DNA of 64,000 bases from Fusobacterium perfoetens (lineage in GTDB: Bacteria > Fusobacteriota > Fusobacteriia > Fusobacteriales > Fusobacteriaceae): assembly GCF_021531475.1 (NCBI RefSeq), contig NZ_JADYTX010000005.1, positions 1 through 64,000 of the forward strand, in the 5' to 3' direction. Numbering within the stretch: the stretch's first letter is position 1; every line of letters begins with the position of its first letter. The notes below the pieces were generated by a model. That model worked only from the letters and a program-made list of their open reading frames with translations. It was not told the origin of the DNA and searched no databases. Both the position numbers and the translations under genes were made by a program. This document shows, one piece after another, positions 1 to 64,000 of the stretch.

Positions 1-9
1 TAGAAGTCC

Positions 10-150
10 AATAGAATATAGGAAATTTAAAGAAAAAAATGTTGATAATTAAATTGAGTACTTGACAGGGTACAGATCAAATAGAATATAGGAAATTTAA
101 AGAAAAAAATGTTGATAATTAAATTGAGTACTTGACAGGGTACAGATCAA
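10..150. repeat. Exact tandem duplication, 70-bp unit, two copies
   Basis: Bases 11-80 are repeated exactly as 81-150. The right copy contains the last codons and stop of the tail gene ending at 119; the left copy repeats that gene tail outside the frame. In related phages the gene after this one is the tail fibre. A duplicated 3' gene end here could be a recombination scar from fibre-cassette exchange, or an assembly artefact at a contig edge. The sequence alone cannot separate these. Confidence 0.85.
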
Positions 151-700
151 TAATATCATCAATTTTTTCAATGAGAAATAATTCGCACATTTTTAAAATA
201 TAAGCAAAATTAAAGGTGCTGTATCTAGTGATTTCTCTAGCAATTAATATGTTTTGTCTTAGTTTTACACCTAATTCATAATTTGGATTGATACCATATA
301 TTTTTTCAAGTCTTTTTAAACTAACTGCTGTTGCTGTAGTTACTGATAAACTTGAGATATATTCACTTTTTTTTAATTCAATTCTTTGTAATTCTCTTGA
401 GATAGCTCTTGCTAATTCAACTATCAAAGGTTCTTTTCTTTCGTAGATAGGTAAATTATTTAAAATTCTCTCAATAAAATCTTTAGATACTGCTACACCT
501 AAAACTGTAATAATAGTCTTAGCCTTTAACTCCAACAAATCTTTTTTTATAGTTATAAATTGTTTAGCCGTTATTTTTGATTTGAATATTAAATTATCTT
601 GTGTATTAAATGCAAAATCGTGAACAATATCATCTAGATAGTTTTCTATTTTAAAATTTAATTGTTCTTCAACATATTTTTTTAATGCTATTTTTGACAT
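119..700 (-). CDS. Baseplate/tail protein, XkdU-like (DUF2313, Mu gp48/YmfQ type)
   Basis: A 193-residue protein, the usual length for the DUF2313 family. The recognisable segment is the middle helix LARAISRELQRIE followed by SVTTATAVSLKRLEKIYGI. It lies directly after the baseplate J gene, as XkdU does in PBSX and gp48 in Mu, and should link the baseplate wedge to the fibres. Its last codons fall inside the 70-bp tandem duplication, so the C-terminus may be a product of recombination. Confidence 0.7.
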   Translation of the reverse strand: MSKIALKKYVEEQLNFKIENYLDDIVHDFAFNTQDNLIFKSKITAKQFITIKKDLLELKAKTIITVLGVAVSKDFIERILNNLPIYERKEPLIVELARAISRELQRIELKKSEYISSLSVTTATAVSLKRLEKIYGINPNYELGVKLRQNILIAREITRYSTFNFAYILKMCELFLIEKIDDIIDLYPVKYSI

Positions 701-711
701 ATAATCAACCT

Positions 712-1083
712 CTAATCAACTTTAAAAATAAAAAAAGCTTTTGGAATTTTATAAATATCGGCTGCCCTTATTTCTTTTTTATAATCAAGCCCTGAATAAG
801 CTACTAATTTCCCACCAGAAGAACTATCAAACAATCCAACATGAGTAATCCAACCCCAGTTTTCTGTTGCAACTGGAAAATTAATATCATTACTATTATA
901 AGTTTCTCCATTAATAGGTTCTTCAAATGTTATTTGTTGTCTTTTATAAGAAGCTCCTTCAACTTCCTGAATATTTGAAGCATTATCAGTAGGGTCTGCT
1001 TTTAATAGTCCTAAATAAAAATTTTTTTTTCTAAAAAAATCATTTATAATTAAATTTTCTCCTATGTGTGTAAGTCCTGCCAT
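712..1083 (-). CDS. Tail fibre-like structural protein
   Basis: About 123 residues. The pattern 'INFPVATENWGWITHVGLFD' followed by a GGKLVAYSGL-like segment is typical of a short structural protein found near baseplate J genes in phages of Firmicutes and Fusobacteria, often annotated as tail fibre protein. ATG at 1083 is preferred over the GTG two codons upstream because of its spacing to the GAGGG ribosome site. It sits between baseplate J and the DUF2313 gene, an extra gene compared with PBSX. The exact role is not known. Confidence 0.6.
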   Translation of the reverse strand: MAGLTHIGENLIINDFFRKKNFYLGLLKADPTDNASNIQEVEGASYKRQQITFEEPINGETYNSNDINFPVATENWGWITHVGLFDSSSGGKLVAYSGLDYKKEIRAADIYKIPKAFFIFKVD

Positions 1084-1100
1084 ATTCACTTTCCCTCTTT

Positions 1101-2150
1101 CTATAATTTATTTATTATAATGTTATTTACTTTGCATAATTTATTTTCATTTAAAGCTATATCATTTCTATTTCCAGCAACTGTAACATCTCCTATTTTT
1201 GTTATACAACCTGAATGTTGAATAACTTCAACGATATCGAAATAATATATTTTTTGTTTAAAAAGATTCTCAAAAAAGAAATTATTAAGAACTTCAATTA
1301 ATTTTGTTTTTGCTGCCTCATCATTAAAATCAGAGCTAATAGTTCCTTTGATAACTATATCAACTTTATTAATCTGTACTCCTTCAACAACAAGATTTAT
1401 ATCAGAAATAATTTCTAAATCGATATAATCTTTTACTTTCTTTTTTAATTCTTCTGACACAGTTTCTGAATCTTTTTCAGTTATAACAAGTTTTACACTT
1501 CCTGCCCCATTAAACCGAGGAATACAATGAGTATGTTCTACCTTTTCTACTTCTTTTGCTTTATCCTCAAAAACATATTGATTCCAAGAAATACGAGGTT
1601 TTCTTATATAGTCTAATGCTCTTATCCTAAATTCTTCATCTGTTTCAATATTTTTACCATTAGTAATATTTTTTAAATTTTCTACTTTTGATAAACCTAT
1701 ATATTCTTCTCCAAATTTATTAATTTGTCCTACTTCACAATTTCCTATTACTCCAGCTTTATTACATTGAATTTTTACTATTGTTGATATATTTTCAATA
1801 GTCTTTTCTTCCATAATTTCATATTCTGTTGCAGTAGATGAGTTAACAACGATATATCCTTTTTTTATTATGCTACCATTTACTCCTGTAATTTTTACTT
1901 CTCCTGTTGCTTTTATCGCTTCTCTTCTTTTAAGAGCTTTGTCTGCACAAGTAACATCTAAGTCTATTCCAGTAGCTGTATCAATAAGTCTTTTATCTAA
2001 TTGCTTCGAATAGTCATCTTCTTCTTTTACCATTTCAATAGCTACAGATGAAATTATATCTCTTGCAAAGCTTCCTTTTGAGGTGTTATAAGATATACTT
2101 TCTGCCATATCTTCAATTTTTTTCAAAATTCTCTCTTCATTTTCTGTCAT
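1101..2150 (-). CDS. Baseplate J-like protein (XkdT family)
   Basis: 349 residues, the normal size for a baseplate J/gp47-like wedge component. Seen: an early GSFARDIISSVAIEM helix, TGIDLDVTCAD (the 'G.dLD..a...G..R' signature), TDEEFRIRALDYIRKP, and a C-terminal beta-rich half. It overlaps the XkdS-like gene upstream by 4 bp (ATGA), so the two are translationally coupled. It acts in the wedge that triggers sheath contraction. Confidence 0.88.
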   Translation of the reverse strand: MTENEERILKKIEDMAESISYNTSKGSFARDIISSVAIEMVKEEDDYSKQLDKRLIDTATGIDLDVTCADKALKRREAIKATGEVKITGVNGSIIKKGYIVVNSSTATEYEIMEEKTIENISTIVKIQCNKAGVIGNCEVGQINKFGEEYIGLSKVENLKNITNGKNIETDEEFRIRALDYIRKPRISWNQYVFEDKAKEVEKVEHTHCIPRFNGAGSVKLVITEKDSETVSEELKKKVKDYIDLEIISDINLVVEGVQINKVDIVIKGTISSDFNDEAAKTKLIEVLNNFFFENLFKQKIYYFDIVEVIQHSGCITKIGDVTVAGNRNDIALNENKLCKVNNIIINKL

Positions 2151-2626
2151 TTAACATTCAACACCTCCTCCATTTCAAAACTCTCTTCTTCTAACTCTAT
2201 AATAAAACCACAGTACATCTTGTCATCAACTTGAATAAGTTGCAAACAATGAACTTCTTTTATATCCCTGTGATTTAAGAGTGAATTATAAATATCATCT
2301 TTTATAAGTTCTATCAAATCCATATTTGGATATAATTGTTGCCCTCTATATTTATATAGATTTATACCAAAAGGATAACCACTATCTTTTATATAACAGT
2401 TCCATCTATCTCTTTCAGTATAGAACAGCTTTTTTATCCATTGCTTAATAATTTCAACTCTATCAAATATTCTTTCAGGTTCTAATCCGTTATATACAAA
2501 TTCTCCTTTTTCAAAATCAAAAACAACATCTTTTTCTTTTATAATTTCTTTGGTTTGAATTTCTTTTTCTATCTCAATTTCATTTATACTATCAGTAATT
2601 TTCAAATAACTTACAGGCAATGTCAT
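2147..2626 (-). CDS. XkdS-like baseplate protein (DUF2634)
   Basis: 159 residues. The C-terminal half has the gp25/DUF2634 pattern, with RVEIIKQWIKKLFYTERDRW near the middle and a final region on current basis values. In PBSX, XkdS lies between XkdR and XkdT, the same position as here. It overlaps both neighbours by 4 bp. It is expected to bind the sheath-proximal inner baseplate. Confidence 0.75.
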   Translation of the reverse strand: MTLPVSYLKITDSINEIEIEKEIQTKEIIKEKDVVFDFEKGEFVYNGLEPERIFDRVEIIKQWIKKLFYTERDRWNCYIKDSGYPFGINLYKYRGQQLYPNMDLIELIKDDIYNSLLNHRDIKEVHCLQLIQVDDKMYCGFIIELEEESFEMEEVLNVK

Positions 2627-3069
2627 AACCTCACCACCCTATCAATCAAATAAAAATATTCCTCTTTATTTGTAGGCAACATAAGAACTTTATCTCCTAC
2701 TTTTAAAGTGTCTGTCCATTCGATACTTCCTGTAGATTTATAATCTCCATTAGCTTGAAAACTTTTTAATGTATGTTCGTGAGGTCCTTGTCCAGCTTTT
2801 GTCATACTACTTGATTGAACAGTCATATTTTCATCAGTTATATTTCCTACAATAGAAAATGTTCTTTTATAACCTATAATTTTTTCTATACTAATCATAA
2901 TTTTATGATTTTTTATAATAACTCCATTTTCAAGTTTAACTTCTAATTCAGGAGGAGCTTTTACAACTTCTCCAGTGATAGCACCTAACCATTTAGGATT
3001 ATCTCTAGCTTTTATGATTTGAGCTAGAGTATTTATATTTTTATAGTACTTTTCATCTTTTTTCATCAT
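2623..3069 (-). CDS. XkdR-like protein (DUF2577)
   Basis: 148 residues. The family signature is the ending 'LKVGDKVLMLPTNKEEYFYL' with a valine-rich tail, preceded by a GPHEHTL segment that resembles a spike-type histidine motif. Its position between XkdQ-like and XkdS-like genes supports the call. Two adjacent Met codons begin the frame, so 3066 is an alternative start. It is probably part of the baseplate hub or spike. Confidence 0.75.
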   Translation of the reverse strand: MMKKDEKYYKNINTLAQIIKARDNPKWLGAITGEVVKAPPELEVKLENGVIIKNHKIMISIEKIIGYKRTFSIVGNITDENMTVQSSSMTKAGQGPHEHTLKSFQANGDYKSTGSIEWTDTLKVGDKVLMLPTNKEEYFYLIDRVVRL

Positions 3070-4070
3070 TACACCCTTTCTAGCTCAATTGTTGCTAAAA
3101 ATATATCTTTATGATTTGTGAATATATATGTTATTCCTCTAACTTCATATACCCCTTTTATTCCATACTTTTCATAATTAAGATTTAATAATTCTCCATC
3201 ATAAATAAATTCACTCAATGTTGGAATTTCAAGAGATATTATTTCCTTAACTTTGTTTTCTTGTGATAAGATGCTGTCTGCTGTAACATTCCCACCATTA
3301 AGATCGTTATCTTTATAAGATACAAGTTTCTGCATTAATCCATATTTGTCTATATTGTTTTTATCTCTTGCTCCACTTATTTGAATATATTCTTTTCCAG
3401 AGGTTTTATAAACTTTAATTGCATTGTGCATTCCCTCAATAGACAGCTTTCGTTTAGGTTCTTTGATATAATTCAAGGCATTAAATGAATAATCATTTAA
3501 AACAGCTTTTAACGAGTTTATCGGTAGATATTGATTTCTTAAATATTTATTTTTTTTACTTCTTTCAAAATGAAATTTAGTATCTCTGTAAAAAAATCTA
3601 AATTCTTGATTTTCTAAATCTTTTATATTTTTTATAATCTCTTTTATAATAGATCCTAAACTTTTACCAAAATAAAATTTATCCACCACTGTATTTGTAG
3701 TTTCAATATTTCCTGTTTTTCCACCAAAAGTTTCAATTAACTTTCTTACTACAATAGAACTTTCAACATCTTCAAACTGATATATTTCTTCGTTCTTATT
3801 GAAATACCAAGCATAATCTACTGCTTTAAATGTCAAATTTGTAATATCTCCAGTAATAACAATTCCTGAAAATATTTCTTTATTATCAAGTTTAAGAACA
3901 ATAATATCTCCAACTTCTATATTGTTAAAAATATTATTTCTTGTTATGTTAAAATCTAATACCCAAGCAAATTCATTTATATTTTTTTTAAGTTTAGCTT
4001 CATTTTTAACTACATTAGTTATATCAATAGTTCTATTTTCACTATTCTTTATACAATAAGTTCTAATCAT
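3069..4070 (-). CDS. XkdQ-like baseplate hub protein
   Basis: 333 residues, matching the length of XkdQ and gpD-like hub proteins. It begins with a beta-rich domain (DITNVVKNEAKLKK ... NEFAWVLDFNI) as in the family and carries the mid motif NEEIYQFEDVESSIVVRKLIE. The gene order tape measure, XkdP-like, XkdQ-like, XkdR-like is the PBSX order. It should form the trimeric hub beneath the tube. Confidence 0.75.
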   Translation of the reverse strand: MIRTYCIKNSENRTIDITNVVKNEAKLKKNINEFAWVLDFNITRNNIFNNIEVGDIIVLKLDNKEIFSGIVITGDITNLTFKAVDYAWYFNKNEEIYQFEDVESSIVVRKLIETFGGKTGNIETTNTVVDKFYFGKSLGSIIKEIIKNIKDLENQEFRFFYRDTKFHFERSKKNKYLRNQYLPINSLKAVLNDYSFNALNYIKEPKRKLSIEGMHNAIKVYKTSGKEYIQISGARDKNNIDKYGLMQKLVSYKDNDLNGGNVTADSILSQENKVKEIISLEIPTLSEFIYDGELLNLNYEKYGIKGVYEVRGITYIFTNHKDIFLATIELERV

Positions 4071-4079
4071 TTATTTCAC

Positions 4080-4730
4080 CTACTTGCTTAAATCAAAAGC
4101 CGATGGTTTGAATGAATAACTTTTAGAAATATTTTCATAAATACTTGGATCTTTAGCTTCCTTGAACTCAATAGTATATTCAATATCACTTTCTGAAGTC
4201 GTATTGTATTCAAATTTAGTAATATATACCTTTTGAACTATTCCGATTCCTGTTATAACTAATTTTAAAGGAGTTTTTTTTAATTTCATTTCTTCCAAAG
4301 TTTCAACACAAGTCATTCCAAACATTTCATAGTTAGATGAAAATGGATAATAAACAGCAGGAAAAAAAGAACTAAAACTTATTTTATGAAAATCTGTGTC
4401 TTTTAAATAGTTTATTTTTCCAGCTATTGTATCAACAGATTCTTCAATATTATTGGCTGTGAAATTAATTTTTGCAGGAACTAAAGGAAATTTAAAAATA
4501 GATAATTCTACTCCATTTCTCTCTTCTACAATAGAAATATTAATATTTCTCATAACTTTTGAAAAAGCATAAACTTTATCTAATAAGTTAGTTTTTCCTA
4601 ATAATGAATTAATATTACTAGCAACTCCACCTGTTATTTTTTGAGTTGCCCACTCTGATAATTGTGTTTTAGTATCAATTTTAGCCAAAGGACTTGTCTT
4701 TTTCAATCTTTCTAATGCCTCATTAATCAT
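4080..4730 (-). CDS. XkdP-like tail protein without a visible LysM domain
   Basis: 216 residues. The C-terminal half (PAVYYPFSSNYEMFGMTCVETLEEMKLKK, quoted here only by its key words PFSS and GMTCVETLE) resembles the XkdP region that joins tube end and hub. XkdP usually ends in a LysM peptidoglycan-binding module; this protein stops at about residue 216 without one. Encoded 12 bp after the tape measure gene. The function follows from position and partial similarity. Confidence 0.6.
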   Translation of the reverse strand: MINEALERLKKTSPLAKIDTKTQLSEWATQKITGGVASNINSLLGKTNLLDKVYAFSKVMRNINISIVEERNGVELSIFKFPLVPAKINFTANNIEESVDTIAGKINYLKDTDFHKISFSSFFPAVYYPFSSNYEMFGMTCVETLEEMKLKKTPLKLVITGIGIVQKVYITKFEYNTTSESDIEYTIEFKEAKDPSIYENISKSYSFKPSAFDLSK

Positions 4731-4742
4731 TGTTCTTACCTC

Positions 4743-7004
4743 CTATATATTTCCAAGAGCTATTGTTAAATCTTCTACAACTTGAGATAGAATATCCTCA
4801 CTAGATTCTTTTGTTACATTAATTTGAACTTTTGAATCACTTGATTTTTTAGAACTTAACAAATCTTTTATATTTGTTAATAATTCAACAATTTTTTCTT
4901 CAGGAGATTTTTCTATAACTTTGTTTTGAGAAGTAGAATAGGAGTTATAAACATTGTTTGAAGTTGAAAAATCATTTTCTTCATTTCTTTTTTTATCTTC
5001 AAATTTTGATGCATCAACAATATTTTTATTGTTAGTAATTGCACTATTTACTGAGGTACTGCTAAGATTTTTAGTGCCTTTTAAATAATATCCATTATGA
5101 ATATATTTTTTATTGCTAGAATTTCCTTGAGTATTATCTCCCAGTAATAAATAATCTGTATTAACACCTTTTCCTTTTGAATTATCAATATTTTTAGTTT
5201 CAGTTTCAACTGTATTTGTAATCTTCTTTTTATTTTCTTCTTCAGATCCTTGAATAACTGTTTTATTTTTTTGGCCAAATCCTAATAAATCTTTAACACC
5301 ATTTACAACGCCTTTTCCAACATCTATAAGGACACCTACTCCAGTGAATTTTTTTATCCAACCCCATAATTCTTTTATTTTTTCTATTAAAGAGTTAACA
5401 CCATTTCTAAATTTCTCAGAACGTTTATATAAATCATAGAATATAGCTCCTAAGCCAACTCCTACAGCTATTACTAAAAGAACTGGTGCTGTTAATAATC
5501 CTAAAGCTCCATTTAACATTGCTATTGCCCCTGATAAAACTTTAGTAGAAATAGTTACAACACCCTGAGCTGTTGCTAATCCATAATGAACTCCAGTAGA
5601 TATAATTGTTTGTATTATTCCCTCTTGTTTATACCAATTATTTATAGCTGTCCAAGTGGCTACAGCTTTTAGTTTAATTATATGAGCTGTATAAATAGCT
5701 GTTAATCCTATAACAGCACCTGATAAAATTCTAGCTCCTAAACTTCCATTGTTTAACCAATCAAAGAATAATGATAAACTATTTACAGCACTAGATATAG
5801 AATTGACAGTAACAGATATAGCTGGTGCAAAGTTATCAATAAAAGATATTGCTAGCCCCTCAATAGCTGAGTTAAGTCCCCTAAAACTTCCACCTAATCC
5901 TTTTTCAAAAGTTTCAGCTAGTTTTTGGCTATATCCTTTTGCGTGGTCTAGTTTATATATCAGGTCATTAATTTTATCACTATCTGTTTTTAACAAAGCA
6001 CTTATTACAAGTTCTCCTTGCTCTCCAAAAACATCTTTCATAAAAGCTTGTTTTTGAGCTTCTGCCATACCTTTAGTTTTTAGTTTTATATCATCTAAAA
6101 TTTTAAGAAAATTTCTATATTTTCCATCTTCTGTAAGTTGAATATCAACACTATTTAATAATTTTATTTTATTCTTATCTTTCAAAGCTGAAAATACACT
6201 CCTTAAACCTGTTCCAGCCATTGAACTATCTATTTTATTATTTCCTAAAGTTCCAAGAAGTGCTAAAGTTTGTTCCAAAGATAATCCAAAATCTGTAGCT
6301 CCAAGTCCTGCATATTTTAAAGATTCTCCAAGTCCTCTAATATCTGTTGTAGTAGTATTGGCTGTCATTGCTAAAGCATCTCCAACTCTTTCACTTTCAA
6401 GAGCATCTAATTTAAACATTCTTAAAGCCCCTGCTGTAATTGAAGTAGCTTCAGCTAAATCTAATTGACCTGCTATTGCTGTATTTAATATACTTGGTGT
6501 TGCTTTTAATATTTCATTAGCTGTAAATCCTGCCTTTGCAAACTCAAATTGAGCTTGTGCTGCCTCGCTAGCACTCCAAGATGTTGTTGACCCTAAATCT
6601 TTAGCTTGATTTCTTAATGCTTCAAATTCTTTTGTTGTCGCTCCTGCTGTTGCTTGTACTTTTCTCATCTCGTCATCAAAAGCTGTAAAAATATTTGTTG
6701 CTTTTTTTAACCCTGCTATTGCTGTTCCCACAGCAACATATTTCTTAACAGCTCCTAATATAGTTGTAGATGATTTATTACTCTCTTGACCTGTTGCTCT
6801 AAATTGGTGAGCTAACTCTTTTAATCTTTGGGTTAAGGTTTTAGATTTATTTGTTGCATTAGTTATACTATCATCAAATTTTTCTACCTGTTCTCCAGTT
6901 TCTTGTGATTCTTTTCCTAACTTATCAACTTCTGTCTTGAGTTTTGATACCTCTTCTTGACCTTTTACGGAGGTAATAATTTCAATATATTCTCTTTCTG
7001 CCAT
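4743..7004 (-). CDS. Tail tape measure protein (TP901 core type)
   Basis: 753 residues. The N-terminus is coiled coil (residues about 10-80). Residues 105-250 match the TP901 core (FDDEMRKVQATAGATTKEF, then the SWSASEAAQAQFEFAKAGF region). Hydrophobic segments lie around residues 425-525, and a low-complexity Asn/Ser/Lys C-terminus follows. The start ATG overlaps by one base the stop codon of the -1 frame of the upstream chaperone gene. Protein length sets tail length in this family, suggesting a tail of about 110 nm by the usual 1.5 angstrom-per-residue rule. Confidence 0.93.
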   Translation of the reverse strand: MAEREYIEIITSVKGQEEVSKLKTEVDKLGKESQETGEQVEKFDDSITNATNKSKTLTQRLKELAHQFRATGQESNKSSTTILGAVKKYVAVGTAIAGLKKATNIFTAFDDEMRKVQATAGATTKEFEALRNQAKDLGSTTSWSASEAAQAQFEFAKAGFTANEILKATPSILNTAIAGQLDLAEATSITAGALRMFKLDALESERVGDALAMTANTTTTDIRGLGESLKYAGLGATDFGLSLEQTLALLGTLGNNKIDSSMAGTGLRSVFSALKDKNKIKLLNSVDIQLTEDGKYRNFLKILDDIKLKTKGMAEAQKQAFMKDVFGEQGELVISALLKTDSDKINDLIYKLDHAKGYSQKLAETFEKGLGGSFRGLNSAIEGLAISFIDNFAPAISVTVNSISSAVNSLSLFFDWLNNGSLGARILSGAVIGLTAIYTAHIIKLKAVATWTAINNWYKQEGIIQTIISTGVHYGLATAQGVVTISTKVLSGAIAMLNGALGLLTAPVLLVIAVGVGLGAIFYDLYKRSEKFRNGVNSLIEKIKELWGWIKKFTGVGVLIDVGKGVVNGVKDLLGFGQKNKTVIQGSEEENKKKITNTVETETKNIDNSKGKGVNTDYLLLGDNTQGNSSNKKYIHNGYYLKGTKNLSSTSVNSAITNNKNIVDASKFEDKKRNEENDFSTSNNVYNSYSTSQNKVIEKSPEEKIVELLTNIKDLLSSKKSSDSKVQINVTKESSEDILSQVVEDLTIALGNI

Positions 7005-7536
7005 TAAGTTTTACCTCCTTTCATTTCAATTTCAAGTTTAAAACAAGCATCTAAAAACAGTCTTTCTATGAGATTTAATTTTAATAAAGGCTTATTAAAA
7101 ACTCTATGCCCTTTTAAACTCCAAATACAAATCCTGAATAAATCAGAATCTGTTTTTATAAGTTTTTTATATCGTCGACAATTTGAGCTTGTGATTTAGT
7201 AACAATCATTTCTCCAACAATAGCTGATAAATCCTGCAATTCTTCTTCTGTGAACATCTTTTTAAGCAAAGCTTCTTTATTATTTACTCCAAATGTTTTT
7301 TGTAGTTCTCTATCATTTAAGTCAGGAGTTATCATACACTCAGCAATTCCATAAGCCTCTGATTTTCTTTCTTAAATACCTAACATTTGAATTGTTGTAG
7401 GCTTTTCTAAAATAACAAAAGGCTCTTCAAGTCCCATTTTTTTAAATCTTTGAATAAGAACTGTTTTTCTAGTTCTTTTTATATCCTTTTTATTTTTTAT
7501 TCTCTCTGCATTTTCTATAAGTTGTTTTATATTCAT
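7004..7536 (-). pseudogene. Tail assembly chaperone (XkdN-like) with in-frame stop and -1 frameshift extension
   Basis: Frame 1 starts at 7536 after a strong AGGAGG site and reaches TAA at 7372-7374. The same frame continues without another stop to 7156. That part includes CMITPDLNDRELQKTFGV and LLKKMFTEEELQDL, the XkdN C-terminal pattern. Without the TAA the protein would be about 126 residues, the usual length. At 7162-7168 the minus strand reads A AAA AAC, a canonical -1 slippery heptamer; the shifted frame runs on to a TAA at 7004-7006 that overlaps the tape measure ATG. The frameshift is the G/GT arrangement seen upstream of tape measure genes. The early TAA looks like a nonsense mutation or a sequencing error. 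Confidence 0.75.
7162..7168 (-). other. Programmed -1 frameshift site A AAA AAC
   Basis: The zero-frame codons are ATA AAA AAC TTA TAA. The heptamer lies two codons before the zero-frame stop. Slipping back one base gives a 49-codon extension ending exactly at the tape measure start. Both the heptamer type and the location match tail chaperone frameshifting in long-tailed phages. Confidence 0.8.
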
Positions 7537-7560
7537 TTTTCCTCCTAAATTTTTGCAAAT

Positions 7561-7594
7561 AAAAAATCCCCAAATGAATATCATCTGAGGATTT
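7561..7594 (-). terminator. Rho-independent terminator after the small repeat protein gene
   Basis: On the minus strand AAATCC pairs with GGATTT through an interrupted stem, followed by six T. The same outer stem sequence and T-run recur after the paralogous gene at 38.73 kb, so gene and terminator appear to have moved as a unit. Confidence 0.75.
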
Positions 7595-7600
7595 AAAAAA

Positions 7601-7732
7601 CTATTTATTTTCTTTTTCTTCAACATCAAGAATTTTTGGTATCTCAACATTTATTTTTGGAACTTCGACTTTTATATTAGGTACTTTTATATCAGGAATT
7701 TCAATTCTTTCTGTCTTTATTTTAGAAATCAA
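7601..7732 (-). CDS. Small Px(I/V)x(I/V)x(I/V) repeat protein, copy A
   Basis: 43 residues, starting with TTG that overlaps the antirepressor stop codon (TTGA). The core is IPDIKVP, then PNIKVEVP and PKINVEIP, a seven-residue unit with Pro at position 1 and branched hydrophobics at 3, 5 and 7. The ends are charged. Two paralogs occur at 32257 and 38733. I recognise no family. The pattern predicts alternating beta strand edges rather than a coiled coil. Overlap with the antirepressor suggests coupled synthesis. An upstream in-frame stop (TAG) excludes a longer start. Confidence 0.7.
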   Translation of the reverse strand: MISKIKTERIEIPDIKVPNIKVEVPKINVEIPKILDVEEKENK

Positions 7733-8484
7733 CTAACTTTTTTAAATTTATTTATAAAATATATCTGTCCTTTTCCTGTTACTTTTGGTGTTTTATTTAC
7801 TGTAATATGTCCGTCTGAATGAGTTACTGCTGTTTCTTTTATCTCGAATAGTCCACGTTCCATAGCTTTTTGAGTAGGCATATTATAATCACTACCTTGT
7901 CTTTTTATCAAGTACCCATTATCTCTAAGCCAAGTAAACATTCTTTTTTGTCCCATATCAGTTCCATTTTGTTTTATAAGCTTTGCTAAATCTCCAATAA
8001 GAATTGAAGTTTTTGAAGTTTCAACAGCTTCAGCAAATATAACTTTTGGTTTTTGTTCTTCTATCTTAATTTCTAATGCTTTTCTTTTTTCTCTCTCTTC
8101 TTTTAATTTTGTAAATGCTTGAATAGCCAAATCAGGATTATCTAATAATTTATCAGTGGCATACATACCATTCATTCTGATAGATTTTAAGATTTTCTTA
8201 ACTTCTTTTTTAAATTGTTTTGCAATAGGTTTTCTCGATTGCATTAATACTTCGTAAAGTCCATCTTCTGTTAAGAACCACATTTCTCTGTTTTGACCTG
8301 AGGTGCTTATTGAGCACATCAGCTTTTCATTCTCATCTACCATTTCCATCATTCTAGCTACTTGATTATGTTCTATCCAATTTGCTACATCTTTTGCTAA
8401 AAATAATGGATTTTCTATATCTCCATATATTTTAAAATCTTTTCCAAATAATTTTCTTTCATCTATTATTTGTAAATTATCCAT
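7729..8484 (-). CDS. Phage antirepressor (Bro-N plus KilAC/ANT domains)
   Basis: 251 residues. The Bro-N domain covers about residues 5-105 (FLAKDVANWIEHNQVARMM, WFLTEDGLYEVLMQSRKP). The KilAC domain covers about 130-245 (GDLAKLIKQNG, FTWLRDNGYLIKRQGSDYNMPTQKA in part). Such proteins bind repressors or DNA and switch prophages towards lytic growth. It is placed inside the late tail operon, between tube and chaperone, not near the CI gene at 31 kb, which is unusual. It is translated with the small repeat protein behind it. Confidence 0.9.
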   Translation of the reverse strand: MDNLQIIDERKLFGKDFKIYGDIENPLFLAKDVANWIEHNQVARMMEMVDENEKLMCSISTSGQNREMWFLTEDGLYEVLMQSRKPIAKQFKKEVKKILKSIRMNGMYATDKLLDNPDLAIQAFTKLKEEREKRKALEIKIEEQKPKVIFAEAVETSKTSILIGDLAKLIKQNGTDMGQKRMFTWLRDNGYLIKRQGSDYNMPTQKAMERGLFEIKETAVTHSDGHITVNKTPKVTGKGQIYFINKFKKVS

Positions 8485-8496
8485 TGTATCATCTCC

Positions 8497-8892
8497 TTAT
8501 AAATTACCACTAATTTCTGTTAATTGTCCTAAAATGTTAAAGTACCCATTTAGTTTAAATTTAACTTCGTTATCTACTATTAGAGAATTATCTTCTGAAT
8601 TATATCTCCCATAATCTTCATAATAAATATTTTCACGTTTATATGTAAAAACATAAATTTTATTATTTTCTAGTTTTCTTTTAAAGACATCAAAAATTAA
8701 TTCATTTCCCTTTTTTATTCCTCCAAAATCTTTTTCAGAGATAAGTTTTATTACAGTTATTTTTGGAATAGTGAAGCTACATTTTTTACAAACTTTTTCA
8801 AAAACTTCTTTTGGGTCTTCGTTAATTTCTTCAGCAGTTTTAAAAAGTAAATCTAAAACTCTTAATGTAGATACTTCTTTATTTTCTAACAT
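8497..8892 (-). CDS. Hypothetical protein, possible S24-like fold without HTH
   Basis: 131 residues. The N-terminal 45 residues are helical. The remainder (KGNELIFDVFKRKLENNKIYVF, abbreviated: GNELIF ... NKIYVFTYKREN ... LNGYFNILGQLTEI) resembles the beta-rich C-terminal half of S24/LexA-type proteins, but no Ser-Lys dyad is visible. It has a good AGGAGG site and lies 12 bp before the antirepressor. It may be a partner of the antirepressor; this is a guess from position. Confidence 0.55.
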   Translation of the reverse strand: MLENKEVSTLRVLDLLFKTAEEINEDPKEVFEKVCKKCSFTIPKITVIKLISEKDFGGIKKGNELIFDVFKRKLENNKIYVFTYKRENIYYEDYGRYNSEDNSLIVDNEVKFKLNGYFNILGQLTEISGNL

Positions 8893-8951
8893 CTCTTTTC
8901 CTCCTGATTATTAATATTGTCAACCAAGAGAACTTATGATATAATGGATTT

Positions 8952-9016
8952 ATCAAAGTTCGCTTTGGTGTGGAGATAGATTTGTGAGCCTGAGAAACTG
9001 CAATCTATCTCTTTTT
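8952..9016 (+). ncRNA. Predicted small RNA convergent with the 9015-9197 gene
   Basis: A promoter TTGTCA at 8917-8922 and TATAAT at 8940-8945 (17-bp spacing) is followed by a UUCG-capped hairpin (8952-8969) and a perfect 10-bp terminator stem (8973-8982 with 9002-9011) plus U5. No reading frame fits. Its 3' end overlaps the stop codon of the ribbon-helix-helix gene on the other strand, and its -35 box lies close to the ribosome site of the gene at 8892. The arrangement matches the other convergent small RNAs in this prophage. Confidence 0.7.
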
Positions 9017-9197
9017 ATTTATCGTCTTGTAAGACCATTTCTATTCCCTTTCTTAAAAAATCACTTCTTGTAATTTTTTTCTTTTCACAGTAGGAATTAA
9101 TTTTATCACTTAAGTCTTCATCTACTCTAGTTCTAATTTCAACTGTTTTAGGCTTTCCGATAATAGGTCTTCCCATTTTCTTTTTAGTAGCTTCCAT
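9015..9197 (-). CDS. Ribbon-helix-helix DNA-binding protein
   Basis: 60 residues with a basic N-terminus (KKKMGRPIIGKPKTVEIR), a beta strand (VEIRTRV) and two helices (EDLSDKINSYCEKKKI, TRSDFLRKGIEMVL), the standard RHH/CopG layout. Its own promoter at 9228-9256 is framed by a perfect inverted repeat, CGCTACAAAA (9216-9225) with TTTTGTAGCG (9237-9246), the likely autoregulatory operator. Start ATG at 9197 follows GAGGTG. Confidence 0.8.
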   Translation of the reverse strand: MEATKKKMGRPIIGKPKTVEIRTRVDEDLSDKINSYCEKKKITRSDFLRKGIEMVLQDDK

Positions 9198-9215
9198 TTC
9201 ATCACCTCACTTTTA

Positions 9216-9256
9216 CGCTACAAAAATATTATATACTTTTGTAGCGAATAAGTCAA
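9216..9256 (-). promoter_or_regulatory. Promoter with operator of the RHH gene
   Basis: On the minus strand TTGACT (9251-9256) and TATAAT (9228-9233) are 17 bp apart. A perfect 10-bp inverted repeat flanks the -10 box, as expected for RHH autorepression. Confidence 0.75.
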
Positions 9257-9350
9257 GAGGTTTTTTAAAATTCTTTCTACAAGGGTGTAAAGATTATTTA
9301 CTCCCTTTTCATTTCCATTACATCATAAGATTTTTTTTATTTTTTTAAAT

Positions 9351-9380
9351 AAAAAACCCCAGATTTTACTCTGAGGTTTC
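9351..9380 (-). terminator. Rho-independent terminator
   Basis: AAACCTCAGA pairs with a TCTGGGGTTT-type arm (9354-9363 with 9370-9379 on the plus strand), followed by T6 on the minus strand. It ends the transcript of the 9386-9550 gene. The 110 bp between it and the 9216-9256 promoter show nothing further. Confidence 0.75.
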
Positions 9381-9385
9381 ATTTT

Positions 9386-9550
9386 TTATTTATTTTTTTG
9401 TGTTATCAAAATATATAGAGCTTTTGAAGTGGTACAGTTATTTTCAGCCTTAAATTTTTCTAAAGCTTTTGTCATCTCTTCATACTCTTCTGGTGTATAT
9501 TTATATCCAAACATTCTTTTTGTTTTGGTTATTCCAATAGGTCTTACCAT
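9386..9550 (-). CDS. Small DNA-binding-like protein with GYKYTPEEYE motif, copy 1
   Basis: 54 residues, MVRPIGITKTKRMFGYKYTP-type start. It is paralogous to the 61-residue protein at 28971: shared VRP/VGRP-x-GI, GYKYTPEEYE and a C-terminal TTS(K/R)A helix. The layout (basic arm, strand, two helices) fits a ribbon-helix-helix regulator. Its ribosome site overlaps the -35 box of the divergent small RNA promoter, in both copies. A promoter TTGAGT-N17-TATAAC on the minus strand may drive it. It is likely the regulator of the adjacent toxin-like cassette. Confidence 0.65.
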   Translation of the reverse strand: MVRPIGITKTKRMFGYKYTPEEYEEMTKALEKFKAENNCTTSKALYILITQKNK

Positions 9551-9594
9551 AGTTCCCCCTTGACTTTTTGATAAAAATAAGTTATAATCTTATT

Positions 9595-9660
9595 ACAAAC
9601 AAAACTCAAGCACGATGTTAAAAGGACTAATCATTTTTGGTTAGTTCTTTTATTTTTTTC
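9595..9660 (+). ncRNA. Antisense small RNA of cassette I
   Basis: The promoter is TTGACT at 9560-9565 and TATAAT at 9583-9588 (17-bp spacing). The RNA carries CTCAAGCACGAT (9605-9616), which is exactly complementary to the start region of the first peptide gene (9886-9897), and ends in the stem AAAGGACTAA/TTAGTTCTTT plus a U-run. The arrangement of direct repeats at both ends of convergent transcripts is that of par/fst-type type I systems. Confidence 0.75.
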
Positions 9661-9739
9661 TATTTTTTCTGATATATTGCACTCCTAAAATTATAACTAC
9701 AATACTTGTTATTGCTTGAATTATTTTTAAATATTCCAT
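9650..9739 (-). CDS. Tiny membrane peptide, second peptide of cassette I
   Basis: 29 residues: one hydrophobic helix (ITSIVVIILGVQYI) and a basic tail (RKNRKK). This is the form of type I toxins and other small membrane toxins. An AGGAG site lies about 10 bases upstream. Its stop codon falls inside the terminator arm of the antisense RNA. A G-rich hairpin (9777-9793) lies between it and the first peptide gene. Confidence 0.55.
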   Translation of the reverse strand: MEYLKIIQAITSIVVIILGVQYIRKNRKK

Positions 9740-9798
9740 AAATATTCATCTCCTTTTTAATTAAGTTATAGGGAGTGGGAGGAGCTACCTCCCAGCTG

Positions 9799-9894
9799 TT
9801 ATTTCTTATTGTTATCTATTTTTTCTTTAATAAAGATATAAATAACAATGGCATTGGCTACAATGCCGAGAAGAGTGTTTAGTTTCTCAAGCAC
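9799..9894 (-). CDS. Tiny membrane peptide, first peptide of cassette I
   Basis: 31 residues from GTG, preceded by AGGAGGTG. It has one hydrophobic helix (LLGIVANAIVIYIFI) and a charged tail. The start codon lies inside the 12-base repeat complementary to the antisense RNA, so that RNA should block its translation. Transcribed from the strong promoter at 9922-9950. It could be the toxin itself or a leader peptide controlling the second peptide. Confidence 0.6.
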   Translation of the reverse strand: MLEKLNTLLGIVANAIVIYIFIKEKIDNNKK

Positions 9895-9921
9895 GATATT
9901 TCACCTCCTCCCTATGTATAT

Positions 9922-9960
9922 ATTATAACTTATCCATATCAAAAAGTCAAGGACTTTTTG
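9922..9960 (-). promoter_or_regulatory. Promoter and inverted repeat of cassette I
   Basis: On the minus strand TTGACT (9945-9950) and TATAAT (9922-9927) are 17 bp apart. The spacer and flanks nearly repeat the antisense promoter at 9560-9588 in opposite orientation. CAAAAAGTC at 9940-9948 and GACTTTTTG at 9952-9960 form a perfect inverted repeat across the -35 box, a candidate operator for the neighbouring small regulator. Confidence 0.75.
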
Positions 9961-10026
9961 AAGAAATGATATATTTTTTCCTCAGATAATATTCAATTTC
10001 CAATGTTCAAATTTTTAATTTATTTC

Positions 10027-10476
10027 TTATACATCTGCTATACTTTCAAGGATTTCAACTCTTGATGGTACACAAGATAATGTTAATTCTCTTTCTGTAA
10101 GTTCTCCACTTTTAAATGAACCTAAATCGATATCTCCAGTAAACATACAATCGTTAAAAGCTAATGCTTCTGCCCCTCTTGCCTCCGGGTCATCTAATTG
10201 AATATTTATAGTTGTCATAGGATTTAAAGTTCCTGAAGTTACAGACTTTAACAACTCCAACTCTGGAGAAAATACTTTTTGTAACTTTAATTTTATTTCT
10301 ATTGATGATGAAGTGTTTTTCTTTCCTTTTTCTCCACCTGCTAATAAGACATCTTTACTATCAAGTTTTAATTTAGCTTCAAATTCTGAAACCTCTGCCC
10401 AGTGTCTTCCACCTATATAGCATTTTCCGAAGCTTCCTGACACAACGTCTTTTTCTCTAAATAAAAAATCTGCCAT
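10027..10476 (-). CDS. Tail tube protein (XkdM-like)
   Basis: 149 residues, the XkdM length. It starts MADFLFREKDVVSGSFGKCYI with a G-rich strand, and has EIKLKLQKVFSPELELLKSVTSG and a C-terminal LTLSCVPSRVEIL strand, typical of myophage tubes. It follows the sheath gene by 15 bp, the normal sheath-tube order. In PBSX-like phages the chaperone comes next; here a 2.4 kb regulatory island intervenes. Confidence 0.85.
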   Translation of the reverse strand: MADFLFREKDVVSGSFGKCYIGGRHWAEVSEFEAKLKLDSKDVLLAGGEKGKKNTSSSIEIKLKLQKVFSPELELLKSVTSGTLNPMTTINIQLDDPEARGAEALAFNDCMFTGDIDLGSFKSGELTERELTLSCVPSRVEILESIADV

Positions 10477-10491
10477 TTACTGCTCCTCCTT

Positions 10492-11649
10492 TTATAAATA
10501 TGCTTCTCCTTTGAAATCTTCCATTACATCAGTAGGCTTATAATCTGGGATATATGCAAACACAATATCATCAGTATTAGCTCTACATAAATCATATTCA
10601 GTTAATTTCTTAGCCTCTTCTTCTGTAATAGGTTTACCTTTATATGTTCCTTTAGAGATTATGTAATTTTTAACAGCTTCTGTATCTATTTTCATTCTGT
10701 TTTCATTTGCAGGGTCTAATTGTCCTGATTTTTGGAATGTTGCAAGATAAGCATTTACAGCTCCAAGGAATAATAATTTATTTGAATAGATATTTTGATA
10801 CTTTCCTCTGTAAGAGTTTATGAAAGTATTTCTAATATCTTTTTGATGCAAGTCCATAATCTCCATTTTTCTAATCTTAGTAAAACTTCTGTTCATACTA
10901 TCTGTTGCCGTTGTAAATGATGTTACTCCTCTAAGAATTACATATTTACTTCCATCATAAGATGTAAGTAATTTACCTTCTCCAATAGCTGTATTTTCAT
11001 CATCTACTGTTGTTGTAAATGCTTTTAACCAAGGTTGCTCCATATTAGTTATAGAAGCATTTAAAGGAGCTCCTGCACATAAAGAACCAATACATAAAGT
11101 ATATTCTTGTGCTGTATAAGCTTTTTCTTCAAAATCAACTATTGTATGTGCTGTTTGTCTAGTATCATAGTCAATTATCCAAGGTTTATCTGGTTTTGAT
11201 GAAGACGCTACAATAAGTTTTATTGTAGATGTATTATTACCTAATTTAACTGTTTCTATATTTCTTATAGAATTTATCCAAGTTTCTAAATCACTTACTG
11301 TTGTTTCAGGTTTATCCTCTCCAATTGTGAAAGGACACACTAAATAATTTGGCTCTTCTATAGCTATCTGTTTTAAAACATCTTGAAAATTCTCTTTCGT
11401 AGCTTTATATACTACTACTTTAAAAGGATTACCTCTAAAAGCCATAGCTTTTAAAGCCTTATAATTATCAGCAGTCCAATCCTTTTCATCTATTTCAACA
11501 GCTGAGTAATATTCTTTTTTTGTAAAATCTTCCTTAGTTGTATCAAACATGATAACACCAAGAACTCCTCTTACACTTCCTGAAATTACAACAGCGGCTC
11601 TCTCTATAAATTCCAATTGAAATTTACATTTTTTATTTAATGCTGCCAT
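10492..11649 (-). CDS. Tail sheath protein (XkdK-like)
   Basis: About 385 residues. Sheath features are an N-terminal ERAAVVISGSVRGVLGVIMFD strand region (shortened here), the central VKLGNNTSTIKLIVASSS and ASITNMEQPWLKAF, and a C-terminal domain beginning VILRGVTSFTT. The start at 11649 is chosen because GGAGG lies six bases upstream. It makes the contractile sheath, which identifies the phage as a myovirus. Confidence 0.88.
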   Translation of the reverse strand: MAALNKKCKFQLEFIERAAVVISGSVRGVLGVIMFDTTKEDFTKKEYYSAVEIDEKDWTADNYKALKAMAFRGNPFKVVVYKATKENFQDVLKQIAIEEPNYLVCPFTIGEDKPETTVSDLETWINSIRNIETVKLGNNTSTIKLIVASSSKPDKPWIIDYDTRQTAHTIVDFEEKAYTAQEYTLCIGSLCAGAPLNASITNMEQPWLKAFTTTVDDENTAIGEGKLLTSYDGSKYVILRGVTSFTTATDSMNRSFTKIRKMEIMDLHQKDIRNTFINSYRGKYQNIYSNKLLFLGAVNAYLATFQKSGQLDPANENRMKIDTEAVKNYIISKGTYKGKPITEEEAKKLTEYDLCRANTDDIVFAYIPDYKPTDVMEDFKGEAYL

Positions 11650-11662
11650 TTTTCCTCCTTCT

Positions 11663-12103
11663 TTACTCATTTAAAATATATTTATCATTTAATCTTTCTA
11701 TATTTAAAAACTTTTCTTCATCTAAAATCTCTCTTGTACAATCATAAGTACATTGAATTTCAGCGATTCTTATTGTTTCTCTTTCATCATCTATCGAATA
11801 TTTAATCTTATATCCTGTAGTTTGAAAGAAATTAGATGTTTCAAATTCATTAAATAAATCTTTTTTTATAAACTTTTGAACCTCTTCTCTAAACTCTAAA
11901 AGTCCATCTTTCTCTCTTGATGAGATATAAAATATAGAAAAATCTATAAATTTTTGTTTTTTTATATATTCTTCTCCTGTGATAACAAAATAAATAGTTT
12001 TAGGAGATATATTTTCAGGTAGATCTTCTTTGTAAAAAACTCTCCAACGAGGATTATTTTCTTCAAAATACCTTTTAAAATATTCAAGTCTTTTTCTTAT
12101 CAT
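11663..12103 (-). CDS. Putative tail completion/terminator protein
   Basis: 146 residues, no confident family. It lies immediately upstream of the sheath gene, where contractile phages encode the tail terminator or head-tail joining protein. Alternating strand-helix content (KTIYFVITGEEY, FIDFSIFYISS) suits that fold. Overlaps the preceding gene by 4 bp. Confidence 0.5.
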   Translation of the reverse strand: MIRKRLEYFKRYFEENNPRWRVFYKEDLPENISPKTIYFVITGEEYIKKQKFIDFSIFYISSREKDGLLEFREEVQKFIKKDLFNEFETSNFFQTTGYKIKYSIDDERETIRIAEIQCTYDCTREILDEEKFLNIERLNDKYILNE

Positions 12104-12495
12104 CTTGATTCACCTACAACAATTATTTTTGCTATTTTTTTTTGAGAATCAATATTGTCTTCTTCTAGTTCTATTACTTCATCTCTAAATAGTTCTAATA
12201 ATTCTAATAGAGTTGCTTTTTTATCTTCACTTTCTCTTTCTCGTTCTATCCCTTCAAACAATTTCCATTGAATATATAGTTCTTTTGCTGAAATCCAGTT
12301 TTCTTCGGTCAATTTTTCAGTTCTATTTTTGAGATAAGTTGTAATAAATCTATCAGCTTTTCTATTTAATGATGTAGAAGATACATCTTCTAATTTTTTT
12401 GTAAATTCATCTTCTGTCCATCGATGAACATCACAAACGTGTTCTATATACACATCTTCAAAATAATCTATTGTAATTTGTGGTATAAAATCCAT
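12100..12495 (-). CDS. Putative head-tail connector protein
   Basis: 131 residues, largely helical and acidic (EDEFTKKLEDVSS, LLELLELFRDEVIELEED). It lies between the major capsid and tail completion genes, the usual position of gp6-like adaptor proteins. No diagnostic motif seen; the call rests on position and helical content. Confidence 0.45.
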   Translation of the reverse strand: MDFIPQITIDYFEDVYIEHVCDVHRWTEDEFTKKLEDVSSTSLNRKADRFITTYLKNRTEKLTEENWISAKELYIQWKLFEGIERERESEDKKATLLELLELFRDEVIELEEDNIDSQKKIAKIIVVGESR

Positions 12496-12532
12496 TGTTC
12501 CTCCTTAAAGGAGAGGGGATTTACCCCTCATA

Positions 12533-13516
12533 TTACTCAGATATAGTAACTTTATATCTTCTAAACTTATCAACAGATAAAATTAAAGGCATTGGAGCTG
12601 ATTTACCCCAAAGTCCTGCACTACCTGTCATTTCTTCAACTCTTAAATCTCCTGATATAGTTTTTGCTTTAACTAAATGAGATGTATTTGATTTAACATC
12701 TCCATACATCAAGCAACCATAACCAACAGCTAAAGTTTTTAATGAGTAGAATACCATTAAATCTTTAGGGTCTACTAATTTATCATCAGTTCCTTTAGCA
12801 CCAACTAATAAATCTATTCTTAAACCACCATTTAATTCAATATATGGATTATCTCCATAAACAAATCTAACACCATTTAAGTTTTGATTTACTACAAGAG
12901 CTTCATTTTTTAAAGCATTGAATATAGTAGATCCAACTTCTATTTTTGGAAACTCCTGATGTTTTGTTTGATATTCCAAAGCTAAAGCAAATATTTCATC
13001 AGCAATTTTTGTTTTACCGTTCCAATTTAATGTTTTATCTGATTTTGTTCCAACTTCTAAAACTTTTCCATCTTTATCTTTATAAGTTCCTTTGAAAAAT
13101 ACATCTACACATTGTTTTTCAAATCTATTTCTTAATGCTGCGGCAATAATTCTTGCTCCTTTAGCTTCTAATTGTTCAATGCTAGGAATTTCACTACCTG
13201 TTTGAGTAAATGTTGGAACACCTGCTTTTACTTCTATTAAATCACTAGCTGAATAAGGATATTGTCCCCCTATTACATCAGGTTCTAATTCAATAGCTCT
13301 TCCACCATCTTTTCCTATAATAGGTAAAACTTCTGTTCTTCCTACTATTCCTGCTGTAACGAAGAAATCTGTCATATCCTCTATTCTAATTTTTTCTGTT
13401 GGTGATAAATATTCATTTCCACTTGATTCAAATTTCTTTGAATATATTTGAGGGATTGTTAATTTTTGCCCCATTTCAGCTATTAAAGAAATTAAATATA
13501 TCATTCTTTTATTCAT
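12533..13516 (-). CDS. Major capsid protein (lambda gpE-like family)
   Basis: 327 residues, the usual size. Family features are the N-terminal EKIRIEDMTDFFVTAGIVG, the QLEAKGARIIAAALRNRFEKQ helix (shortened) and the C-terminal PLILSVDKFRRYKV. A protease/scaffold and a decoration-type protein are encoded just upstream, as in lambda- and Mu-like heads. A ribosome site lies before the start at 13516. Confidence 0.85.
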   Translation of the reverse strand: MNKRMIYLISLIAEMGQKLTIPQIYSKKFESSGNEYLSPTEKIRIEDMTDFFVTAGIVGRTEVLPIIGKDGGRAIELEPDVIGGQYPYSASDLIEVKAGVPTFTQTGSEIPSIEQLEAKGARIIAAALRNRFEKQCVDVFFKGTYKDKDGKVLEVGTKSDKTLNWNGKTKIADEIFALALEYQTKHQEFPKIEVGSTIFNALKNEALVVNQNLNGVRFVYGDNPYIELNGGLRIDLLVGAKGTDDKLVDPKDLMVFYSLKTLAVGYGCLMYGDVKSNTSHLVKAKTISGDLRVEEMTGSAGLWGKSAPMPLILSVDKFRRYKVTISE

Positions 13517-13519
13517 CTA

Positions 13520-13888
13520 TTAAACCTCCTCTGTTGCTTTTAATTCGCTTGTTAATATAATTCCTGCTGCTTTTAATTTAGATATAAGAGCTTTGTCTGT
13601 GTCCCAGTCAACACCTTGAATAGATTCTTTAGCAACTATCACATAAGTAGTTACTGGTCCTAAATCATTGGCTTCTAAAGTTGCATCCTCTCCAGTGTAT
13701 AGACCAGCTATAACACCTTTTTTAGGATCATCTTTGACATAAGCATAAAATAATCCGTCTGTATCATCTTGAGCGACTGGTTGTAAATATTTGATTTCTC
13801 CACTACCCATTTCAACTCTTATATCAGGTTGTAATCTTTTAAAATTAGTTCTATTTGGTTTTATTACTTCTCTTTTAAAGCTACCCAT
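13520..13888 (-). CDS. Head decoration protein (gpD-like)
   Basis: 122 residues. The ending 'GPVTTYVIVAKESI' followed by 'LKAAGIIL' is typical of head decoration proteins, which trimerise on the capsid surface. It lies directly before the major capsid gene, 3 bp away, as expected. Confidence 0.7.
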   Translation of the reverse strand: MGSFKREVIKPNRTNFKRLQPDIRVEMGSGEIKYLQPVAQDDTDGLFYAYVKDDPKKGVIAGLYTGEDATLEANDLGPVTTYVIVAKESIQGVDWDTDKALISKLKAAGIILTSELKATEEV

Positions 13889-13904
13889 TATTCTTCCTCC
13901 TTAA

Positions 13905-14894
13905 TTAATATAAACTAGCTACTCTTTTAGCTTTTTCTTGTGGTGTTTCTTCAATATTTTCTCTATTAAATTCCATTGTTCCTGTAATGTTTTTAAAAAG
14001 TTCTTTAAAAGGACTTTCTCCCTGTGAAAATTCTTTTAACTTATCTGCCATTGACATTTTTTCTTCTTCTGAAAACTCAATGATATTCGTATATTCTGTT
14101 TCTTCATAAGCTTTATCAATAGCAAATTCTAATATTTTGTGCATTACAGGTGGAAATTTAGAAATTATATTTTTCTTTGTTTCCTCTCTCTCTGCTTCTC
14201 TTGTAAATTCTGCTTTTGCTCTTGAATAAATTTCTTCTGGTGTTAAAGTATTTACAGGTTTATTAGTAATTACAAATCCAAGATTATCTGCAATAGTTTT
14301 TAATGTTTCTTGGGAAAATTCTGCTGTTTTTTCTACTGTATAACCTGCTGCTTTAAGTCTAGTTATTGAATTTTGCTCGTTATCCTTATCCCACATCACA
14401 TCAAATAAAGATTGAAGTTTTATTTTAGAAGCATCTACTCCTTTTAGATAAGCTGCAAACTCATCAATTTTCCCTTGTGCATCTTCTTCTGCAAATTCTA
14501 TTATCTCAGCTTTCTCAATAGCTGTTAGGTCCTGAGAAAATTCACTAAAAGACTGATCTAAATCTTTTAAATGTGGTGGAGCATAGCCAAGTATCGCAAG
14601 ATGATTTGGAGTTCCATCTTCTCCAATACCGATAGATAAGTTAGGATATTGGTCCTTTATACTCTCTCCTAATGAGTTATATGCAAATTCTCCGATTAGA
14701 TATCCTTGGTCATCTACCTCGGTAACTTTACAAGTTCCTGCAATAGGAATTGCTGTTACTGGGTAACCATTTTTTGTCCAATCTCCAACATGTCCTGCTG
14801 TGATGTTAAACTCTTTTCCTACCCAGCTTTTTAATTTATCTACTGAGTAGGTCCCTTTTCTTCCGTAGTCTCCTGCTTTAAAAATTTTAGGCAT
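13905..14894 (-). CDS. Mu gpI-like prohead protease/scaffold
   Basis: 330 residues. The N-terminal 130 residues (KIFKAGDYGRKGTYSVDKL, TAGHVGDW, LSIGIGEDG) match the Mu gpI-type protease. Residues 140-330 are Glu/Lys-rich and helical, as in a scaffold fused to the protease. ATG at 14894 is chosen because it sits seven bases after AGGAGG. It should clear the prohead during maturation. Confidence 0.75.
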   Translation of the reverse strand: MPKIFKAGDYGRKGTYSVDKLKSWVGKEFNITAGHVGDWTKNGYPVTAIPIAGTCKVTEVDDQGYLIGEFAYNSLGESIKDQYPNLSIGIGEDGTPNHLAILGYAPPHLKDLDQSFSEFSQDLTAIEKAEIIEFAEEDAQGKIDEFAAYLKGVDASKIKLQSLFDVMWDKDNEQNSITRLKAAGYTVEKTAEFSQETLKTIADNLGFVITNKPVNTLTPEEIYSRAKAEFTREAEREETKKNIISKFPPVMHKILEFAIDKAYEETEYTNIIEFSEEEKMSMADKLKEFSQGESPFKELFKNITGTMEFNRENIEETPQEKAKRVASLY

Positions 14895-14912
14895 TGTCAT
14901 TCCTCCTTTCGT

Positions 14913-15167
14913 TTATTTATTTAATTCTGTATATTTTGTTACAACTTCTTCAGTAAGATATTTTCTAAATTCAGTTGTAATTGGATGTACTTTATCAACA
15001 AATTTTTTATTTCTTTTTTCCGCTGGCATAGCAATAATTAAACCAGTTTTTCCTTTAATGATTTTTGCATTGTGAACTATAAAGCATTCATCAAAAGTGA
15101 TATCTACATATGCTTTTAAATTTCCTTGATTTTTTGGTGTTCTAAATTTTATGTCTGTAATTTTCAT
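14913..15167 (-). CDS. spoVG: SpoVG family protein
   Basis: 84 residues aligning along its whole length with SpoVG: MKITDIKFRTP, then YVDITFDECFIVHNAKII, GLIIAMPAEKR and HPITTEFRKYL. SpoVG proteins bind nucleic acid and regulate cell division or virulence genes in Firmicutes. Its position inside the head operon, between a Mu-G-like gene and the protease, is unusual and suggests a phage copy that acts late or on host genes. Confidence 0.85.
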   Translation of the reverse strand: MKITDIKFRTPKNQGNLKAYVDITFDECFIVHNAKIIKGKTGLIIAMPAEKRNKKFVDKVHPITTEFRKYLTEEVVTKYTELNK

Positions 15168-15171
15168 CTAT

Positions 15172-15720
15172 TTACCTTCCTTTTATAATGTAATCTGTTA
15201 ATATTTCTAAATAATTTTGTTTTTGTTCATAAGATATACCCATAAATCTTCTTTCAGGTATATCTCCCCAAGGTGCTTGTCCTCTTCTAGTATGTGATTT
15301 AACTCTTATTCTTTTTCTATTTTTCGCCCATTGACCTTTTTTAGTCTTATATCTCACTTTTCTATAATGTGCTTTTACTGTATATGTGCCTTTCCATAGA
15401 CTACCTTGCTTAGCTCCATAATTCATTGTTTTAGCATATATAACATTTGTACCAACTCTAGCAAAATTACTTCCTGACGAACATCTAAAATGTCCATACA
15501 ATCTTCCATTATCTTTCAATGTTTCTCCGTTTTGTTCTTTAGCTCTCTTTGATTTTTTCCAAGGCTTTCCATCATAAGAATGTTCTTCATCTATATTTCT
15601 TCGAACTTCACTTTTCATATCAACAGAAATTTTTTTCATTGGCTCTTTTAAATTATTGGCTCTTTTGACAATCTCTTTTAGTTTCTTTTTAAGATTACTG
15701 TCTTTTATTTTTACTCCCAT
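15172..15720 (-). CDS. Virion morphogenesis protein (Mu gpG-like)
   Basis: 182 basic residues. It begins MGVKIKDSNLKKKLKEIVKR and has a VGTNVIYAKTMNYGAKQG segment ('y...h..G') and the ending ERRFMGISYEQ, characteristic of the Mu gpG/tail completion family. It overlaps the portal-MuF gene by 10 bp. Its usual role is head-tail joining or tail completion. Confidence 0.75.
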   Translation of the reverse strand: MGVKIKDSNLKKKLKEIVKRANNLKEPMKKISVDMKSEVRRNIDEEHSYDGKPWKKSKRAKEQNGETLKDNGRLYGHFRCSSGSNFARVGTNVIYAKTMNYGAKQGSLWKGTYTVKAHYRKVRYKTKKGQWAKNRKRIRVKSHTRRGQAPWGDIPERRFMGISYEQKQNYLEILTDYIIKGR

Positions 15721-17813
15721 TTGAAACTTCCTTGTTTAGTTTGAGCATTATTTTTTATATTACTCCAGTAAATTTCGGCAGGATTTCCTTTAAAAGATTT
15801 CACATCAATGTCAATCTCTTTTTTCGATATCTTAAGATTAAACTTTTTAATTTCTTCTTTACTTCTTGAAATTACAGATGAACGGCATTGATAGTGGTTA
15901 GGTGGATAATAAGCACTCCAGAAAGGGTCATCAAACCTTTTAACCACACCATCTAAGTTTTTACATAAAGTAGATGTTCTATTATCCTCAATAGCACAAT
16001 ACTCCCAATATGGATAATCTTCTATGCACTCCATTTGTTGTTTGTAGTTACCAATACTATATTCTGTCATCATATTAGTTCTATAAACATTCTCTAAATA
16101 ATAGCCTTGTTCTCCAAGACCTAATTTATTGATAGTTTCTTCACAATCTTTTAACCATTGCTTGAATGTAGTTCCCTCTTCTAAAGATTTCTTCATATTG
16201 TCAAATAATCTTGTAGTAGCTTCTAAATCTGTTGATTTTTTCAGCCATACAAAATTACTTCTTACTTGTTGAGTTATCTCTTCTATCTCATCATAAAGGA
16301 TAGGTGTTTTATCCAAGAAAGATTTAATGGCTTCATCAAATTTCATCTTAAAAGGGTTAAATTCATTTATTACCTCTCCATATGTTATAGATTTATTATT
16401 TGTAAATCCTTTTATAAAAGATATTATTAAATCATCTTCCAACATTGATAAATCTAGGTTTAATGAGAAATCCGTTCCCTCTTTAATTTTAGAAATTTGC
16501 TCTAATATTTGATTATGAATATTCTTTATAAACTCATCAATTCTTTTTATAATATATTCATTGAATAAAGTTGCACTTTCAAAGGTATTAAATAACTTTT
16601 TATCCTCGTCTTCCGAGAACTCTATCACTGGTGCTATTGTCTTTTTTTTTAAAATGTTCTTATAATCAACCCCTAAATACTCTCCAAGATATTTATCATC
16701 GAACTCATATCCTGCTGTTGCTAGTTTATTAATGTTATCTAACTTAATCCCCATAAACTCCTGCTGTTTTTTCTCTATTTCTGCCTGTTCCTCTTGAGTT
16801 ACTACTTTTTCAAGTTTCCATATAAAGAGTGTTGGATCATACCCATAATAGATACTGTCTAATTGAATTAATTGATATAAACTATCTGCACAGAAATTAC
16901 ATACTTCTTGTATAACTTGTTCAAATCCTTCTTGGTGTACTTCTCCAAGTGCATTAGTTCCTTTACCCTCTCTGCTACTTGCTTCTAGAGTTAATGTAGA
17001 TCCTAATAAATTTTGTATAAGTTTCTCTTTTTCTCCTGCATATAGTTTTGTATAAATCTCAGGGTCTAAATCAGATAATTTTATAAACTCAAAACTATCT
17101 TTTAAACTATGTGTTCTGTCAACAGGAACTCCTATTGCACTTTTTCCTTTAGCTTTTAATACAGTTTCTCCTATAGCTCTTGCTTCTTTTTCATCAAGAT
17201 TTTCATTATATGGATATACAACTATTACATCGCCATACTTTTGAGCTAGTCCCCTTAACTGTCTTAAATACATTTCTTTATCCAAAAATGCTTGTTGACA
17301 AGTATTAAATATTGTTTTTCCAGTAGGATTTGCAGGATTCCATCTATGAATACACAATAAAAATTTCTCTCTATTAAGTTCTATTTCTTTTGTTCCTATT
17401 CTTAATATCCATTTTTTATCTTTATCTTTGTAAGTTAGATATTTATAAGGGATAGGAATTAAAGAATTAATAGTAAAATCTTCATTATATACAATCTCAA
17501 AACAGCTATAGCCATAATATCTAGCCGTTATTAAATGATTTATAATTCTATTGAACTTAATACTTGAAAACCTTTTATTAATTTCTTGTGCTAACTCATC
17601 ATTTTCAGGACTTTCAGCTACAACACTCAGTATTCTTCCAGCTGTTTCCCTTTCAATTTTATTTAGTGCTGAACTGATATCAATATCTAATAACAATTTA
17701 TCAATCACTTCAGAGGTTACAATGTCAGTATCAGAATATGTCTCTTCAAACATTTTAATTACAGCCGACTTGATAAGTTCTTTATTTATTTTTTTAGTTG
17801 CTATCTTTCTCAC
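15711..17813 (-). CDS. Portal protein (Mu gp29/DUF935 type) fused to MuF head morphogenesis domain
   Basis: 700 residues, longer than either family alone. Residues about 1-430 are the portal (LNKIERETAGRILSV, ARYYGYSCFEIVY, LRGLAQKYGDVIVVYPY, REGKGTNALGEVH). Residues about 500-690 are the MuF/SPP1 gp7 domain (AIEDNRTSTLCKNLDGVV and PPNHYQCRSSV). In Mu these are separate neighbouring genes. No stop separates them here, so capsids would carry the MuF domain at every portal subunit. Confidence 0.85.
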   Translation of the reverse strand: MRKIATKKINKELIKSAVIKMFEETYSDTDIVTSEVIDKLLLDIDISSALNKIERETAGRILSVVAESPENDELAQEINKRFSSIKFNRIINHLITARYYGYSCFEIVYNEDFTINSLIPIPYKYLTYKDKDKKWILRIGTKEIELNREKFLLCIHRWNPANPTGKTIFNTCQQAFLDKEMYLRQLRGLAQKYGDVIVVYPYNENLDEKEARAIGETVLKAKGKSAIGVPVDRTHSLKDSFEFIKLSDLDPEIYTKLYAGEKEKLIQNLLGSTLTLEASSREGKGTNALGEVHQEGFEQVIQEVCNFCADSLYQLIQLDSIYYGYDPTLFIWKLEKVVTQEEQAEIEKKQQEFMGIKLDNINKLATAGYEFDDKYLGEYLGVDYKNILKKKTIAPVIEFSEDEDKKLFNTFESATLFNEYIIKRIDEFIKNIHNQILEQISKIKEGTDFSLNLDLSMLEDDLIISFIKGFTNNKSITYGEVINEFNPFKMKFDEAIKSFLDKTPILYDEIEEITQQVRSNFVWLKKSTDLEATTRLFDNMKKSLEEGTTFKQWLKDCEETINKLGLGEQGYYLENVYRTNMMTEYSIGNYKQQMECIEDYPYWEYCAIEDNRTSTLCKNLDGVVKRFDDPFWSAYYPPNHYQCRSSVISRSKEEIKKFNLKISKKEIDIDVKSFKGNPAEIYWSNIKNNAQTKQGSFKWE

Positions 17814-17818
17814 CTCCT

Positions 17819-19144
17819 CTATACTCCAACATATTTTTTCTTTCTAATTCTCTCTTTGAGAGGAATATACTCATATTCTTCTAATCCATAACTCATTGCA
17901 TCAAGTGGATGTGGGTCAAGATTATATTTTCCTGATTGTATTTCTCCATTCTTATCCTTTTGGAAAACGCACTCTTCTGCTACAGCCTTTGTATTAGGAC
18001 ATCTATTAATATCAATTACTATCCTTGAAAAACTTCTTAATAATTGTTCGTGATATTCAACAGATCCCTTTCCTTTTGTAGCTCCGTCAATATTAAATCC
18101 AGCGTCATAAAAATCAGCTATTGTTTGAGATGAGGCACTATCTGCATAAATAGTAGTTCTGTTATCCTCTTTCAATGGTTGAAGTCCTTGAATAAGTTCT
18201 TGCGTAGTTTTTCCTTTTTCGTAATATTCCCAATAGACATATAGTTCATTCAATATAGGATTGACAGCCATTTTAAGTCCACAAGTGTATGATATAGAAA
18301 ATCCCCAGTCAATACCCTTGTATTTGTTTCTGTTGTCAATTTTATCCTTTACATATCTTTCATATACATCTTCTTCAAATACTGCATTATATAGAACTAA
18401 GTCTCCATCAGCTCCAAACTTTCCATCTCTTGCTATTCTTCTAATCCGAGGATCCTTTTCTGATTCTAGTTCATACACAAAATTTGCTGGAAGAAATGGA
18501 TTGTCTTTATAAGTTGAATGATGAACAATTATCGTTTGTTGCAATACTGTTTCATCTTCTAATTTAATTTCATCTATAAACTTTATCTGCTTTTTCTTAT
18601 ATAATAAATTTTCATCTATGTTATATCCCTCTTCTGTAAAGAACATTTTATAAATAGATGATAGCCGAGATACAGGATTGCACATAAATATCATCTGACT
18701 TCTGATATTATTAGTCCTCAATCTTTTTTTAAGTTCTTTTATATCATCGAGTGTTAATTCATCAGCTTCTTCTATAAGAATAAGGTCTATATTTTTAATG
18801 GATTTTAATTTTCTCCAATCATCCATACCTTTAAAAATAATCTGCGTTCCACTTACTTTATTTTCAAACTCATAAGGAGATTTGATGTATTTCCACTCCT
18901 CTGACATATCTAGAGTATAAATGGCATCTTTTAGGTCCTCGAAACAGCTATCTTTTAAAGTTGAATATACTTTTCTAACTATCAACATTCTTCTTTTCTG
19001 TAGTGCTCCAAGTAATGCAACTTTTAAAAATCCAGTAAAGCTTTTTCCTGATCCATATCCTCCAATCATAAGAAGAATATCAAAATCGTTTTCTTGGAAG
19101 ATATTTGCAAAATGCTCACTAAATTCAATTGTTGTTTCTTCCAT
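17819..19144 (-). CDS. terL: Terminase large subunit
   Basis: 441 residues. Walker A is GGYGSGKS (residues about 28-35), Walker B DLILIEEADEL. The nuclease domain has IDWGFSISYTCG, YADSASSQTIADF and HPLDAMSYGLEEY carrying the acidic residues. It packages DNA as the motor. It overlaps terS by 20 bp. Confidence 0.93.
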   Translation of the reverse strand: MEETTIEFSEHFANIFQENDFDILLMIGGYGSGKSFTGFLKVALLGALQKRRMLIVRKVYSTLKDSCFEDLKDAIYTLDMSEEWKYIKSPYEFENKVSGTQIIFKGMDDWRKLKSIKNIDLILIEEADELTLDDIKELKKRLRTNNIRSQMIFMCNPVSRLSSIYKMFFTEEGYNIDENLLYKKKQIKFIDEIKLEDETVLQQTIIVHHSTYKDNPFLPANFVYELESEKDPRIRRIARDGKFGADGDLVLYNAVFEEDVYERYVKDKIDNRNKYKGIDWGFSISYTCGLKMAVNPILNELYVYWEYYEKGKTTQELIQGLQPLKEDNRTTIYADSASSQTIADFYDAGFNIDGATKGKGSVEYHEQLLRSFSRIVIDINRCPNTKAVAEECVFQKDKNGEIQSGKYNLDPHPLDAMSYGLEEYEYIPLKERIRKKKYVGV

Positions 19145-19796
19145 TTTTAACCACCTTTATTGTTACAGTTCTGTCTTTTGTATTTAACTCTTTTGGTTCC
19201 TCGTCTTTTTTAATATTCATTCTCATTTCAGGAATACCTAAAAGTTGAGCTTGTCCCTCTATAGTCTTTTGCACTATATTCACAACAGTATTTAATATTG
19301 TTGCATAGTCCTTGCCTAAGTCACCTTTGGTTAATTTTGACATTGCTTTTTTTTGAATATAATTCAGATATTCAATAGTTTCTTTTCTTCTCTGTATATG
19401 TTTTTCTCCCTCTTCTTCTTGAAGTCTCCCATATATAAATTTAAGAAACTCTTCCTGCTGGTCAAGCCATCTTCCTTTTGCTGAGTAATTTTTTAAAGAA
19501 GTTTCAGATAGTCCTGTTTGGTCACTTGCTTCTTTAATTGTTCCACCACTAATAACTATTGATTTTGCTTTATTTATTAGTTGTTTTTTGCTTTTTGCAC
19601 TTGCACCTGTGGGTGCACCTGAAAAATCTACTAGGTGCACCCAGTCGTCGCCCTTAGCTTTGTCCCTCTTCTTCCAACTTTTTACTGTATTTTCAGAAAT
19701 TCTAAAATGATTAGCACATTCACTTAAAGATACCTTGTTCTGTTCATAATATTTTCTAACCTCTTCCCTGGTTGGAGCTCTAGTAGGATTACTCAT
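19125..19796 (-). CDS. terS: Terminase small subunit
   Basis: 223 residues with two helix-turn-helix segments, VSLSECANHFRISENTVKSW near the N-terminus and GTIKEASDQTGLSETSLKNY in the middle, then a helical oligomerisation region. This is the phBC6A51-like type. The gene contains a 10-bp perfect inverted repeat around two GTGCAC cores (19611-19642), more GC-rich than its surroundings and possibly the packaging start site. Confidence 0.85.
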   Translation of the reverse strand: MSNPTRAPTREEVRKYYEQNKVSLSECANHFRISENTVKSWKKRDKAKGDDWVHLVDFSGAPTGASAKSKKQLINKAKSIVISGGTIKEASDQTGLSETSLKNYSAKGRWLDQQEEFLKFIYGRLQEEEGEKHIQRRKETIEYLNYIQKKAMSKLTKGDLGKDYATILNTVVNIVQKTIEGQAQLLGIPEMRMNIKKDEEPKELNTKDRTVTIKVVKNGRNNN

Positions 19797-19808
19797 ATCA
19801 CCATCTCC

Positions 19809-20606
19809 TTAATTTGCTCTTAACTCAGGATAAGTATCATAAATCAAATCTATAATATCTTGCTTTGATACTCCTGTTGCTGAAACACTAGTTTCTGATT
19901 TTTTCTTCAAATAATTCTCTATAACAGGTTTGAAATTCTTTTTATTTTTAAAAGTTATCTTTAGCTCCTGAACTCTTGTCTTTTCATATTTTTCTATAAG
20001 TCTTACAGTTCCAAAAGTTATAAGTCTGTAATCACACTCTTTTTTTAAATAGTTCTCTTCTTCTAATTCAGTAGTATCTTTAGTTCTTGAAAATTCTGTT
20101 ATTTCTACATCTTTTATTTTTTTTAGGATTTCTTCCCCTCTACAATAGATATTAAAACAACATTTTAGAGATACTCCACTATATTTAACCTCTGGCAACA
20201 TATAGCTTTTATATAATTTAATTCCTTTTATAGAACTTTTTCTGTTATAGTTATCTCCAGGAATAATAAAAGCTACCCAATCTGAATGTTCCATACTTTT
20301 CTTTATAAAATCTTTAGCTAGTCCTCCACTTCTTCCAAAAGGTGGATTTCCTATAACTATACTATTTTTTATATAAGGAATATTCTGTTTAAGATAATCA
20401 CCCTCTATAATTCCATCATATTCAGGTGCAATATCATATCCTATACTTCCTTTAGGTAATAGTTTCAAAAAAGCTCCATTTCCAGCACTTGGTTCTATAA
20501 TTCTTGTAAATTTTTCAAGTGGCATTATATCTTTTTCAATTACTTTAAGAACTGCTTTCACTACTGAAGTAGGTGTATAATATTTATCTTGATATCTCTT
20601 AGCCAT
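19809..20606 (-). CDS. DNA adenine-N6 methyltransferase-like protein
   Basis: 265 residues. EPSAGNGAFL (SAM-binding) and GNPPFGRSGG (the NPPF catalytic motif) are both present, in the order of gamma-class adenine methyltransferases. No restriction enzyme is adjacent, so it is probably an orphan that protects phage DNA. Overlaps the ParB-like gene by 8 bp. Confidence 0.82.
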   Translation of the reverse strand: MAKRYQDKYYTPTSVVKAVLKVIEKDIMPLEKFTRIIEPSAGNGAFLKLLPKGSIGYDIAPEYDGIIEGDYLKQNIPYIKNSIVIGNPPFGRSGGLAKDFIKKSMEHSDWVAFIIPGDNYNRKSSIKGIKLYKSYMLPEVKYSGVSLKCCFNIYCRGEEILKKIKDVEITEFSRTKDTTELEEENYLKKECDYRLITFGTVRLIEKYEKTRVQELKITFKNKKNFKPVIENYLKKKSETSVSATGVSKQDIIDLIYDTYPELRAN

Positions 20607-21150
20607 CTATATCACACTCTAAAAATTCTTTCTTTTTAGCTTTATGCCCACAGTGAGGACAAACCAGTCCTTCAGATCCTCTCTCTTCTTCATCATCAAA
20701 ACTATCCTCTATTTCTAACAGCTCTTTTTCTGTTTCTTCTGATAAAATATTTTCTAATTCTATATTTTCAAATCCTGTAATGCATAAATCTATTCCTTGA
20801 ACTTTAAGAGCATTTAATTCATATCTTAATTTCTCTATATCAAATCCTGTATTTAGAGACAATTTATTATGAGCTATTATATATGCTCTCTCTTGTTCTT
20901 CAGTCATTCCATCCAGGACCAAACAAGGAACTTTCTTTATTCCAAGTTCTTTACAAGCTAAATATCTTCCATGTCCTTCTATAATATGCATCTCTTTATT
21001 TATTCCAATAGGATCTAAAAATCCAAATTCTTGAATACTTCTCATAATTTGCTCTATTTGCCATTGAGGATGCTCTTTGGCATTATTTTCATATGGAATT
21101 AACTTGTCTAAGTCCTCAAGAGTTGCTTTTAATTCTTTTACTTCTTTCAC
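20599..21150 (-). CDS. ParB N-domain protein with C-terminal zinc ribbon
   Basis: 183 residues. The ParB/sulfiredoxin-type domain covers residues about 12-110 (IPYENNAKEHPQWQIEQI, GFLDPIGIN, IEGHGRYLACKELG). A zinc ribbon CPHCGHKAKKKEFLEC closes the protein. In phages such proteins accompany methyltransferases and terminases and may act as nucleases or DNA-modification partners. Confidence 0.8.
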   Translation of the reverse strand: MKEVKELKATLEDLDKLIPYENNAKEHPQWQIEQIMRSIQEFGFLDPIGINKEMHIIEGHGRYLACKELGIKKVPCLVLDGMTEEQERAYIIAHNKLSLNTGFDIEKLRYELNALKVQGIDLCITGFENIELENILSEETEKELLEIEDSFDDEEERGSEGLVCPHCGHKAKKKEFLECDIDG

Positions 21151-21196
21151 TTCCTACACCTCCATTTTTTTATTTATCCTCTCACTAATACAAAAA

Positions 21197-21228
21197 TGTC
21201 CCTCTTTTTGTGGGACACTTTTTTTTAT
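21197..21228. terminator. Bidirectional terminator
   Basis: TGTCCC pairs with GGGACA; a T8 run follows on the plus strand and T5 on the minus strand. It lies upstream of the ParB-like gene, so the packaging operon probably starts between here and 21150 or reads through. Confidence 0.65.
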
Positions 21229-21296
21229 AACTCCTTATATTTACTAATAAAAAAATTTTTTTATTTTTTTTAAAAAAGTGGCCAAAAAATAAAAAA

Positions 21297-21336
21297 AGTG
21301 GCTGTCAATTTTTAGCTGACAACCACTATTTTTTTC
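21297..21336. terminator. Bidirectional terminator
   Basis: AGTGGCTGTCA (21297-21307) pairs with TGACAACCACT (21317-21327), with a T-run on both sides. It ends the transcript of the 21382-21567 gene. Confidence 0.75.
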
Positions 21337-21381
21337 AATAAATTTTTAAAATATAATGACTTTTTTATTCCTATCAAAATA

Positions 21382-21567
21382 TTAATTTTCAAATTTTTCT
21401 TCTTTTATTTCTTTTATTAAAATTTCAAGTTCTTTTAAATCTTCCAATGTTGCGTTATTTCTTATAAAACTCTTTGCTGTTGCTTTATATGAATAATATC
21501 TTGTTTTTTCTCTGTTCTTTTCGTTATATTTTTCTTTAGCTCTTTTTTGTGCCTCTGTTAGTGCCAT
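21382..21567 (-). CDS. Small basic hypothetical phage protein
   Basis: 61 residues, charged and helical, MALTEAQKRAKEKYNEKNRE at the N-terminus. This N-terminal form is seen in many small phage proteins of unknown role. It begins 3 bp after the membrane peptide gene and ends at a strong terminator. Confidence 0.6.
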   Translation of the reverse strand: MALTEAQKRAKEKYNEKNREKTRYYSYKATAKSFIRNNATLEDLKELEILIKEIKEEKFEN

Positions 21568-21569
21568 AG

Positions 21570-21707
21570 CTATTCCCCCTTGAATATTCCATATAATAAA
21601 TATAGCGAGCTTATTAAAACTACTAAACTTATTATTTGTGATTTAGCCACCATATTGATAGCGATTAATATAGTATTCATTAAAATTATAATATCTTTTC
21701 TTTTCAT
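21570..21707 (-). CDS. Small membrane peptide, second peptide of a two-peptide locus
   Basis: 45 residues with two hydrophobic stretches (ILMNTILIAINMVA, IISLVVLISSLYLLYGI). It follows a G5/C5 hairpin (21738-21757) behind the first peptide, an arrangement like the two toxin-like cassettes of this prophage. No clear antisense RNA was found here, so it may be a holin-like or lone membrane peptide. Confidence 0.5.
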   Translation of the reverse strand: MKRKDIIILMNTILIAINMVAKSQIISLVVLISSLYLLYGIFKGE

Positions 21708-21765
21708 CTTTTTTGTGATATAATTATATTAAGAGGTTGGGGGATTTTACTCCCCCTTGTAAGTC

Positions 21766-21867
21766 TTAGTAGAATATCTTTATAAGTTCTAGCACTGCGA
21801 CCAACAGCTGAACAAGTATTAAAGTTATCTCTAAGGCTTTTTTTATATTCCTCTTTTTTTTCTTCAC
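21766..21867 (-). CDS. Small membrane peptide, first peptide
   Basis: 33 residues from GTG, seven bases after GGGGGG. A Lys-rich start (KKKKRNIKK) precedes one membrane helix (LILVQLLVAVLELIKI). A 66-residue overlapping frame (21704-21904) encloses it but has no properly spaced ribosome site. The promoter is at 21922-21950. Confidence 0.5.
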   Translation of the reverse strand: MKKKKRNIKKALEITLILVQLLVAVLELIKIFY

Positions 21868-21921
21868 TTTTGCACCCCCTTTTGTTTTTATTTTTTCCTT
21901 TCACCTCCTCTTTACATAATT

Positions 21922-21950
21922 ATTATACCACATAAGGTATATAAAATCAA
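21922..21950 (-). promoter_or_regulatory. Promoter of the two-peptide locus
   Basis: Minus strand TTGATT (21945-21950) and TATAAT (21922-21927), 17-bp spacing, followed by a GAGGAGG-rich leader. Confidence 0.65.
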
Positions 21951-21970
21951 TGATTTTTTTTATAAAAAAT

Positions 21971-21996
21971 AAAAAAACTACCGATTTTCAGTAGTT
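21971..21996 (-). terminator. Terminator after the 22029-22259 gene
   Basis: AGAACTAC-type arm pairs ACTAC (21977-21981) with GTAGT (21991-21995), followed by T7 on the minus strand. Confidence 0.6.
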
Positions 21997-22028
21997 CTAA
22001 AACTTTTTATTATAACATTTTAAGTGAA

Positions 22029-22259
22029 TTATTTTCTTTTTACTACTCTTCTTACAATGATAGTTCTTTTATTGTAAGTAAAATCATCTCTAATATACAC
22101 TTTTATATATCCTAAACTTTCTAAGAAATTTAAATATGCTAAATATCTATTAAATCTTATTTTATCTTTTGTTCCTTTGAAATGTATTCTCTCTTCATCA
22201 TCAAGAGAATTGTAAATTATTTTTATTTTCTCCTCATCAGTAAGCTTTGGACTTTTCAT
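22029..22259 (-). CDS. Hypothetical protein
   Basis: 76 residues, basic. DEEKIKIIYNSLDDEERIHF and a strand-rich C-terminus (IIVRRVVKRK) may form a small winged helix. It follows the sigma-like gene without a gap. Function not recognised. Confidence 0.5.
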   Translation of the reverse strand: MKSPKLTDEEKIKIIYNSLDDEERIHFKGTKDKIRFNRYLAYLNFLESLGYIKVYIRDDFTYNKRTIIVRRVVKRK

Positions 22260-22553
22260 TTATTCTCCCTCCTGGAATTGTCTTGAAATTCTATTAATTT
22301 TTTTATTTGCCTTATATAAAATATTACGGCTAGTTTTTTTAGTTATCCCTAAAAGTTTTGATATTTCTTTATGGTTCAATTTTTCTCTATTTTTCATTAA
22401 GTAAATTTGCTTTTCTTTAGGTGTTAAACAAAAATCAAGAATATTTTTCATAAAATAATTTTTTATTTTTTTCTTAGCTTCCATCAGTTCGCTTTCATCT
22501 CTATGAGAGAATACTGATTCGCATTTGTTGTTTAAAAAATCTTTAAAGTTCAC
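22260..22553 (-). CDS. Sigma-70 region 4-like HTH protein (ArpU/late regulator type)
   Basis: 97 residues from GTG at 22553, placed five bases after GGGAGG; the ATG 12 bases upstream has no ribosome site. The C-terminus (CLTPKEKQIYLMKNREKL, HKEISKLLGITKKTSRNIL) is a sigma region 4 / LuxR-type helix-turn-helix. Its position between RusA and the packaging genes is where phages of this type encode the late-gene activator. Confidence 0.65.
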   Translation of the reverse strand: MNFKDFLNNKCESVFSHRDESELMEAKKKIKNYFMKNILDFCLTPKEKQIYLMKNREKLNHKEISKLLGITKKTSRNILYKANKKINRISRQFQEGE

Positions 22554-22596
22554 TGTACCTCCCATAAATTAAAAGAGGGATTTTATTCCCTCATCG

Positions 22597-22974
22597 CTAT
22601 AAAACTTCTATTCTTACTCCTGGATTATTTCTGTCAACCTCATACCCAAGGAATACTGGTATTAATTCCTCACAATTATCATCGTCAATCCATCCATGTT
22701 GCACCATAAGGTCCTGGACTATTTGATTGATATTTATATAATCGAACTTTCTTCTACTGTCCCTCACGAAATAAAATCCAATTTTATAGGGCTTAGCCTT
22801 TGATTTAAGCTGTTCTTTAAATTCTTTGGCAAATATATCATATTGATATTCAAAATTGCTTAAATAAGCTTTTACAGTCTTAGAGGAAGTAATAAACATT
22901 TTTCCTGTTTTCTGATTTTTAAAAATTTGTTTGCTATTTTTAGAGCTAGGAACATTCCCTTTAATGAATATCAT
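22597..22974 (-). CDS. rusA: RusA-like Holliday junction resolvase
   Basis: 125 residues. It begins MIFIKGNVPSSKNSKQIF, and has RRKFDYININQIVQDLMV and GWIDDDNCEEL, which hold the conserved Asp residues of RusA. It resolves recombination intermediates before packaging. Its ATG overlaps the stop of the small gene upstream (ATGA). Confidence 0.88.
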   Translation of the reverse strand: MIFIKGNVPSSKNSKQIFKNQKTGKMFITSSKTVKAYLSNFEYQYDIFAKEFKEQLKSKAKPYKIGFYFVRDSRRKFDYININQIVQDLMVQHGWIDDDNCEELIPVFLGYEVDRNNPGVRIEVL

Positions 22975-23090
22975 TTTTCTTTCTTCTCCCTGTCATATTT
23001 AATTCTTTTATTCAAAATACTTAAGTATTCTCTCATCGTTTCTAATTGACTTGCTATTAAAGTAAATTGAATGTTGTCTATTCTTCTCAT
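22971..23090 (-). CDS. Small hypothetical protein coupled to rusA
   Basis: 39 residues, helical and charged (ASQLETMREYLSILNKRI). Its TGA overlaps the rusA start, suggesting translational coupling. Role unknown. Confidence 0.5.
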   Translation of the reverse strand: MRRIDNIQFTLIASQLETMREYLSILNKRIKYDREKKEK

Positions 23091-23101
23091 TCCTTGAGGA
23101 A

Positions 23102-23194
23102 CTATAGATTGTCATTTAGAAAAGTTTGAAGTTTTTTCACTTTCTCTACGAGTTCATTTTTCTCTTTTACTAGTTCATCAAAATGTTTTCCCAT
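23102..23194 (-). CDS. Small coiled-coil protein
   Basis: 30 residues, MGKHFDELVKEKNELVEKVK start, a short leucine-heptad helix. It lies between the dimeric dUTPase and the rusA-linked gene. The ribosome site (GAGAG) is modest. Confidence 0.4.
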   Translation of the reverse strand: MGKHFDELVKEKNELVEKVKKLQTFLNDNL

Positions 23195-23199
23195 TATTT

Positions 23200-23733
23200 T
23201 TATCTCTCCTTTAAGTTCCAATCTTCACTTGGTCTTTTCATATCTTTTTGCCATTTCTCCCAATATTTATCCATTATTTCCTTTTTAGTGAATTTTCTTG
23301 AATGACAGATTATAACGTAGTCATACATAATACTTGAAATATCTCTATCATCAGTTCCGTATAAAGAGTACTTCATATTCTTAATTAAACTACCTCTTAA
23401 TTCTTCGTTGCTAAAATCTATCTTTTCTTTTATGTTGTCCCAAAGCTTAAAGGCACTCCTATAAAACAAATTTAGACCTTGTAGGCGATTTGCTAATTGT
23501 AGTATAAAAAATAAAATATCTGCCAGTTCCTCAAGTTCTTTTTCTCTACTGTATTCTTTTTTCTTCCAGTTTTTGAAGTTGTATTCCTGAGGTAACTCCT
23601 TTAACCATTCTTGGAACTCATCATCAAGAGCTAATATCACATCAAGAGTTGTTTTTAAAAAAGGAATATGTTTATTTAATATTTTCTGTAGTTCTAGCAG
23701 TTCCTCATAACTTTCTGGTTTTTTCAGTTCCAT
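23200..23733 (-). CDS. Dimeric all-alpha dUTPase (dUTPase_2/MazG-like)
   Basis: 177 residues. The signatures are LALDDEFQEWLKELP, FKNWKKKEYSREKELEELADILFF (the EExxD metal site) and the long helical C-terminus. It hydrolyses dUTP to dUMP. The phage also encodes a trimeric dUTPase of unrelated fold at 29425, on the lysogenic side of the genome, so the two probably act at different stages. Confidence 0.82.
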   Translation of the reverse strand: MELKKPESYEELLELQKILNKHIPFLKTTLDVILALDDEFQEWLKELPQEYNFKNWKKKEYSREKELEELADILFFILQLANRLQGLNLFYRSAFKLWDNIKEKIDFSNEELRGSLIKNMKYSLYGTDDRDISSIMYDYVIICHSRKFTKKEIMDKYWEKWQKDMKRPSEDWNLKER

Positions 23734-23858
23734 TACTTCTCCTTTTTATTTATCTTTTTTCTAAAATTATCAGCCATATGTTCTCCAATAATTCCTAATA
23801 TTGCTACTGCTAATCCTATGAAGGTTAGTATTATGAAATCTATTATATTACTACTCAT
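23733..23858 (-). CDS. Small membrane protein
   Basis: 41 residues: one membrane helix (IILTFIGLAVAILGIIG) and a basic tail (FRKKINKKEK). It overlaps the Cys-rich gene upstream, and its TAA overlaps the dUTPase ATG (TAATG), so all three are translationally coupled. Confidence 0.55.
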   Translation of the reverse strand: MSSNIIDFIILTFIGLAVAILGIIGEHMADNFRKKINKKEK

Positions 23859-24054
23859 CTTCTTCTACCTCTCTAAAATTATAACTATTACCACCATTAA
23901 ATTTTTTTACTTGCTGGTATTTATCACAAACAGTTTTTTCTCTCTTTAACAAAGGAATATTTATATTTCTACACCAATAATTTATTCCTGCGTCATCAAA
24001 AGCCACATTTGTGCAATATCTACAAAATTCACAAGTCTTAATATTTATTTTCAC
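23851..24054 (-). CDS. Cys-rich small protein, probable zinc binding
   Basis: 67 residues. CEFCRYC, then a single Cys (YWCRN) and VCDKY give five cysteines that could hold one zinc. Unknown function; genes of this form are common in phage early regions. Confidence 0.55.
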   Translation of the reverse strand: MKINIKTCEFCRYCTNVAFDDAGINYWCRNINIPLLKREKTVCDKYQQVKKFNGGNSYNFREVEEDE

Positions 24055-24072
24055 AGTTGCCCTCCTTAAAAT

Positions 24073-24192
24073 TTATAAATTTAAAAATATTTTAATAAGT
24101 GTTATTCTTATAAATAATGCTAATACCTTGAAAAATAGTATAATTAAAATACCTATCAATATTATTAAAAAAAATTCAAAATTTTCTTTCAT
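24073..24192 (-). CDS. Small membrane protein
   Basis: 39 residues with an almost continuous hydrophobic stretch (FFLIILIGILIILFFKVLAL). A weak ribosome site lies before ATG 24192. It sits between the coiled-coil and the Cys-rich genes. Confidence 0.45.
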   Translation of the reverse strand: MKENFEFFLIILIGILIILFFKVLALFIRITLIKIFLNL

Positions 24193-24206
24193 TCTAATAC
24201 CCTTTT

Positions 24207-24821
24207 TTAACTAAAAATTTTTTCTAACATTTTTTCAAATAAATTCTTTTTGTTTTCAAGTTTACTTTCTAATTCTTGATTTTCAAGTTCTAATTTCTCT
24301 TTTGATTTTATAAGATCATCAGAAAGATTTTCTAATCTTTGGTTATCCTCTTTTAAATCTTTTATAAGATTATCTAATTTTTCAATTTCTTCTTTTGAGT
24401 TTGAAAGTTTATCTTTTAATTCAAGATTATCTTTTTGCAGAGAGATAATATCATCTTTTTGAGTGATGATTGTGTTTTTCATCTCTTCGATTTTATTTGT
24501 AAGGAGAATAATATTTTTTAAGGAATCTGAGTGAGTTTTTTTCAAGTCTTCAAACTCCTTAGAGTATTTTTCTTTTTTACGTTTATATTTGTCAAGTTCC
24601 ATCTCCAAGCTATGAACTTTATGAGTGAGCTCTTGTTTTTGAGTATAAAGTTCCTCTTTTTCCTGACTTTCTTTTTGCTCCAGGATTACCCTATATAATT
24701 TTATTAGGGCATTTTTACATTGCTCATTTGAATCCAAAGGTCCTAATCCCTCTTCATACTGATATTCTTCTTTTATAAATTGAATCGTTGGTCTTAAGAA
24801 ATCTCTTTTTGCTCCTCTCAT
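24207..24821 (-). CDS. Coiled-coil protein of unknown function
   Basis: 204 residues. A short globular start (FLRPTIQFIKEEYQYEEGLG) precedes a coiled coil from about residue 50 to the end (Leu, Lys, Glu heptads). It follows the Cys-rich gene with a 1-base overlap, downstream of the replication initiator. It could be a replication accessory protein, but nothing diagnostic is visible. Confidence 0.6.
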   Translation of the reverse strand: MRGAKRDFLRPTIQFIKEEYQYEEGLGPLDSNEQCKNALIKLYRVILEQKESQEKEELYTQKQELTHKVHSLEMELDKYKRKKEKYSKEFEDLKKTHSDSLKNIILLTNKIEEMKNTIITQKDDIISLQKDNLELKDKLSNSKEEIEKLDNLIKDLKEDNQRLENLSDDLIKSKEKLELENQELESKLENKKNLFEKMLEKIFS

Positions 24822-24978
24822 TATTTCTCACCGTTCCCAACTCTCTTTTTATAATATCCACAAGTATTAGGATTCCTGTTGTCTATAAAAAAATCGTGAG
24901 TAAGTTTACTATCCAAATACTTGAATATTGGGCAGTTGTATCTTCCATTACACTTTTCATTATTGCAGTAATTGTCCA
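24821..24978 (-). CDS. Small Cys-rich protein
   Basis: 52 residues from ATG 24978, seven bases after AGGAG; a longer frame starting at 25054 overlaps the initiator gene and lacks a site. CNNEKCNGRYNCPIF and a later Cys (NTCGYY) suggest zinc binding. Unknown function. Confidence 0.55.
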
Positions 24979-24995
24979 TAATATTTCTCCTTCTC

Positions 24996-25916
24996 TTAGT
25001 TATTTTTGCAAAAGTTCTCAAATTTTTGTAAATACTCCTGGCATATATTCTCAAATCCAGTGTATTTCTTCAAATCATTAGAAAAACTTAATTTACAATA
25101 CTGATAATTACCTGTCATTTCGTAGTAATCTAACCAGTAATTAGCTCTCTCTTTTATTTTTTTACGAGCTTCTGTCTCTGTAAGAGCAGTCTCTACAGTC
25201 ATTTTACTTGAAGAAAAATTGTCACAGTTCCAATTCTCCTTGAATGCTAAATAAATAGCTCCAGCATTCCATTTTTGTGCTGTAGCGTAGTTTAGAACTA
25301 TCTTAGCTCTTGCAAGAGTTACTTTTTCTAATTTTAGGATATTGTCAACTGTAGGCTTATCTAGCCCATGCTGATATAGAATATCTTTTACTAAATCTTT
25401 TTCAGAAGAAAAACTACTACTACTTTCTTCACTTGAATTATCTTTTGCAGTTGTTTCTTGAGATAAATTTTCCGATTCGCTAGTAGTAGTATTATTTATA
25501 TTATTATTTATTATATCTATATTATTGGGTAAAGTTTTTTGACTATCACTAGTCAAATTTTTTGACCCCTCTAGTAAAGTTTTTTGACTATCACTAGTCA
25601 AATTTTTTGACTGGTCAATTTTTTTGACTATCTCTTTTTTTGCTCTATAGATATAAGTTTTTTTTACAACATCTTCTCCTACTCTTTCAATGAGACCTTT
25701 TTCCTTTAAAGTCTTTAAGATGCTGATTACAGTTTGTCTACTAGAATTAGTCCAATCAGCGAGATACTGAAGACTTCCATTAAAAGTAGTTCCCTCAGCC
25801 TGAGAAAATCCATATATAATTGCGTATATCAAAAGCTCGTTGCCCTTTAATCCAAGTTCTTTAATCATAAAACTTTGAATTACCAGATAATTTCCATCTT
25901 TTACACTACTACTCAT
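24996..25916 (-). CDS. Replication initiator / DnaD-like winged-helix protein
   Basis: 306 residues. Residues 1-95 form a winged helix of the RepA_N/DnaD-N type (LGLKGNELLIYAIIYGFSQ, LADWTNSSRQTVISILKTL). A linker carries two copies of SKNLTSDSQKTL, encoded by 38-bp DNA repeats. The C-terminal half has DILYQHGLDKPTVDNIL and a helical end. In phages, repeats inside the initiator gene are typically the origin bound by the protein itself. Confidence 0.72.
   Translation of the reverse strand: MSSSVKDGNYLVIQSFMIKELGLKGNELLIYAIIYGFSQAEGTTFNGSLQYLADWTNSSRQTVISILKTLKEKGLIERVGEDVVKKTYIYRAKKEIVKKIDQSKNLTSDSQKTLLEGSKNLTSDSQKTLPNNIDIINNNINNTTTSESENLSQETTAKDNSSEESSSSFSSEKDLVKDILYQHGLDKPTVDNILKLEKVTLARAKIVLNYATAQKWNAGAIYLAFKENWNCDNFSSSKMTVETALTETEARKKIKERANYWLDYYEMTGNYQYCKLSFSNDLKKYTGFENICQEYLQKFENFCKNN
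25529..25611. repeat. Iteron-like repeats inside the initiator gene
   Basis: A 38-bp unit occurs at 25529-25566 and 25574-25611 (period 45 bp). Each contains the palindrome TTGACTA-TCAC-TAGTCAA. A third partial copy (GTCAA then TTTTTGACTATC) follows to about 25632. AT-rich spacing and palindromes fit a phage origin nested in the initiator gene, as in lambda O. Confidence 0.75.
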
Positions 25917-25937
25917 TTTTCCTCCTCATACAGGAGC

Positions 25938-26012
25938 TTTTCCACAAGTCCCTGTTTGTTTTATAGTTTATTTGTATGCACCAAGATTATCGACTTGTGG
26001 AAAATAATCTTG
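25938..26012. promoter_or_regulatory. Interlocked inverted repeats with DnaA-box-like cores
   Basis: TTTTCCACAAGTC (25938-25950) is repeated in inverse at 25992-26004, and CAAGATTAT (25982-25990) pairs with ATAATCTTG (26004-26012). The second pair straddles one arm of the first, so the initiator leader RNA could form an H-type pseudoknot. As DNA, TTTTCCACA differs by one base from the DnaA box TTATCCACA, giving two inverted boxes. Confidence 0.6.
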
Positions 26013-26105
26013 ATACACACAACTAAAATATAAAAGTATTTTTTCTTTATAAAAAATGGTATAATGTACTTTAGTATTAATATCCCCTGAAGAAAGGGGG
26101 TGTAT

Positions 26106-26225
26106 ATGAATAAAAATTCTAAAAAAGGTCATTACATTTTTAGAGCTAGTTACACTAAAAATGGAATAACTTATTTTGCTAAAGACTACGGCAAAAAAGC
26201 TTTTAAATTTTGGGTTGACAAATAG
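26106..26225 (+). CDS. Small basic hypothetical protein
   Basis: 39 residues with a strong AGGGGGTG site five bases before ATG. The strands HYIFRASYTKNGITYFAKDY and the helix KKAFKFW resemble the 41-residue protein at 37938. A C4/G4 hairpin (TATCCCCTGAAG with GGGGG) may cover the ribosome site. It converges on a membrane peptide gene on the minus strand, sharing a terminator. Confidence 0.55.
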   Translation: MNKNSKKGHYIFRASYTKNGITYFAKDYGKKAFKFWVDK

Positions 26226-26284
26226 TTAACTCTTTTCAAATTTTTACACAACAACTTAAATCAGGGGATTTAATACCACTTATC

Positions 26285-26314
26285 AAAAGGAGAGAATTGC
26301 AGTTCTCTCTTTTT
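26285..26314. terminator. Bidirectional terminator between convergent small genes
   Basis: AAAAGGAGAGAA pairs with TTCTCTCTTTTT-type sequence, giving a U-run in both directions. Confidence 0.7.
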
Positions 26315-26318
26315 AATT

Positions 26319-26402
26319 TTAATCGGAGATTTTAACTAAGATATAAGCCAAAACTGCACATATAAAAATAATAAACAATTCAAATAAAATTTGTCTTATC
26401 AT
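26319..26402 (-). CDS. Tiny membrane peptide
   Basis: 27 residues from ATG 26402 (six bases after AAGGA), nearly all one membrane helix (LFELFIIFICAVLAYILV). Convergent with the 26106-26225 gene. It could be another small membrane toxin or holin-like peptide. Confidence 0.4.
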   Translation of the reverse strand: MIRQILFELFIIFICAVLAYILVKISD

Positions 26403-26413
26403 TATCATTCCTT

Positions 26414-26601
26414 AATCGTTCCTTTAAAATTTAAAGATATAACTTAATAAAAATAAATATAATAAGTTATAAAAAAATAATCGTTCTTTAATCGTTCCCT
26501 TACATAACCATTAGCTAACCACACCTAACCATTTTGCTGGCGTCGGTAATATGCTGAACTGTCAACTAACGGTTGACAGTTGGGAGTTTTAGGCACTCCC
26601 A
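26414..26601. other. Gene-free origin-like region
   Basis: Three AATCGTTC repeats (26414, 26479, 26490) flank an AT-rich stretch (26420-26475). TAACCA repeats follow (26505-26531), then two perfect hairpins sharing two bases: AACTGTCAAC/GTTGACAGTT (26556-26580) and TTGGGAGT/ACTCCCAA (26579-26601). Together with the DnaA-like boxes 500 bp away this may be a replication or control region. The second hairpin could also terminate transcription. Confidence 0.45.
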
Positions 26602-26611
26602 AGCCTTAATA

Positions 26612-26875
26612 TTATTTTTTAATAAGAATGTTTTCCCATTTTTTATATGCATCGAGGTACATTTCTTCTTTATCTCCGTTGTAAGTACATTCGTAATACA
26701 TCCCGTCACTAACAGTTGTACTTAATAATGCTTTGTGGTTTTGAAGTGTTTTACAAGACCAAACTACATAAACATCTTCTTTTGTAAGTTGTTTATTGTC
26801 TGTCTTATCTACTCTTGAGTTATAATAATTGACAATCTCTCTTTCACACCATTTTAAAAATTCTTTTGTCCCCAT
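26612..26875 (-). CDS. DUF6275 family phage protein
   Basis: 87 residues. The stretch VYVVWSCKTLQNHKALLSTT with DGMYYECTYNGDKEEMYLDAYKKWEN (quoted by parts) is the family core. The family is found in phages and mobile elements of Firmicutes and Fusobacteria; its role is unknown. Confidence 0.75.
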   Translation of the reverse strand: MGTKEFLKWCEREIVNYYNSRVDKTDNKQLTKEDVYVVWSCKTLQNHKALLSTTVSDGMYYECTYNGDKEEMYLDAYKKWENILIKK

Positions 26876-26898
26876 TCTTTTCTCCTTTATAATTTTTT

Positions 26899-26983
26899 AG
26901 AGAACGGCAAGAATCGAACTTGCTTATGATATAGTGGTTTCAATTAAGAATCCCACCACCATTGCTACCTCAGACACGTTCTC
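26899..26983 (-). tRNA. tRNA-like sequence, degenerate
   Basis: A 7-bp acceptor stem (GAGAACG/CGTTCTC) and a perfect T-arm (GCAAG-TTCGATT-CTTGC) are present in an 85-base unit, the length of a long-variable-arm tRNA. No canonical anticodon arm can be drawn: GTGGT/ACCAC leaves a 16-base loop, within which a TTAA-containing loop could give Leu. No CCA is encoded. Probably a decayed or unusual phage tRNA. Confidence 0.45.
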
Positions 26984-27045
26984 ATCTGATAGGAGTTTTT
27001 GTAAGGAACTCCCAAAACCTTGATCGGAAAAAAACTTCAAAAATC

Positions 27046-27105
27046 TAGGAAAGATTAGACTTGCACTAATTCTGTTCTGGCACAACAGAGCTACTTGCCT
27101 TTCCC
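27046..27105 (-). tRNA. Minimal tRNA-Gly(GCC)-like sequence without D-arm
   Basis: Only 60 bases: acceptor GGGAAAG/CTTTCCT (last pair G-U), eight linking bases in place of the D-arm, anticodon stem TCTGTT/AACAGA with loop GTGCCAG (T33, anticodon GCC, A37), then stem ATTAG/CTAAT with loop TGCAAGT, which lacks the TTC of a normal T-loop. No variable loop and no CCA. Such a form is known in mitochondria but not usual in bacteria or phages. Confidence 0.45.
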
Positions 27106-27109
27106 ATAT

Positions 27110-27196
27110 TGGCGGAAGTAGAGGGATTCGAACCCACGAGAGCTATTAACTCGACAGTTTAGCAAACTGTTGCCCTACCTACTAGGCTATACTTCC
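27110..27196 (-). tRNA. tRNA-Ser(GCT)
   Basis: 87 bases with encoded CCA. Acceptor GGAAGTA/TACTTCC, D-arm GCC/GGC, anticodon stem ACAGT/ACTGT with loop TTGCTAA, long variable arm CGAG...CTCG and T-loop TTCGAAT. It reads AGC/AGU codons, common in AT-rich phage genes. Confidence 0.9.
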
Positions 27197-27300
27197 ATAA
27201 GTCGACCTCATTATGGTCCAGGTGCAATGAGGTCTATATCATATTTGATTTCTTTTCTCCAAAAGGTTATAATATAAATAAAAACAATTTGGAGGTTATT

Positions 27301-27966
27301 ATGTCTAAAAAAGAAATTCATTTTTTGGATGATTTTTCTAGAAATTCTTATTTTTTGGATATAGATTTACCAAATCTTTGTCCACATTGTCATAAGGGAA
27401 TACTCCCTAGTGTTATTGGAAATTCAGAAATTACTTGTAAAAATTCTTCTAAATTTTTTACTGTAATTTTTTTATGTCCAATTTGTAATGAACATTTTGT
27501 AGAAACTTATTATAATGTAGGAACTACAACTACTCCTATAGGTTATAAATCAAATACAGTAATTGATGAAGACGTTCCTGAAAAAATAAAAATTCTTTTT
27601 CCTAAATTTTATAGTATTTACTGTCAAGCTTTAACTGCAGAATCATATGGTCTTACAGATTTGATTGGTCTTGGTTTTAGAAAATCAATAGAATTTTTAA
27701 TAAAAGATTTTTTAATAAAAATTAAAAATTCTGATACTGATAAAATTTCTGATATGAGCTTACAAAAAGCTATCAATGAAATAGATGATACTCGTATAAG
27801 AACTTTAGCGACTAAAACTTATTGGTTGGGTAATGATGAAACTCATTACATAAAAAAACACCAAGATAGAGATTATAAAGATATGAAAAATTTTATAAAA
27901 GCTCTATACTCTTACATTAATTATGAATTAATATATTTAGATGCTGACAGTATCCCTAAAAAATAA
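27301..27966 (+). CDS. DUF4145 protein with zinc ribbon, stand-alone accessory gene
   Basis: 221 residues. An N-terminal zinc ribbon (CPHCHKG ... CPICNEHF) is followed by a helical DUF4145/HEPN-like domain (LGFRKSIEFLIKDFL, NDETHYIKKHQDRDYKDMKNF). ATG 27301 follows GGAGG by five bases. It has its own promoter (TTGATT 27245-27250, TATAAT 27268-27273) and opposes all its neighbours. DUF4145 occurs in defence-associated and restriction proteins. Expression during lysogeny, and hence a host-protective role, is inferred from this autonomy. Confidence 0.75.
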   Translation: MSKKEIHFLDDFSRNSYFLDIDLPNLCPHCHKGILPSVIGNSEITCKNSSKFFTVIFLCPICNEHFVETYYNVGTTTTPIGYKSNTVIDEDVPEKIKILFPKFYSIYCQALTAESYGLTDLIGLGFRKSIEFLIKDFLIKIKNSDTDKISDMSLQKAINEIDDTRIRTLATKTYWLGNDETHYIKKHQDRDYKDMKNFIKALYSYINYELIYLDADSIPKK

Positions 27967-27971
27967 CTCGC

Positions 27972-28163
27972 CTATTTTTCATATTTATATGGCTCGAAAA
28001 ATACTCTATATTTTTCTAAAGGATCTATTCTTCCTATTACTTCCCCCTCCAATGTCTGAAACTCAGTTATTTCTCTTTCAGACATTGGAGATTTTTCATC
28101 AATAATTTTATATTCGATTTTTACTACTTGTACAATTTCTACTTTTTTAACAATTTTTTCCAT
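27972..28163 (-). CDS. Hypothetical protein
   Basis: 63 residues; the first 20 are a hydrophobic-charged strand (IVKKVEIVQVVKIEYKII). Inside the gene a perfect 14-bp inverted repeat (28047-28060 with 28077-28090, core CCAATGTCTGA) can form a hairpin in the mRNA. Unknown function. Confidence 0.5.
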   Translation of the reverse strand: MEKIVKKVEIVQVVKIEYKIIDEKSPMSEREITEFQTLEGEVIGRIDPLEKYRVFFEPYKYEK

Positions 28164-28291
28164 TTCAGCTCCTTTAAGTAGGCTATATTTTTATAAAGCT
28201 TATCATTGGCTACAGCATTGAGAAGTACGACAAGGTCTATATCCTAATAAACTAATATCATTTTCACTTCTTCGAGATGTGAGATTTATTT

Positions 28292-28305
28292 TTGCATATT
28301 CGCAA
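28292..28305. promoter_or_regulatory. Probable CI operator, TTGC-N6-GCAA
   Basis: TTGCATATTCGCAA. It matches the sites at the repressor promoters (31588, 31611, 31697) and at 28541. It lies 24 bp after the stop of the small HTH gene. The 28164-28291 stretch upstream of the 63-residue gene holds no convincing gene. Confidence 0.6.
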
Positions 28306-28328
28306 TTAAAAAAGCAAAAAAATTGAGA

Positions 28329-28508
28329 TTAAAATATTTCTTTAATCTTTTTTAAAATTTTTTCTCTTGTATTTGGATTTTCCATTGCCATTCTTAATCC
28401 CCAACGGCTTTTGTATCCCAACATATTTGGGAGTTCTTTTTCTAGTTTTATTCCTTTTAAACAAGCAAATGCTTTTAAATCTCTATAAGTCTTAATTTTA
28501 ATTTCCAT
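28329..28508 (-). CDS. Small HTH-like protein under CI control
   Basis: 59 basic residues. ACLKGIKLEKELPNMLGYKSRWGLRMAM contains a helix-turn-helix-like stretch (given by its parts CLKGIKLEKELPNML and YKSRWGLRM). Its promoter carries a CI-type operator over the -35 box, so it is silent in lysogens. It is the first gene of the leftward transcript and may be a Cro-like switch protein. Confidence 0.55.
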   Translation of the reverse strand: MEIKIKTYRDLKAFACLKGIKLEKELPNMLGYKSRWGLRMAMENPNTREKILKKIKEIF

Positions 28509-28525
28509 CTTCTTCCTCCTTTTTT

Positions 28526-28554
28526 ATTATAACAGTTTCTTTGCGAAAATGCAA
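28526..28554 (-). promoter_or_regulatory. Leftward early promoter with CI operator
   Basis: Minus strand TTGCAT (28549-28554) and TATAAT (28526-28531), 17-bp spacing. TTGCGAAAATGCAA (28541-28554) overlaps the -35 box. Confidence 0.75.
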
Positions 28555-28582
28555 TAAAAATATCATTTCTTCATTAAAAGTC

Positions 28583-28611
28583 TTGACTTTAATTTGTAGA
28601 TATGATATAAT
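28583..28611 (+). promoter_or_regulatory. Promoter of cassette II
   Basis: TTGACT (28583-28588) and TATAAT (28606-28611) at 17-bp spacing. AAAGTCTTGACTTT (28577-28590) is a palindrome across the -35 box, comparable to the repeat at 9940-9960 in cassette I. Confidence 0.75.
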
Positions 28612-28633
28612 ATTTTCGTAAGGGGGTGATAAA

Positions 28634-28732
28634 ATGTCTCAGTTCTTACAAGACCTTGTAAATTTGATAATCATCTTTAGAGAGATTAGAAAATTTTACA
28701 AATGGTATAGTAAAAACCATAGGGGGAAATAA
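28634..28732 (+). CDS. Tiny peptide, first peptide of cassette II
   Basis: 32 residues with a hydrophobic middle (LVNLIIIF) and a basic tail. An AGGGGGTG site precedes it. Its start codon lies inside a 16-base repeat (28633-28648) that recurs at 28901-28916 in the opposing antisense RNA. Its stop codon lies inside a G-rich hairpin (28721-28739). Confidence 0.6.
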   Translation: MSQFLQDLVNLIIIFREIRKFYKWYSKNHRGK

Positions 28733-28776
28733 GCCCCCTCCCCTATGGGGAATGAGACAAACCTAAGGAGGAAAAA

Positions 28777-28872
28777 ATGAATTTTAGTAATATTTTATTA
28801 TATTTGGCAGTAGGTTGTATTGCTATTGAAATTGCAGTAAAAGTATATAACAAATGGATAAAAAGAAAATAG
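28777..28872 (+). CDS. Tiny membrane peptide, second peptide of cassette II
   Basis: 31 residues: membrane helix (ILLYLAVGCIAIEIAV) plus basic tail (KWIKRK), the type I toxin form. A strong AAGGAGG site precedes it; CCTCC in the hairpin upstream can pair with this GGAGG, so translation of the first peptide may control access. It ends within the antisense terminator arm. Confidence 0.6.
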   Translation: MNFSNILLYLAVGCIAIEIAVKVYNKWIKRK

Positions 28873-28923
28873 ACACTCTCTAGGAATGTCTATCTTCTTT
28901 AATGTCTCAGTTCTTATTTTCTT
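28862..28923 (-). ncRNA. Antisense small RNA of cassette II
   Basis: The promoter on the minus strand is TTGACT (28953-28958) and TATAAT (28930-28935), 17-bp spacing. The RNA carries the complement of AATGTCTCAGTTCTTA, exactly matching the first peptide's start region, and ends with stem ATAGACA/TGTCTAT and a U-run. Confidence 0.78.
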
Positions 28924-28970
28924 AACTAGATTATACTCTATTTTCACAAAAAAGTCAAGGGAGGTCTAAA

Positions 28971-29156
28971 ATGGAAACTAAAAAAAAGGTTGGTAGACCT
29001 TTTGGTATTAATAAATCTGAAAAAATATTAGGATATAAATATACTCCAGAGGAATATGAGCTAATAAATAATACTTTGGAAGAACTCAAAGGAAAATATA
29101 AAACAACTTCAAGAGCTATTCTTGAATTATGTAACTTTTATCAAAATAATAAATAA
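28971..29156 (+). CDS. Small DNA-binding-like protein with GYKYTPEEYE motif, copy 2
   Basis: 61 residues, KKKVGRPFGINKSEKILGYK start, then TPEEYE and a TTSRAI helix; paralog of the 9386-9550 protein. GGGAGG before the start overlaps the -35 box of the divergent antisense RNA promoter, as in copy 1. A ribbon-helix-helix fold is likely. It probably regulates the cassette promoters. Confidence 0.65.
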   Translation: METKKKVGRPFGINKSEKILGYKYTPEEYELINNTLEELKGKYKTTSRAILELCNFYQNNK

Positions 29157-29184
29157 AAAAAGAGAGTTTAAGCTCTCTTTTTTT
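29154..29184. terminator. Bidirectional terminator
   Basis: AAAGAGAG pairs with CTCTCTTT, with T7 on the plus strand and T6 on the minus strand. It separates cassette II from the repressor operon. Confidence 0.85.
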
Positions 29185-29191
29185 ATTTATA

Positions 29192-29422
29192 TTATGATTC
29201 AACTAATTCAAATCTATACTTTTGTGTAACTTCTGGGTATTTGATTCTATCAACTTCTGAGGCAAACATTTCATAAGGTCTTGCAAAAATTCCAAAATCT
29301 CCATAAAGAGCTTGGTAGATTACAAGTTTTTCTTTTGTTTCTGTATGAGTTGCTATGTAAAGAACTTTATACAATTTCCCTTTAAAATGTTTATAAGTTT
29401 TATTTAATAATATTTCTCTCAT
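29192..29422 (-). CDS. DUF1653 domain protein
   Basis: 76 residues. [28 protein letters not shown] and FARPYEMF are the family motifs. Found alone and fused to other domains in many bacteria; function unknown. Last gene of the CI operon, 2 bp after the dUTPase. Confidence 0.8.
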
Positions 29423-29424
29423 AA

Positions 29425-29853
29425 CTACACTCCAGTAGAACCAAATCCACCATTTCCTCTCTCTGTTTCAGAAAGAGTATCTACAACTTTTATACTTGGT
29501 TTCAATACTGGCATAATAACCATTTGAGCTATTTTCATTCCCTTAGTTACATTAAAATCTTCTTTAGAATGATTTATAAGAATAATTCCAATTTCTCCTC
29601 TATATCCCTCATCTATTGTTCCAGGAGTATTTAAAACTGTTATTCCATTTTTTAAAGCTAATCCACTTCTAGGTCTAATTTGTGCCTCTGTATTTTCTGG
29701 CAGTTCTATTGAAATTCCAGTTTTTACTAATTTATGTTCTCCACTTTTAATTAAAACTTCTGTTACTGAATATAAATCCATTCCTGAATCATCTTTGTGA
29801 GCATAATTAGGAATAATGGCATCTTCGTTTAATTTTAAAATTTTTAATTCCAT
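29425..29853 (-). CDS. dut: Trimeric dUTPase
   Basis: 142 residues from ATG 29853 (AGGAG eight bases upstream; the listed GTG is too close to the site). All five motifs are present: [37 protein letters not shown] and the C-terminal [10 protein letters not shown]. Hydrolyses dUTP. It belongs to the repressor transcript, so it should be made in the lysogen. Confidence 0.93.
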
Positions 29854-29873
29854 TAAAACCACTCCTTTTATTT

Positions 29874-30857
29874 TTAAAAATCTATTGCTTTATATCTTAT
29901 ATATTTAAAAAACTCCCAAAATTCTCTAATAAATCTTACAAATTTATCATGAAGAAAAGTACACCCTCCAATAAATGCGGCAATCAAAGTCGCCACATCA
30001 TAGTTTACTTTTCTCTGGGAATTAATAATATTTGCAAATCTATAAAAAAGATATACTGCTATTATACCATAAATTATTATTAACATAAAAGAAATATTTC
30101 TATCTAATTTTTCTCTGTTTCTCATTTTTACTTCTTTTTTTACTATTTCTATTAAACTTTGCCTATTTCTTCTAAAATCTTGCTCAAACCATTCTTCTAA
30201 ATAATTTTTATATTCTAATATTTTTAAATCTATTTTTTGTTTTCTTATTTTATCTTTTAATTCTTTTTCTCTACCGACAATACCATTTTTTATATCAGAT
30301 AGTTCCTCAAGTTCATTTTCATTTTTTAATTTTTCTATTTCATAAACATTATCAAAATTATAGATTTTACCAGAAGAAACATCTTTTCTAAAAGGTACAT
30401 TATCGTGAAAATCTTTATGTCCACTAGAAATTTTATGAAAAATTAAAGTACAAAAAGTTTCTCCCACATCTAGCTCTATATTTTTATCAGAAAAATTACG
30501 AACAGCAATAAGAGAAGTTCCAAAATAGCAAGGATCTAAAGTTGTACTGATAGAAGATAGTCCAGCACTAACCCATTTAACTTTTGTATGATAAGTTCCA
30601 CATATTCTTCTAGTAGTATAAATTGATTCTTCTGTTTGAATAAAAACTAATTTTTGTGGTGGAATTATAATTTTATCCTTAGAAACTAATGCAGATATCA
30701 AATTTTTATTTTCATCTTGATAGTACGCTACTCTACTTGCTGTCAAGTTATAGCTTGAACCTTTTAAATTATTTTCATTAAAAGGGTATATAAAAATATC
30801 TATCCCCAAGTGTTTCATAAACTGTTTGTCGCTTAAAATACCATTTCTTAACCACAT
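29874..30857 (-). CDS. dCTP deaminase-like domain fused to coiled coil and membrane helices
   Basis: 327 residues. Residues 1-165 resemble dCTP deaminase ([52 protein letters not shown]). The usual catalytic Glu in the 'LEFYN' strand is replaced (LIAVRN), and the RSS motif is not kept. Residues 170-245 are coiled coil. Two membrane helices ([18 protein letters not shown] and [15 protein letters not shown]) follow. It lies between CI and dut, in the lysogenic operon. A membrane-anchored nucleotide sensor, possibly for superinfection control, is an inference. Confidence 0.7.
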
Positions 30858-30868
30858 ATTTCCTTCTC

Positions 30869-31552
30869 CTACAAATTTCCCTCAAATATATATTTTACAG
30901 CTCTACCAAGTATTTGAACCATATCTCCTTTCTCAGCAGAAATATATATATCTTTATACTCAGGATTTACACTTTTTAAAATCATTAGATTTGATTCAAT
31001 ATCAACAATAACTCTTTTTATATACATCTCTTCATCATACTTAACTACATAAATTTTATTTTCTATATAGTCAGTTTGGTAAGGATCTATGACAACATAA
31101 GATCCATCTTGAATAAGAGGTTCCATACTATCTCCAACAACCTCAATTAGATAACATTTTTCATTAAAACCATTTTTTCTTATAAGTTTATTATAAAGAG
31201 GTTCGTTGCTAAAATTAATATATCCATTTCCAGCACTTGCTTTTGCCATTACTGGAATAAGAATTAATTCCTCATCCGACATAATTAAGTTAGATTTCTC
31301 TTTAGGAAACTCATCTATAAATCCAAGCTCTTCAAAAACTTTTATGTAATCTATAGCATTTGCTTTACAAAGAGCTTTTAGATAAATAGGATTCATATTT
31401 TTTACTGTACCTGATTCATATCTTGAAATATTACTATTATCCAATTCAACTTTATATCTATTTTTCAAAATATAACTTATATCTTCTAAGCTATATCCAT
31501 TTTCTTTTCTTTTTTCTTTTAACATTTTTCCTATCATTTTGTTTTTATCCAT
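30869..31552 (-). CDS. CI-like repressor, XRE HTH plus S24 peptidase
   Basis: 227 residues. HTH is at residues 9-65 (YSLEDISYILKNRY, NSNISRYESG). The S24/LexA domain has the autocleavage site KASAGNG (Ala-Gly), catalytic Ser in GDSMEP and Lys in MYIKRVIV. RecA-dependent self-cleavage should induce the prophage. Promoter and operators lie at 31573-31624. Confidence 0.92.
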   Translation of the reverse strand: MDKNKMIGKMLKEKRKENGYSLEDISYILKNRYKVELDNSNISRYESGTVKNMNPIYLKALCKANAIDYIKVFEELGFIDEFPKEKSNLIMSDEELILIPVMAKASAGNGYINFSNEPLYNKLIRKNGFNEKCYLIEVVGDSMEPLIQDGSYVVIDPYQTDYIENKIYVVKYDEEMYIKRVIVDIESNLMILKSVNPEYKDIYISAEKGDMVQILGRAVKYIFEGNL

Positions 31553-31572
31553 AAGCTCCTCCTTTATAATAT

Positions 31573-31639
31573 ATTATAATATTTATTTTGTGAAATCGCA
31601 AAAAAAACTATTGCTTTTTCGCAAATAATATGCTATAAT
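31573..31639. promoter_or_regulatory. Divergent repressor and rightward promoters with two operators
   Basis: Leftward: TTGCGA (31596-31601) and TATAAT (31573-31578). Rightward: TTGCTT (31611-31616) and TATAAT (31634-31639). Both have 17-bp spacing. Operators TTGTGAAATCGCAA (31588-31601) and TTGCTTTTTCGCAA (31611-31624) each cover a -35 box. Confidence 0.88.
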
Positions 31640-31696
31640 TTTTTTAGAAAATAAGATATATCAGTCATAAAGTTATATATTTTTTTAAATTATAAA

Positions 31697-31710
31697 TTGC
31701 GTTTACGCAA
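31697..31710. promoter_or_regulatory. Third operator, perfect palindrome
   Basis: TTGCGTTTACGCAA, a perfect 14-bp palindrome between the rightward promoter and the first gene. Bound repressor here would act as a block or aid looping. Confidence 0.8.
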
Positions 31711-31728
31711 AAAATAAGAGGAGTGACA

Positions 31729-31938
31729 ATGATAATGAATATGGAACAAAGAGAAAAATATATAAAAAATACAGTTGCTTATTTTAGAAAGCAGATAGAA
31801 GAAAGAGGCTTTGTAAGATATAGCGAGATTATAGAAAAATGCACTTTCGGAGATGAAATAGATTACAAAATGATAGTTGGTATCCAATGGAGATTGGGAC
31901 AAAGACTGGACATCATTAAATTAAAAGTGGAGGACTAG
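31729..31938 (+). CDS. Hypothetical early protein
   Basis: 69 residues from ATG 31729, five bases after GAGGAG. Helical and basic (REKYIKNTVAYFRKQIEERG, shortened); 'FVRYSEIIEKCTFGDEIDYK' resembles a small winged-helix domain. First gene of the rightward operon, where Cro-like proteins are often found. Confidence 0.6.
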   Translation: MIMNMEQREKYIKNTVAYFRKQIEERGFVRYSEIIEKCTFGDEIDYKMIVGIQWRLGQRLDIIKLKVED

Positions 31939-31941
31939 TTT

Positions 31942-32142
31942 ATGGAAAGTATCAGAATAAAAGATAGATATAACGATTTTAAGGAATGGGAAATTATAAA
32001 ACTAAGTGGTGGTTATTACCTAAAGCAATATGTCAAAGGTAAGCAGTTCGGAAGAGGTTTTAGAACTACCAAGAAATACATTGAAAGTATTTTAGAAATA
32101 AAAATTTCTTACACCCTAGATAGTGGATTAGAAATTTTATAA
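31942..32142 (+). CDS. Hypothetical early protein
   Basis: 66 residues, beta-rich start (WEIIKLSGGYYLKQYVKGKQ) with aromatic residues, as in small single-strand-like folds. Three bases after the previous gene. Its end faces the terminator of the convergent small RNA at 32145-32211. Confidence 0.5.
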   Translation: MESIRIKDRYNDFKEWEIIKLSGGYYLKQYVKGKQFGRGFRTTKKYIESILEIKISYTLDSGLEIL

Positions 32143-32144
32143 AT

Positions 32145-32211
32145 AAAAAAGGAGCAGTGCTCGCAACACTACTCCAAAGATGAAAAGTTCTTGGGAAACT
32201 TAACATCTCAC
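32145..32211 (-). ncRNA. Predicted small RNA with consensus promoter
   Basis: The minus-strand promoter is fully consensus: TTGACA (32241-32246), 17 bp, TATAAT (32218-32223). The RNA ends in GGAGTAGTG/CACTGCTCC-type stem (32151-32159 with 32167-32175) and U6. The -35 box adjoins the ribosome site of the repeat protein at 32257, as in the other convergent RNAs. No target with long complementarity was found in the window. Confidence 0.72.
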
Positions 32212-32256
32212 AACAGAATTATACAAGTTTTCCCTTGAACTGTCAAGGGAGGAAAA

Positions 32257-32370
32257 ATGGAAGAAATAAAAATTACTGAAATGGAAATTGAGGTTCCTCA
32301 AATAGAAGTAGAGGTTCCTAAGTTGAAAATTAAAGTGCCTGATTTGATAGAGGAAGAGGAGGAAGAATGA
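32257..32370 (+). CDS. Small Px(I/V)x(I/V)x(I/V) repeat protein, copy B
   Basis: 37 residues: EIEVPQIEVEVPKLKIKVP is the repeat region and a run of Glu ends the protein. GGGAGG lies five bases before ATG. It overlaps the next gene by ATGA. Paralogous to copies A (7601) and C (38733). This copy is not preceded by an antirepressor but by a small RNA gene. Confidence 0.7.
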   Translation: MEEIKITEMEIEVPQIEVEVPKLKIKVPDLIEEEEEE

Positions 32371-32489
32371 AAAAAATGAGTGATGAGGATTTTGAAAAAG
32401 ATTTTTCAAAACAAATAACTTTGGAGATAAAAATATCTTGTGTGGCTTTGATAATAATGATACTAGGATTAATTTTTATAAATTGTTAA
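32367..32489 (+). CDS. Small membrane protein
   Basis: 40 residues: charged N-terminus (DEDFEKDFSKQ) and one C-terminal membrane helix (VALIIMILGLIFI). Coupled to repeat protein B through the overlapping ATGA. Confidence 0.55.
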   Translation: MKKMSDEDFEKDFSKQITLEIKISCVALIIMILGLIFINC

Positions 32490-32501
32490 AGGAGTAAAAC
32501 T

Positions 32502-32687
32502 ATGGAAGAAATTATAGTATGGAGAATGGGAGTTTTAGTTGGAATTGTAATTTTTGCTACTGTCTGCTATTGGATTACAGCAGATTTAGAAAATGGAAAC
32601 GATGAAAAAGAAAATAAAAAATTGTATGAATTCATAGAAAAATATTTTGGTGAAAACTTTTTAAAAATTTTCAAGTTATTTATATAA
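32502..32687 (+). CDS. Small membrane protein
   Basis: 61 residues. An N-terminal membrane helix (MGVLVGIVIFATVCYWI) is followed by a charged helical tail. GGAG site before ATG. Unknown function. Confidence 0.55.
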   Translation: MEEIIVWRMGVLVGIVIFATVCYWITADLENGNDEKENKKLYEFIEKYFGENFLKIFKLFI

Positions 32688-32702
32688 ACTGAGGAGGAAA
32701 AA

Positions 32703-32984
32703 ATGGAAAAATTAGGTGTACCTTGTTTAGCGATGTATCCTGAGGAAGAGGATGTTCAATTTTATATGGAAACTAAAAAAACTCCTTTAGAGGAATTTTT
32801 TCAGAATAAATATTTTGAAAGAGGAAGTTTAAGTGATATTCACTCTGGAACTTTAAAAGAGAAATATAGAAACTTAACAGCTAGTCAAATATCAATTCTC
32901 TGTGATGGATTAGATTGTTTTGGTGGAGAAATACAAATAGATAGAGAGAGTGGATATTTCAGAGCAAAAATATGGAAAGACTAA
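32703..32984 (+). CDS. Hypothetical protein
   Basis: 93 residues, acidic, strong GAGGAGG site. No recognised motif; CDGLDCFGGEIQIDRESGYF suggests a beta-rich end. Precedes the recombination genes. Confidence 0.55.
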   Translation: MEKLGVPCLAMYPEEEDVQFYMETKKTPLEEFFQNKYFERGSLSDIHSGTLKEKYRNLTASQISILCDGLDCFGGEIQIDRESGYFRAKIWKD

Positions 32985-33050
32985 ATTAAGTTTTTAATAC
33001 AGCCCTCAAAATTGAGGGTCATATCAAAAACTTAAGCGAGGTGAAGTCTT

Positions 33051-34145
33051 ATGACATTAAAAGAGTTACAACAAAAGGCTAAGTCAATGGGACTTAGAGG
33101 ATTTTGGAAATTAAAAAAAGTTGAATTAGAAAAATTTATTGAAGAGAACACTCTTCATAATAGCGAAGTATTATTTGCTGGAGAATGTTCAGGCGATGGA
33201 GAATGGCTAGAACATAGAAGAATAGGAGCAACAGATACAGCAGTATTAATTTGCGATAACGCATATAGAAACAGGTTACTAGATAGACCAGACAAATATA
33301 CAAGTCCGTTCTTGATGTATGAAGAAAGAAAAGGAAGATATAAAAGAGAAATTTCTTTTACTTCACAAGTAGCAATGGAGTTTGGACACTTTGCTGAGGA
33401 CTTTATAATTGCTCATCTTCCAGTATTATTTGAAAAAGAATTTGGAATAAAAGTACAAGCTACTAGAAAAGGAAATCAGGTAGTAGCGAACAAAAAATAC
33501 CCTCTATGGAGTTGTACCCCTGATAGCTGGGTAAAAATAGAAGGTGAATGGTATCCAGTAGAGCTAAAAACTGGAAATAGTTATACAGCTTACGAATGGG
33601 AACGAGAAGAAGTTCCGAATAAATATTATGCTCAGGTGCAACAGCAACTAGCAGTTCTTGGGAAAGAAAAAGGATTCCTTATTGGTTTTGTAGATAACAG
33701 ATTTACTAGATTATACGAAATCGAAAGAAATGACAAGTTAATTTCTCAAGCCTACGAAATCACAAGACAATTTCAATATTGCCTAGATAACAACATTGAG
33801 CCTGAGCTCAATGGTTGTGAGGCTGAATGCGAATATCTAAAACAAGAGTTTCAGGGATTTGGAAATAAATATGAAAATATTCCTGGAATGGATATTAATG
33901 AAAAGGACCTACAATATTATTTAGATCTTGAACAAACTAAAAGGGAAATCTCAAAAGAAACTAAAGAGATTGAAAAAGATATGAAAACATTAATTTGTGT
34001 AATACAAAATAAAATGTTAGACCTTGAAACTGAAAACTTAGTAATCAATGGAAGCTATCTAGCAACTTGGAAGATAGACGCTAGAGGAGCAAAAAGATTT
34101 GCATTAAAAGAACTTAAAGAAAATCAAAAAATAAAAATAGCATAG
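33051..34145 (+). CDS. YqaJ-type exonuclease with SAP-like N-terminus
   Basis: 364 residues. Residues 1-35 (LKELQQKAKSMGLRGFWKLK) look like a SAP DNA-binding motif. The YqaJ/lambda-exonuclease core follows: WLEHRRIGATDTAVLI, FGHFAEDFI, WSCTPDSWVKI, PVELKTGN (the D...ExK site) and YYAQVQQQLAVLG. It resects dsDNA for annealing by RecT, encoded 12 bp downstream. Confidence 0.88.
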   Translation: MTLKELQQKAKSMGLRGFWKLKKVELEKFIEENTLHNSEVLFAGECSGDGEWLEHRRIGATDTAVLICDNAYRNRLLDRPDKYTSPFLMYEERKGRYKREISFTSQVAMEFGHFAEDFIIAHLPVLFEKEFGIKVQATRKGNQVVANKKYPLWSCTPDSWVKIEGEWYPVELKTGNSYTAYEWEREEVPNKYYAQVQQQLAVLGKEKGFLIGFVDNRFTRLYEIERNDKLISQAYEITRQFQYCLDNNIEPELNGCEAECEYLKQEFQGFGNKYENIPGMDINEKDLQYYLDLEQTKREISKETKEIEKDMKTLICVIQNKMLDLETENLVINGSYLATWKIDARGAKRFALKELKENQKIKIA

Positions 34146-34157
34146 GAGGAAAAATTA

Positions 34158-35156
34158 ATGGCAACAGCAAAGAATAATTTAATAGCAAAAGAAACAATTA
34201 CAACAGGAGTTCCAGCTCTTAAGAGTGTATTAGCAACAGAAGTTGTAAAAAGACAAATCAAATCTTTACTAAAAGATAGAGCTGGACACTTTATGATGGC
34301 GATAGTTCAAGTGGTTGAGGGAACACCACAGTTACAAAGCTGTGACCCTCAATCAGTAATAAATGCAGCTATAGCTTCAGCAGTTCTAAATCTTCCAATT
34401 GAAAAAAACTTAGGTTTCTCATATATCGTACCATACAAAGATAAGGACAAAGGAAACCTTGCACAATTCCAACTTGGATATAAAGGATATATCCAATTGG
34501 CTCTTAGAAGTGGAGAATATAAATTCATAAATGCAGTGGAAGTTAAAGAAGGAGAACTTAAAGGATACAACCTACTTACAGGAGAGCTAGAGCTTGATTT
34601 CATAAAAGATTTAGACAAGAGATTAGATACTAAAACTATAGGTTATGCTTCTTACATAGAATTTAACAATGGATTCAGAAATACTTTATTTATGACTACT
34701 GGTCAAATTGAGAATCACGCTAAAAAATATAGCCAAGCATATCAGTATGACTTAAGAAAAGGCTATACAATGTCAAACTGGTCAAAGAACTTTGAAGCAA
34801 TGGCTCTTAAAACAGTTCTTAAACTAAATCTTTCTAAGTTTGGGGCATTATCAGTGGAAGTTCAAAAAGCTCTTCAAGTTGATGGAATGACAATAGATAA
34901 GGTAGAAGAAGATGGAACTTTAGTTGGAAACTTCTCAGATAATACAGGAGATGAAAATGTTGTTATTGGAGAACCTGAAGTTATAGAAGAAAAACCAAGT
35001 AACGAAGATATAAAAACTTTAATATCTATAGCTGATGGAAATAAATTAGATATTACAAAAATTTCAAGAGAAAAATATGGAATATCTGATTTAGGAAGAC
35101 TATCAATGAAGCAATATAAAGAATTAAAAGAAATAGCAATAACTGGAGAGGCTTAG
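34158..35156 (+). CDS. recT: RecT single-strand annealing protein
   Basis: 332 residues. INAAIASAVLNLPIEKNLGFSYIVPY (in part), FQLGYKGYIQLALRSGEYK and the YDLRKGY / WSKNFEAMALKTVLK region are the RecT core. A C-terminal extension after residue 260 is acidic. Forms the recombination pair with the YqaJ exonuclease. Confidence 0.93.
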   Translation: MATAKNNLIAKETITTGVPALKSVLATEVVKRQIKSLLKDRAGHFMMAIVQVVEGTPQLQSCDPQSVINAAIASAVLNLPIEKNLGFSYIVPYKDKDKGNLAQFQLGYKGYIQLALRSGEYKFINAVEVKEGELKGYNLLTGELELDFIKDLDKRLDTKTIGYASYIEFNNGFRNTLFMTTGQIENHAKKYSQAYQYDLRKGYTMSNWSKNFEAMALKTVLKLNLSKFGALSVEVQKALQVDGMTIDKVEEDGTLVGNFSDNTGDENVVIGEPEVIEEKPSNEDIKTLISIADGNKLDITKISREKYGISDLGRLSMKQYKELKEIAITGEA

Positions 35157-35183
35157 TCCTCTCCTGGATCTAAAGGAGTAGCA

Positions 35184-35387
35184 ATGATAAAAAAATATAT
35201 TTTCGGAGTATATGAACTAGAGCTTAAAATAAACCAAGTTAATAAAAAAGAACTAAGTTGTACAGTACAAAATCCTTTTGTTAGTTACAAGCAAGAAAAA
35301 ACATTCCTCGATAAAACAGAGGAGAGATTGGTCAGAAAGGTTGACCGTCAAGTGAAAAAATGGAGAAAGGAATTCTTCCAGGAATAA
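35184..35387 (+). CDS. Hypothetical protein
   Basis: 67 basic residues, strand-rich start (YIFGVYELELKINQV) and a helical basic end. AAGGAG site. Unknown. Confidence 0.5.
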   Translation: MIKKYIFGVYELELKINQVNKKELSCTVQNPFVSYKQEKTFLDKTEERLVRKVDRQVKKWRKEFFQE

Positions 35388-35409
35388 GAAAAATAGCAAG
35401 GAGATTGAT

Positions 35410-35631
35410 ATGAAAAAAATAACTTTAACAGAAAAACAATTAGAAGAATTAACATCATTAAGAATTGAAATGGAATTTATAGAAAATAGAATAAACTCAT
35501 TAGGTAAGTTAGCTATGGAATTAGTTGATAAAGCTAAAAAGGAAAAAATATACGCTGAAAGACTTAGGATGACAGATTTATTGATTGGCTCACTAAAAAA
35601 TTATCAATTTTTCTTAGGAATATATATATAA
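35410..35631 (+). CDS. Hypothetical coiled-coil protein
   Basis: 73 residues, mostly one long helix (LRIEMEFIENRINSLGKLAM) with leucine heptads. AAGGAG site. Unknown. Confidence 0.5.
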   Translation: MKKITLTEKQLEELTSLRIEMEFIENRINSLGKLAMELVDKAKKEKIYAERLRMTDLLIGSLKNYQFFLGIYI

Positions 35632-35646
35632 GATGTTCAAGAAGAA

Positions 35647-35727
35647 ATGGGAATAGAATCAGAATTTACAATCACTACAACTATGACAGAAAAAGATGGA
35701 GACTCAACAAAGAAATACAATATTTAA
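35647..35727 (+). CDS. Tiny hypothetical protein
   Basis: 26 residues, Thr-rich (EFTITTTMTEKDGD). A weak AAGAAG site precedes ATG. It fills the gap between two clear genes; doubtful. Confidence 0.3.
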   Translation: MGIESEFTITTTMTEKDGDSTKKYNI

Positions 35728-35739
35728 AGAGGGGTAAAA

Positions 35740-35961
35740 ATGTGGCAGTGTAAAGAATGCGGAAGTACAGATTTTATAATAGAAGTTACAGAGGAAATCA
35801 GAAGACAAGGAAAGCTTAATAAAAAAGGCAATGTAGAAATTGAAGAATTTATTGATACGAAGCCGCAATACTCAAAATCAATAACTTATGAATGCAATAA
35901 CTGTGGTGATTATTCTTCTAGAGATATAAGGGATATAGCCGATTGGGTGGAGGAGAAATAA
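35740..35961 (+). CDS. Zinc-ribbon protein
   Basis: 73 residues with two CxxC pairs (CKECG and CNNCG) about 48 residues apart, a zinc ribbon, and a charged middle. Common in phage accessory regions. Role unknown. Confidence 0.6.
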   Translation: MWQCKECGSTDFIIEVTEEIRRQGKLNKKGNVEIEEFIDTKPQYSKSITYECNNCGDYSSRDIRDIADWVEEK

Positions 35962-36026
35962 TGAGAGCTTGGAATAAAAAGAAAAGACCGAAGCACTACA
36001 CAAAACCTAAGTGGAAATCAATATGA
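35961..36026 (+). CDS. Tiny basic peptide
   Basis: 21 residues, ten of them Lys, Arg or His. GGAGAAATA precedes ATG, and its TGA overlaps the next ATG. May be a DNA-binding tail peptide or a leader; weakly supported. Confidence 0.35.
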   Translation: MRAWNKKKRPKHYTKPKWKSI

Positions 36027-36166
36027 CATTAACTTCTGTGCATATGAAAAATAAAGTAAGATACTTTTCTAATAAATTTCCTCTTCCAATCTGTTTGATT
36101 TTAAAAAAATGGAAGAGGAAAAGAGAATTAATTAAATATATAGAACAAAGTAAAAAGGAGAAATAA
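36023..36166 (+). CDS. Small basic hypothetical protein
   Basis: 47 residues, with NKFPLPICLILKKWKRKREL as a hydrophobic-basic centre. Coupled to both neighbours by ATGA and TAATG overlaps. Confidence 0.4.
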   Translation: MTLTSVHMKNKVRYFSNKFPLPICLILKKWKRKRELIKYIEQSKKEK

Positions 36167-36444
36167 TGAATAAACTATATTTTGTAAAATTAAATGGATT
36201 TGGGATATGGGAAGATAAAATTTATGAATATGATATAGAAAAAGAAACTCAAAAAATGATTTATGCTAAAGAAAATTCTTTTAAAATGAGAATCCCTACA
36301 GGATTTTTAGTTGAAAGACAATCTCTTTATTCAAAAGAATGGTATATCTTTAGAAAAGATAAAGAAAAATTAAAAGAGGCTTTAAAAAGAAGATTAGAAA
36401 TTATAAAGAGATCTTATGAAAAAACTATAGGAGAGTTAAAGTAA
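36166..36444 (+). CDS. Hypothetical protein
   Basis: 92 residues. Beta-rich start (LYFVKLNGFGIWEDKIYEY) and a helical C-terminus (LKEALKRRLEIIKRSYE). AAGGAG site inside the preceding gene. Unknown. Confidence 0.55.
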   Translation: MNKLYFVKLNGFGIWEDKIYEYDIEKETQKMIYAKENSFKMRIPTGFLVERQSLYSKEWYIFRKDKEKLKEALKRRLEIIKRSYEKTIGELK

Positions 36445-36911
36445 TGAGAGAGATAAAATTTAGAGGATATGACCTAGACAGTAAGAGCTGGATTTACGGA
36501 AATTATATTAAACATCTCACAGTAACACCTTGTATGTTTTCTTCTGAAGAAGAAGCTGATAAATTCTATAAGGAACATACAAAGCACTTGATAGCATTTG
36601 ACGGATTTTCAGATTGGTGGATGTCAAATGATATAAAAGTGTGTACAACAATAGACGAAAAATCGATTGGACAATACACAGGAATAAAAGATAAAAACGG
36701 AAAAGAAATCTATGAAGGGGATTTAGTAAAACTTTATTCTTTATCTCCTGGATTAGAAGAGTATGACGATAAAATAGGAAAAGTATTCTTTGATTTATGT
36801 GCCTTTTGGATAGGGTTTAAAGATGATGCTATTCGCTTAGTAAATGAAATAGCTCAATGTGAAATTATTGGAAATACTTATGAAAATATTCCTGGAATAG
36901 AGGTAGATTAA
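36444..36911 (+). CDS. YopX family protein
   Basis: 155 residues. MREIKFRGYDLDSKSWIYG and the diagnostic GQYTGIKDKNGKEIYEGDLV are those of YopX (first seen in phage SPbeta). The C-terminus IIGNTYENIPGI matches the family end. Function unknown. Confidence 0.85.
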   Translation: MREIKFRGYDLDSKSWIYGNYIKHLTVTPCMFSSEEEADKFYKEHTKHLIAFDGFSDWWMSNDIKVCTTIDEKSIGQYTGIKDKNGKEIYEGDLVKLYSLSPGLEEYDDKIGKVFFDLCAFWIGFKDDAIRLVNEIAQCEIIGNTYENIPGIEVD

Positions 36912-37135
36912 TGATTTTAAATGTTTTTTATAAAGCAAAGAAAGCTGGAAAAGAAATAGAGGATAGTCAATTTTTAGAGCTTGATAATGATTCTGTTGTA
37001 GTTGATTTATGCATTATGAAATGGATAATAGAAGAACAAAACAAAATCAAAGATATAAAAATACACAGAATCGACTTTATTGAAGAACAAGATTTAAGCA
37101 ATTATAAGAACGAAAGGGGAAACAATGAAATATAG
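36911..37135 (+). CDS. Hypothetical protein
   Basis: 74 residues, acidic middle (DSQFLELDNDSVVVDLCIM). Joined to both YopX genes by overlaps. Unknown. Confidence 0.5.
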   Translation: MILNVFYKAKKAGKEIEDSQFLELDNDSVVVDLCIMKWIIEEQNKIKDIKIHRIDFIEEQDLSNYKNERGNNEI

Positions 37136-37478
37136 AGTTTGGGATAAAGTAAAAAGAAAATTCGCAGACAATATAGTATTAGATAAAGATGGAGATTTAA
37201 TAGAGTTTTATCAAGGAACATCTGATTGGACTTATTTAACTCCTGGAGAATGCGTAGATAGATATTTAATAAGTATGTGTTCTTTGTGTAAAGATGAAAG
37301 AGAGCAGTATATTTACGAGGGTGATTTAGTAAGAATCGATTCAGAAAGACCTTTATACACAGTTACATATGAGGAAGGAAAATTCTTATTACAGAATGAT
37401 GAAAATGCTGTACTACACGACCTATATGAGTTCTACCCATTCCAGCTAAAGAAAGTGGGAAATATTTATCAAAATTAA
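37125..37478 (+). CDS. Second YopX-like protein
   Basis: 117 residues. MKYRVWDKVKRKF, EQYIYEGDLVRI and KKVGNIYQN are YopX features, but the 'GIKDKNG' part is absent. Probably a shortened paralog of the 36444 gene. Followed by 110 bp without a gene. Confidence 0.7.
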   Translation: MKYRVWDKVKRKFADNIVLDKDGDLIEFYQGTSDWTYLTPGECVDRYLISMCSLCKDEREQYIYEGDLVRIDSERPLYTVTYEEGKFLLQNDENAVLHDLYEFYPFQLKKVGNIYQN

Positions 37479-37589
37479 ATAATAAGTTGTGTAAATTTTA
37501 AATAACTGAAATGGACATTGGAAATTAAATAATACTGAGGAAATCCTAAAAATATATTTTGGAGTGGATAGAGTACAATAAAAAATATA

Positions 37590-37631
37590 TTGACAATCGT
37601 TCTGTCTTGTGTTAAGATTATAACAGAACGA
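37590..37631 (+). promoter_or_regulatory. Promoter and operator of the AbrB-like gene
   Basis: TTGACA (37590-37595) and TAAGAT (37613-37618), 17-bp spacing. TCGTTCTGT (37597-37605) and ACAGAACGA (37623-37631) form a perfect inverted repeat around the -10 box, probably an autoregulatory site. Confidence 0.75.
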
Positions 37632-37645
37632 CAGAGGAGAGCAAA

Positions 37646-37822
37646 ATGGAAAAAAGAATTTTAAAAGTTTCTTTTTTTAAAAGTGGTTCAGGAAGTATTT
37701 CTCCAAAATTAAACCTACCAAAATCTTTTCTTGATAAAATAAATGTTAATCAAGAAGAAAGAGAAGTAGAAGTAATTGTGAATGAAGATACCCAAGAAAT
37801 CATTATAAAAAAAAAGAAATAA
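37646..37822 (+). CDS. AbrB/MazE-like DNA-binding protein
   Basis: 58 residues: VSFFKSGSGSISPKLNLPKSF then EVEVIVNEDTQEIIIKKK, the swapped-hairpin AbrB/SpoVT fold. GAGGAG site. No toxin gene of the MazF type is adjacent. A convergent small RNA lies at its 3' end, with partial complementarity to its ribosome site. Confidence 0.75.
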   Translation: MEKRILKVSFFKSGSGSISPKLNLPKSFLDKINVNQEEREVEVIVNEDTQEIIIKKKK

Positions 37823-37881
37823 AAAAAGCTCCCATATGTCCGAGAACACACAGGAGCAAGTGTAGTACAATACACCCTCGC
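37821..37881 (-). ncRNA. Predicted small RNA opposite the AbrB-like gene
   Basis: Minus-strand promoter TTGAAT (37911-37916), 17 bp, TACAAT (37888-37893). Terminator stem GCTCC (37828-37832) with GGAGC (37853-37857) and U7. The sequence around TTGCTCCTGTGTGTTCT can pair, with small bulges, to the AbrB gene leader AGAACGACAGAGGAGAGCAA. The promoter core is present inverted at 37557-37579 with two mismatches. Confidence 0.65.
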
Positions 37882-37937
37882 AAGTATATTGTACTATATT
37901 CACTCCAAAAATTCAAATATTTTTAGGAGGTAGAATT

Positions 37938-38063
37938 ATGGTAATTCATAATTTAAAAAATGGTAAGTATTCTATTAAAATCAAAGGTCTTGATGAAAAA
38001 ATTGTTACTTCTTCTTGGGCAGATGCTATGAAAATAGCTTGGAAACTAGGAGGAAACAAATAA
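37938..38063 (+). CDS. Small hypothetical protein
   Basis: 41 residues: GKYSIKIKGLDEKIVT strands and a C-terminal helix (WADAMKIAWKLG). A strong AGGAGG site. Similar layout to the 26106 protein. Overlaps the Rha start by one base. Confidence 0.6.
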   Translation: MVIHNLKNGKYSIKIKGLDEKIVTSSWADAMKIAWKLGGNK

Positions 38064-38731
38064 TGGAAATGATAAATGTTAAGGTTGATGAAATTAATGG
38101 AGTATTAGTAACAACTAGCAATAGAGTAGCTGAAGAATTAGGGGTACAACATAGAAGTTTAGTATCTAAAATTGATGATTATGTTAAGAAATTTCAATCT
38201 GCAAAACTTTCTGCAGATTTCTATATCCCAAGTAATTATAAGGATAACAGAAACAGAACTTACAGAAATTATCTAATAACTAAAAAAGGAATTGCTCAAT
38301 TAGTCGGTGGTTACTCTAGTGCAGTAGAAAGAGCTTTTGAATTAAATGTTGCCTACATTAATAAGTTTGATGAAATGGAAAAAATAATCTATCAACAAGA
38401 ATTTTCCCTTAACAAAGAATTACTTTCAAAAATTAAAAAGTTAGAAAATGAACTTGAGCAAGTGCCTATGTCTTGGGTACAACTTGAACTTGTAAAAGAC
38501 CAAATAAATGAAACTGCTACTAGAAGAATGAAAACTTTAAATATCTCTGATAGAAGTTTTAAGTTAAAATTGAAAAAAGAGATAAAAAAAGATGTTTTCT
38601 CAAGATTCGGTATTAACGATTTATTAGAATTGAAGAGTAAAGATTATTTATCTATTATGCCTTATCTTCTATATTGGTTAGAGCCTTATAAATTAAAAGC
38701 TGAGAATATAACTCAATTAGATATCTTATAA
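38063..38731 (+). CDS. Rha family phage regulatory protein
   Basis: 222 residues from ATG 38063, chosen because AGGAGG lies upstream within the preceding gene; a longer frame from 38015 is out of context. Residues 1-95 are Rha (VTTSNRVAEELGVQHRSLVSKI, RNYLITKKGIAQLVGGY). The C-terminal half (WVQLELVKDQINETATRRMKT, shortened) is helical. Rha proteins interfere with infection or control lysogeny. The small repeat protein C starts one base after its stop. Confidence 0.85.
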   Translation: MEMINVKVDEINGVLVTTSNRVAEELGVQHRSLVSKIDDYVKKFQSAKLSADFYIPSNYKDNRNRTYRNYLITKKGIAQLVGGYSSAVERAFELNVAYINKFDEMEKIIYQQEFSLNKELLSKIKKLENELEQVPMSWVQLELVKDQINETATRRMKTLNISDRSFKLKLKKEIKKDVFSRFGINDLLELKSKDYLSIMPYLLYWLEPYKLKAENITQLDIL

Positions 38732-38732
38732 T

Positions 38733-38861
38733 ATGGAAAAAATAAAGATACCTCTAATAAAAGTTGAAATTCCAGAGGTAGAAATTGAAATTCCCAAAAT
38801 AGAAGATATAAAAATACCAACAGTAGATATTTCAATTCCTAATATAGAAAAAAAAGATTAA
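38733..38861 (+). CDS. Small Px(I/V)x(I/V)x(I/V) repeat protein, copy C
   Basis: 42 residues. Units PLIKVEI, PEVEIEI, PKIEDIKI and PTVDISI follow one another. One base separates it from the Rha stop. The terminator behind it shares its stem sequence with that behind copy A. Confidence 0.7.
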   Translation: MEKIKIPLIKVEIPEVEIEIPKIEDIKIPTVDISIPNIEKKD

Positions 38862-38867
38862 ATTATT

Positions 38868-38900
38868 AAATCCTCAGTATTATTTACTGGGGATTTTTTA
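38868..38900 (+). terminator. Terminator after repeat protein C
   Basis: AAATCCTCAG (38868-38877) pairs with CTGGGGATTT (38887-38896), followed by T6. Confidence 0.85.
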
Positions 38901-38924
38901 TATTAATATTTTTAGGAGGTACTT

Positions 38925-39074
38925 ATGAATTATAGATATGGGATCCTAGATAGAATGAATAGAAAGGTTATAAGAGTAGTAGATACTTTTGATACTGCAA
39001 AACAAATTATAGATAATTTTAACGAAGATAATAAAATAAGAAAAATTAAAAGAGTAGTAATGATAAAAATGTAA
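38925..39074 (+). CDS. Small hypothetical protein
   Basis: 49 residues, basic; YRYGILDRMNRKVIRVVDTF strands and a helix. Strong AGGAGG site. Unknown. Confidence 0.55.
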   Translation: MNYRYGILDRMNRKVIRVVDTFDTAKQIIDNFNEDNKIRKIKRVVMIKM

Positions 39075-39083
39075 GGAGTGATT

Positions 39084-39386
39084 ATGAGAAAAGCTGGAAA
39101 TTTAAGAAACTATAAAAAAGTTAAAAATACAGTAGATGATGAATTCTATATGTCCTGGTTAGGAAATGAGAGATTAGCTGATAAAGTTAAAAATCTTCCT
39201 ACTAAAAAATTAAATTTTATTACAGAAAGAGCTAAACAAACAATTGATAAAACTTATCTTCTTTTAAAAGTAGAAGAAAAATACAAATACTATGTAAATC
39301 TTTATTTGCTTTACGATATGTGCTGTCTGTATTTTAATCTTGAAAATGGATTAAAAAAAATATTTAGAACAAGTAGTGGAAAATAG
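39084..39386 (+). CDS. Hypothetical protein
   Basis: 100 residues from ATG 39084 (AGGAG seven bases upstream). Helical and basic; contains KKLNFITERAKQTIDKTYLL. It overlaps the next gene by 11 bp. Unknown. Confidence 0.55.
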   Translation: MRKAGNLRNYKKVKNTVDDEFYMSWLGNERLADKVKNLPTKKLNFITERAKQTIDKTYLLLKVEEKYKYYVNLYLLYDMCCLYFNLENGLKKIFRTSSGK

Positions 39387-39840
39387 AGAAGAGTTTCAAT
39401 CAACTTACAGAGATATTGAAAAAATATTAGGATATGAACCCATTTTTAATCAAGAGATTTATCATAAAGCTAGTGATGGACTTCGTTGGTTAACGACATC
39501 TTTAAAAACAATACTCAAGTATTATGTTGGTAGAGTAAAAGAAGAAAGTATTCCTGTTCTTTCAAGAGAAGTAGAAAATTATATTTCTAATGTGGAGTTA
39601 TGGGAATATCAAAGAGAGGAAGATGAAATAGATAGAGAAATTGCTTTTATTAATATGGTTCTTCTAAGAATAAAATATGCTAGAGAACATATTGATGTTA
39701 TCTATTCTTTAAATAAAGGCTTTGAAACTGAAGATAAGAAATTGAGAACTATGATAAAAAGTTCTCTTACAAGAATAGAAAAACCTATAAGAACAATTAT
39801 AGGTTATATTGAAGAGTTATATACTGAAGAAATAGCATAG
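39376..39840 (+). CDS. Hypothetical helical protein
   Basis: 154 residues from GTG 39376, mainly helical (YISNVELWEYQREEDEIDRE). No recognised motif. Start uncertain because no clear ribosome site precedes the GTG. Confidence 0.5.
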   Translation: MENREEFQSTYRDIEKILGYEPIFNQEIYHKASDGLRWLTTSLKTILKYYVGRVKEESIPVLSREVENYISNVELWEYQREEDEIDREIAFINMVLLRIKYAREHIDVIYSLNKGFETEDKKLRTMIKSSLTRIEKPIRTIIGYIEELYTEEIA

Positions 39841-39851
39841 GAGAAACAAAG

Positions 39852-40052
39852 ATGAAAATAAAAGATTTAAACCTTTCTCCAAAATCATATTCTTGTTTAA
39901 AGAAAGCTGGATATACAACATTAGAAAAGTTAAAGAAAGCAAATGTAAATGATTTATTTCTTATCGAGGGATTAGATAAAAGGTCCTTCGATGAGATTTT
40001 AAAAAAGTTAAAAGATTATGGTATTAATTTGAAAAATTTAGAAATATTTTAA
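39852..40052 (+). CDS. Stand-alone RNA polymerase alpha C-terminal-domain-like protein
   Basis: 66 residues aligning with the host alpha CTD along its length: IKDLNLSPKSYSCLKKAGY, LEKLKKANVNDLFLIEGL, DKRSFDEILKKL, YGINL. In E. coli numbering, the DNA-contact Arg265 is Lys, Asn268 is Ser, and Ser299 is kept. It may bind UP-elements or activators in place of the host domain. It precedes the integrase genes. Confidence 0.75.
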   Translation: MKIKDLNLSPKSYSCLKKAGYTTLEKLKKANVNDLFLIEGLDKRSFDEILKKLKDYGINLKNLEIF

Positions 40053-40067
40053 AATTAGGAGGAAAAT

Positions 40068-40181
40068 ATGGATAATAAAATAGAAGCTGTGAATATTATA
40101 AATAATCTGTACAATTCTATAAAAAATAAAAATAAAGGAAATAATAATGGAAAGAGTAGCGATTTACATAAGGGTATCTAA
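40068..40181 (+). CDS. Small protein overlapping the integrase start
   Basis: 37 residues with a strong AGGAGG site. Its last 35 bases overlap the integrase gene in another frame. It could couple or limit integrase translation. Asn/Lys-rich, no motif. Confidence 0.45.
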   Translation: MDNKIEAVNIINNLYNSIKNKNKGNNNGKSSDLHKGI

Positions 40182-41574
40182 AAAAGAACAAGCAAAAAAC
40201 AAGGGAACAGATAGTTCCCTTGCTATTCAATTAAAAAAATGTACAGATTATTGTGAAGAAAAAAAATATGAAGTATTAAAAGTTTATAGTGATGTTGAAT
40301 CTGGTGGGAATGACGACAGAAAAGGGTTTAATGATTTACAAAATACTATCCCCAAAAAAATATATACAAAAGTTATATTTTGGGAAGTATCAAGAATTGC
40401 TCGTAAAATATCTACTGGTATGAAATTCTTTGAAGATTTAGAAAAATATGGAGTTAGCTTTGAAAGTGTTTCTCAACCATATTTAAAAGATTTTATGAGT
40501 TTATCTATTTTCTTAGCTTGGGGAACTGAGGATTTAAAGCAAATGTCTTTAAGAATCAAATCAAATCTTTTAGAAAAAACAAAGGCAGGGTATTTTGTTC
40601 ACGGAAATCCTGCTACTGGATATATAAGAGGAAAAAATAAAATGATTGTTCCTGATCCTGAAAAAGCTCCTTTAATTTTAAAGATATTTGAAACTTTTGC
40701 TGAGAATTGGAATCTTAGTGAAACAGGTAGAATTTTTGGAAAAACTAGAAGTGATATAACAGAAATAATTGATAATAGAATTTATATTGGAGAAGTTGTA
40801 TATAAAAAATATGTAAAAGATCCTGTTGATTCAAAGCATAGAATCAAGACCAAAAATAATAGAATATGGTACAAAGGACTACATGAGCCTATTGTGCCTC
40901 TAGAACTTTTTAACCTTTGTCAAGAAATTAGAAAACTCAATATCAAGATAAGAGAAAGCAGAGAAAAAGGGAAACCTATCCTTTTATTTAGTGGTTTAGT
41001 TGTTTGTACTTGTGGTAAAAAAATGTTTCAGACTAGAAGATATCACACAAATAAAGCTGGAGAAAAATATCCATATTATGTTTATCTTTGTACAAATAAA
41101 TTAACAGGAAAAAAACATTCTATTGCTGCTAGAAAATTAGATAATGCTATAATAGAAAAAATTAAAAATTCTAAAGAGTTATTAGAATTAAACGGCATCG
41201 AATACAATGAAAATGAATCTATAAAAAATAAATTAAAACTTATAGAGAAAGAACTTCTAGCTTTGGAAACAGAAAGAGAAAGAATTATAAAGCTATTCCA
41301 AAAAGAATTTATAAATGAAGATGAACTTGAAAGTAAATTCAATGATATAACAGCTAGAAAGAAAAAACTTAAAGAAAGTCAAAAGCACTATGAAGAAGAA
41401 GATAAAAAAGAATCTTCAAAAGATAATGTTGAAAATTTTGAAAAATTAAAATATATAATTGAAAATTATTCAGAAGATGATGTTGTTGAAACTAGAAAGT
41501 TATTAAGGTTATTAATAAAAGAAATAACTGTTGTAAGCAAAAAGCCATTAAAAGTAAATATCATTTTTAATTAA
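40147..41574 (+). CDS. int: Large serine integrase
   Basis: 475 residues. Catalytic Ser is in YIRVSKKEQ (residue 10). Resolvase domain to about 145, recombinase domain 150-275 (GNPATGYIRGKNKMIVPDP, EVVYKKYVKDP), then a zinc ribbon (CTCGKKM ... YLCTNKLTGKKH) in which the last Cys appears replaced by His, and a coiled coil (350-420). It ends 54 bp before the sirtuin homology, the attachment site. Excision needs a directionality factor not identified here. Confidence 0.93.
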   Translation: MERVAIYIRVSKKEQAKNKGTDSSLAIQLKKCTDYCEEKKYEVLKVYSDVESGGNDDRKGFNDLQNTIPKKIYTKVIFWEVSRIARKISTGMKFFEDLEKYGVSFESVSQPYLKDFMSLSIFLAWGTEDLKQMSLRIKSNLLEKTKAGYFVHGNPATGYIRGKNKMIVPDPEKAPLILKIFETFAENWNLSETGRIFGKTRSDITEIIDNRIYIGEVVYKKYVKDPVDSKHRIKTKNNRIWYKGLHEPIVPLELFNLCQEIRKLNIKIRESREKGKPILLFSGLVVCTCGKKMFQTRRYHTNKAGEKYPYYVYLCTNKLTGKKHSIAARKLDNAIIEKIKNSKELLELNGIEYNENESIKNKLKLIEKELLALETERERIIKLFQKEFINEDELESKFNDITARKKKLKESQKHYEEEDKKESSKDNVENFEKLKYIIENYSEDDVVETRKLLRLLIKEITVVSKKPLKVNIIFN

Positions 41575-41602
41575 AGTTTATTTTGATAAACTTATTTTAT
41601 TT
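41574..41602 (+). terminator. Integrase terminator
   Basis: AAGTTTA (41574-41580) pairs with TAAACTT (41587-41593), followed by ATTTTATTT. Confidence 0.65.
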
Positions 41603-41635
41603 CCCAAAAAACAGGGTAAAGGCATTAGTTTCAAC
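41603..41635. other. Right prophage end (attR) inside the sirtuin gene
   Basis: Sirtuin-type coding begins at about 41628 (Val-Ser-Thr-Asp-Ser-Gly-Ile). The codons before it do not encode the expected glycine-rich GGAG. The junction thus lies within about 20 bp of 41628. The left end is outside the window, so the core sequence cannot be determined. Confidence 0.75.
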
Positions 41636-42272
41636 TGACTCTGGAATAAAAGATTTTAGAGGAAAAAATGGTTTATATAAAGAAAAAAACTATATGGGAT
41701 ATGAGCCTGAAGAGATTTTAAGTATTGACTTTTTCCTTAGTCACACTGATATTTTTAATAAATATATTGAAGAAAAGATGATGATTAACGATATCAAGCC
41801 AAACCCTGGACATAAAGCTTTAGCTGAGCTTGAAAAAATGGGAAAAGTTAAAGCGGTTATCACTCAAAATATAGATAATCTTCATCAAGAGGGAGGAAGT
41901 AAAAAAGTCCTTGAACTTCACGGTACTTTAAAAGATTGGTATTGTCTAAAATGTGGTAAAAGAGCTAACAGAAGATTTGATTGTGAATGTGGAGGAGTTG
42001 TTAGACCTCGTGTTACTCTTTATGGAGAAATGCTTGATGAAAAAGTTACTGATGCTGCTATATCTGAGATAAAAAAAGCTGATACCTTAATTATTATCGG
42101 TACTAGCCTTACAGTTTATCCTGCTGCTTATTATATCAATTACTTTAGAGGAAAAAATCTTGTGATTATAAATGAAACTCCTACATCTCAAGACCATATC
42201 GCCACTCTTGTTATAAGGGATAACTTCTCCAAAGTTTTCTCAGAAACTTTAGAAATCTTAAAAAATAACTAA
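41628..42272 (+). pseudogene. cobB: Sirtuin (NAD-dependent protein deacylase) truncated by prophage
   Basis: About 215 residues remain, from VSTDSGIKDFRGKNGLY to the end, including ITQNIDNLHQEGG, ELHGTL and the zinc ligands (CLKCGK, CECGG). The first 25-30 residues with the Rossmann GAG motif for NAD are missing, so the product should be inactive while the prophage is present. A TTG at 41583 could start a fusion peptide. Excision would restore the gene. Confidence 0.88.
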
Positions 42273-42344
42273 ATAAACTTATTCTAATTTGCTATTTTGT
42301 TAGAATAGATTAGAATATATTAGAATAAAATTATAAAAAAATAT

Positions 42345-42390
42345 GGAGCTGTTATACTTTATAAATAAAAATATAATAGCTCCTTTTATT
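42345..42390. terminator. Terminator between sirtuin and SDR genes
   Basis: GGAGCT (42345-42350) with AGCTCC (42378-42383), plus a TTATA/TATAA inner stem and T-rich flanks. Just upstream TTAGAATA occurs three times (42300-42325). Confidence 0.65.
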
Positions 42391-42397
42391 TTAATAA

Positions 42398-43171
42398 TTA
42401 TTTTTTATAAATTGTTCTACTGTCAGCTTGAGTTTGAGCTACTATTGTAACTTCAGATACTTGTACTCTATCTGGTTGATTAGCTGTTGAAACTATAATA
42501 TCAGCTATATCATCTGGAGTTAATGCCTCAATACCTTTGTAAACATTTTTAGCTCTTTCAACATCTCCACTAAATCTTGTTAAACTAAAATCAGTTTCCA
42601 CAAGCCCTGGTTGAATATTTGTTACTTTTAATGGAGTTTCCAAAAGCTCTATTCTTAGAGCGTCAGTTATAAATCTAACTGCTGCTTTTGTAGCACAATA
42701 AACCCCACCATTAGCATAAGATAAGGCTCCAGCCACAGAACCTAGATTTATTATATGCCCTTTATTGTATTTTAACATTAATGGCACAACAGCTCTTGTA
42801 ACAAATAAAAGTCCTTTTATATTAGTATCTATCATTGTATTTATATCTTCTATACTAACTTCATAAACTTTATCAAGTCCTTTAGCAAGACCAGCATTAT
42901 TTACCAAAACATCTATACTTTTTAAATCTTCTGGTAAAGAGTTTATAAGTTCTTCACAATCCTTACCATCTCTTACATCTCCCACAAGAAGTGTTATCTC
43001 AGTATCAGGATATTTTTCATTGATTTCTTGTATTAGTTTTTTTCCTTTTTCCTCATTTCTTATCATAAGTATTAGACGAGAACCCATTTCAGCAAATTGC
43101 ATAGCACAACTTTTACCTATCCCTGCAGTAGCTCCTGTTATCAAAACTATTTTTCCTTTTAATCTGTTCAT
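42398..43171 (-). CDS. Short-chain dehydrogenase (YdfG-like)
   Basis: 257 residues from ATG 43171 (AGGAGG six bases upstream). TGATAGIG binds NAD(P); NNAG, catalytic Ser in NLGSVAG and YCATK give the active site. The end (LEALTPDDIADIIV-type) suits the serine/3-hydroxy acid dehydrogenase group. Ten bases after aroK. Confidence 0.88.
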   Translation of the reverse strand: MNRLKGKIVLITGATAGIGKSCAMQFAEMGSRLILMIRNEEKGKKLIQEINEKYPDTEITLLVGDVRDGKDCEELINSLPEDLKSIDVLVNNAGLAKGLDKVYEVSIEDINTMIDTNIKGLLFVTRAVVPLMLKYNKGHIINLGSVAGALSYANGGVYCATKAAVRFITDALRIELLETPLKVTNIQPGLVETDFSLTRFSGDVERAKNVYKGIEALTPDDIADIIVSTANQPDRVQVSEVTIVAQTQADSRTIYKK

Positions 43172-43181
43172 AATATCCCTC

Positions 43182-43697
43182 CTAGCCATTGATATATTTA
43201 TTTTTTATCTTTTCCACAGTGTCGTACAAATAACTTTCTCTATTTATATCCACACTGTAATCACAAGATATTTTATACAAAATCTCTCTCTTGTTATAAA
43301 GCTCCACAAGTTTTTTATAAGGTTCATCTACATTTAAAAGAGGTCTGTGCTTTTTATTCTTAACTCTATCATAGATACAATCTATATCACAGTTAAGATA
43401 TACCACAAAAGATGATTCCTTAAGTTTTTTTATATTGGCATTGTCAATAATTACTCCCCCACCAGTAGAGATTACAATATTATTATCCTTTGATTCCTTG
43501 TCTATTATTTTTCTTTCTAACTCTCTAAAATACTGCTCTCCATCTTGCTCAAAGATTTCTGTCACACTTCTTTTTTCAAGCTTTACAATCTCTTTGTCTA
43601 TATCTACAAATTTCATCTCAAGGGCTCTTGCTAGTGCTTTTCCAACTGTTGTCTTACCACTACCCATAAAGCCTATTAATGCTATATTCTCCTTCAT
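43182..43697 (-). CDS. aroK: Shikimate kinase
   Basis: 171 residues. Walker A GFMGSGKTTVGKALA, substrate Asp-Arg region (DIDKEIVKLEKRSV, ERKIID), GGGVI and the LID R-x-RPLL. Phosphorylates shikimate in aromatic amino acid synthesis. Confidence 0.93.
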   Translation of the reverse strand: MKENIALIGFMGSGKTTVGKALARALEMKFVDIDKEIVKLEKRSVTEIFEQDGEQYFRELERKIIDKESKDNNIVISTGGGVIIDNANIKKLKESSFVVYLNCDIDCIYDRVKNKKHRPLLNVDEPYKKLVELYNKREILYKISCDYSVDINRESYLYDTVEKIKNKYING

Positions 43698-43861
43698 TTT
43701 TCACCTTCCATTCTTTAGTATAACATATTTTAAATATTATCACAAATTTTTTTACTTCAATTTAAACTCTTATTTTTATTATTTTTATAAAATAATTTGC
43801 TCATTTAAAAAATATAAGCTATAATGATAATATACGAATTTATTTTTTTTAAGGAGGATTT

Positions 43862-45478
43862 ATGGACCCTATTCTAATTTTTGGACACAGACACCCAGAC
43901 ACAGATTCTATCTGTTCTTCTATTGCTTTGGCAAATTTAAAAAAAGAGCTTGGAGAAGAGGCAATCCCTTGTCGTCTTGGAGAGATTAACAACGAAACAA
44001 GATTTGTTTTAGATTATTTTAAAATTGATACTCCTAAGTTTTTAAAAACTGTTAGTGCTCAGATTTCCGACCTAACTCGTGTTGAAAAAAAAGTATTATC
44101 TGTCAACGACTCATTAAAGGGAGCTTTGGACACTATGACTGAGGAAAATTTCTCCAGTCTTCCTGTAATAGATGAAAATAGACAATTAAAAGGAATGTTA
44201 CACGTATCTGACATTGCTAACACTTATTTAAACCTTGACCACTGTGATTTATTTACAAAATATACAACTACCTTTGAAAATCTTATGAATGTTTTAAAGG
44301 GAGATATTGTAAGTGGAGTTTATCCTAGTGGAATAATAACAGGAAATTTAAAATCTATATCAGAGCTTGACGAGGTTAGCAAAGGGGATATTGTTGTTAC
44401 AACTTATCTTGCTGACGGTATCGACCGTTCTATAAAAGCTGGAGCAAAAGTCATAATAGTTTCTTGCTCAGAAGAGGATTTTATATCTCCTCGTGTAACA
44501 TCTGAATGTGCTATAATGAGAGTTCACTCAAACTTATTTAAAATAATAAGTCTTATTAGCCAATCGCTTTCAGTTTCATCTATAATTCCTAAAGAAAAAT
44601 TTTACTCATTTAAGATAGATGAATTTTTACACGACATCAAAGATATTATGAAAGAGGCTACACAAACAAACTTCCCAGTTACTAAAAAAGATGGGACAGT
44701 TTATGGTACAATCAGAACTAAAAACCTGATTAACTTTACTAGAAAAAAAGTTATCCTTGTTGACCATAACGAAAAGGAACAATCTGTTGACGGATTACAA
44801 GATGCAAAGATTTTACAAGTTGTTGACCATCATAAATTTGGTAATTTTATAACTGATGAGCCTGTTAAGATAAATGCTGAGATTGTAGGTTGTACATCAA
44901 CTATTATTTATGACCTTTACAAAGCTGCAAGAGTTGTGCCTAGTAAGGAAATAGCTGGTATTATGATGAGTGCTATACTTTCTGATACTTTACTTTTTAA
45001 ATCTCCTACTTGTACAGAAAAGGACATTGAGGCTGTAAGAGAACTTTCAAAACTTTGTGGTGAAGAGGATTTTGAATCTTTTGGAATGAAAATGCTTATT
45101 GCTGGTACATCACTAAAAAATATGACTTCTCAAGAGATACTTTCTATAGATATGAAAGAGTTTACAATGAATGGAGTTAAAATCTCTATCTCTCAAATCA
45201 ACACTGTTGACATTCAAGGAGTTCTTGAAAAGAAAAAAGACTTTGAAGATATAATGAATATCAACAACGAAATCCACGATTATTCACTATCAATTTTAAT
45301 AATCACAGATATTATTAAATCTGGTTCATATTTCTTGGCTATTGGAGACAAACAAAACTTATTAGAAAAAGCCTTTGATGTAAAATTAGAAAATAATATT
45401 GTCTGGTTAAACGGAATAATCTCAAGAAAAAAACAAGTAGTTCCTGTTCTTATGGTAACTAGTCAAAACTTAGATTAA
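43862..45478 (+). CDS. Manganese-dependent inorganic pyrophosphatase with CBS and DRTGG domains
   Basis: 538 residues. DHH family: GHRHPDTDSICSSIAL at the start and VDHHKFGNF in the middle. Residues about 70-290 contain two CBS motifs flanking a DRTGG-type domain, as in nucleotide-regulated CBS-PPases. DHHA2 domain at the end. Hydrolyses PPi; adenine nucleotides should regulate it. Confidence 0.93.
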   Translation: MDPILIFGHRHPDTDSICSSIALANLKKELGEEAIPCRLGEINNETRFVLDYFKIDTPKFLKTVSAQISDLTRVEKKVLSVNDSLKGALDTMTEENFSSLPVIDENRQLKGMLHVSDIANTYLNLDHCDLFTKYTTTFENLMNVLKGDIVSGVYPSGIITGNLKSISELDEVSKGDIVVTTYLADGIDRSIKAGAKVIIVSCSEEDFISPRVTSECAIMRVHSNLFKIISLISQSLSVSSIIPKEKFYSFKIDEFLHDIKDIMKEATQTNFPVTKKDGTVYGTIRTKNLINFTRKKVILVDHNEKEQSVDGLQDAKILQVVDHHKFGNFITDEPVKINAEIVGCTSTIIYDLYKAARVVPSKEIAGIMMSAILSDTLLFKSPTCTEKDIEAVRELSKLCGEEDFESFGMKMLIAGTSLKNMTSQEILSIDMKEFTMNGVKISISQINTVDIQGVLEKKKDFEDIMNINNEIHDYSLSILIITDIIKSGSYFLAIGDKQNLLEKAFDVKLENNIVWLNGIISRKKQVVPVLMVTSQNLD

Positions 45479-45488
45479 GGAGGGGCAA

Positions 45489-46334
45489 TTGAAAAAATAT
45501 CTTTTTAGGGACATTCTTCTTATAACTATTGGAGCATTTTTAATAGCTTTTGGTATTCATTATTTTTATAGAGCCAACTCTCTAGGAAGTAGCGGAATAA
45601 CAGGGATTTGCCTTATTTTATTTTATCTATTTAAATTTGATATAGGGACTACCTATGCTCTTTTAAATATTCCTTTGATAATTATAGGATATAAATTAAT
45701 AGGGGGCAAATTTATTTTAAAGACTTTCTACGGAACAGTTATGACATCAGTTGCCTTTGAAATTTTATCAAGAGTTCCAACAGCTCCTCTACAAGATAAA
45801 TTGATGGCTTGTATATTCGGTGGGATTTTGGTAGGACTTGGGCTTGGTTCTATGTTTGCTGCTGGTGGATCTAGTGGTGGTACAGATATTTTAGTAAAGA
45901 TTTTAAATAAATATTTTGAAATACCTGTTGGTAAAGCATTTTTTATTATGGACTTTACAGTTCTTAGTATCTCTGGATTTCTTTTTGGTAAAGAAATATT
46001 TATGTATACTTTAGTTGGAGTTTTCTCTTGTACAAAAGTTATAGATATGATTCAAGATGGATTTGATAGCTCTAAGGCTATAACTATTATTTCTGATAAA
46101 TCTCTTATTATAAAAGATATCATTATGAAAGAGGCTAAAAGAGGGACTACAATTATAAAAGCTCAAGGGGGCTTTGAGGGAAAAGAAAAAAATATGCTTT
46201 CTTGTATTGTGAATCGTTATGAAGTAACTGCTATAAAAAGAATTATCCGTTCAGTTGATGAAGATGCTTTTGTATATATCACTGATGTGGCAGAGGTTCT
46301 TGGAAAAGGATTTAAGGATTTAAAAATAAAATAA
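45489..46334 (+). CDS. YitT family membrane protein
   Basis: 281 residues from TTG 45489, after AAGGAGGGGCAA. Five membrane segments (LITIGAFLIAFGIHYFY, GICLILFYLF, ASGGSSGGTDIL region) precede a cytoplasmic DUF2179 domain (AITIISDKSLIIKDIIM, GGFEGKEKNMLSCIVN). Possible transporter; function unknown. Co-transcribed with the pyrophosphatase. Confidence 0.88.
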   Translation: MKKYLFRDILLITIGAFLIAFGIHYFYRANSLGSSGITGICLILFYLFKFDIGTTYALLNIPLIIIGYKLIGGKFILKTFYGTVMTSVAFEILSRVPTAPLQDKLMACIFGGILVGLGLGSMFAAGGSSGGTDILVKILNKYFEIPVGKAFFIMDFTVLSISGFLFGKEIFMYTLVGVFSCTKVIDMIQDGFDSSKAITIISDKSLIIKDIIMKEAKRGTTIIKAQGGFEGKEKNMLSCIVNRYEVTAIKRIIRSVDEDAFVYITDVAEVLGKGFKDLKIK

Positions 46335-46367
46335 TTAAAATTTACAAAAATATTCTCTAAAAGAAAA

Positions 46368-46410
46368 AAGAGCTACTATACTAAATAAAGTATAGTAACT
46401 CTTATTTTTT
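46368..46410. terminator. Bidirectional terminator
   Basis: AAGAGCTACTATACT pairs with AGTATAGTAACTCTT with one bulge, followed by T7 on the plus strand. Confidence 0.85.
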
Positions 46411-47081
46411 TATAAAACTTCTTTCCAAAAACTTTTATTGCCTCTGAAGATATCTCTTCTATAAATAAGTAAAATAGCCACATAATACAAGAAATGTTTC
46501 TTATAATTTTTAAAATATTTATTTAAGTCTAAAGATTCCTTTGTAAATCTTTGTAATCTTAAAACATCTTTATAAATTCCCAACTTATTAAAGAAAGCTC
46601 TTCTAAACTTACTGTCTATCATAATCATTCCTTTACAAGTTTTTATAAAGTTTTCTGGCTTACAATCTCCATGATAATGTTTTAATGAATGTAGTTTCAC
46701 TAAAAGTTTCATCATCTCATCATAATCCTCTTTTGTTTTTGGGCTTTCTCCTCTTACAAAATTAGTCATATAAATCAGTTCTGAATGGAAAAAATCTATC
46801 TTTTTTTCAATGATAAACTTTACATTATATGTATTAAAAAATCCCTTTGAATTAAGTGCTTTTATATTATTGTACATCAATCTTATATTATTATTTAACC
46901 CAAAGAAATTAAAAGTTTTTTCTCTTTTTAATACATATTCCTCTCCATCAATTTTTAAAAGAGCTACCCTTCTATTATGTCTATCAGCTAAAATTGCCTC
47001 TTTTATAAATTTATCTTCTAAAAGTTTTCCTAAAATGTTTTTAGTCTCGTCAGTCTCCTCATAAAAAATTTTTAATTCCAT
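46410..47081 (-). CDS. RfaY-like lipopolysaccharide core kinase
   Basis: 223 residues of protein-kinase-like fold: catalytic HGDCKPENF and metal-binding IDSKFRR, with YVLKREKTF near the ATP lysine. Matches heptose kinase RfaY, consistent with an outer membrane. Phosphorylates core sugars. Confidence 0.8.
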   Translation of the reverse strand: MELKIFYEETDETKNILGKLLEDKFIKEAILADRHNRRVALLKIDGEEYVLKREKTFNFFGLNNNIRLMYNNIKALNSKGFFNTYNVKFIIEKKIDFFHSELIYMTNFVRGESPKTKEDYDEMMKLLVKLHSLKHYHGDCKPENFIKTCKGMIMIDSKFRRAFFNKLGIYKDVLRLQRFTKESLDLNKYFKNYKKHFLYYVAILLIYRRDIFRGNKSFWKEVL

Positions 47082-47116
47082 AATTTCTCTCCCTTTCCAC
47101 TACAAAATCAAAATTT

Positions 47117-47494
47117 TTATCCAACTAGTTCTATTCTATTTCCCTCAGGATCAAGTATTACACTTTCGTAATATCCATCTCCTGTGGTTCTTGGTTCTCC
47201 TATTATTTTATACCCATCTTTTCTAAAAATTTCTGTTAGCTCATTTACTTTTTCTTTACTTCCCACTTTAAAAGCTAGGTGAGCCAAACCTAAAATCTCT
47301 TTATATATTCTCTCTTCTATATCTTTTCTTTTCATAAGTTCTATTCTTGTAGCACCATCAAAAGATATAAAATATGATTCAAATCCTTTTATTTTGTTTT
47401 CATATTTTTGATTAGATACTCCGTCAAAATATTTACAATAGAACTCTCTCATCTTTTCTAAATCTTCTACCCAAATAGCAATATGGTCTATCAT
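47117..47494 (-). CDS. VOC/glyoxalase family protein
   Basis: 125 residues: MIDHIAIWVEDLEKMREFY and GDGYYESVILDPEGNRIEL. Metal ligands His4, Glu residues in FISFDGATRIELM and the final E. Overlaps the HAD gene by one base. Substrate unknown. Confidence 0.85.
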   Translation of the reverse strand: MIDHIAIWVEDLEKMREFYCKYFDGVSNQKYENKIKGFESYFISFDGATRIELMKRKDIEERIYKEILGLAHLAFKVGSKEKVNELTEIFRKDGYKIIGEPRTTGDGYYESVILDPEGNRIELVG

Positions 47495-48300
47495 TATGCC
47501 TCCAAGAAAATTTTTTCTAAATATTTTGCCTCTGCATCTTCATCATTTGTTCCTATCACTTCTAAATTAGGTTGAGCTTTCTTTAATTTTTCGCTGGCAT
47601 TTCCCATAATAAGCCCTTTTCCTACGATACTTAACATCTCTTCATCATTAAGTCCATCTCCAAAAGCGATAGCTTCAGAAAGTTTTATTCCCTCTCTATC
47701 TAAAATCTCTTTTAAAGTTTTTCCCTTTGACACATCTTTTTTCATTATTTCTAAACAAATATCCAAAGATGCTGTCAAAGTTATATCTTCCACAAGTTTT
47801 TTATTTTCTCTTATTTTATTTTCAAGTTCCTCTATTTTTTCTTTTTCACCTATATAGCAAAATTTTAAAATATTCTCTTTATCATAGTTTTTAAAATCTA
47901 CAATATTTGGAGCAAATCCAGATTCTTTATGATAAGCATTAAAGTCTGGTAACATTCTATCTACGTCCCAACCATCACTTGTATAAGTATTAACTATTAC
48001 GTCTTTATCAGCTTGAATATTTAAAACTCTTTCAACATCTTTTTTATCCATTAAATGCTCAATTAAAAGTTCTCCATCACTTGTGTGAGCATTAGCTCCG
48101 TTAGAAGATATTAAATAAGATTTTGCCCCTAACTGCTTCATAAAACAAGAAGCATCAATATAATGTCTTCCAGTAGCGATTATAAATTTTACATCTTTCT
48201 CTTTTATTATTTTTTTGATAACATTTTTAGTATATTCTGATATCATATGATGTGAATTTAACAAAGTTCCATCTAAATCACTTATTATTGCTTTGTACAT
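47494..48300 (-). CDS. Cof-type HAD-IIB phosphatase
   Basis: 268 residues. Motif I ISDLDGTLL, motif III lysine (SKGKTL), motif IV FGDGLNDEEML. Cytosolic sugar or nucleotide phosphatase; substrate not predictable. Confidence 0.9.
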   Translation of the reverse strand: MYKAIISDLDGTLLNSHHMISEYTKNVIKKIIKEKDVKFIIATGRHYIDASCFMKQLGAKSYLISSNGANAHTSDGELLIEHLMDKKDVERVLNIQADKDVIVNTYTSDGWDVDRMLPDFNAYHKESGFAPNIVDFKNYDKENILKFCYIGEKEKIEELENKIRENKKLVEDITLTASLDICLEIMKKDVSKGKTLKEILDREGIKLSEAIAFGDGLNDEEMLSIVGKGLIMGNASEKLKKAQPNLEVIGTNDEDAEAKYLEKIFLEA

Positions 48301-48431
48301 CTTACCTCCTAATTTTTCTTTTAGTATAATTATATATTAAAGATAGAAAATATTCAATAGCTAAAACAATATAATATTTCTATAATTTTTTATTATATGT
48401 TATAATGTAAAAAAACGAAAGGAGGTTTTTT

Positions 48432-48743
48432 ATGGTAATAAAGATTAGTAAAAAAGTTGAAGAACATATCAAAAAAAATAACCTAATCGGAATTGTCTTA
48501 AAGAGAGAGTCTTTAAGCTTTGGCTGAGCTGGTTGTCGTGATGTAATTCAGGGTGAATTAGTTAAAGATAACTCTCAAATAGAAGGCAAAAATTTTAAAT
48601 ATAACATTGAAGAAGTCCAAGGAGTAAAAGTGTTTATTCCTGAATATTTAAAAAATTTGAAAAATATAAAAATCAGCTCTAACTTTCTTAGCCTTTTTAT
48701 AAAAGGTGTAATACTAGACGTCGAAGCTGATTGAAAAATATAA
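48432..48743 (+). CDS. Small selenoprotein with U-A-G-C motif
   Basis: ATG 48432 after AAAGGAGG. The frame runs to UGA at 48525-48527 (codon 32), continues in good coding sequence, meets a second UGA at 48732-48734 (codon 101) and TAA at 48741. The first UGA lies in LSFG-U-AGC, a UxxC redox motif, and a hairpin with a G-rich loop follows at the bacterial SECIS position. The protein of 100-103 residues (KVFIPEYLKNLKNIKI near the end) resembles HesB/IscA-like and CC/Se-motif small proteins; the family name is from memory. The second UGA may be Sec or the stop. Host SelA/SelB/SelC/SelD must be elsewhere. Confidence 0.8.
48544..48560 (+). promoter_or_regulatory. Candidate bacterial SECIS hairpin
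   Basis: TAATTCA (48544-48550), loop GGG, TGAATTA (48554-48560): perfect 7-bp stem. The loop begins 24 bases after the UGA and starts with G, within the known range for bacterial SECIS elements. Confidence 0.75.
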
Positions 48744-48757
48744 AAGACATAAAATTT

Positions 48758-48792
48758 ATAGAGGATAGCCTAAAAACTATCCTCTATTTTTT
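48758..48792. terminator. Bidirectional terminator
   Basis: ATAGAGGATAG (48758-48768) pairs with CTATCCTCTAT (48777-48787), followed by T6. Confidence 0.88.
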
Positions 48793-48793
48793 A

Positions 48794-49987
48794 TTAGTCA
48801 TCTATATAGTTATCAAAATATCCTTGAATTAAGATAATTGGTGTTCCTTTATCTCCACTTCCTGAAGTTAAGTCACATAGTGATCCAATAAGGTCAGTAA
48901 GTCTTCTTGGAGTAGTTCCTTGAGTTATCATTTGTCCTTTAAGGTCAGAATCTTTTCCTTTGATTGCTTCAGCAACAGCTTTATTTAATTCTTCTCCTTT
49001 AAGTCCAGCTAAATCATTGTCTGCTAAGTATTTTAATTTTATTTCGTTTGGTGTTCCTTCTAATCCATCTGTATATCCTGGAGATACTACTGGGTCAGCA
49101 AGTTCCCAAATTTTTCCAACTGGGTCTTTGAAAGCTCCGTCTCCGTAAACCATAACTTCGATATTTTTTCCAGTAGCTTCTTTTAACATAGCTTGGATTT
49201 TTACAACGATTTCTTTACAGTTACGAGGGAATAATTTTACTGAATCTTCAGTAGCTTTGTTAGATCCTAATAATCCGTAAGCTTCATTAAATCCACTTCC
49301 ATTTACTGACGCAGTTAAGATTTCATCCATTCCGTAAACTATTTTAGCTCCAGCATTTTTTAATAATTTTTTAGTTCTCATACGAGTGTGAATATCGCAG
49401 TTTAATACGCAGTCTGTATATTTTAAAATAGCAGTTGGGTTGTTAGCAAATATTACTTCTACTTCTGCCCCTTGCTCTCTTATTAATTCTGAATAATATT
49501 CGATGTAGTTTACTCCTGTAAATACGTGGATAGGATTTCCAAATTTTTCAGTAAACTCTTTTTCTGTTAAAACATCTGTCCAAGGATTTACACCTTTTTC
49601 ATCTAGTAAATCATAGTCTATAAAGTGATTTCCTACTTCGTCTGATGGATAGCTAAACATTAAAACTATTTTTTTAGCTCCTCTAGCGATTCCTTTTAAA
49701 CATACAGAAAATCTATTACGGCTTAGAATTGGGAAAATAACTCCTATTGTATTATCTCCATATTTAGCCTTTACGTCAGCAGCTACATCGTCTATAGTAG
49801 CATAGTTTCCTTGTGCTCTAGCTACGATTGATTCTGTTATTGCAACAACATCTTTATCTCTTAAAGCTATATTTTCACTTTTTGTAGCTGCTAAAACTGC
49901 ATCTACTGTGAAAGTAATTATATCGTCACCACTGTGTATGATTGGTGCACGAAGTCCTCTTGAAATAGTTCCTACTAATCTTCCCAT
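48794..49987 (-). CDS. CofE-like F420-0:gamma-glutamyl ligase family protein
   Basis: 397 residues. Family motifs: DIITFTVDAVLAA, DVVAITESIVARAQGNY and SPGYTDGLEGTPNEIKLK. No other F420 genes are visible and these bacteria are not known to make F420, so the true substrate is probably different. Promoter at 50044-50072. Confidence 0.82.
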   Translation of the reverse strand: MGRLVGTISRGLRAPIIHSGDDIITFTVDAVLAATKSENIALRDKDVVAITESIVARAQGNYATIDDVAADVKAKYGDNTIGVIFPILSRNRFSVCLKGIARGAKKIVLMFSYPSDEVGNHFIDYDLLDEKGVNPWTDVLTEKEFTEKFGNPIHVFTGVNYIEYYSELIREQGAEVEVIFANNPTAILKYTDCVLNCDIHTRMRTKKLLKNAGAKIVYGMDEILTASVNGSGFNEAYGLLGSNKATEDSVKLFPRNCKEIVVKIQAMLKEATGKNIEVMVYGDGAFKDPVGKIWELADPVVSPGYTDGLEGTPNEIKLKYLADNDLAGLKGEELNKAVAEAIKGKDSDLKGQMITQGTTPRRLTDLIGSLCDLTSGSGDKGTPIILIQGYFDNYIDD

Positions 49988-50043
49988 ATTTTATCTCCTT
50001 TAACATAAGTTTTTTTTCAAATCTATTTTTCCATTAACGTTTA

Positions 50044-50072
50044 ATTATAATATTTTTTAAAAATTTTGTCAA
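50044..50072 (-). promoter_or_regulatory. Promoter of the CofE-like gene
   Basis: Minus strand TTGACA (50067-50072) and TATAAT (50044-50049), 17-bp spacing. From 50073 to 50318 the sequence is AT-rich and I see no gene in it. Confidence 0.7.
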
Positions 50073-50318
50073 TAAAAAAATTATACTCAGTCCATAAAGC
50101 AACTCTTTTTTATTTTTTGGATTAAAATATGCAATTTACAATTTTTTTTTATTATATTTTTACATATTTTTGTATTTTTTCAATTTTTTCTTTTGTAAAA
50201 ATCACTCTCTACATATAGATGATATCTTTTTTTTCCTTTATTGTCAAGGATAAAATAATTTTAAGAGGTATTATTTTATTCAAAACAGATATAAATATTG
50301 AAAAATTTTTTCAAAAAA

Positions 50319-50361
50319 TAAAAAAAACACCTAAAATCTCAATCTCTCAAGATTCTAGGTG
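50319..50361 (-). terminator. glyS terminator
   Basis: CACCTAGAATCTTGA-type arm pairs with the complementary arm (CACCTA at 50328-50333, TAGGTG at 50356-50361), followed by T8 on the minus strand. Confidence 0.85.
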
Positions 50362-50379
50362 CAATTTATTTAAAAGTTA

Positions 50380-52449
50380 TTATCCTTCAATGAAGTTTAA
50401 GTCAGCCATTTTTTCATAGATAGAGTTTAATCTTCTCATTTGAGAAAGTCTATTATTTTTTATAGCTTCATCTTTATCATTTATCATTACTGAATCAAAG
50501 TAGTTATTTATAACTTCTTCTCCAGAAACGATAGCTTCTAAATATCCTTTATAATCTTTTGCTGATAAAAGTTCGCAAGTTGTTTTGTCTAGAGTTTCTA
50601 CATAAGAATATAAAGTTTTTTCAGCTTCTTCTCTGAATAATTCTTGGTTAACATCTTGTGTTTTATGAGCTTTTACAATGTTTCCAACTCTTTTTACTAT
50701 TCCTATTAATTTTTTGAAGTTTTCTTCTTGAACTGCTTCACCTAAAACTTCTATCATAGTTCTAGTTTCCACAACGTTATCCCAAGATTTTTCAACTACA
50801 GCAGAGATTATATCTCTTCTGTATCCCATATCTGTAAATACGTTGATAACTCTTTGTTTTAAGAATTCTAATACTTCTTTCTTTAAAGCAACTTTATCTT
50901 TCTTTAATACTCCGTCAGCTTCTAAAACTTCTATACTTTTATCAACTAAAGCTTCTAATGAAACATTTAAGTTAGAATTTAGTATAACGTTTACAATTCC
51001 AAGTGCTGCTCTTCTTAATGCAAATGGGTCTTTAGAACCTGTAACTTGGATTCCAACACCTAAACAACCAACTAAAGTATCAATTCTGTCACAGATTCCT
51101 GCAACGATTCCCTCTTTAGTAGTTGGTAATTTATCCCCTTTAAATCTTGGGAAGTAGTGTTCTTGGATTCCTAAAGATACTGTTTCTTTTTCTCCAGATT
51201 TTAAAGCATAATCTGCTCCCATAAGTCCTTGTAATTCAGTAAATTCTTTTTCATTTATCATATTTGTTACAAGGTCAGCTTTACATAAAGTAATTGTTCT
51301 TTGGATATCTTCTCTTATATCTTCATATCCTAATTTATCGATTAAAGCATCGGCAACTTTTGATACTCTTCTCATTTTAGCAGCGATAGTTCCTAAATCT
51401 TTTTGGAATACTACTGTTTCTAATTTTTTAACATTTTCGATTAATGGTTGTTTTAAGTCTTCTTGATAGAAGAATCTAGCATCTGCAAGTCTAGCTGATA
51501 AAACTTTTTCATTTCCAGCTTTTACTTTATCAGAATATTCGATACCGTTTCTTACAACTACGAATTTTGGAAGTAATTTTCCATTTTTATCTAAGATTGG
51601 GAAGTATCTTTGGTGAACTTCCATAGATATAATTAATACTTCTTGTGGAACTTCTAAGAAATCTTGATTGAATGTTCCAACGATTGGATAAGGATATTCA
51701 ACTAAGTTTGTAACTTCGTTTAAAAGATTTTCGTGAATTAATACTACTTCATCTTCTCCAGTACAATTTTTAACAATTAAATCTCTTATCATTTGTTTTC
51801 TTTCAGCTATATCAATTATTACATTATTTTCTCTTATTTTTGTGAAATATTCATCAACATTTGCAACTGTAAATCTTCCACCGAAGAATCTGTGTCCTCT
51901 TGACTCAAGTCCACTTTCAATTCCTTCAATTTCAAATTTTACAAGTTCATTGTCAACTATTGCTAAAAACCATTGGATAGGTCTTGCAAATCTGAATTTT
52001 CTGTCAGCCCATTTCATTGATTTAGGGAATTCAAGTTCTAATACAAGATTTTTTAATATATCAGAAAGTAAAGATTTTGTTTCAACCCCTTCAGAGAATT
52101 TTCTAACAGCTATATATTCACCTTTTGGTGTAGAAACTATTTCTAAATCTTTAGCTTCTACTCCTTGAGATTTAGCAAATCCAAGTCCTGCTTTAGAAAG
52201 CATTCCATCTTGTCCATAAGCAACTTTTTTTGCTGGTCCCATATTTAATTCATTAAGGTCATTTTGTCTTTCAGCTAATCCTTCAACTAAGATAACTAAT
52301 CTTCTTGGAGTTCCGAAAGTTTTTATATCTTGATAATCTATTCTTTCATCTTTTAATTTTTTTGCTAGGTTATTTTTTAAATCATTTAAAGCATTAACTA
52401 GGAATCTTGCTGGGTTTTCTTCCATTCCTATTTCAAATAACAACTTCAT
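50380..52449 (-). CDS. glyS: Glycyl-tRNA synthetase beta subunit
   Basis: 689 residues from ATG 52449 (AAGGAG eight bases upstream). MKLLFEIGMEENPARFL, FGTPRRLVILVEGL, MKWADRKFRFARPIQWFL and the C-terminal RLNSIYEKMADL region are typical. Forms an alpha2-beta2 enzyme with GlyQ. Confidence 0.96.
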   Translation of the reverse strand: MKLLFEIGMEENPARFLVNALNDLKNNLAKKLKDERIDYQDIKTFGTPRRLVILVEGLAERQNDLNELNMGPAKKVAYGQDGMLSKAGLGFAKSQGVEAKDLEIVSTPKGEYIAVRKFSEGVETKSLLSDILKNLVLELEFPKSMKWADRKFRFARPIQWFLAIVDNELVKFEIEGIESGLESRGHRFFGGRFTVANVDEYFTKIRENNVIIDIAERKQMIRDLIVKNCTGEDEVVLIHENLLNEVTNLVEYPYPIVGTFNQDFLEVPQEVLIISMEVHQRYFPILDKNGKLLPKFVVVRNGIEYSDKVKAGNEKVLSARLADARFFYQEDLKQPLIENVKKLETVVFQKDLGTIAAKMRRVSKVADALIDKLGYEDIREDIQRTITLCKADLVTNMINEKEFTELQGLMGADYALKSGEKETVSLGIQEHYFPRFKGDKLPTTKEGIVAGICDRIDTLVGCLGVGIQVTGSKDPFALRRAALGIVNVILNSNLNVSLEALVDKSIEVLEADGVLKKDKVALKKEVLEFLKQRVINVFTDMGYRRDIISAVVEKSWDNVVETRTMIEVLGEAVQEENFKKLIGIVKRVGNIVKAHKTQDVNQELFREEAEKTLYSYVETLDKTTCELLSAKDYKGYLEAIVSGEEVINNYFDSVMINDKDEAIKNNRLSQMRRLNSIYEKMADLNFIEG

Positions 52450-52507
52450 ATTTCTATCTCCTTCTTCACAAATTTTTAATTCCATCTTAAAAAATATTTA
52501 TCTTAAA

Positions 52508-53383
52508 CTATATATTTTTTTTAAGTAATGGATATCCTAAGTTCTTTCTATTTTCTACATAGATTTCAGCACATTTTTTAGCTAATTCTCTAACTCTTAA
52601 AATATAAGCCATTCTCTCAGTTGTAGAGATAGCCCCTCTTGAATCTAGGACGTTGAATGTGTGAGAACATTTTAAAACATAGTCATATGCTGGTAATACA
52701 AGTCCTGCTTCTAATATTTTTTTAGCTTCAGCTTCATATTCATCAAACCATTTGAAGTGAGATTCTAAGTCAGCTAATTCAAATGAATATTTTGAGTTTT
52801 CATATTCATATTGGTATCTCATATCTCCGTATTTAACTTCGTCTGTCCAGTCTAAATCATAAACATTTGATTTATTTTGGATATATAGAGCGATTCTTTC
52901 AAGTCCGTAAGTGATTTCTACTGGAACTATGTCAAGTTCTAATCCTCCAACTTGTTGGAAATATGTAAATTGAGTGATTTCCATTCCATCTAGCCATACT
53001 TCCCAACCAAGTCCCCAAGCTCCTAATGTTGGTGATTCCCAGTCGTCTTCAACGAATCTTATATCGTGTTCTTCTGGTATAATTCCTAAAAGTCTTAAAC
53101 TTTCTAAGTATAACTCTTGGATATTATCTGGAGATGGTTTCATTATTACTTGGAATTGGTGATGTTGGTAAACTCTATTTGGGTTTTCTCCATATCTTCC
53201 ATCTTTTGGTCTTCTTGATGGTTCTACATAAGCAGTTTTCCAAGGTTCAGGTCCTAATGCCATTAAGAATGTGTTTGGATTGAATGTTCCTGCTCCTGTT
53301 TCTATATCATAAGGATTTCCCAAAACGCACCCTTTAGACCCCCAATATCTTTGAAGAGTTGTTATTATCTCTTGAAATGTCAT
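52508..53383 (-). CDS. glyQ: Glycyl-tRNA synthetase alpha subunit
   Basis: 291 residues from ATG 53383, after [41 protein letters not shown] and QQVGGLELD are class II motifs of GlyQ. Located in the operon between lspA and glyS. Confidence 0.97.
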
Positions 53384-53411
53384 TTTTTCTTCCTCCAATT
53401 TATTTTAAATT

Positions 53412-53876
53412 TTAATTTTGAGATTCTTTATTTTTTAGTTTTAATAAGATGTCTAAGAATATAAGTGCTACTCCTATATTTATATATACATCTGCTAAAT
53501 TAAAAACATATTGCCAAATTCCTCTAAAATCTAGCATATCTACAACATATCCTCTAAAAATTCTATCTATCATATTTCCGATAGCTCCAGAGATAATAAC
53601 CATATAAGCTATTCTCTCTATAACTTCTATCTTTTTAAAATTTTTAAAGAAATATATAATAATCCCGATAATTGCTATTGTAGTGGCTATACTAATAGCA
53701 TTTATTTTTCCTTGAAAGACACCAAAAGCGATACCTCTATTTTGAACATAAGTTATATGAAAAAAATTAGATATTATCTCTATTGTATCTCCAACAAAAA
53801 AATTATTTTCTATTTGAATTTTAGTCAGTTGGTCTAGTAACACCAGACCAACTATTCCTATTAAATAATATATCAT
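53412..53876 (-). CDS. lspA: Lipoprotein signal peptidase
   Basis: 154 residues, four membrane helices. Catalytic Asp residues are in IGNMIDRIFRGYVVDMLD and the FNLADVYI box. Cleaves lipoprotein signal peptides at the inner membrane. Nine bases after ileS. Confidence 0.96.
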   Translation of the reverse strand: MIYYLIGIVGLVLLDQLTKIQIENNFFVGDTIEIISNFFHITYVQNRGIAFGVFQGKINAISIATTIAIIGIIIYFFKNFKKIEVIERIAYMVIISGAIGNMIDRIFRGYVVDMLDFRGIWQYVFNLADVYINIGVALIFLDILLKLKNKESQN

Positions 53877-53885
53877 AATTTTTAC

Positions 53886-56663
53886 CTATTTTAAAACTTT
53901 AGCACATCTTGGGCAAAGTGAAGTTTCACTGTCAATCTCTGTTGAATATTTCCAACATCTTTCACATTTAACTCCTTCAGCGTGAAGAACTTTAACTTTT
54001 AGTTCCATCTCGTCATCTGCCACAAAACTATCATCTGCCACATCAGAGTATTCTAATTGAGAAACTATAAATACCATTTCTAATAATTCTCTATTAGAAT
54101 TTATAAATGTTTTTAATTCTTCATCAGAAGTATTTAATATAACTTTTGCATCAAGGGCGTTTCCTATTATTCTGTTTTCACCTTGTCTTGCTTTTTCAAG
54201 ATATTTATTTACAGATTTTCTAAGTTTTATAACTGTTGCCCATTTATCTTCAAGTTCTTTATTTAAATATTTATCATTAAATTCAAACCATTTTGTTAAA
54301 TGAACTGATTCAGCATCTTTATCTTGTTCAGGTAATCTTCCCCAGATTTCTTCAGCTGTAAATGAAAGGATTGGAGAGATCATTTTTACAAGACAAAGTA
54401 AAACTTCGTTCATAACTGTTTGAGCTGATCTTCTTGCTCTTGAATCTTCTTTTTCAGTATATAATCTATCTTTTATAATGTCAAGATAGAATGCTGACAT
54501 ATCTATTCCTGCAAAATAGTGGATTGCTTGGAAAAGGTTGTAGAATTCATATTTATCATAACTTTCTGTAACTTCTCTTTTTAATACTTCTAATTTATGT
54601 AATGCCCATCTGTCGATTTCTTCCATTTCTTCATATGGAACTGAATCTTTAGTTGGATCAAAATCATAAGTATTTCCTAAGATATATCTTGCTGTGTTTC
54701 TTACTCTTCTGTAAGCTTCAGCCATTTGTTTTACAATGTTGTCAGAAATTTTTACGTCATCTCTGTAGTCAACAGATGCACACCAAAGTCTTAGAATATC
54801 AGCACCATAAACTTTTATTACATCTTCTGGAGAAACTGTATTTCCTAAAGACTTTGACATTTTTCTTCCTTGTCCATCATTTACAAATCCATGAGTTAAG
54901 ATTTTTTTGTATGGAGCATCAAAAGTTGAACCAATTGATGTTAGAAGTGATGTTTGGAACCAACCTCTGTGTTGGTCTGAACCTTCTAAGTATAAATCAG
55001 CTGGTCTGTGAAGTAAAGATCCTCTTGTTTCAAGAACAGATCTGTGAGAAACTCCAGAGTCAAACCAAACGTCCATTATATTTTTTTCTTTTATAATTTC
55101 TTTTCCAACTAAATTATATTTAGCTAATAATTCTTCTCCAATTAATTCTTCAGCTGAATATTTAACCCAAGCTGCTGAACCTTCTTTTTTAACAATTTCT
55201 ACTACTCTTGCTAAAATTTCTTGGTTGAATACAACTTCTTCATCTACATAGAATACTGGAATTGGTACTCCCCAGCTTCTTTGTCTTGAGATACACCAGT
55301 CAGGTCTTTTTTCTAGCATTGAACCTATTCTGTTTCTTCCCCAATCAGGAACAAATTCTACACCATCTAATGCTTTTAAAGCTCTTTCTCTTAAGTCTGA
55401 ACCTTCAGCTTTTACGAACCATTGAGATGTAGCTCTTACGATTATTGGAGTTTTTGATCTCCAGTCGTGTGGGTATGAGTGAACAAACTCAGAATAAGCT
55501 AACATTATTCCTCTTTCTAATAAAGTTTTGCAAATAACTTTGTTTGCTTCCTCATAGAATAACCCTGCAAATTCTCCAGCTTCTTCTGTTAAAACACCTT
55601 TGTAATTGATAGGTGAAAGGATAGGTAAACCATATCTTACCCCAACAACATAGTCATCTTGTCCATGTCCAGGAGCTGTATGAACACAACCTGTACCTGC
55701 ATCAGCTGTAACGTGATCACCTAAAATGATAACTCCAGTTCTTTCGATAAATGGATGTTGGTATGTAAGTCTTTCTAATGCTTCCCCTTTAAATTCTTTT
55801 ATAAGTTCGCATTCTTTTATTCCTATTTCATTCATAGCTTTTTCAGCTAAAACTTTTGCAAATATTAAGTTTCCTAATTCAGTTTTATAAACTCCATATT
55901 CAAACTCAGCATTTAAACAGATTCCTACATTTGCTGGTAAAGTCCAAGGAGTTGTTGTCCAAATTACTATATAAGTTTCTTCTGTCATTCCAATTTTATC
56001 TAACACATCTTGGTTAGCTTTCATTTTTACATAAACAGATGGAGATTTTATATCTTTATATTCGATTTCAGCTTCTGCTAAAGCTGTTTCTGTTACTGGT
56101 GACCAGTAGATTGGTTTAGAACCTTTGAAGATATATCCGTTTTTATATAATTCTCCAAAAACTTCTAATTGTTTTGCTTCATATTCAGGGTTTAAAGTTA
56201 GATAAGGATTATCCCAATCTCCTAAAATTCCAAGTCTTATAAATTGTTCTTTTTGAATTCCAACCCATTTTTTAGCATATTTTGTACATTTTTCTCTTAT
56301 TTCTAGTGGAGACATTGATTTCATTTTTTCACCAAGTTCTTCACTTACTTTTAATTCTATTGGAAGACCGTGAGTATCCCAACCTGGTACATATGGTGCA
56401 TTAAATCCTCTAGCTCTTTTATATTTTAAAATTATATCTTTTAAAACTTTGTTTAATGCGTGTCCTATATGAATATTACCATTTGCATATGGTGGTCCAT
56501 CATGTAGTATAAAACTAGGTTTAGTTTCATCGATGCTTTTTTCATATATTTTTTGTTTTGTCCATTCTTTTACCATTAATGGCTCTTTGTTGGGTAAGTT
56601 AGCTTTCATTTGAAAACTAGTTTTTGGTAGATTCAGTGTTTTTCCATAATCCTTATCTTCCAT
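53886..56663 (-). CDS. ileS: Isoleucyl-tRNA synthetase
   Basis: 925 residues. HIGH motif [15 protein letters not shown] at [10 protein letters not shown], editing domain 200-400 and a C-terminal zinc finger (CERCWKY ... CPRCAKVLK), the bacterial type. Starts 3 bp after the sensor kinase gene. Confidence 0.97.
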
Positions 56664-56666
56664 TTT

Positions 56667-59075
56667 TTATTGCTCCTCCTTAAATATATTTAATGTTATC
56701 TTAACTTCAGTTCCTTGATTAAGAGTGGAATAGAATTTGATTACTCCCTTACAGTCTTTTATAACTCTCTCTGCTAAAGGTACTCCAAGTCCAGGAGTAT
56801 CTCCTTTGTAAGTCATAAATGGTTGAGAAATATATTTTAATTGTTCCTCGTCCATTCCTATTCCATTATCTTTAATATCAATTTTTATTTTGTTAGCTAT
56901 TTTATCTCTAATCACTATTATTGTGATTTTTTTATCGCTTCTATCACTTGCCATAACTGCATCATAAGCATTTTTTAGAAGTTCCATAAAAGCTCTTTTA
57001 AATCTTTCTCTATTACCAAGTACATCTTCTGTATAACTTATGAAAGATGCTATTGTAACTTTATCTTCGTTTCCATCTTCTTTTAAAATATTTCTAAATT
57101 CTCCTATCATTTCAACCATAAAATGTTCTATGTTAACAGGTTCTAATTTTTTTCTATCAGATGGATTTGAATATTGTTTCAAGATCTTATTAGAATATTT
57201 AATGTTTTTTACTTTCTCTTTAAAATCTCTTATTTCATCTTCAATCTCTTTCAAATTATCACTTTTATTTTCTTGAATTAAGGTTACAAGTTTATTTAAA
57301 GCTTCTTCCCTCGTTGTTAAAAATCTTTCAGTGATATTGTTTATTGTTCTATTTCTTTCAGTTTCTATTCTTTCAGTTTCATCAACTCTATTTTTTAATT
57401 TTGTAGTAACATTCATCATTAAGATTTTTATAAGCTCTATATCCTCTTCTGTTATCTCTTTTGATTTTGTATAATAATCAAATAACATAACTCCAGAATA
57501 ATAATCTATATTATAAATCGGTACTGCCACAAAATTTTTAAGTCCTATAGTATTAAAAAGATCATTTCCTAAATTATGTTTATAACCTTTATCATTTATA
57601 TAGATACTTTGTCTATTTCTAAAAGAGTTGGCTATAAAGTTTTCTTCTGAATAAGGAATTTTTATAAGTTTTACTACATCTTCAAGCTGTTTTATTTGGA
57701 AGTTAAATCCTGTTTTTCTCTCTTTTAAGATATCATTTCTAATCTCTGTTATATGAGAGTTTAGGACACACATCTCCCCAACAAAAGCATCTTTTTCTCT
57801 ACTATATCTAAAGAACATTCCCCTCATAAATCCTAAATCCACTTCAGAAACAAAGGCTTTCATAATTTTTCTAACTACACTAGTTATATCTCCAGCTGTT
57901 TCAAGTTCAAGAATTAACTTTTCTATGGATTTCATTTTATTTAGGTTTTCTTTTAACTTTTTATTTCTTATTTTTAAAGTTCTTTGGTTATCTTCTAGTT
58001 TTAAAAGCATATCCTTAAGGGAATTTTCTAAAACTTTTATCTCACCAGTTCCATTAAACTCAATAACTGTATCATAATTTCCATTACTTATCTCCTCTGC
58101 TGCATTGGAAATCTCTTTTAACGGAAGTAGCATATTTTTCAAAATCTTACTAAAGAATGTTGTTGCTATTGTTACAAAAGATAATACCATAATTCCTATA
58201 AAAATAGCAATAATAATTTTCGTTCTTATAAAGTTCTCTCTTGAAATTCCTACTCCAAGATAACCTAAAATATTTTTTTTGTCCACATCTTTTAGAGTGG
58301 TTGTTACTATATAATAAGGGGTTTCGTCTACTTTAACATTTCTATAAGAATATTGATATATTCCGCCAGATTTTTCTTGTTTCTTCATCAAGAAAGTTTT
58401 TTCTCTTGGTTTTTTCTTAAAATCTCCATAAAGATAAGCTGTATTTGAAAGTATAAATATCTTATCAGAATCAGAAAGTTCTATATACTCTCTCATATAT
58501 CTCAAAATATTATTATTTAATGGGATTGAAAGAACAATATATCCATTATTTTCCTCATTTTTAAATATACTATGAGGAAGAATTATTCTAGAATAAAGCT
58601 CATTTTCAAACTTTACTGTATAGTATTTTTTATCTCTTACTATCTCTTTAATCCTATCATTTGGAAGAAAACTTCTTTTATCAAAAAGTCCATTTTTCCC
58701 GCTACAACCTAGTATTCTCCCAGCTTTATCAAAAAGTCCAATCTCCACTTGATAATATTTTCTAAAATCATTTTTCATCAAATCAGATTTTAAAATCTTA
58801 CTTAAGACTTCATAATCTATCTCTACTGAATCTTCATAAAGATTTTTCTTTTTTAATAAAATTTGAGTTATATCCCCTCTCATATTAAACATATAGTTCA
58901 TATGAGCTTTTTCTAAAATAAAAACTTTTTCTTTGGCTGTATTTAAAAGTCTCGCTTCCATATCCTGAAAAGTTATAAAAGTAATTATAAAAGCTACAAC
59001 TACTGAAGAAGAAATTATGGCAATATTAGTATAAAATATTATTTTTAAGACTATCGAATCCTTATTTATCTTCAT
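56667..59075 (-). CDS. Membrane sensor protein with kinase ATPase domain, no visible phospho-acceptor His
   Basis: 802 residues. Membrane helix 1 at 10-32, extracytoplasmic sensor (cache-like) to about 265, helix 2 at 275-298, HAMP (ILKNMLLPLKEISNAAEEIS), GAF-like region 390-560, coiled coil, then HATPase_c (ELLKNAYDA, DNGIGM, GLGVPLAERV). The dimerisation helix (about 575-600) has no His in the expected place, and no response regulator is adjacent. It may act through a partner or be a sensor without phosphotransfer. Confidence 0.8.
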   Translation of the reverse strand: MKINKDSIVLKIIFYTNIAIISSSVVVAFIITFITFQDMEARLLNTAKEKVFILEKAHMNYMFNMRGDITQILLKKKNLYEDSVEIDYEVLSKILKSDLMKNDFRKYYQVEIGLFDKAGRILGCSGKNGLFDKRSFLPNDRIKEIVRDKKYYTVKFENELYSRIILPHSIFKNEENNGYIVLSIPLNNNILRYMREYIELSDSDKIFILSNTAYLYGDFKKKPREKTFLMKKQEKSGGIYQYSYRNVKVDETPYYIVTTTLKDVDKKNILGYLGVGISRENFIRTKIIIAIFIGIMVLSFVTIATTFFSKILKNMLLPLKEISNAAEEISNGNYDTVIEFNGTGEIKVLENSLKDMLLKLEDNQRTLKIRNKKLKENLNKMKSIEKLILELETAGDITSVVRKIMKAFVSEVDLGFMRGMFFRYSREKDAFVGEMCVLNSHITEIRNDILKERKTGFNFQIKQLEDVVKLIKIPYSEENFIANSFRNRQSIYINDKGYKHNLGNDLFNTIGLKNFVAVPIYNIDYYSGVMLFDYYTKSKEITEEDIELIKILMMNVTTKLKNRVDETERIETERNRTINNITERFLTTREEALNKLVTLIQENKSDNLKEIEDEIRDFKEKVKNIKYSNKILKQYSNPSDRKKLEPVNIEHFMVEMIGEFRNILKEDGNEDKVTIASFISYTEDVLGNRERFKRAFMELLKNAYDAVMASDRSDKKITIIVIRDKIANKIKIDIKDNGIGMDEEQLKYISQPFMTYKGDTPGLGVPLAERVIKDCKGVIKFYSTLNQGTEVKITLNIFKEEQ

Positions 59076-59102
59076 ATTTTTATCTCCTTGCCAAAACTAT
59101 TT

Positions 59103-61271
59103 TTATCTACTTTTTCTAGTAAGTCCCACTCTTTGTCTGTCCATATCTATCTCTTTTACTTTTACCTTAACTATTTGTCCAACTGATAAAACTTCACTTG
59201 GGTCTTTTACAAATTTATCAGAAATCTCTGATATATGTAAAAGTGCGTCATTTTTTAATCCTATATCAATGAAAGCACCAAATTTTACAACGTTTCTTAC
59301 TGTTCCCTCAAGCTCCATTCCCACTTGAAGATTTTCTATTTTTAATATATCTGATTTTAAAAGAGGTCTTTCAAGTTCATCTCTTGGGTCTCTTCTATCT
59401 CTTATTAAAGCTTCATATATATCTTTTACAGTTTCTTTTCCATATTCATTTTCAGTAGCAAATTTTTCATAGTTAAATGATTTTAATTTTTCTCTACTGT
59501 CAGCTAAATTTTCTTTATAATCTTTTAAAGAAATTCCATTGATATTTAAAATCTCTTCAGCTATCTTATATGATTCAGGGTGGATTATTGTATTGTCAAG
59601 TACATTTTCTCCGTCTTCTATGATTAAGAACCCTGCCATTTGTTCATAAGCTTTATTTCCTAAACCTTTAACTTTTAATAACGCTTTTCTATTTTTAAAG
59701 TTTCCGTTTTCTTTTCTATATTCTACTATATTTTTAGCTATATTTTTCTTTACACCAGACACATATTCTAGTAATGCCCAAGAAGCTGTATTTACATTAA
59801 TTCCTACACTGTTAACAACTGAAGCAATTACTTCTGCTAAAGATTCAGCTAATTTTTTTTGGTCAACATCGTGTTGATACATTCCAACACCGATTGACTT
59901 TGGATCTATTTTTACAAGTTCTCCCAATGGATCTTGTATTCTTCTTGCAATAGAAATCGCTCCTCTAACTGTAACATCAAGGTCTGGAAACTCCTCATTT
60001 GCAAGTTTAGATGCTGAGTAAACAGACGCTCCAGCTTCATTTGTTATAACATATTTTGCTCTTTGATTATTTTCTTTTATAACATTTGCAACAAAACTTT
60101 CTGTTTCTCTTGAAGCAGTTCCATTTCCTATTGAAACTATATCTATATCATATTTTGATAGATAATTTAAAAGTTTTTCACGAGAGATTGCAAGTTGTTT
60201 AGGACTATCCATTCCCTCTACTAAATGGAATACATCATTTGCCACATAAAATCCATTTTTATCAACAACAGCCACTTTACAACCTGTTCTATATCCTGGG
60301 TCAAGTCCTAAGATATTTTTTTCTTTTAATGGTGGCTGAAGAAGTAAATTTTTTAAATTTTCTTTAAAAATATTTATAGCTTCTGCTTCACTTTTTTCAG
60401 TTAAAATATTTCTTACTTCTCTTTCAATTGATGGAAGTATAAGTCTGTCTAATGAATCTACAATAATAGATAGAAGGAATTCCTTTATTTCCATATTTTT
60501 AAATTCTTTTTTTAATATATTTGTTTCTATTCTAGCTCTTACTACATCATCTACTTTTAGAGAAACACTTAAAACGTCCTCTTTTTCTCCTCTGTTTAGT
60601 GCTAAAACTCTATGAGAAAGAATTGTTTTTACAGATTCGCTATATTCATAGTAATCTCCATAAACCTTCTTTTCATCAAGCTCACTAGCTTTTTTAGTAT
60701 TTTTAGAGTAGATAATTCCATCTTTTAATAAAGTATTTCTTATTTCTTCTCTATAATTTGCATTTTCGGAGATTCCTTGAGCAAGTATAAGTTTTGCTCC
60801 CTCAATAGCTTCCTCTTTAGTTGGAACTTCCTCAGTTATATATTTTAAAGCTTCTTTTTCAAGACTAGCTAAATCTTTTGCTAAATATACAAATTGAGCT
60901 AATGGCTCTAAACCTTTTTCAATAGCAATATCAGCTTTTGTCTTTCTTCTTTTTTTGTAAGGAAGATATAGATCTTCTACTTCTTGAAGTTTTGTAGAAT
61001 TTAATATGCTATTTTTTAACTCGTCTGTAAGTTTCCCTTGTTCATCTATTAGAGCAATTACCTCTTCTTTTCTTTTTTCAAGATTTCTAAGATAAGTTAC
61101 AGCTTTTAAAATATCTCCTATTTGATTTTCATCAAGGTTTCCTGTAACCTCTTTTCTATATCTTGATATAAAAGGAACTGTTGCTCCCTCATCTAAAAGT
61201 TTTACTGTATTTTCTATTTGAGGAACTTTTATATTAAGCTCTTTACTAATAATTTCAAAAATATTTTCCAT
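59103..61271 (-). CDS. tex: Tex transcription accessory protein
   Basis: 722 residues from ATG 61271 (GGAGG six bases upstream). Tex-N, YqgF-like nuclease fold (ILGLDPGYRTGCKVAVVD), helix-hairpin-helix (LLKVKGLGNKAYEQMAGFL) and C-terminal S1 domain (GTVRNVVKFGAFIDIGLKND). Binds RNA and RNA polymerase. First gene of the operon. Confidence 0.95.
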   Translation of the reverse strand: MENIFEIISKELNIKVPQIENTVKLLDEGATVPFISRYRKEVTGNLDENQIGDILKAVTYLRNLEKRKEEVIALIDEQGKLTDELKNSILNSTKLQEVEDLYLPYKKRRKTKADIAIEKGLEPLAQFVYLAKDLASLEKEALKYITEEVPTKEEAIEGAKLILAQGISENANYREEIRNTLLKDGIIYSKNTKKASELDEKKVYGDYYEYSESVKTILSHRVLALNRGEKEDVLSVSLKVDDVVRARIETNILKKEFKNMEIKEFLLSIIVDSLDRLILPSIEREVRNILTEKSEAEAINIFKENLKNLLLQPPLKEKNILGLDPGYRTGCKVAVVDKNGFYVANDVFHLVEGMDSPKQLAISREKLLNYLSKYDIDIVSIGNGTASRETESFVANVIKENNQRAKYVITNEAGASVYSASKLANEEFPDLDVTVRGAISIARRIQDPLGELVKIDPKSIGVGMYQHDVDQKKLAESLAEVIASVVNSVGINVNTASWALLEYVSGVKKNIAKNIVEYRKENGNFKNRKALLKVKGLGNKAYEQMAGFLIIEDGENVLDNTIIHPESYKIAEEILNINGISLKDYKENLADSREKLKSFNYEKFATENEYGKETVKDIYEALIRDRRDPRDELERPLLKSDILKIENLQVGMELEGTVRNVVKFGAFIDIGLKNDALLHISEISDKFVKDPSEVLSVGQIVKVKVKEIDMDRQRVGLTRKSR

Positions 61272-61437
61272 TTTTTCCTCCAAATTTATTCGTCATAAAC
61301 TTTATAATTATACCATATTTTTTGCCAAATTACTATCTAATGATTTAAGAATATTTTGCACTAAAACCACACTAAAAATGTAAGATTAATAAAAAAACCA
61401 CTCTGTTACGAGTGGCTAACTTTTACAAAAAATAAAA

Positions 61438-61513
<76 letters not shown>

Positions 61514-61620
61514 AACACAATAATTCTACCAAATGTTATAAAAAATGTCAACAGATTTTTTTCTAATTTTATAAAAAATTAAGTTTTTCTTTTAAAATCA
61601 ACAGTTTTTATTTTTTTATC

Positions 61621-61649
61621 TTGTAAACTTTTTTTAAATATTATATAAT
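61621..61649 (+). promoter_or_regulatory. Promoter of the riboswitch-antiporter unit
   Basis: TTGTAA (61621-61626) and TATAAT (61644-61649), 17-bp spacing. Confidence 0.7.
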
Positions 61650-61655
61650 ATTTTT

Positions 61656-61748
61656 GGAGATGAGGCTCTCCCTACACTTTGGTGTAAAACGCTTATAATT
61701 AAGATGATAGCTTCTACAGATGTTTTTTTGCATTTGTGGAAGTTTTTT
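61656..61748 (+). promoter_or_regulatory. Fluoride riboswitch (crcB motif) with terminator
   Basis: GGAGATGAGGCTCTCC, then AAAACGC, then AAGATGATAGCTTCTACAG follow the fluoride aptamer order (GATG...CC, AACGC, TGAT(A/G)GC-tCTAC). The last part is also the 5' arm of a terminator (61711-61722 with 61731-61742, then T6). Fluoride binding should favour antitermination of the antiporter gene. Confidence 0.82.
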
Positions 61749-61765
61749 ATTTTTTAGGAGGATTT

Positions 61766-62977
61766 ATGCTTTTTAGTTTTGCTTTTTTTATTTTAATAGC
61801 AATTGGACTTTCAAAACTTTTTGAAAAATTAAGACTTCCGGGGTTACTTGGAATGATTTTAACAGGAATTATCTTAGGAGAATATTCTAAAAATTATATT
61901 GTTAATATTTTAAAACTAGATTTCTTAGAACCATTTTTTATTTCTGATAAAATTCTTTCAATTTCGTCAGACTTAAGACTTTGTGCTTTAATAGTTATTC
62001 TTATAAGAGCTGGACTTGGTATAGATAGAGTTTCTTTAAAAAAGATTGGAAATGTGGCTCTTAAAATGGCTTGTATCCCTTGCCTTTTTGAAGGATTTAC
62101 TATTATGATAATCACTCATCTTCTTTTGGGATTCCCTCTTCCAATCTGTGGAACTTTAGGATTTATTATTGCAGCTGTTTCTCCTGCTGTAGTAGTTCCA
62201 GAAATGCTAAGTCTAAAAGAAAAAAACTTGGGAAAAGAAAAAGAGATTCCTACTCTTATACTAGCAGGAGCATCTATTGATGATATTTTTGCAATCACTC
62301 TATTTTCATCATTTTTATCTCTTTCACTTGGAAAAAATGTAAATATTTACAAAGAATTTTTAAAAATTCCTCTAAGTATTGTTATAGGAATTGTTTTAGG
62401 TGGAGTTATTGGAATTATCTTAGTTAAATTTTTCAAAAAATATCATATCCGTGATACAAGAAAAGCGATTATTTTTCTTATGGTTGGAATTACTTTTCAT
62501 CAACTTGAAAGTTTAAATATATTTCCTATTGCTAGTCTTTTAGGAATTATGACAATGGGATTTATTATATTAGAAAAATATCCTATCCTTGCAAAAAGAC
62601 TTTCTACAAAATTTAATAAAATTTGGGTATTTTCAGAGATTATACTTTTTGTTTTAATTGGAGCTGCTGTTAATATTAAAGTTATATTCAGTTCTAGTTC
62701 GGTTGGAGTAATTATTGTTCTTATTGGACTTGTTGGAAGAATGTTAGGAGTAGGAGTTTCTCTTTTTGGTTCTAACTTAAATAAAAAAGAAAGACTTTTC
62801 TGTGGACTTTCATATATTCCAAAAGCCACTGTTCAAGCTGCAATATCTGGAATACCTCTAGCTATGGGAGTTCCTCACGGAGAAATTTTACTAGCTATTG
62901 GAGTTTTATCAATTGTTCTTTCTGTTCCTGTAGGTGTCATCGGTATAAGAATAGGACAAAATAAACTTTTAAAATAA
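61766..62977 (+). CDS. Cation/proton antiporter under fluoride riboswitch control
   Basis: 403 residues from ATG 61766 (TTAGGAGG four bases before). About 12 membrane helices; LRLPGLLGMILTGIILGE and GASIDDIFAITLFSS (Asp-Asp site) are those of CPA/Kef-type exchangers. Antiporters of this type are known members of fluoride riboswitch regulons, so fluoride stress relief is likely. Confidence 0.85.
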   Translation: MLFSFAFFILIAIGLSKLFEKLRLPGLLGMILTGIILGEYSKNYIVNILKLDFLEPFFISDKILSISSDLRLCALIVILIRAGLGIDRVSLKKIGNVALKMACIPCLFEGFTIMIITHLLLGFPLPICGTLGFIIAAVSPAVVVPEMLSLKEKNLGKEKEIPTLILAGASIDDIFAITLFSSFLSLSLGKNVNIYKEFLKIPLSIVIGIVLGGVIGIILVKFFKKYHIRDTRKAIIFLMVGITFHQLESLNIFPIASLLGIMTMGFIILEKYPILAKRLSTKFNKIWVFSEIILFVLIGAAVNIKVIFSSSSVGVIIVLIGLVGRMLGVGVSLFGSNLNKKERLFCGLSYIPKATVQAAISGIPLAMGVPHGEILLAIGVLSIVLSVPVGVIGIRIGQNKLLK

Positions 62978-62992
62978 ATTTTAAAATTTTTC

Positions 62993-63021
62993 TTGACATC
63001 ATTTTTTACAAGTGATACAAT
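62993..63021 (+). promoter_or_regulatory. Promoter of the attenuator-controlled transporter
   Basis: TTGACA (62993-62998), 17 bp, TACAAT (63016-63021). Confidence 0.8.
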
Positions 63022-63057
63022 ACAGAAAACATTTTACAAAGCAAAGGGAGGAATATT

Positions 63058-63132
63058 ATGAAAAACTACAATTTAATAAATAAAAATAATATTACCTCTG
63101 TTGATACTTTTTATTGGTGGAGAAGCTTTTAA
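63058..63132 (+). CDS. Trp leader peptide
   Basis: 24 residues after a GGGAGG site, ending TFYWWRSF. The tandem Trp codons near the end resemble E. coli TrpL (GWWRTS end). Ribosome stalling at scarce Trp-tRNA would select between the two downstream RNA folds. Confidence 0.82.
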   Translation: MKNYNLINKNNITSVDTFYWWRSF

Positions 63133-63133
63133 A

Positions 63134-63267
63134 AGTTTGTGATTTGTTTTAGTAAAACAGATACAAACTAATTTTGGCTTGTCTAAATAATAAAATGTAT
63201 CTGTATGTAAAATTTAATTTTGTTAATTTGATGACTATCAGATACATTACTGGTAGTCATTTTTTAT
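63134..63267 (+). promoter_or_regulatory. Transcription attenuator
   Basis: ACAGATACA (63157-63165) can pair with TGTATCTGT (63196-63204). AATGTATCTG (63194-63203) can alternatively pair with CAGATACATT (63239-63248), which overlaps the terminator stem ATGACTATCAG/CTGGTAGTCAT (63231-63260) before T6. The set of exclusive pairings is the classical 1:2, 2:3, 3:4 attenuator. Confidence 0.8.
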
Positions 63268-63291
63268 TATATTTTTATGGAGGACAGAAAA

Positions 63292-64000
63292 ATGAAAGAA
63301 AAAAGAGAAAAATTTAGTAATCGGTTGGGATTTATTCTATCTTGTGTTGGAGCAGCAGTAGGATTAGGAAATATTTGGATGTTCTCTTGGAAATTAGGAA
63401 CTTTTGGTGGAGGAGCATTCCTTATCCCTTACTTTATATTTATGGCATTCTTTGCTTACATCGGGCTTATATCTGAAATATCTTTCGGAAGAATGATTAA
63501 AAAAGGTGTTATGGGAGTTTCTGAACTTATGAAAGAAAAAAATATCCCATTAGCAAATTATCTTCCTTTGATATCAATAGTATCAGTATCAGGAATTTTC
63601 ACATTCTATATAATTGTTTTCGGATGGATAATAAAATACTTCTTTGCTTATGTAACAATTGATATGAATGCTGTTAATTATCCAGAATATTTTGGTGCAT
63701 TTGTTGGAACTTCAAGCTCTATCGGTTGGCATATACTAGCAGGTTTAATAAGTATCGGTGTTATTTCTTTAGGTGTTGTAAAAGGTATTGAAAAATTAAA
63801 TAAATTTATAATGCCACTTATGTTTATTATTTTCATCGGACTTATGATAAAATCTTTAACACTACCTGGTGCAATGGAAGGAATAAAATATCTTTTAACT
63901 CCAAAATGGGAAGCTCTTGCTAATCCTCAAACTTGGATAATGGCTTTAGGTCAATCATTCTTCACAGTAGGACTTAGTGGTTCAGCTCTTTTAGTTTATG
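63292..64000 (+). CDS. NSS-family sodium-dependent transporter, probable Trp carrier (partial)
   Basis: 236 residues seen; continues past the window. NRLGFILSCVGAAVGLGNIW and GGGAFLIPYF are the NSS helix 1-2 signature. The Trp-Trp leader and attenuator imply a tryptophan substrate, as in TnaT/MhsT-like proteins. Starts nine bases after GGAGG. Confidence 0.88.
   Translation, partial: MKEKREKFSNRLGFILSCVGAAVGLGNIWMFSWKLGTFGGGAFLIPYFIFMAFFAYIGLISEISFGRMIKKGVMGVSELMKEKNIPLANYLPLISIVSVSGIFTFYIIVFGWIIKYFFAYVTIDMNAVNYPEYFGAFVGTSSSIGWHILAGLISIGVISLGVVKGIEKLNKFIMPLMFIIFIGLMIKSLTLPGAMEGIKYLLTPKWEALANPQTWIMALGQSFFTVGLSGSALLVY

Follow-up and report, generated by a model that had tools for sequence, protein, structure and literature searches.

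The prophage in the 64-kb stretch of Fusobacterium perfoetens DNA analysed here (the window) carries a compact locus, cassette II, which we interpret as a type I toxin–antitoxin (TA)-like module of two peptide genes and a regulator gene. We assign this reading a probability of roughly 0.7. The parts of the cassette, their order, the complementarity provided by a direct repeat, and the coordinated change of that repeat are read directly from the DNA. Comparison with the sequences of relatives bears out the predicted coding constraint, promoter dyads, and antisense promoters. The features of cassette II, in window coordinates, are as follows.

28577-29190, + strand: cassette II, 584 nt as searched for repeats
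28577-28611, + strand: sense promoter TTGACT-N17-TATAAT, with TTGACT at 28583-28588 and TATAAT at 28606-28611
28577-28611, + strand: dyad AAAGTC-TT-GACTTT on the −35 of the sense promoter, candidate operator of ORF3
28622-28628, + strand: GGGGGTG, Shine-Dalgarno (SD) sequence of ORF1, able to pair with the C-rich hairpin tail
28633-28648, + strand: direct repeat copy 1 (AATGTCTCAGTTCTTA), 16 nt, including the ORF1 start codon
28634-28732, + strand: ORF1, 32 residues, MSQFLQDLVNLIIIFREIRKFYKWYSKNHRGK, putative toxin, ATG at 28634
28721-28751, + strand: G/C hairpin or hairpins in the gap between ORF1 and ORF2, −20.2 kcal/mol, z −1.9; hairpins occur in relatives
28777-28872, + strand: ORF2, 31 residues, single-TM, MNFSNILLYLAVGCIAIEIAVKVYNKWIKRK, with the strong SD AAGGAGG
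28862-28900, − strand: terminator stem-loop of the antisense RNA, 17 bp, U tail, z −5.25
28901-28916, − strand: direct repeat copy 2 (AATGTCTCAGTTCTTA), the complement of the ORF1 start region when read on this strand
28860-28923, − strand: predicted antisense RNA of about 64 nt, an open 5′ end followed by the terminator hairpin
28930-28958, − strand: antisense promoter TTGACT-N17-TATAAT, with TTGACT at 28958-28953 and TATAAT at 28935-28930
28959-28964, + strand: ribosome site of ORF3
28971-29156, + strand: ORF3, 61 residues, GRP...GYKYTPEEYE, predicted strand-helix-helix, candidate RHH-type autorepressor
29149-29190, bidirectional: terminator common to cassette II and the convergent cI-dUTPase operon

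A preliminary description of this DNA had named promoters, repeat, hairpin, and ORFs within 28577-29160, including the 16-base repeat over the start codon of the first peptide, and these elements are present there. Its statement that the ribosome site of ORF3 overlaps the antisense promoter is incorrect, since the site abuts the −35 hexamer. The two promoters, each with a 17-nt spacer, are the top two among 10 promoter-like sites in the region and match the consensus at 11 of 12 positions each. The stem-loop at 28862-28900 is probably also the end of the sense mRNA; its U tail is strong in the antisense direction, and the T run that would serve the sense direction is weaker.

The prophage contains three small cassettes within the window. 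The two copies noticed earlier, cassettes I and II, are borne out, and a third, repeat-less one had been missed. The layout of cassette II is kept in cassette I, as had been claimed; the cassette I repeat is shorter and of another sequence, and its copies are spaced by 281 instead of 268 nt. The features of the two other cassettes are as follows.

9386-9957, − strand: cassette I, promoter at 9957-9922
9897-9886 and 9616-9605, − strand: cassette I repeat ATCGTGCTTGAG, 12 nt, unlike the cassette II repeat in sequence
9894-9799, − strand: cassette I ORF1
9739-9650, − strand: cassette I ORF2
9550-9386, − strand: cassette I ORF3
9560-9588, + strand: cassette I antisense promoter
21382-21949, − strand: cassette III, repeat-less type, promoter with a dyad in the spacer
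21867-21766, − strand: cassette III ORF1
21756-21739, − strand: cassette III hairpin
21719-21724, transcribed on the + strand: hexamer of the cassette III antisense extended −10, TGATATAAT
21707-21570, − strand: cassette III ORF2
21567-21382, − strand: cassette III ORF3 (phrog_2277)

Recent duplication of one cassette into another was considered and discarded, as the repeats and peptides differ.

A repeat as long as the direct repeat of cassette II has a probability of 0.003 anywhere in the 584 nt, as estimated by dinucleotide shuffles, and when only the windows around the ORF1 start and the antisense 5′ end are compared, 1.3e-6 matches of 16 nt are expected by composition. No match of at least 14 nt was found in 4000 random window pairs. 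Chance origin of the repeat was rejected on these results. The predicted fold of the antisense RNA (28924-28860, − strand) has an open 24-nt 5′ end followed by the 17-bp hairpin with terminal U. The open end holds the exact complement of the repeat and hence of the ORF1 start, and the cassette II antisense RNA is predicted to reach ORF1 only via the repeat. As is expected of a type I TA system, the predicted antisense RNA is thus complementary to the peptide mRNA, and both come from one locus.

Three complete cassettes of this par-type were found, two of them in the prophage described here and the third in another genome (G018, repeat AAACGTGCTTGATTT). In all three, the ORF1 start codon falls in copy 1 and the antisense 5′ end contains copy 2, with a copy-to-copy spacing of 277 nt in the G018 cassette. 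The three repeats differ among the cassettes yet are identical inside each, as predicted by selection for sense-antisense pairing. The predicted duplexes of the antisense 5′ end with the cognate mRNA 5′ end have energies of −25.3 (cassette II), −24.7, and −22.2 kcal/mol, and those of non-cognate combinations range from −10.8 to −15.2 kcal/mol. Since a strong duplex is predicted only for cognate pairs, no cross-talk is expected between cassettes I and II at the level of their antisense RNAs. The spacers of the sense and antisense promoters are identical at 14/17 and 13/17 positions in cassette I and the G018 cassette, as if one promoter were an inverted copy of the other, and at 9/17 positions in cassette II. 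Pairing of the ORF1 SD with the hairpin tail is predicted in the mRNAs of cassette I and the G018 cassette; cassette II has several alternative SD-hiding folds, and its local fold is no better than those of shuffled sequences and not significant alone. The joint change of repeats that stay identical within a cassette, together with the constraint on ORF1 described below, makes it most likely that the layout is functional and antisense-controlled, as the preliminary description proposed.

About 27 loci, several of them closely related, were found with patterns fixing parts of the layout and were examined. When viral sequences and genomes were scanned for ORF3, by sequence and by profile, the only matches were two viral contigs (L158 and L159), which have the same gene order, no repeat, and an antisense promoter TTGACA-N17-TATAAT that overlaps the ORF2 start just 3′ of the hairpin. 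A search for the promoter, SD, and hairpin that ignored the dyad, antisense promoter, ORF2, and ORF3 yielded 12 and then four more contigs. A peptide of about 30 residues is present in nearly all of these; many have an antisense −10 behind the hairpin and a second TM peptide, frequently joined by a small gene for a DNA-binding protein. The module was also recognised in a Phascolarctobacterium prophage (L193), Shouchella (L184), L136, Listeria phages U153 and B025, in which the operon lies beside attP, and Streptococcus phage Javan5. The same operon was recognised in about 20 fetched loci, mostly from Firmicutes phages, with the antisense promoter usually just behind the hairpin. When one member was counted per group of close relatives, the antisense −10 behind the hairpin was significant in 14 of 16 repeat-less members, with a combined p of 2e-17; such shuffle-derived values overstate certainty where members share ancestry. 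No antisense −10 lies directly behind the hairpin of the par-type cassettes. Because relatives without the repeat mostly keep the antisense promoter beside the hairpin, the repeat is, judging from these comparisons, specific to the sub-type with the antisense gene behind ORF2. The preliminary description had named related phages with a peptide gene that lacks the repeat or the antisense promoter as evidence against it. Half of this was found: L158, L159, and the Firmicutes loci have ORF1 and the hairpin but no repeat, and the antisense promoter is kept in most relatives, moved beside the hairpin.

The sense-promoter pattern alone gave mostly chance matches, and most of its matches in genome contigs had no cassette. 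One candidate (G029, C32) precedes a different, larger gene, and another (G000, C3), read by eye, precedes a tRNA-Leu-like gene. A scan with the repeat GTGCTTGA returned no new par-type member among the matches listed.

The peptides of the cassettes are short and probably membrane-active. In cassette II, the best 17-residue mean hydrophobicity is weak for ORF1 (0.96) and 2.18 for ORF2. Trp precedes the basic tail in both peptides of cassette II and occurs in that cassette only. The peptides have no significant match in Pfam, NCBIfam, PHROGs, or PADLOC, and no known toxin family in the family libraries matched them; the ORF1 peptide of one relative had no relatives in the phages or plasmids searched. 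Coding constraint was measured as pN/pS in eight pairs of relatives. The pN/pS of ORF1 was 0.10-0.26, pooled 0.20, that of ORF2 0.18-0.44 in most pairs and 0.88 in one, and that of ORF3 0.15-0.43. The ORF1 values indicate coding constraint; as an argument for purifying selection on the peptide they are supportive rather than conclusive, because the overlapping antisense RNA may add constraint.

These data bear on an alternative in which ORF1 and the hairpin form a regulatory leader, an attenuator or translational coupler for ORF2 and ORF3 that is tuned by the antisense RNA, with the peptides acting in the phage cycle, as in lysis timing or holin-like function, rather than in addiction. In its favour, almost no repeat-less member has an SD for ORF2, whose start follows the hairpin at a distance of 16-42 nt, which fits coupled reinitiation. 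The ORF1 SD can also pair with the tail of the hairpin in the mRNAs of cassette I and the G018 cassette. Weak holin-family matches of cassette II ORF2 (E 0.05) and of ORF1 from a relative (E 0.013) point in the same direction. However, ORF1 is conserved at the protein level, with a shared hydrophobic core and a mostly basic C-terminus, and the repeat is aimed at the ORF1 start itself. The leader would also leave unexplained a remnant in G029 (L005, contig 10), which has lost ORF1, the −10 of the sense promoter, and the greater part of ORF2 and has kept the antisense gene and ORF3. A TA system would be expected to decay in this direction if losing the antitoxin alone is costly. We consider the regulatory leader improbable and favour the reading with putatively toxic peptides.

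ORF3 is a probable small DNA-binding protein. The structure predicted for cassette II ORF3 has a strand-helix-helix order with a pLDDT of 66, which fits RHH; ORF3 has no Pfam hit, the RHH fold was not supported by a Foldseek search of PDB folds, a PDB sequence search was uninformative, and no relatives were present among the phages searched. The motif GYKYTPEEYE occurs exactly twice in the window, in cassettes I and II. Across the relatives, the ORF3 slot is filled by several families: GYKYTPEE proteins, phrog_2277, Cro-like HTH proteins, and others. The phrog_2277 protein was identified by PHROGs match in Listeria and cassette III, and by similarity in Javan5 and Shouchella. It is also present in S. 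mutans phage M102 (L237) without the operon, so phrog_2277 exists on its own as well. Distant ORF3 relatives of the GRPLGSG...TEEEY type, some with longer C-terminal parts, number 6-11 per genome in L006-L030 (G025-G028 and others), where they occur without the cassette.

The dyad of the sense promoter changes along with the ORF3 family. With GYKYTPEE proteins it is AAGTC-N1-3-GACTT on the −35; with phrog_2277 proteins it is TATARTACATGTAYTATA in the spacer in Listeria and Streptococcus, and differs in cassette III and Shouchella; several HTH members have a dyad like CCACGTTATAACGTGG. The inverted repeat at the −35 of cassette II, noted in the preliminary description, is present; on its own it falls short of significance (p=0.29), and only the relatives lend it weight. 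Over 18 members the combined p of the dyads is 6e-10, and 3e-7 without the GYKYTPEE group; L136, L193, and L184 were omitted from this test since the pattern used to find them contained the dyad. We infer that ORF3 represses its own operon through this dyad.

Cassette II lies downstream of, and convergent to, the leftward operon of cI, dCTP deaminase-like, dUTPase, and DUF1653 genes, and shares with it the terminator at 29149-29190. The earlier proposal that the cassette lies between two CI-controlled promoters, and is therefore on in the lysogen, found no support, and placement under CI control was rejected. Its own promoter and dyad suggest that cassette II is self-regulated. The position near immunity genes would suit a superinfection-exclusion or abortive-infection module, in which an incoming phage disturbs the repressor or the antisense RNA and so frees the peptides. 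So would the carriage by temperate phages, with up to three cassettes per prophage, the location of the Listeria phage copies beside int/attP, and the finding that a type I TA can act in defence (PMC8167048). Against it, there is no PADLOC hit, and the positions vary among the tail region, the stretch before the terminase genes, the immunity region, and attP, and defence genes are not a regular neighbour. We regard exclusion as distinctly unlikely and retain the TA-like reading.

The layout of cassettes I and II invites comparison with the Fst/RNAII par locus of pAD1 and its relatives, which has convergent promoters, the repeats DRa and DRb, a terminator stem, and an SD-sequestering fold (PMC7472228). 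Both have convergent sense and antisense promoters and RNAs, direct repeats at both 5′ ends that make the antisense RNA complementary to the translation start, a terminator stem in the overlap, a peptide of about 30 residues, and SD sequestration in the mRNA, predicted here for cassette I and the G018 cassette. These shared elements, and the Trp before the basic tail in both cassette II peptides, would agree with true, divergent membership in the Fst/Ldr par family rather than convergent design. However, in the cassettes a G/C hairpin divides two peptide ORFs, a further gene encodes the probable DNA-binding protein, the sense promoter bears a dyad, and the carrier is a phage from the Fusobacterium family, whereas an Fst locus consists of a single ORF and lacks a gene for a regulator. 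The cassette peptides lack the PXXXG signature and match none of the Fst models of Pfam or NCBIfam. Judged by promoter, hairpin, and ORF3, the cassettes are related to operons that lack the repeat, so the par layout seems to have been derived among these. Descent from Fst is thus very improbable, and convergence on the par layout by a TA-like module of different origin is preferred.

The yonT/yoyJ/SR6 system of SPbeta, a type I TA with two toxins (PMC5848175), shares with the cassettes the extended −10 antisense promoter and the prophage location. Unlike the cassettes, SR6 has no described direct repeats, no repressor is described among the genes downstream, and the first peptide is larger (58 residues). 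The arrangement of two peptide genes on one mRNA with one antisense RNA overlapping both is present in the repeat-less type, as in cassette III. In C. difficile, prophage type I TAs with peptides of 34-47 residues stabilise their prophage (PMC7699646). CD0977.1-RCd11 and others resemble the cassettes in that one prophage carries several pairs of small basic-tailed membrane peptides and antisense RNAs, and one copy in phiC2 lies between the tail core and tape measure genes, comparable to cassette I. They differ in having a single ORF, and in phiC2 there is no central hairpin, ORF2, or adjoining regulator gene. Two unannotated toxin-like ORFs with complementarity between 5′ and 3′ UTRs were noted in phiC2 (L243) at 11498 and 33352.

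The Listeria monocytogenes sRNAs rli98 and rli48 were reported to be mutually antisense (PMC4179725). The Rfam rli48 model aligns over its full length to the antisense strand of a relative (L220) with an E of 4.7e-4, below the gathering score, and the operon is found next to attP in phages U153 and B025. From this report and the Listeria phage sequences, we infer that the Listeria relatives of the module correspond to rli98/rli48 and that rli98 is the ORF1 mRNA. The pair differs from cassette II in being of the repeat-less type, and is not described as peptide-coding or as a TA system in the cited literature. It is the sole experimental indication of transcription from both strands in such a module.

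Taken as a TA-like module, cassette II would operate as follows. The short mRNA would encode two hydrophobic or amphipathic peptides with basic C-termini. The convergent antisense RNA of about 64 nt would block translation of ORF1 via the exact complement of the ORF1 start in its 5′ end, and its terminator stem would be complementary to the 3′ end of the mRNA. The hairpin tail is predicted to hide the ORF1 SD in at least two cassettes, and ORF3 may repress the sense promoter through the −35 dyad. In the repeat-less type, the antisense RNA would start beside the hairpin and could run directly over ORF1. In cassettes I and II and the G018 cassette, it would start behind ORF2, and its predicted end falls short of ORF1; the repeat would restore the complementarity, so that repeat and promoter position go together. 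After loss of the prophage, the antisense RNA and the repressor would decay, and peptide made from surviving mRNA would harm the cell. The likely role of the module would thus be prophage retention.

Together with the similar cassettes of Firmicutes phages, among them those infecting Listeria and Streptococcus, the cassettes of the window look like a widespread, undescribed antisense-controlled peptide-toxin module. A broader proposal, the chances of which we see as evenly balanced, is that Fusobacteria and Firmicutes phages share one unnamed, widespread module in which two small peptides, a G/C hairpin, and an antisense RNA are combined with a DNA-binding gene that can be exchanged, the operator at the sense promoter changing along with its family. 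The relocation of the antisense gene behind ORF2 would have been compensated by the repeat, so that the par-like layout arose independently of Fst, and rli98/rli48 would be one member. A literature search found no type I TA-like system in Fusobacteria; the module would add one, and would provide Listeria sRNAs that have long been known with a mechanism and with a role in coding. The antisense/target pairs with different repeats in one prophage would form a natural series for studying the orthogonality of RNA antitoxins, and the origin of par-like repeats by relocation of an antisense promoter would become testable.

Several other features of the window were noted. A tRNA-Ser (GCT) gene is located in the prophage at 27110-27196 (− strand), between the late genes and the immunity region, and at 28047-28090, within an ORF at 27972-28163, the inverted repeat CTCCAATGTCTGAAA forms a perfect stem of 15 bp around a 14-nt loop. 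At 40147-42272, a serine recombinase gene lies directly 5′ of a SIR2-family gene that looks 5′-truncated; the prophage is therefore probably integrated into a sirtuin gene, with its right end near 41580. A fluoride riboswitch (Rfam) was identified at 61647-61723, 5′ of a cation/proton antiporter-like gene.
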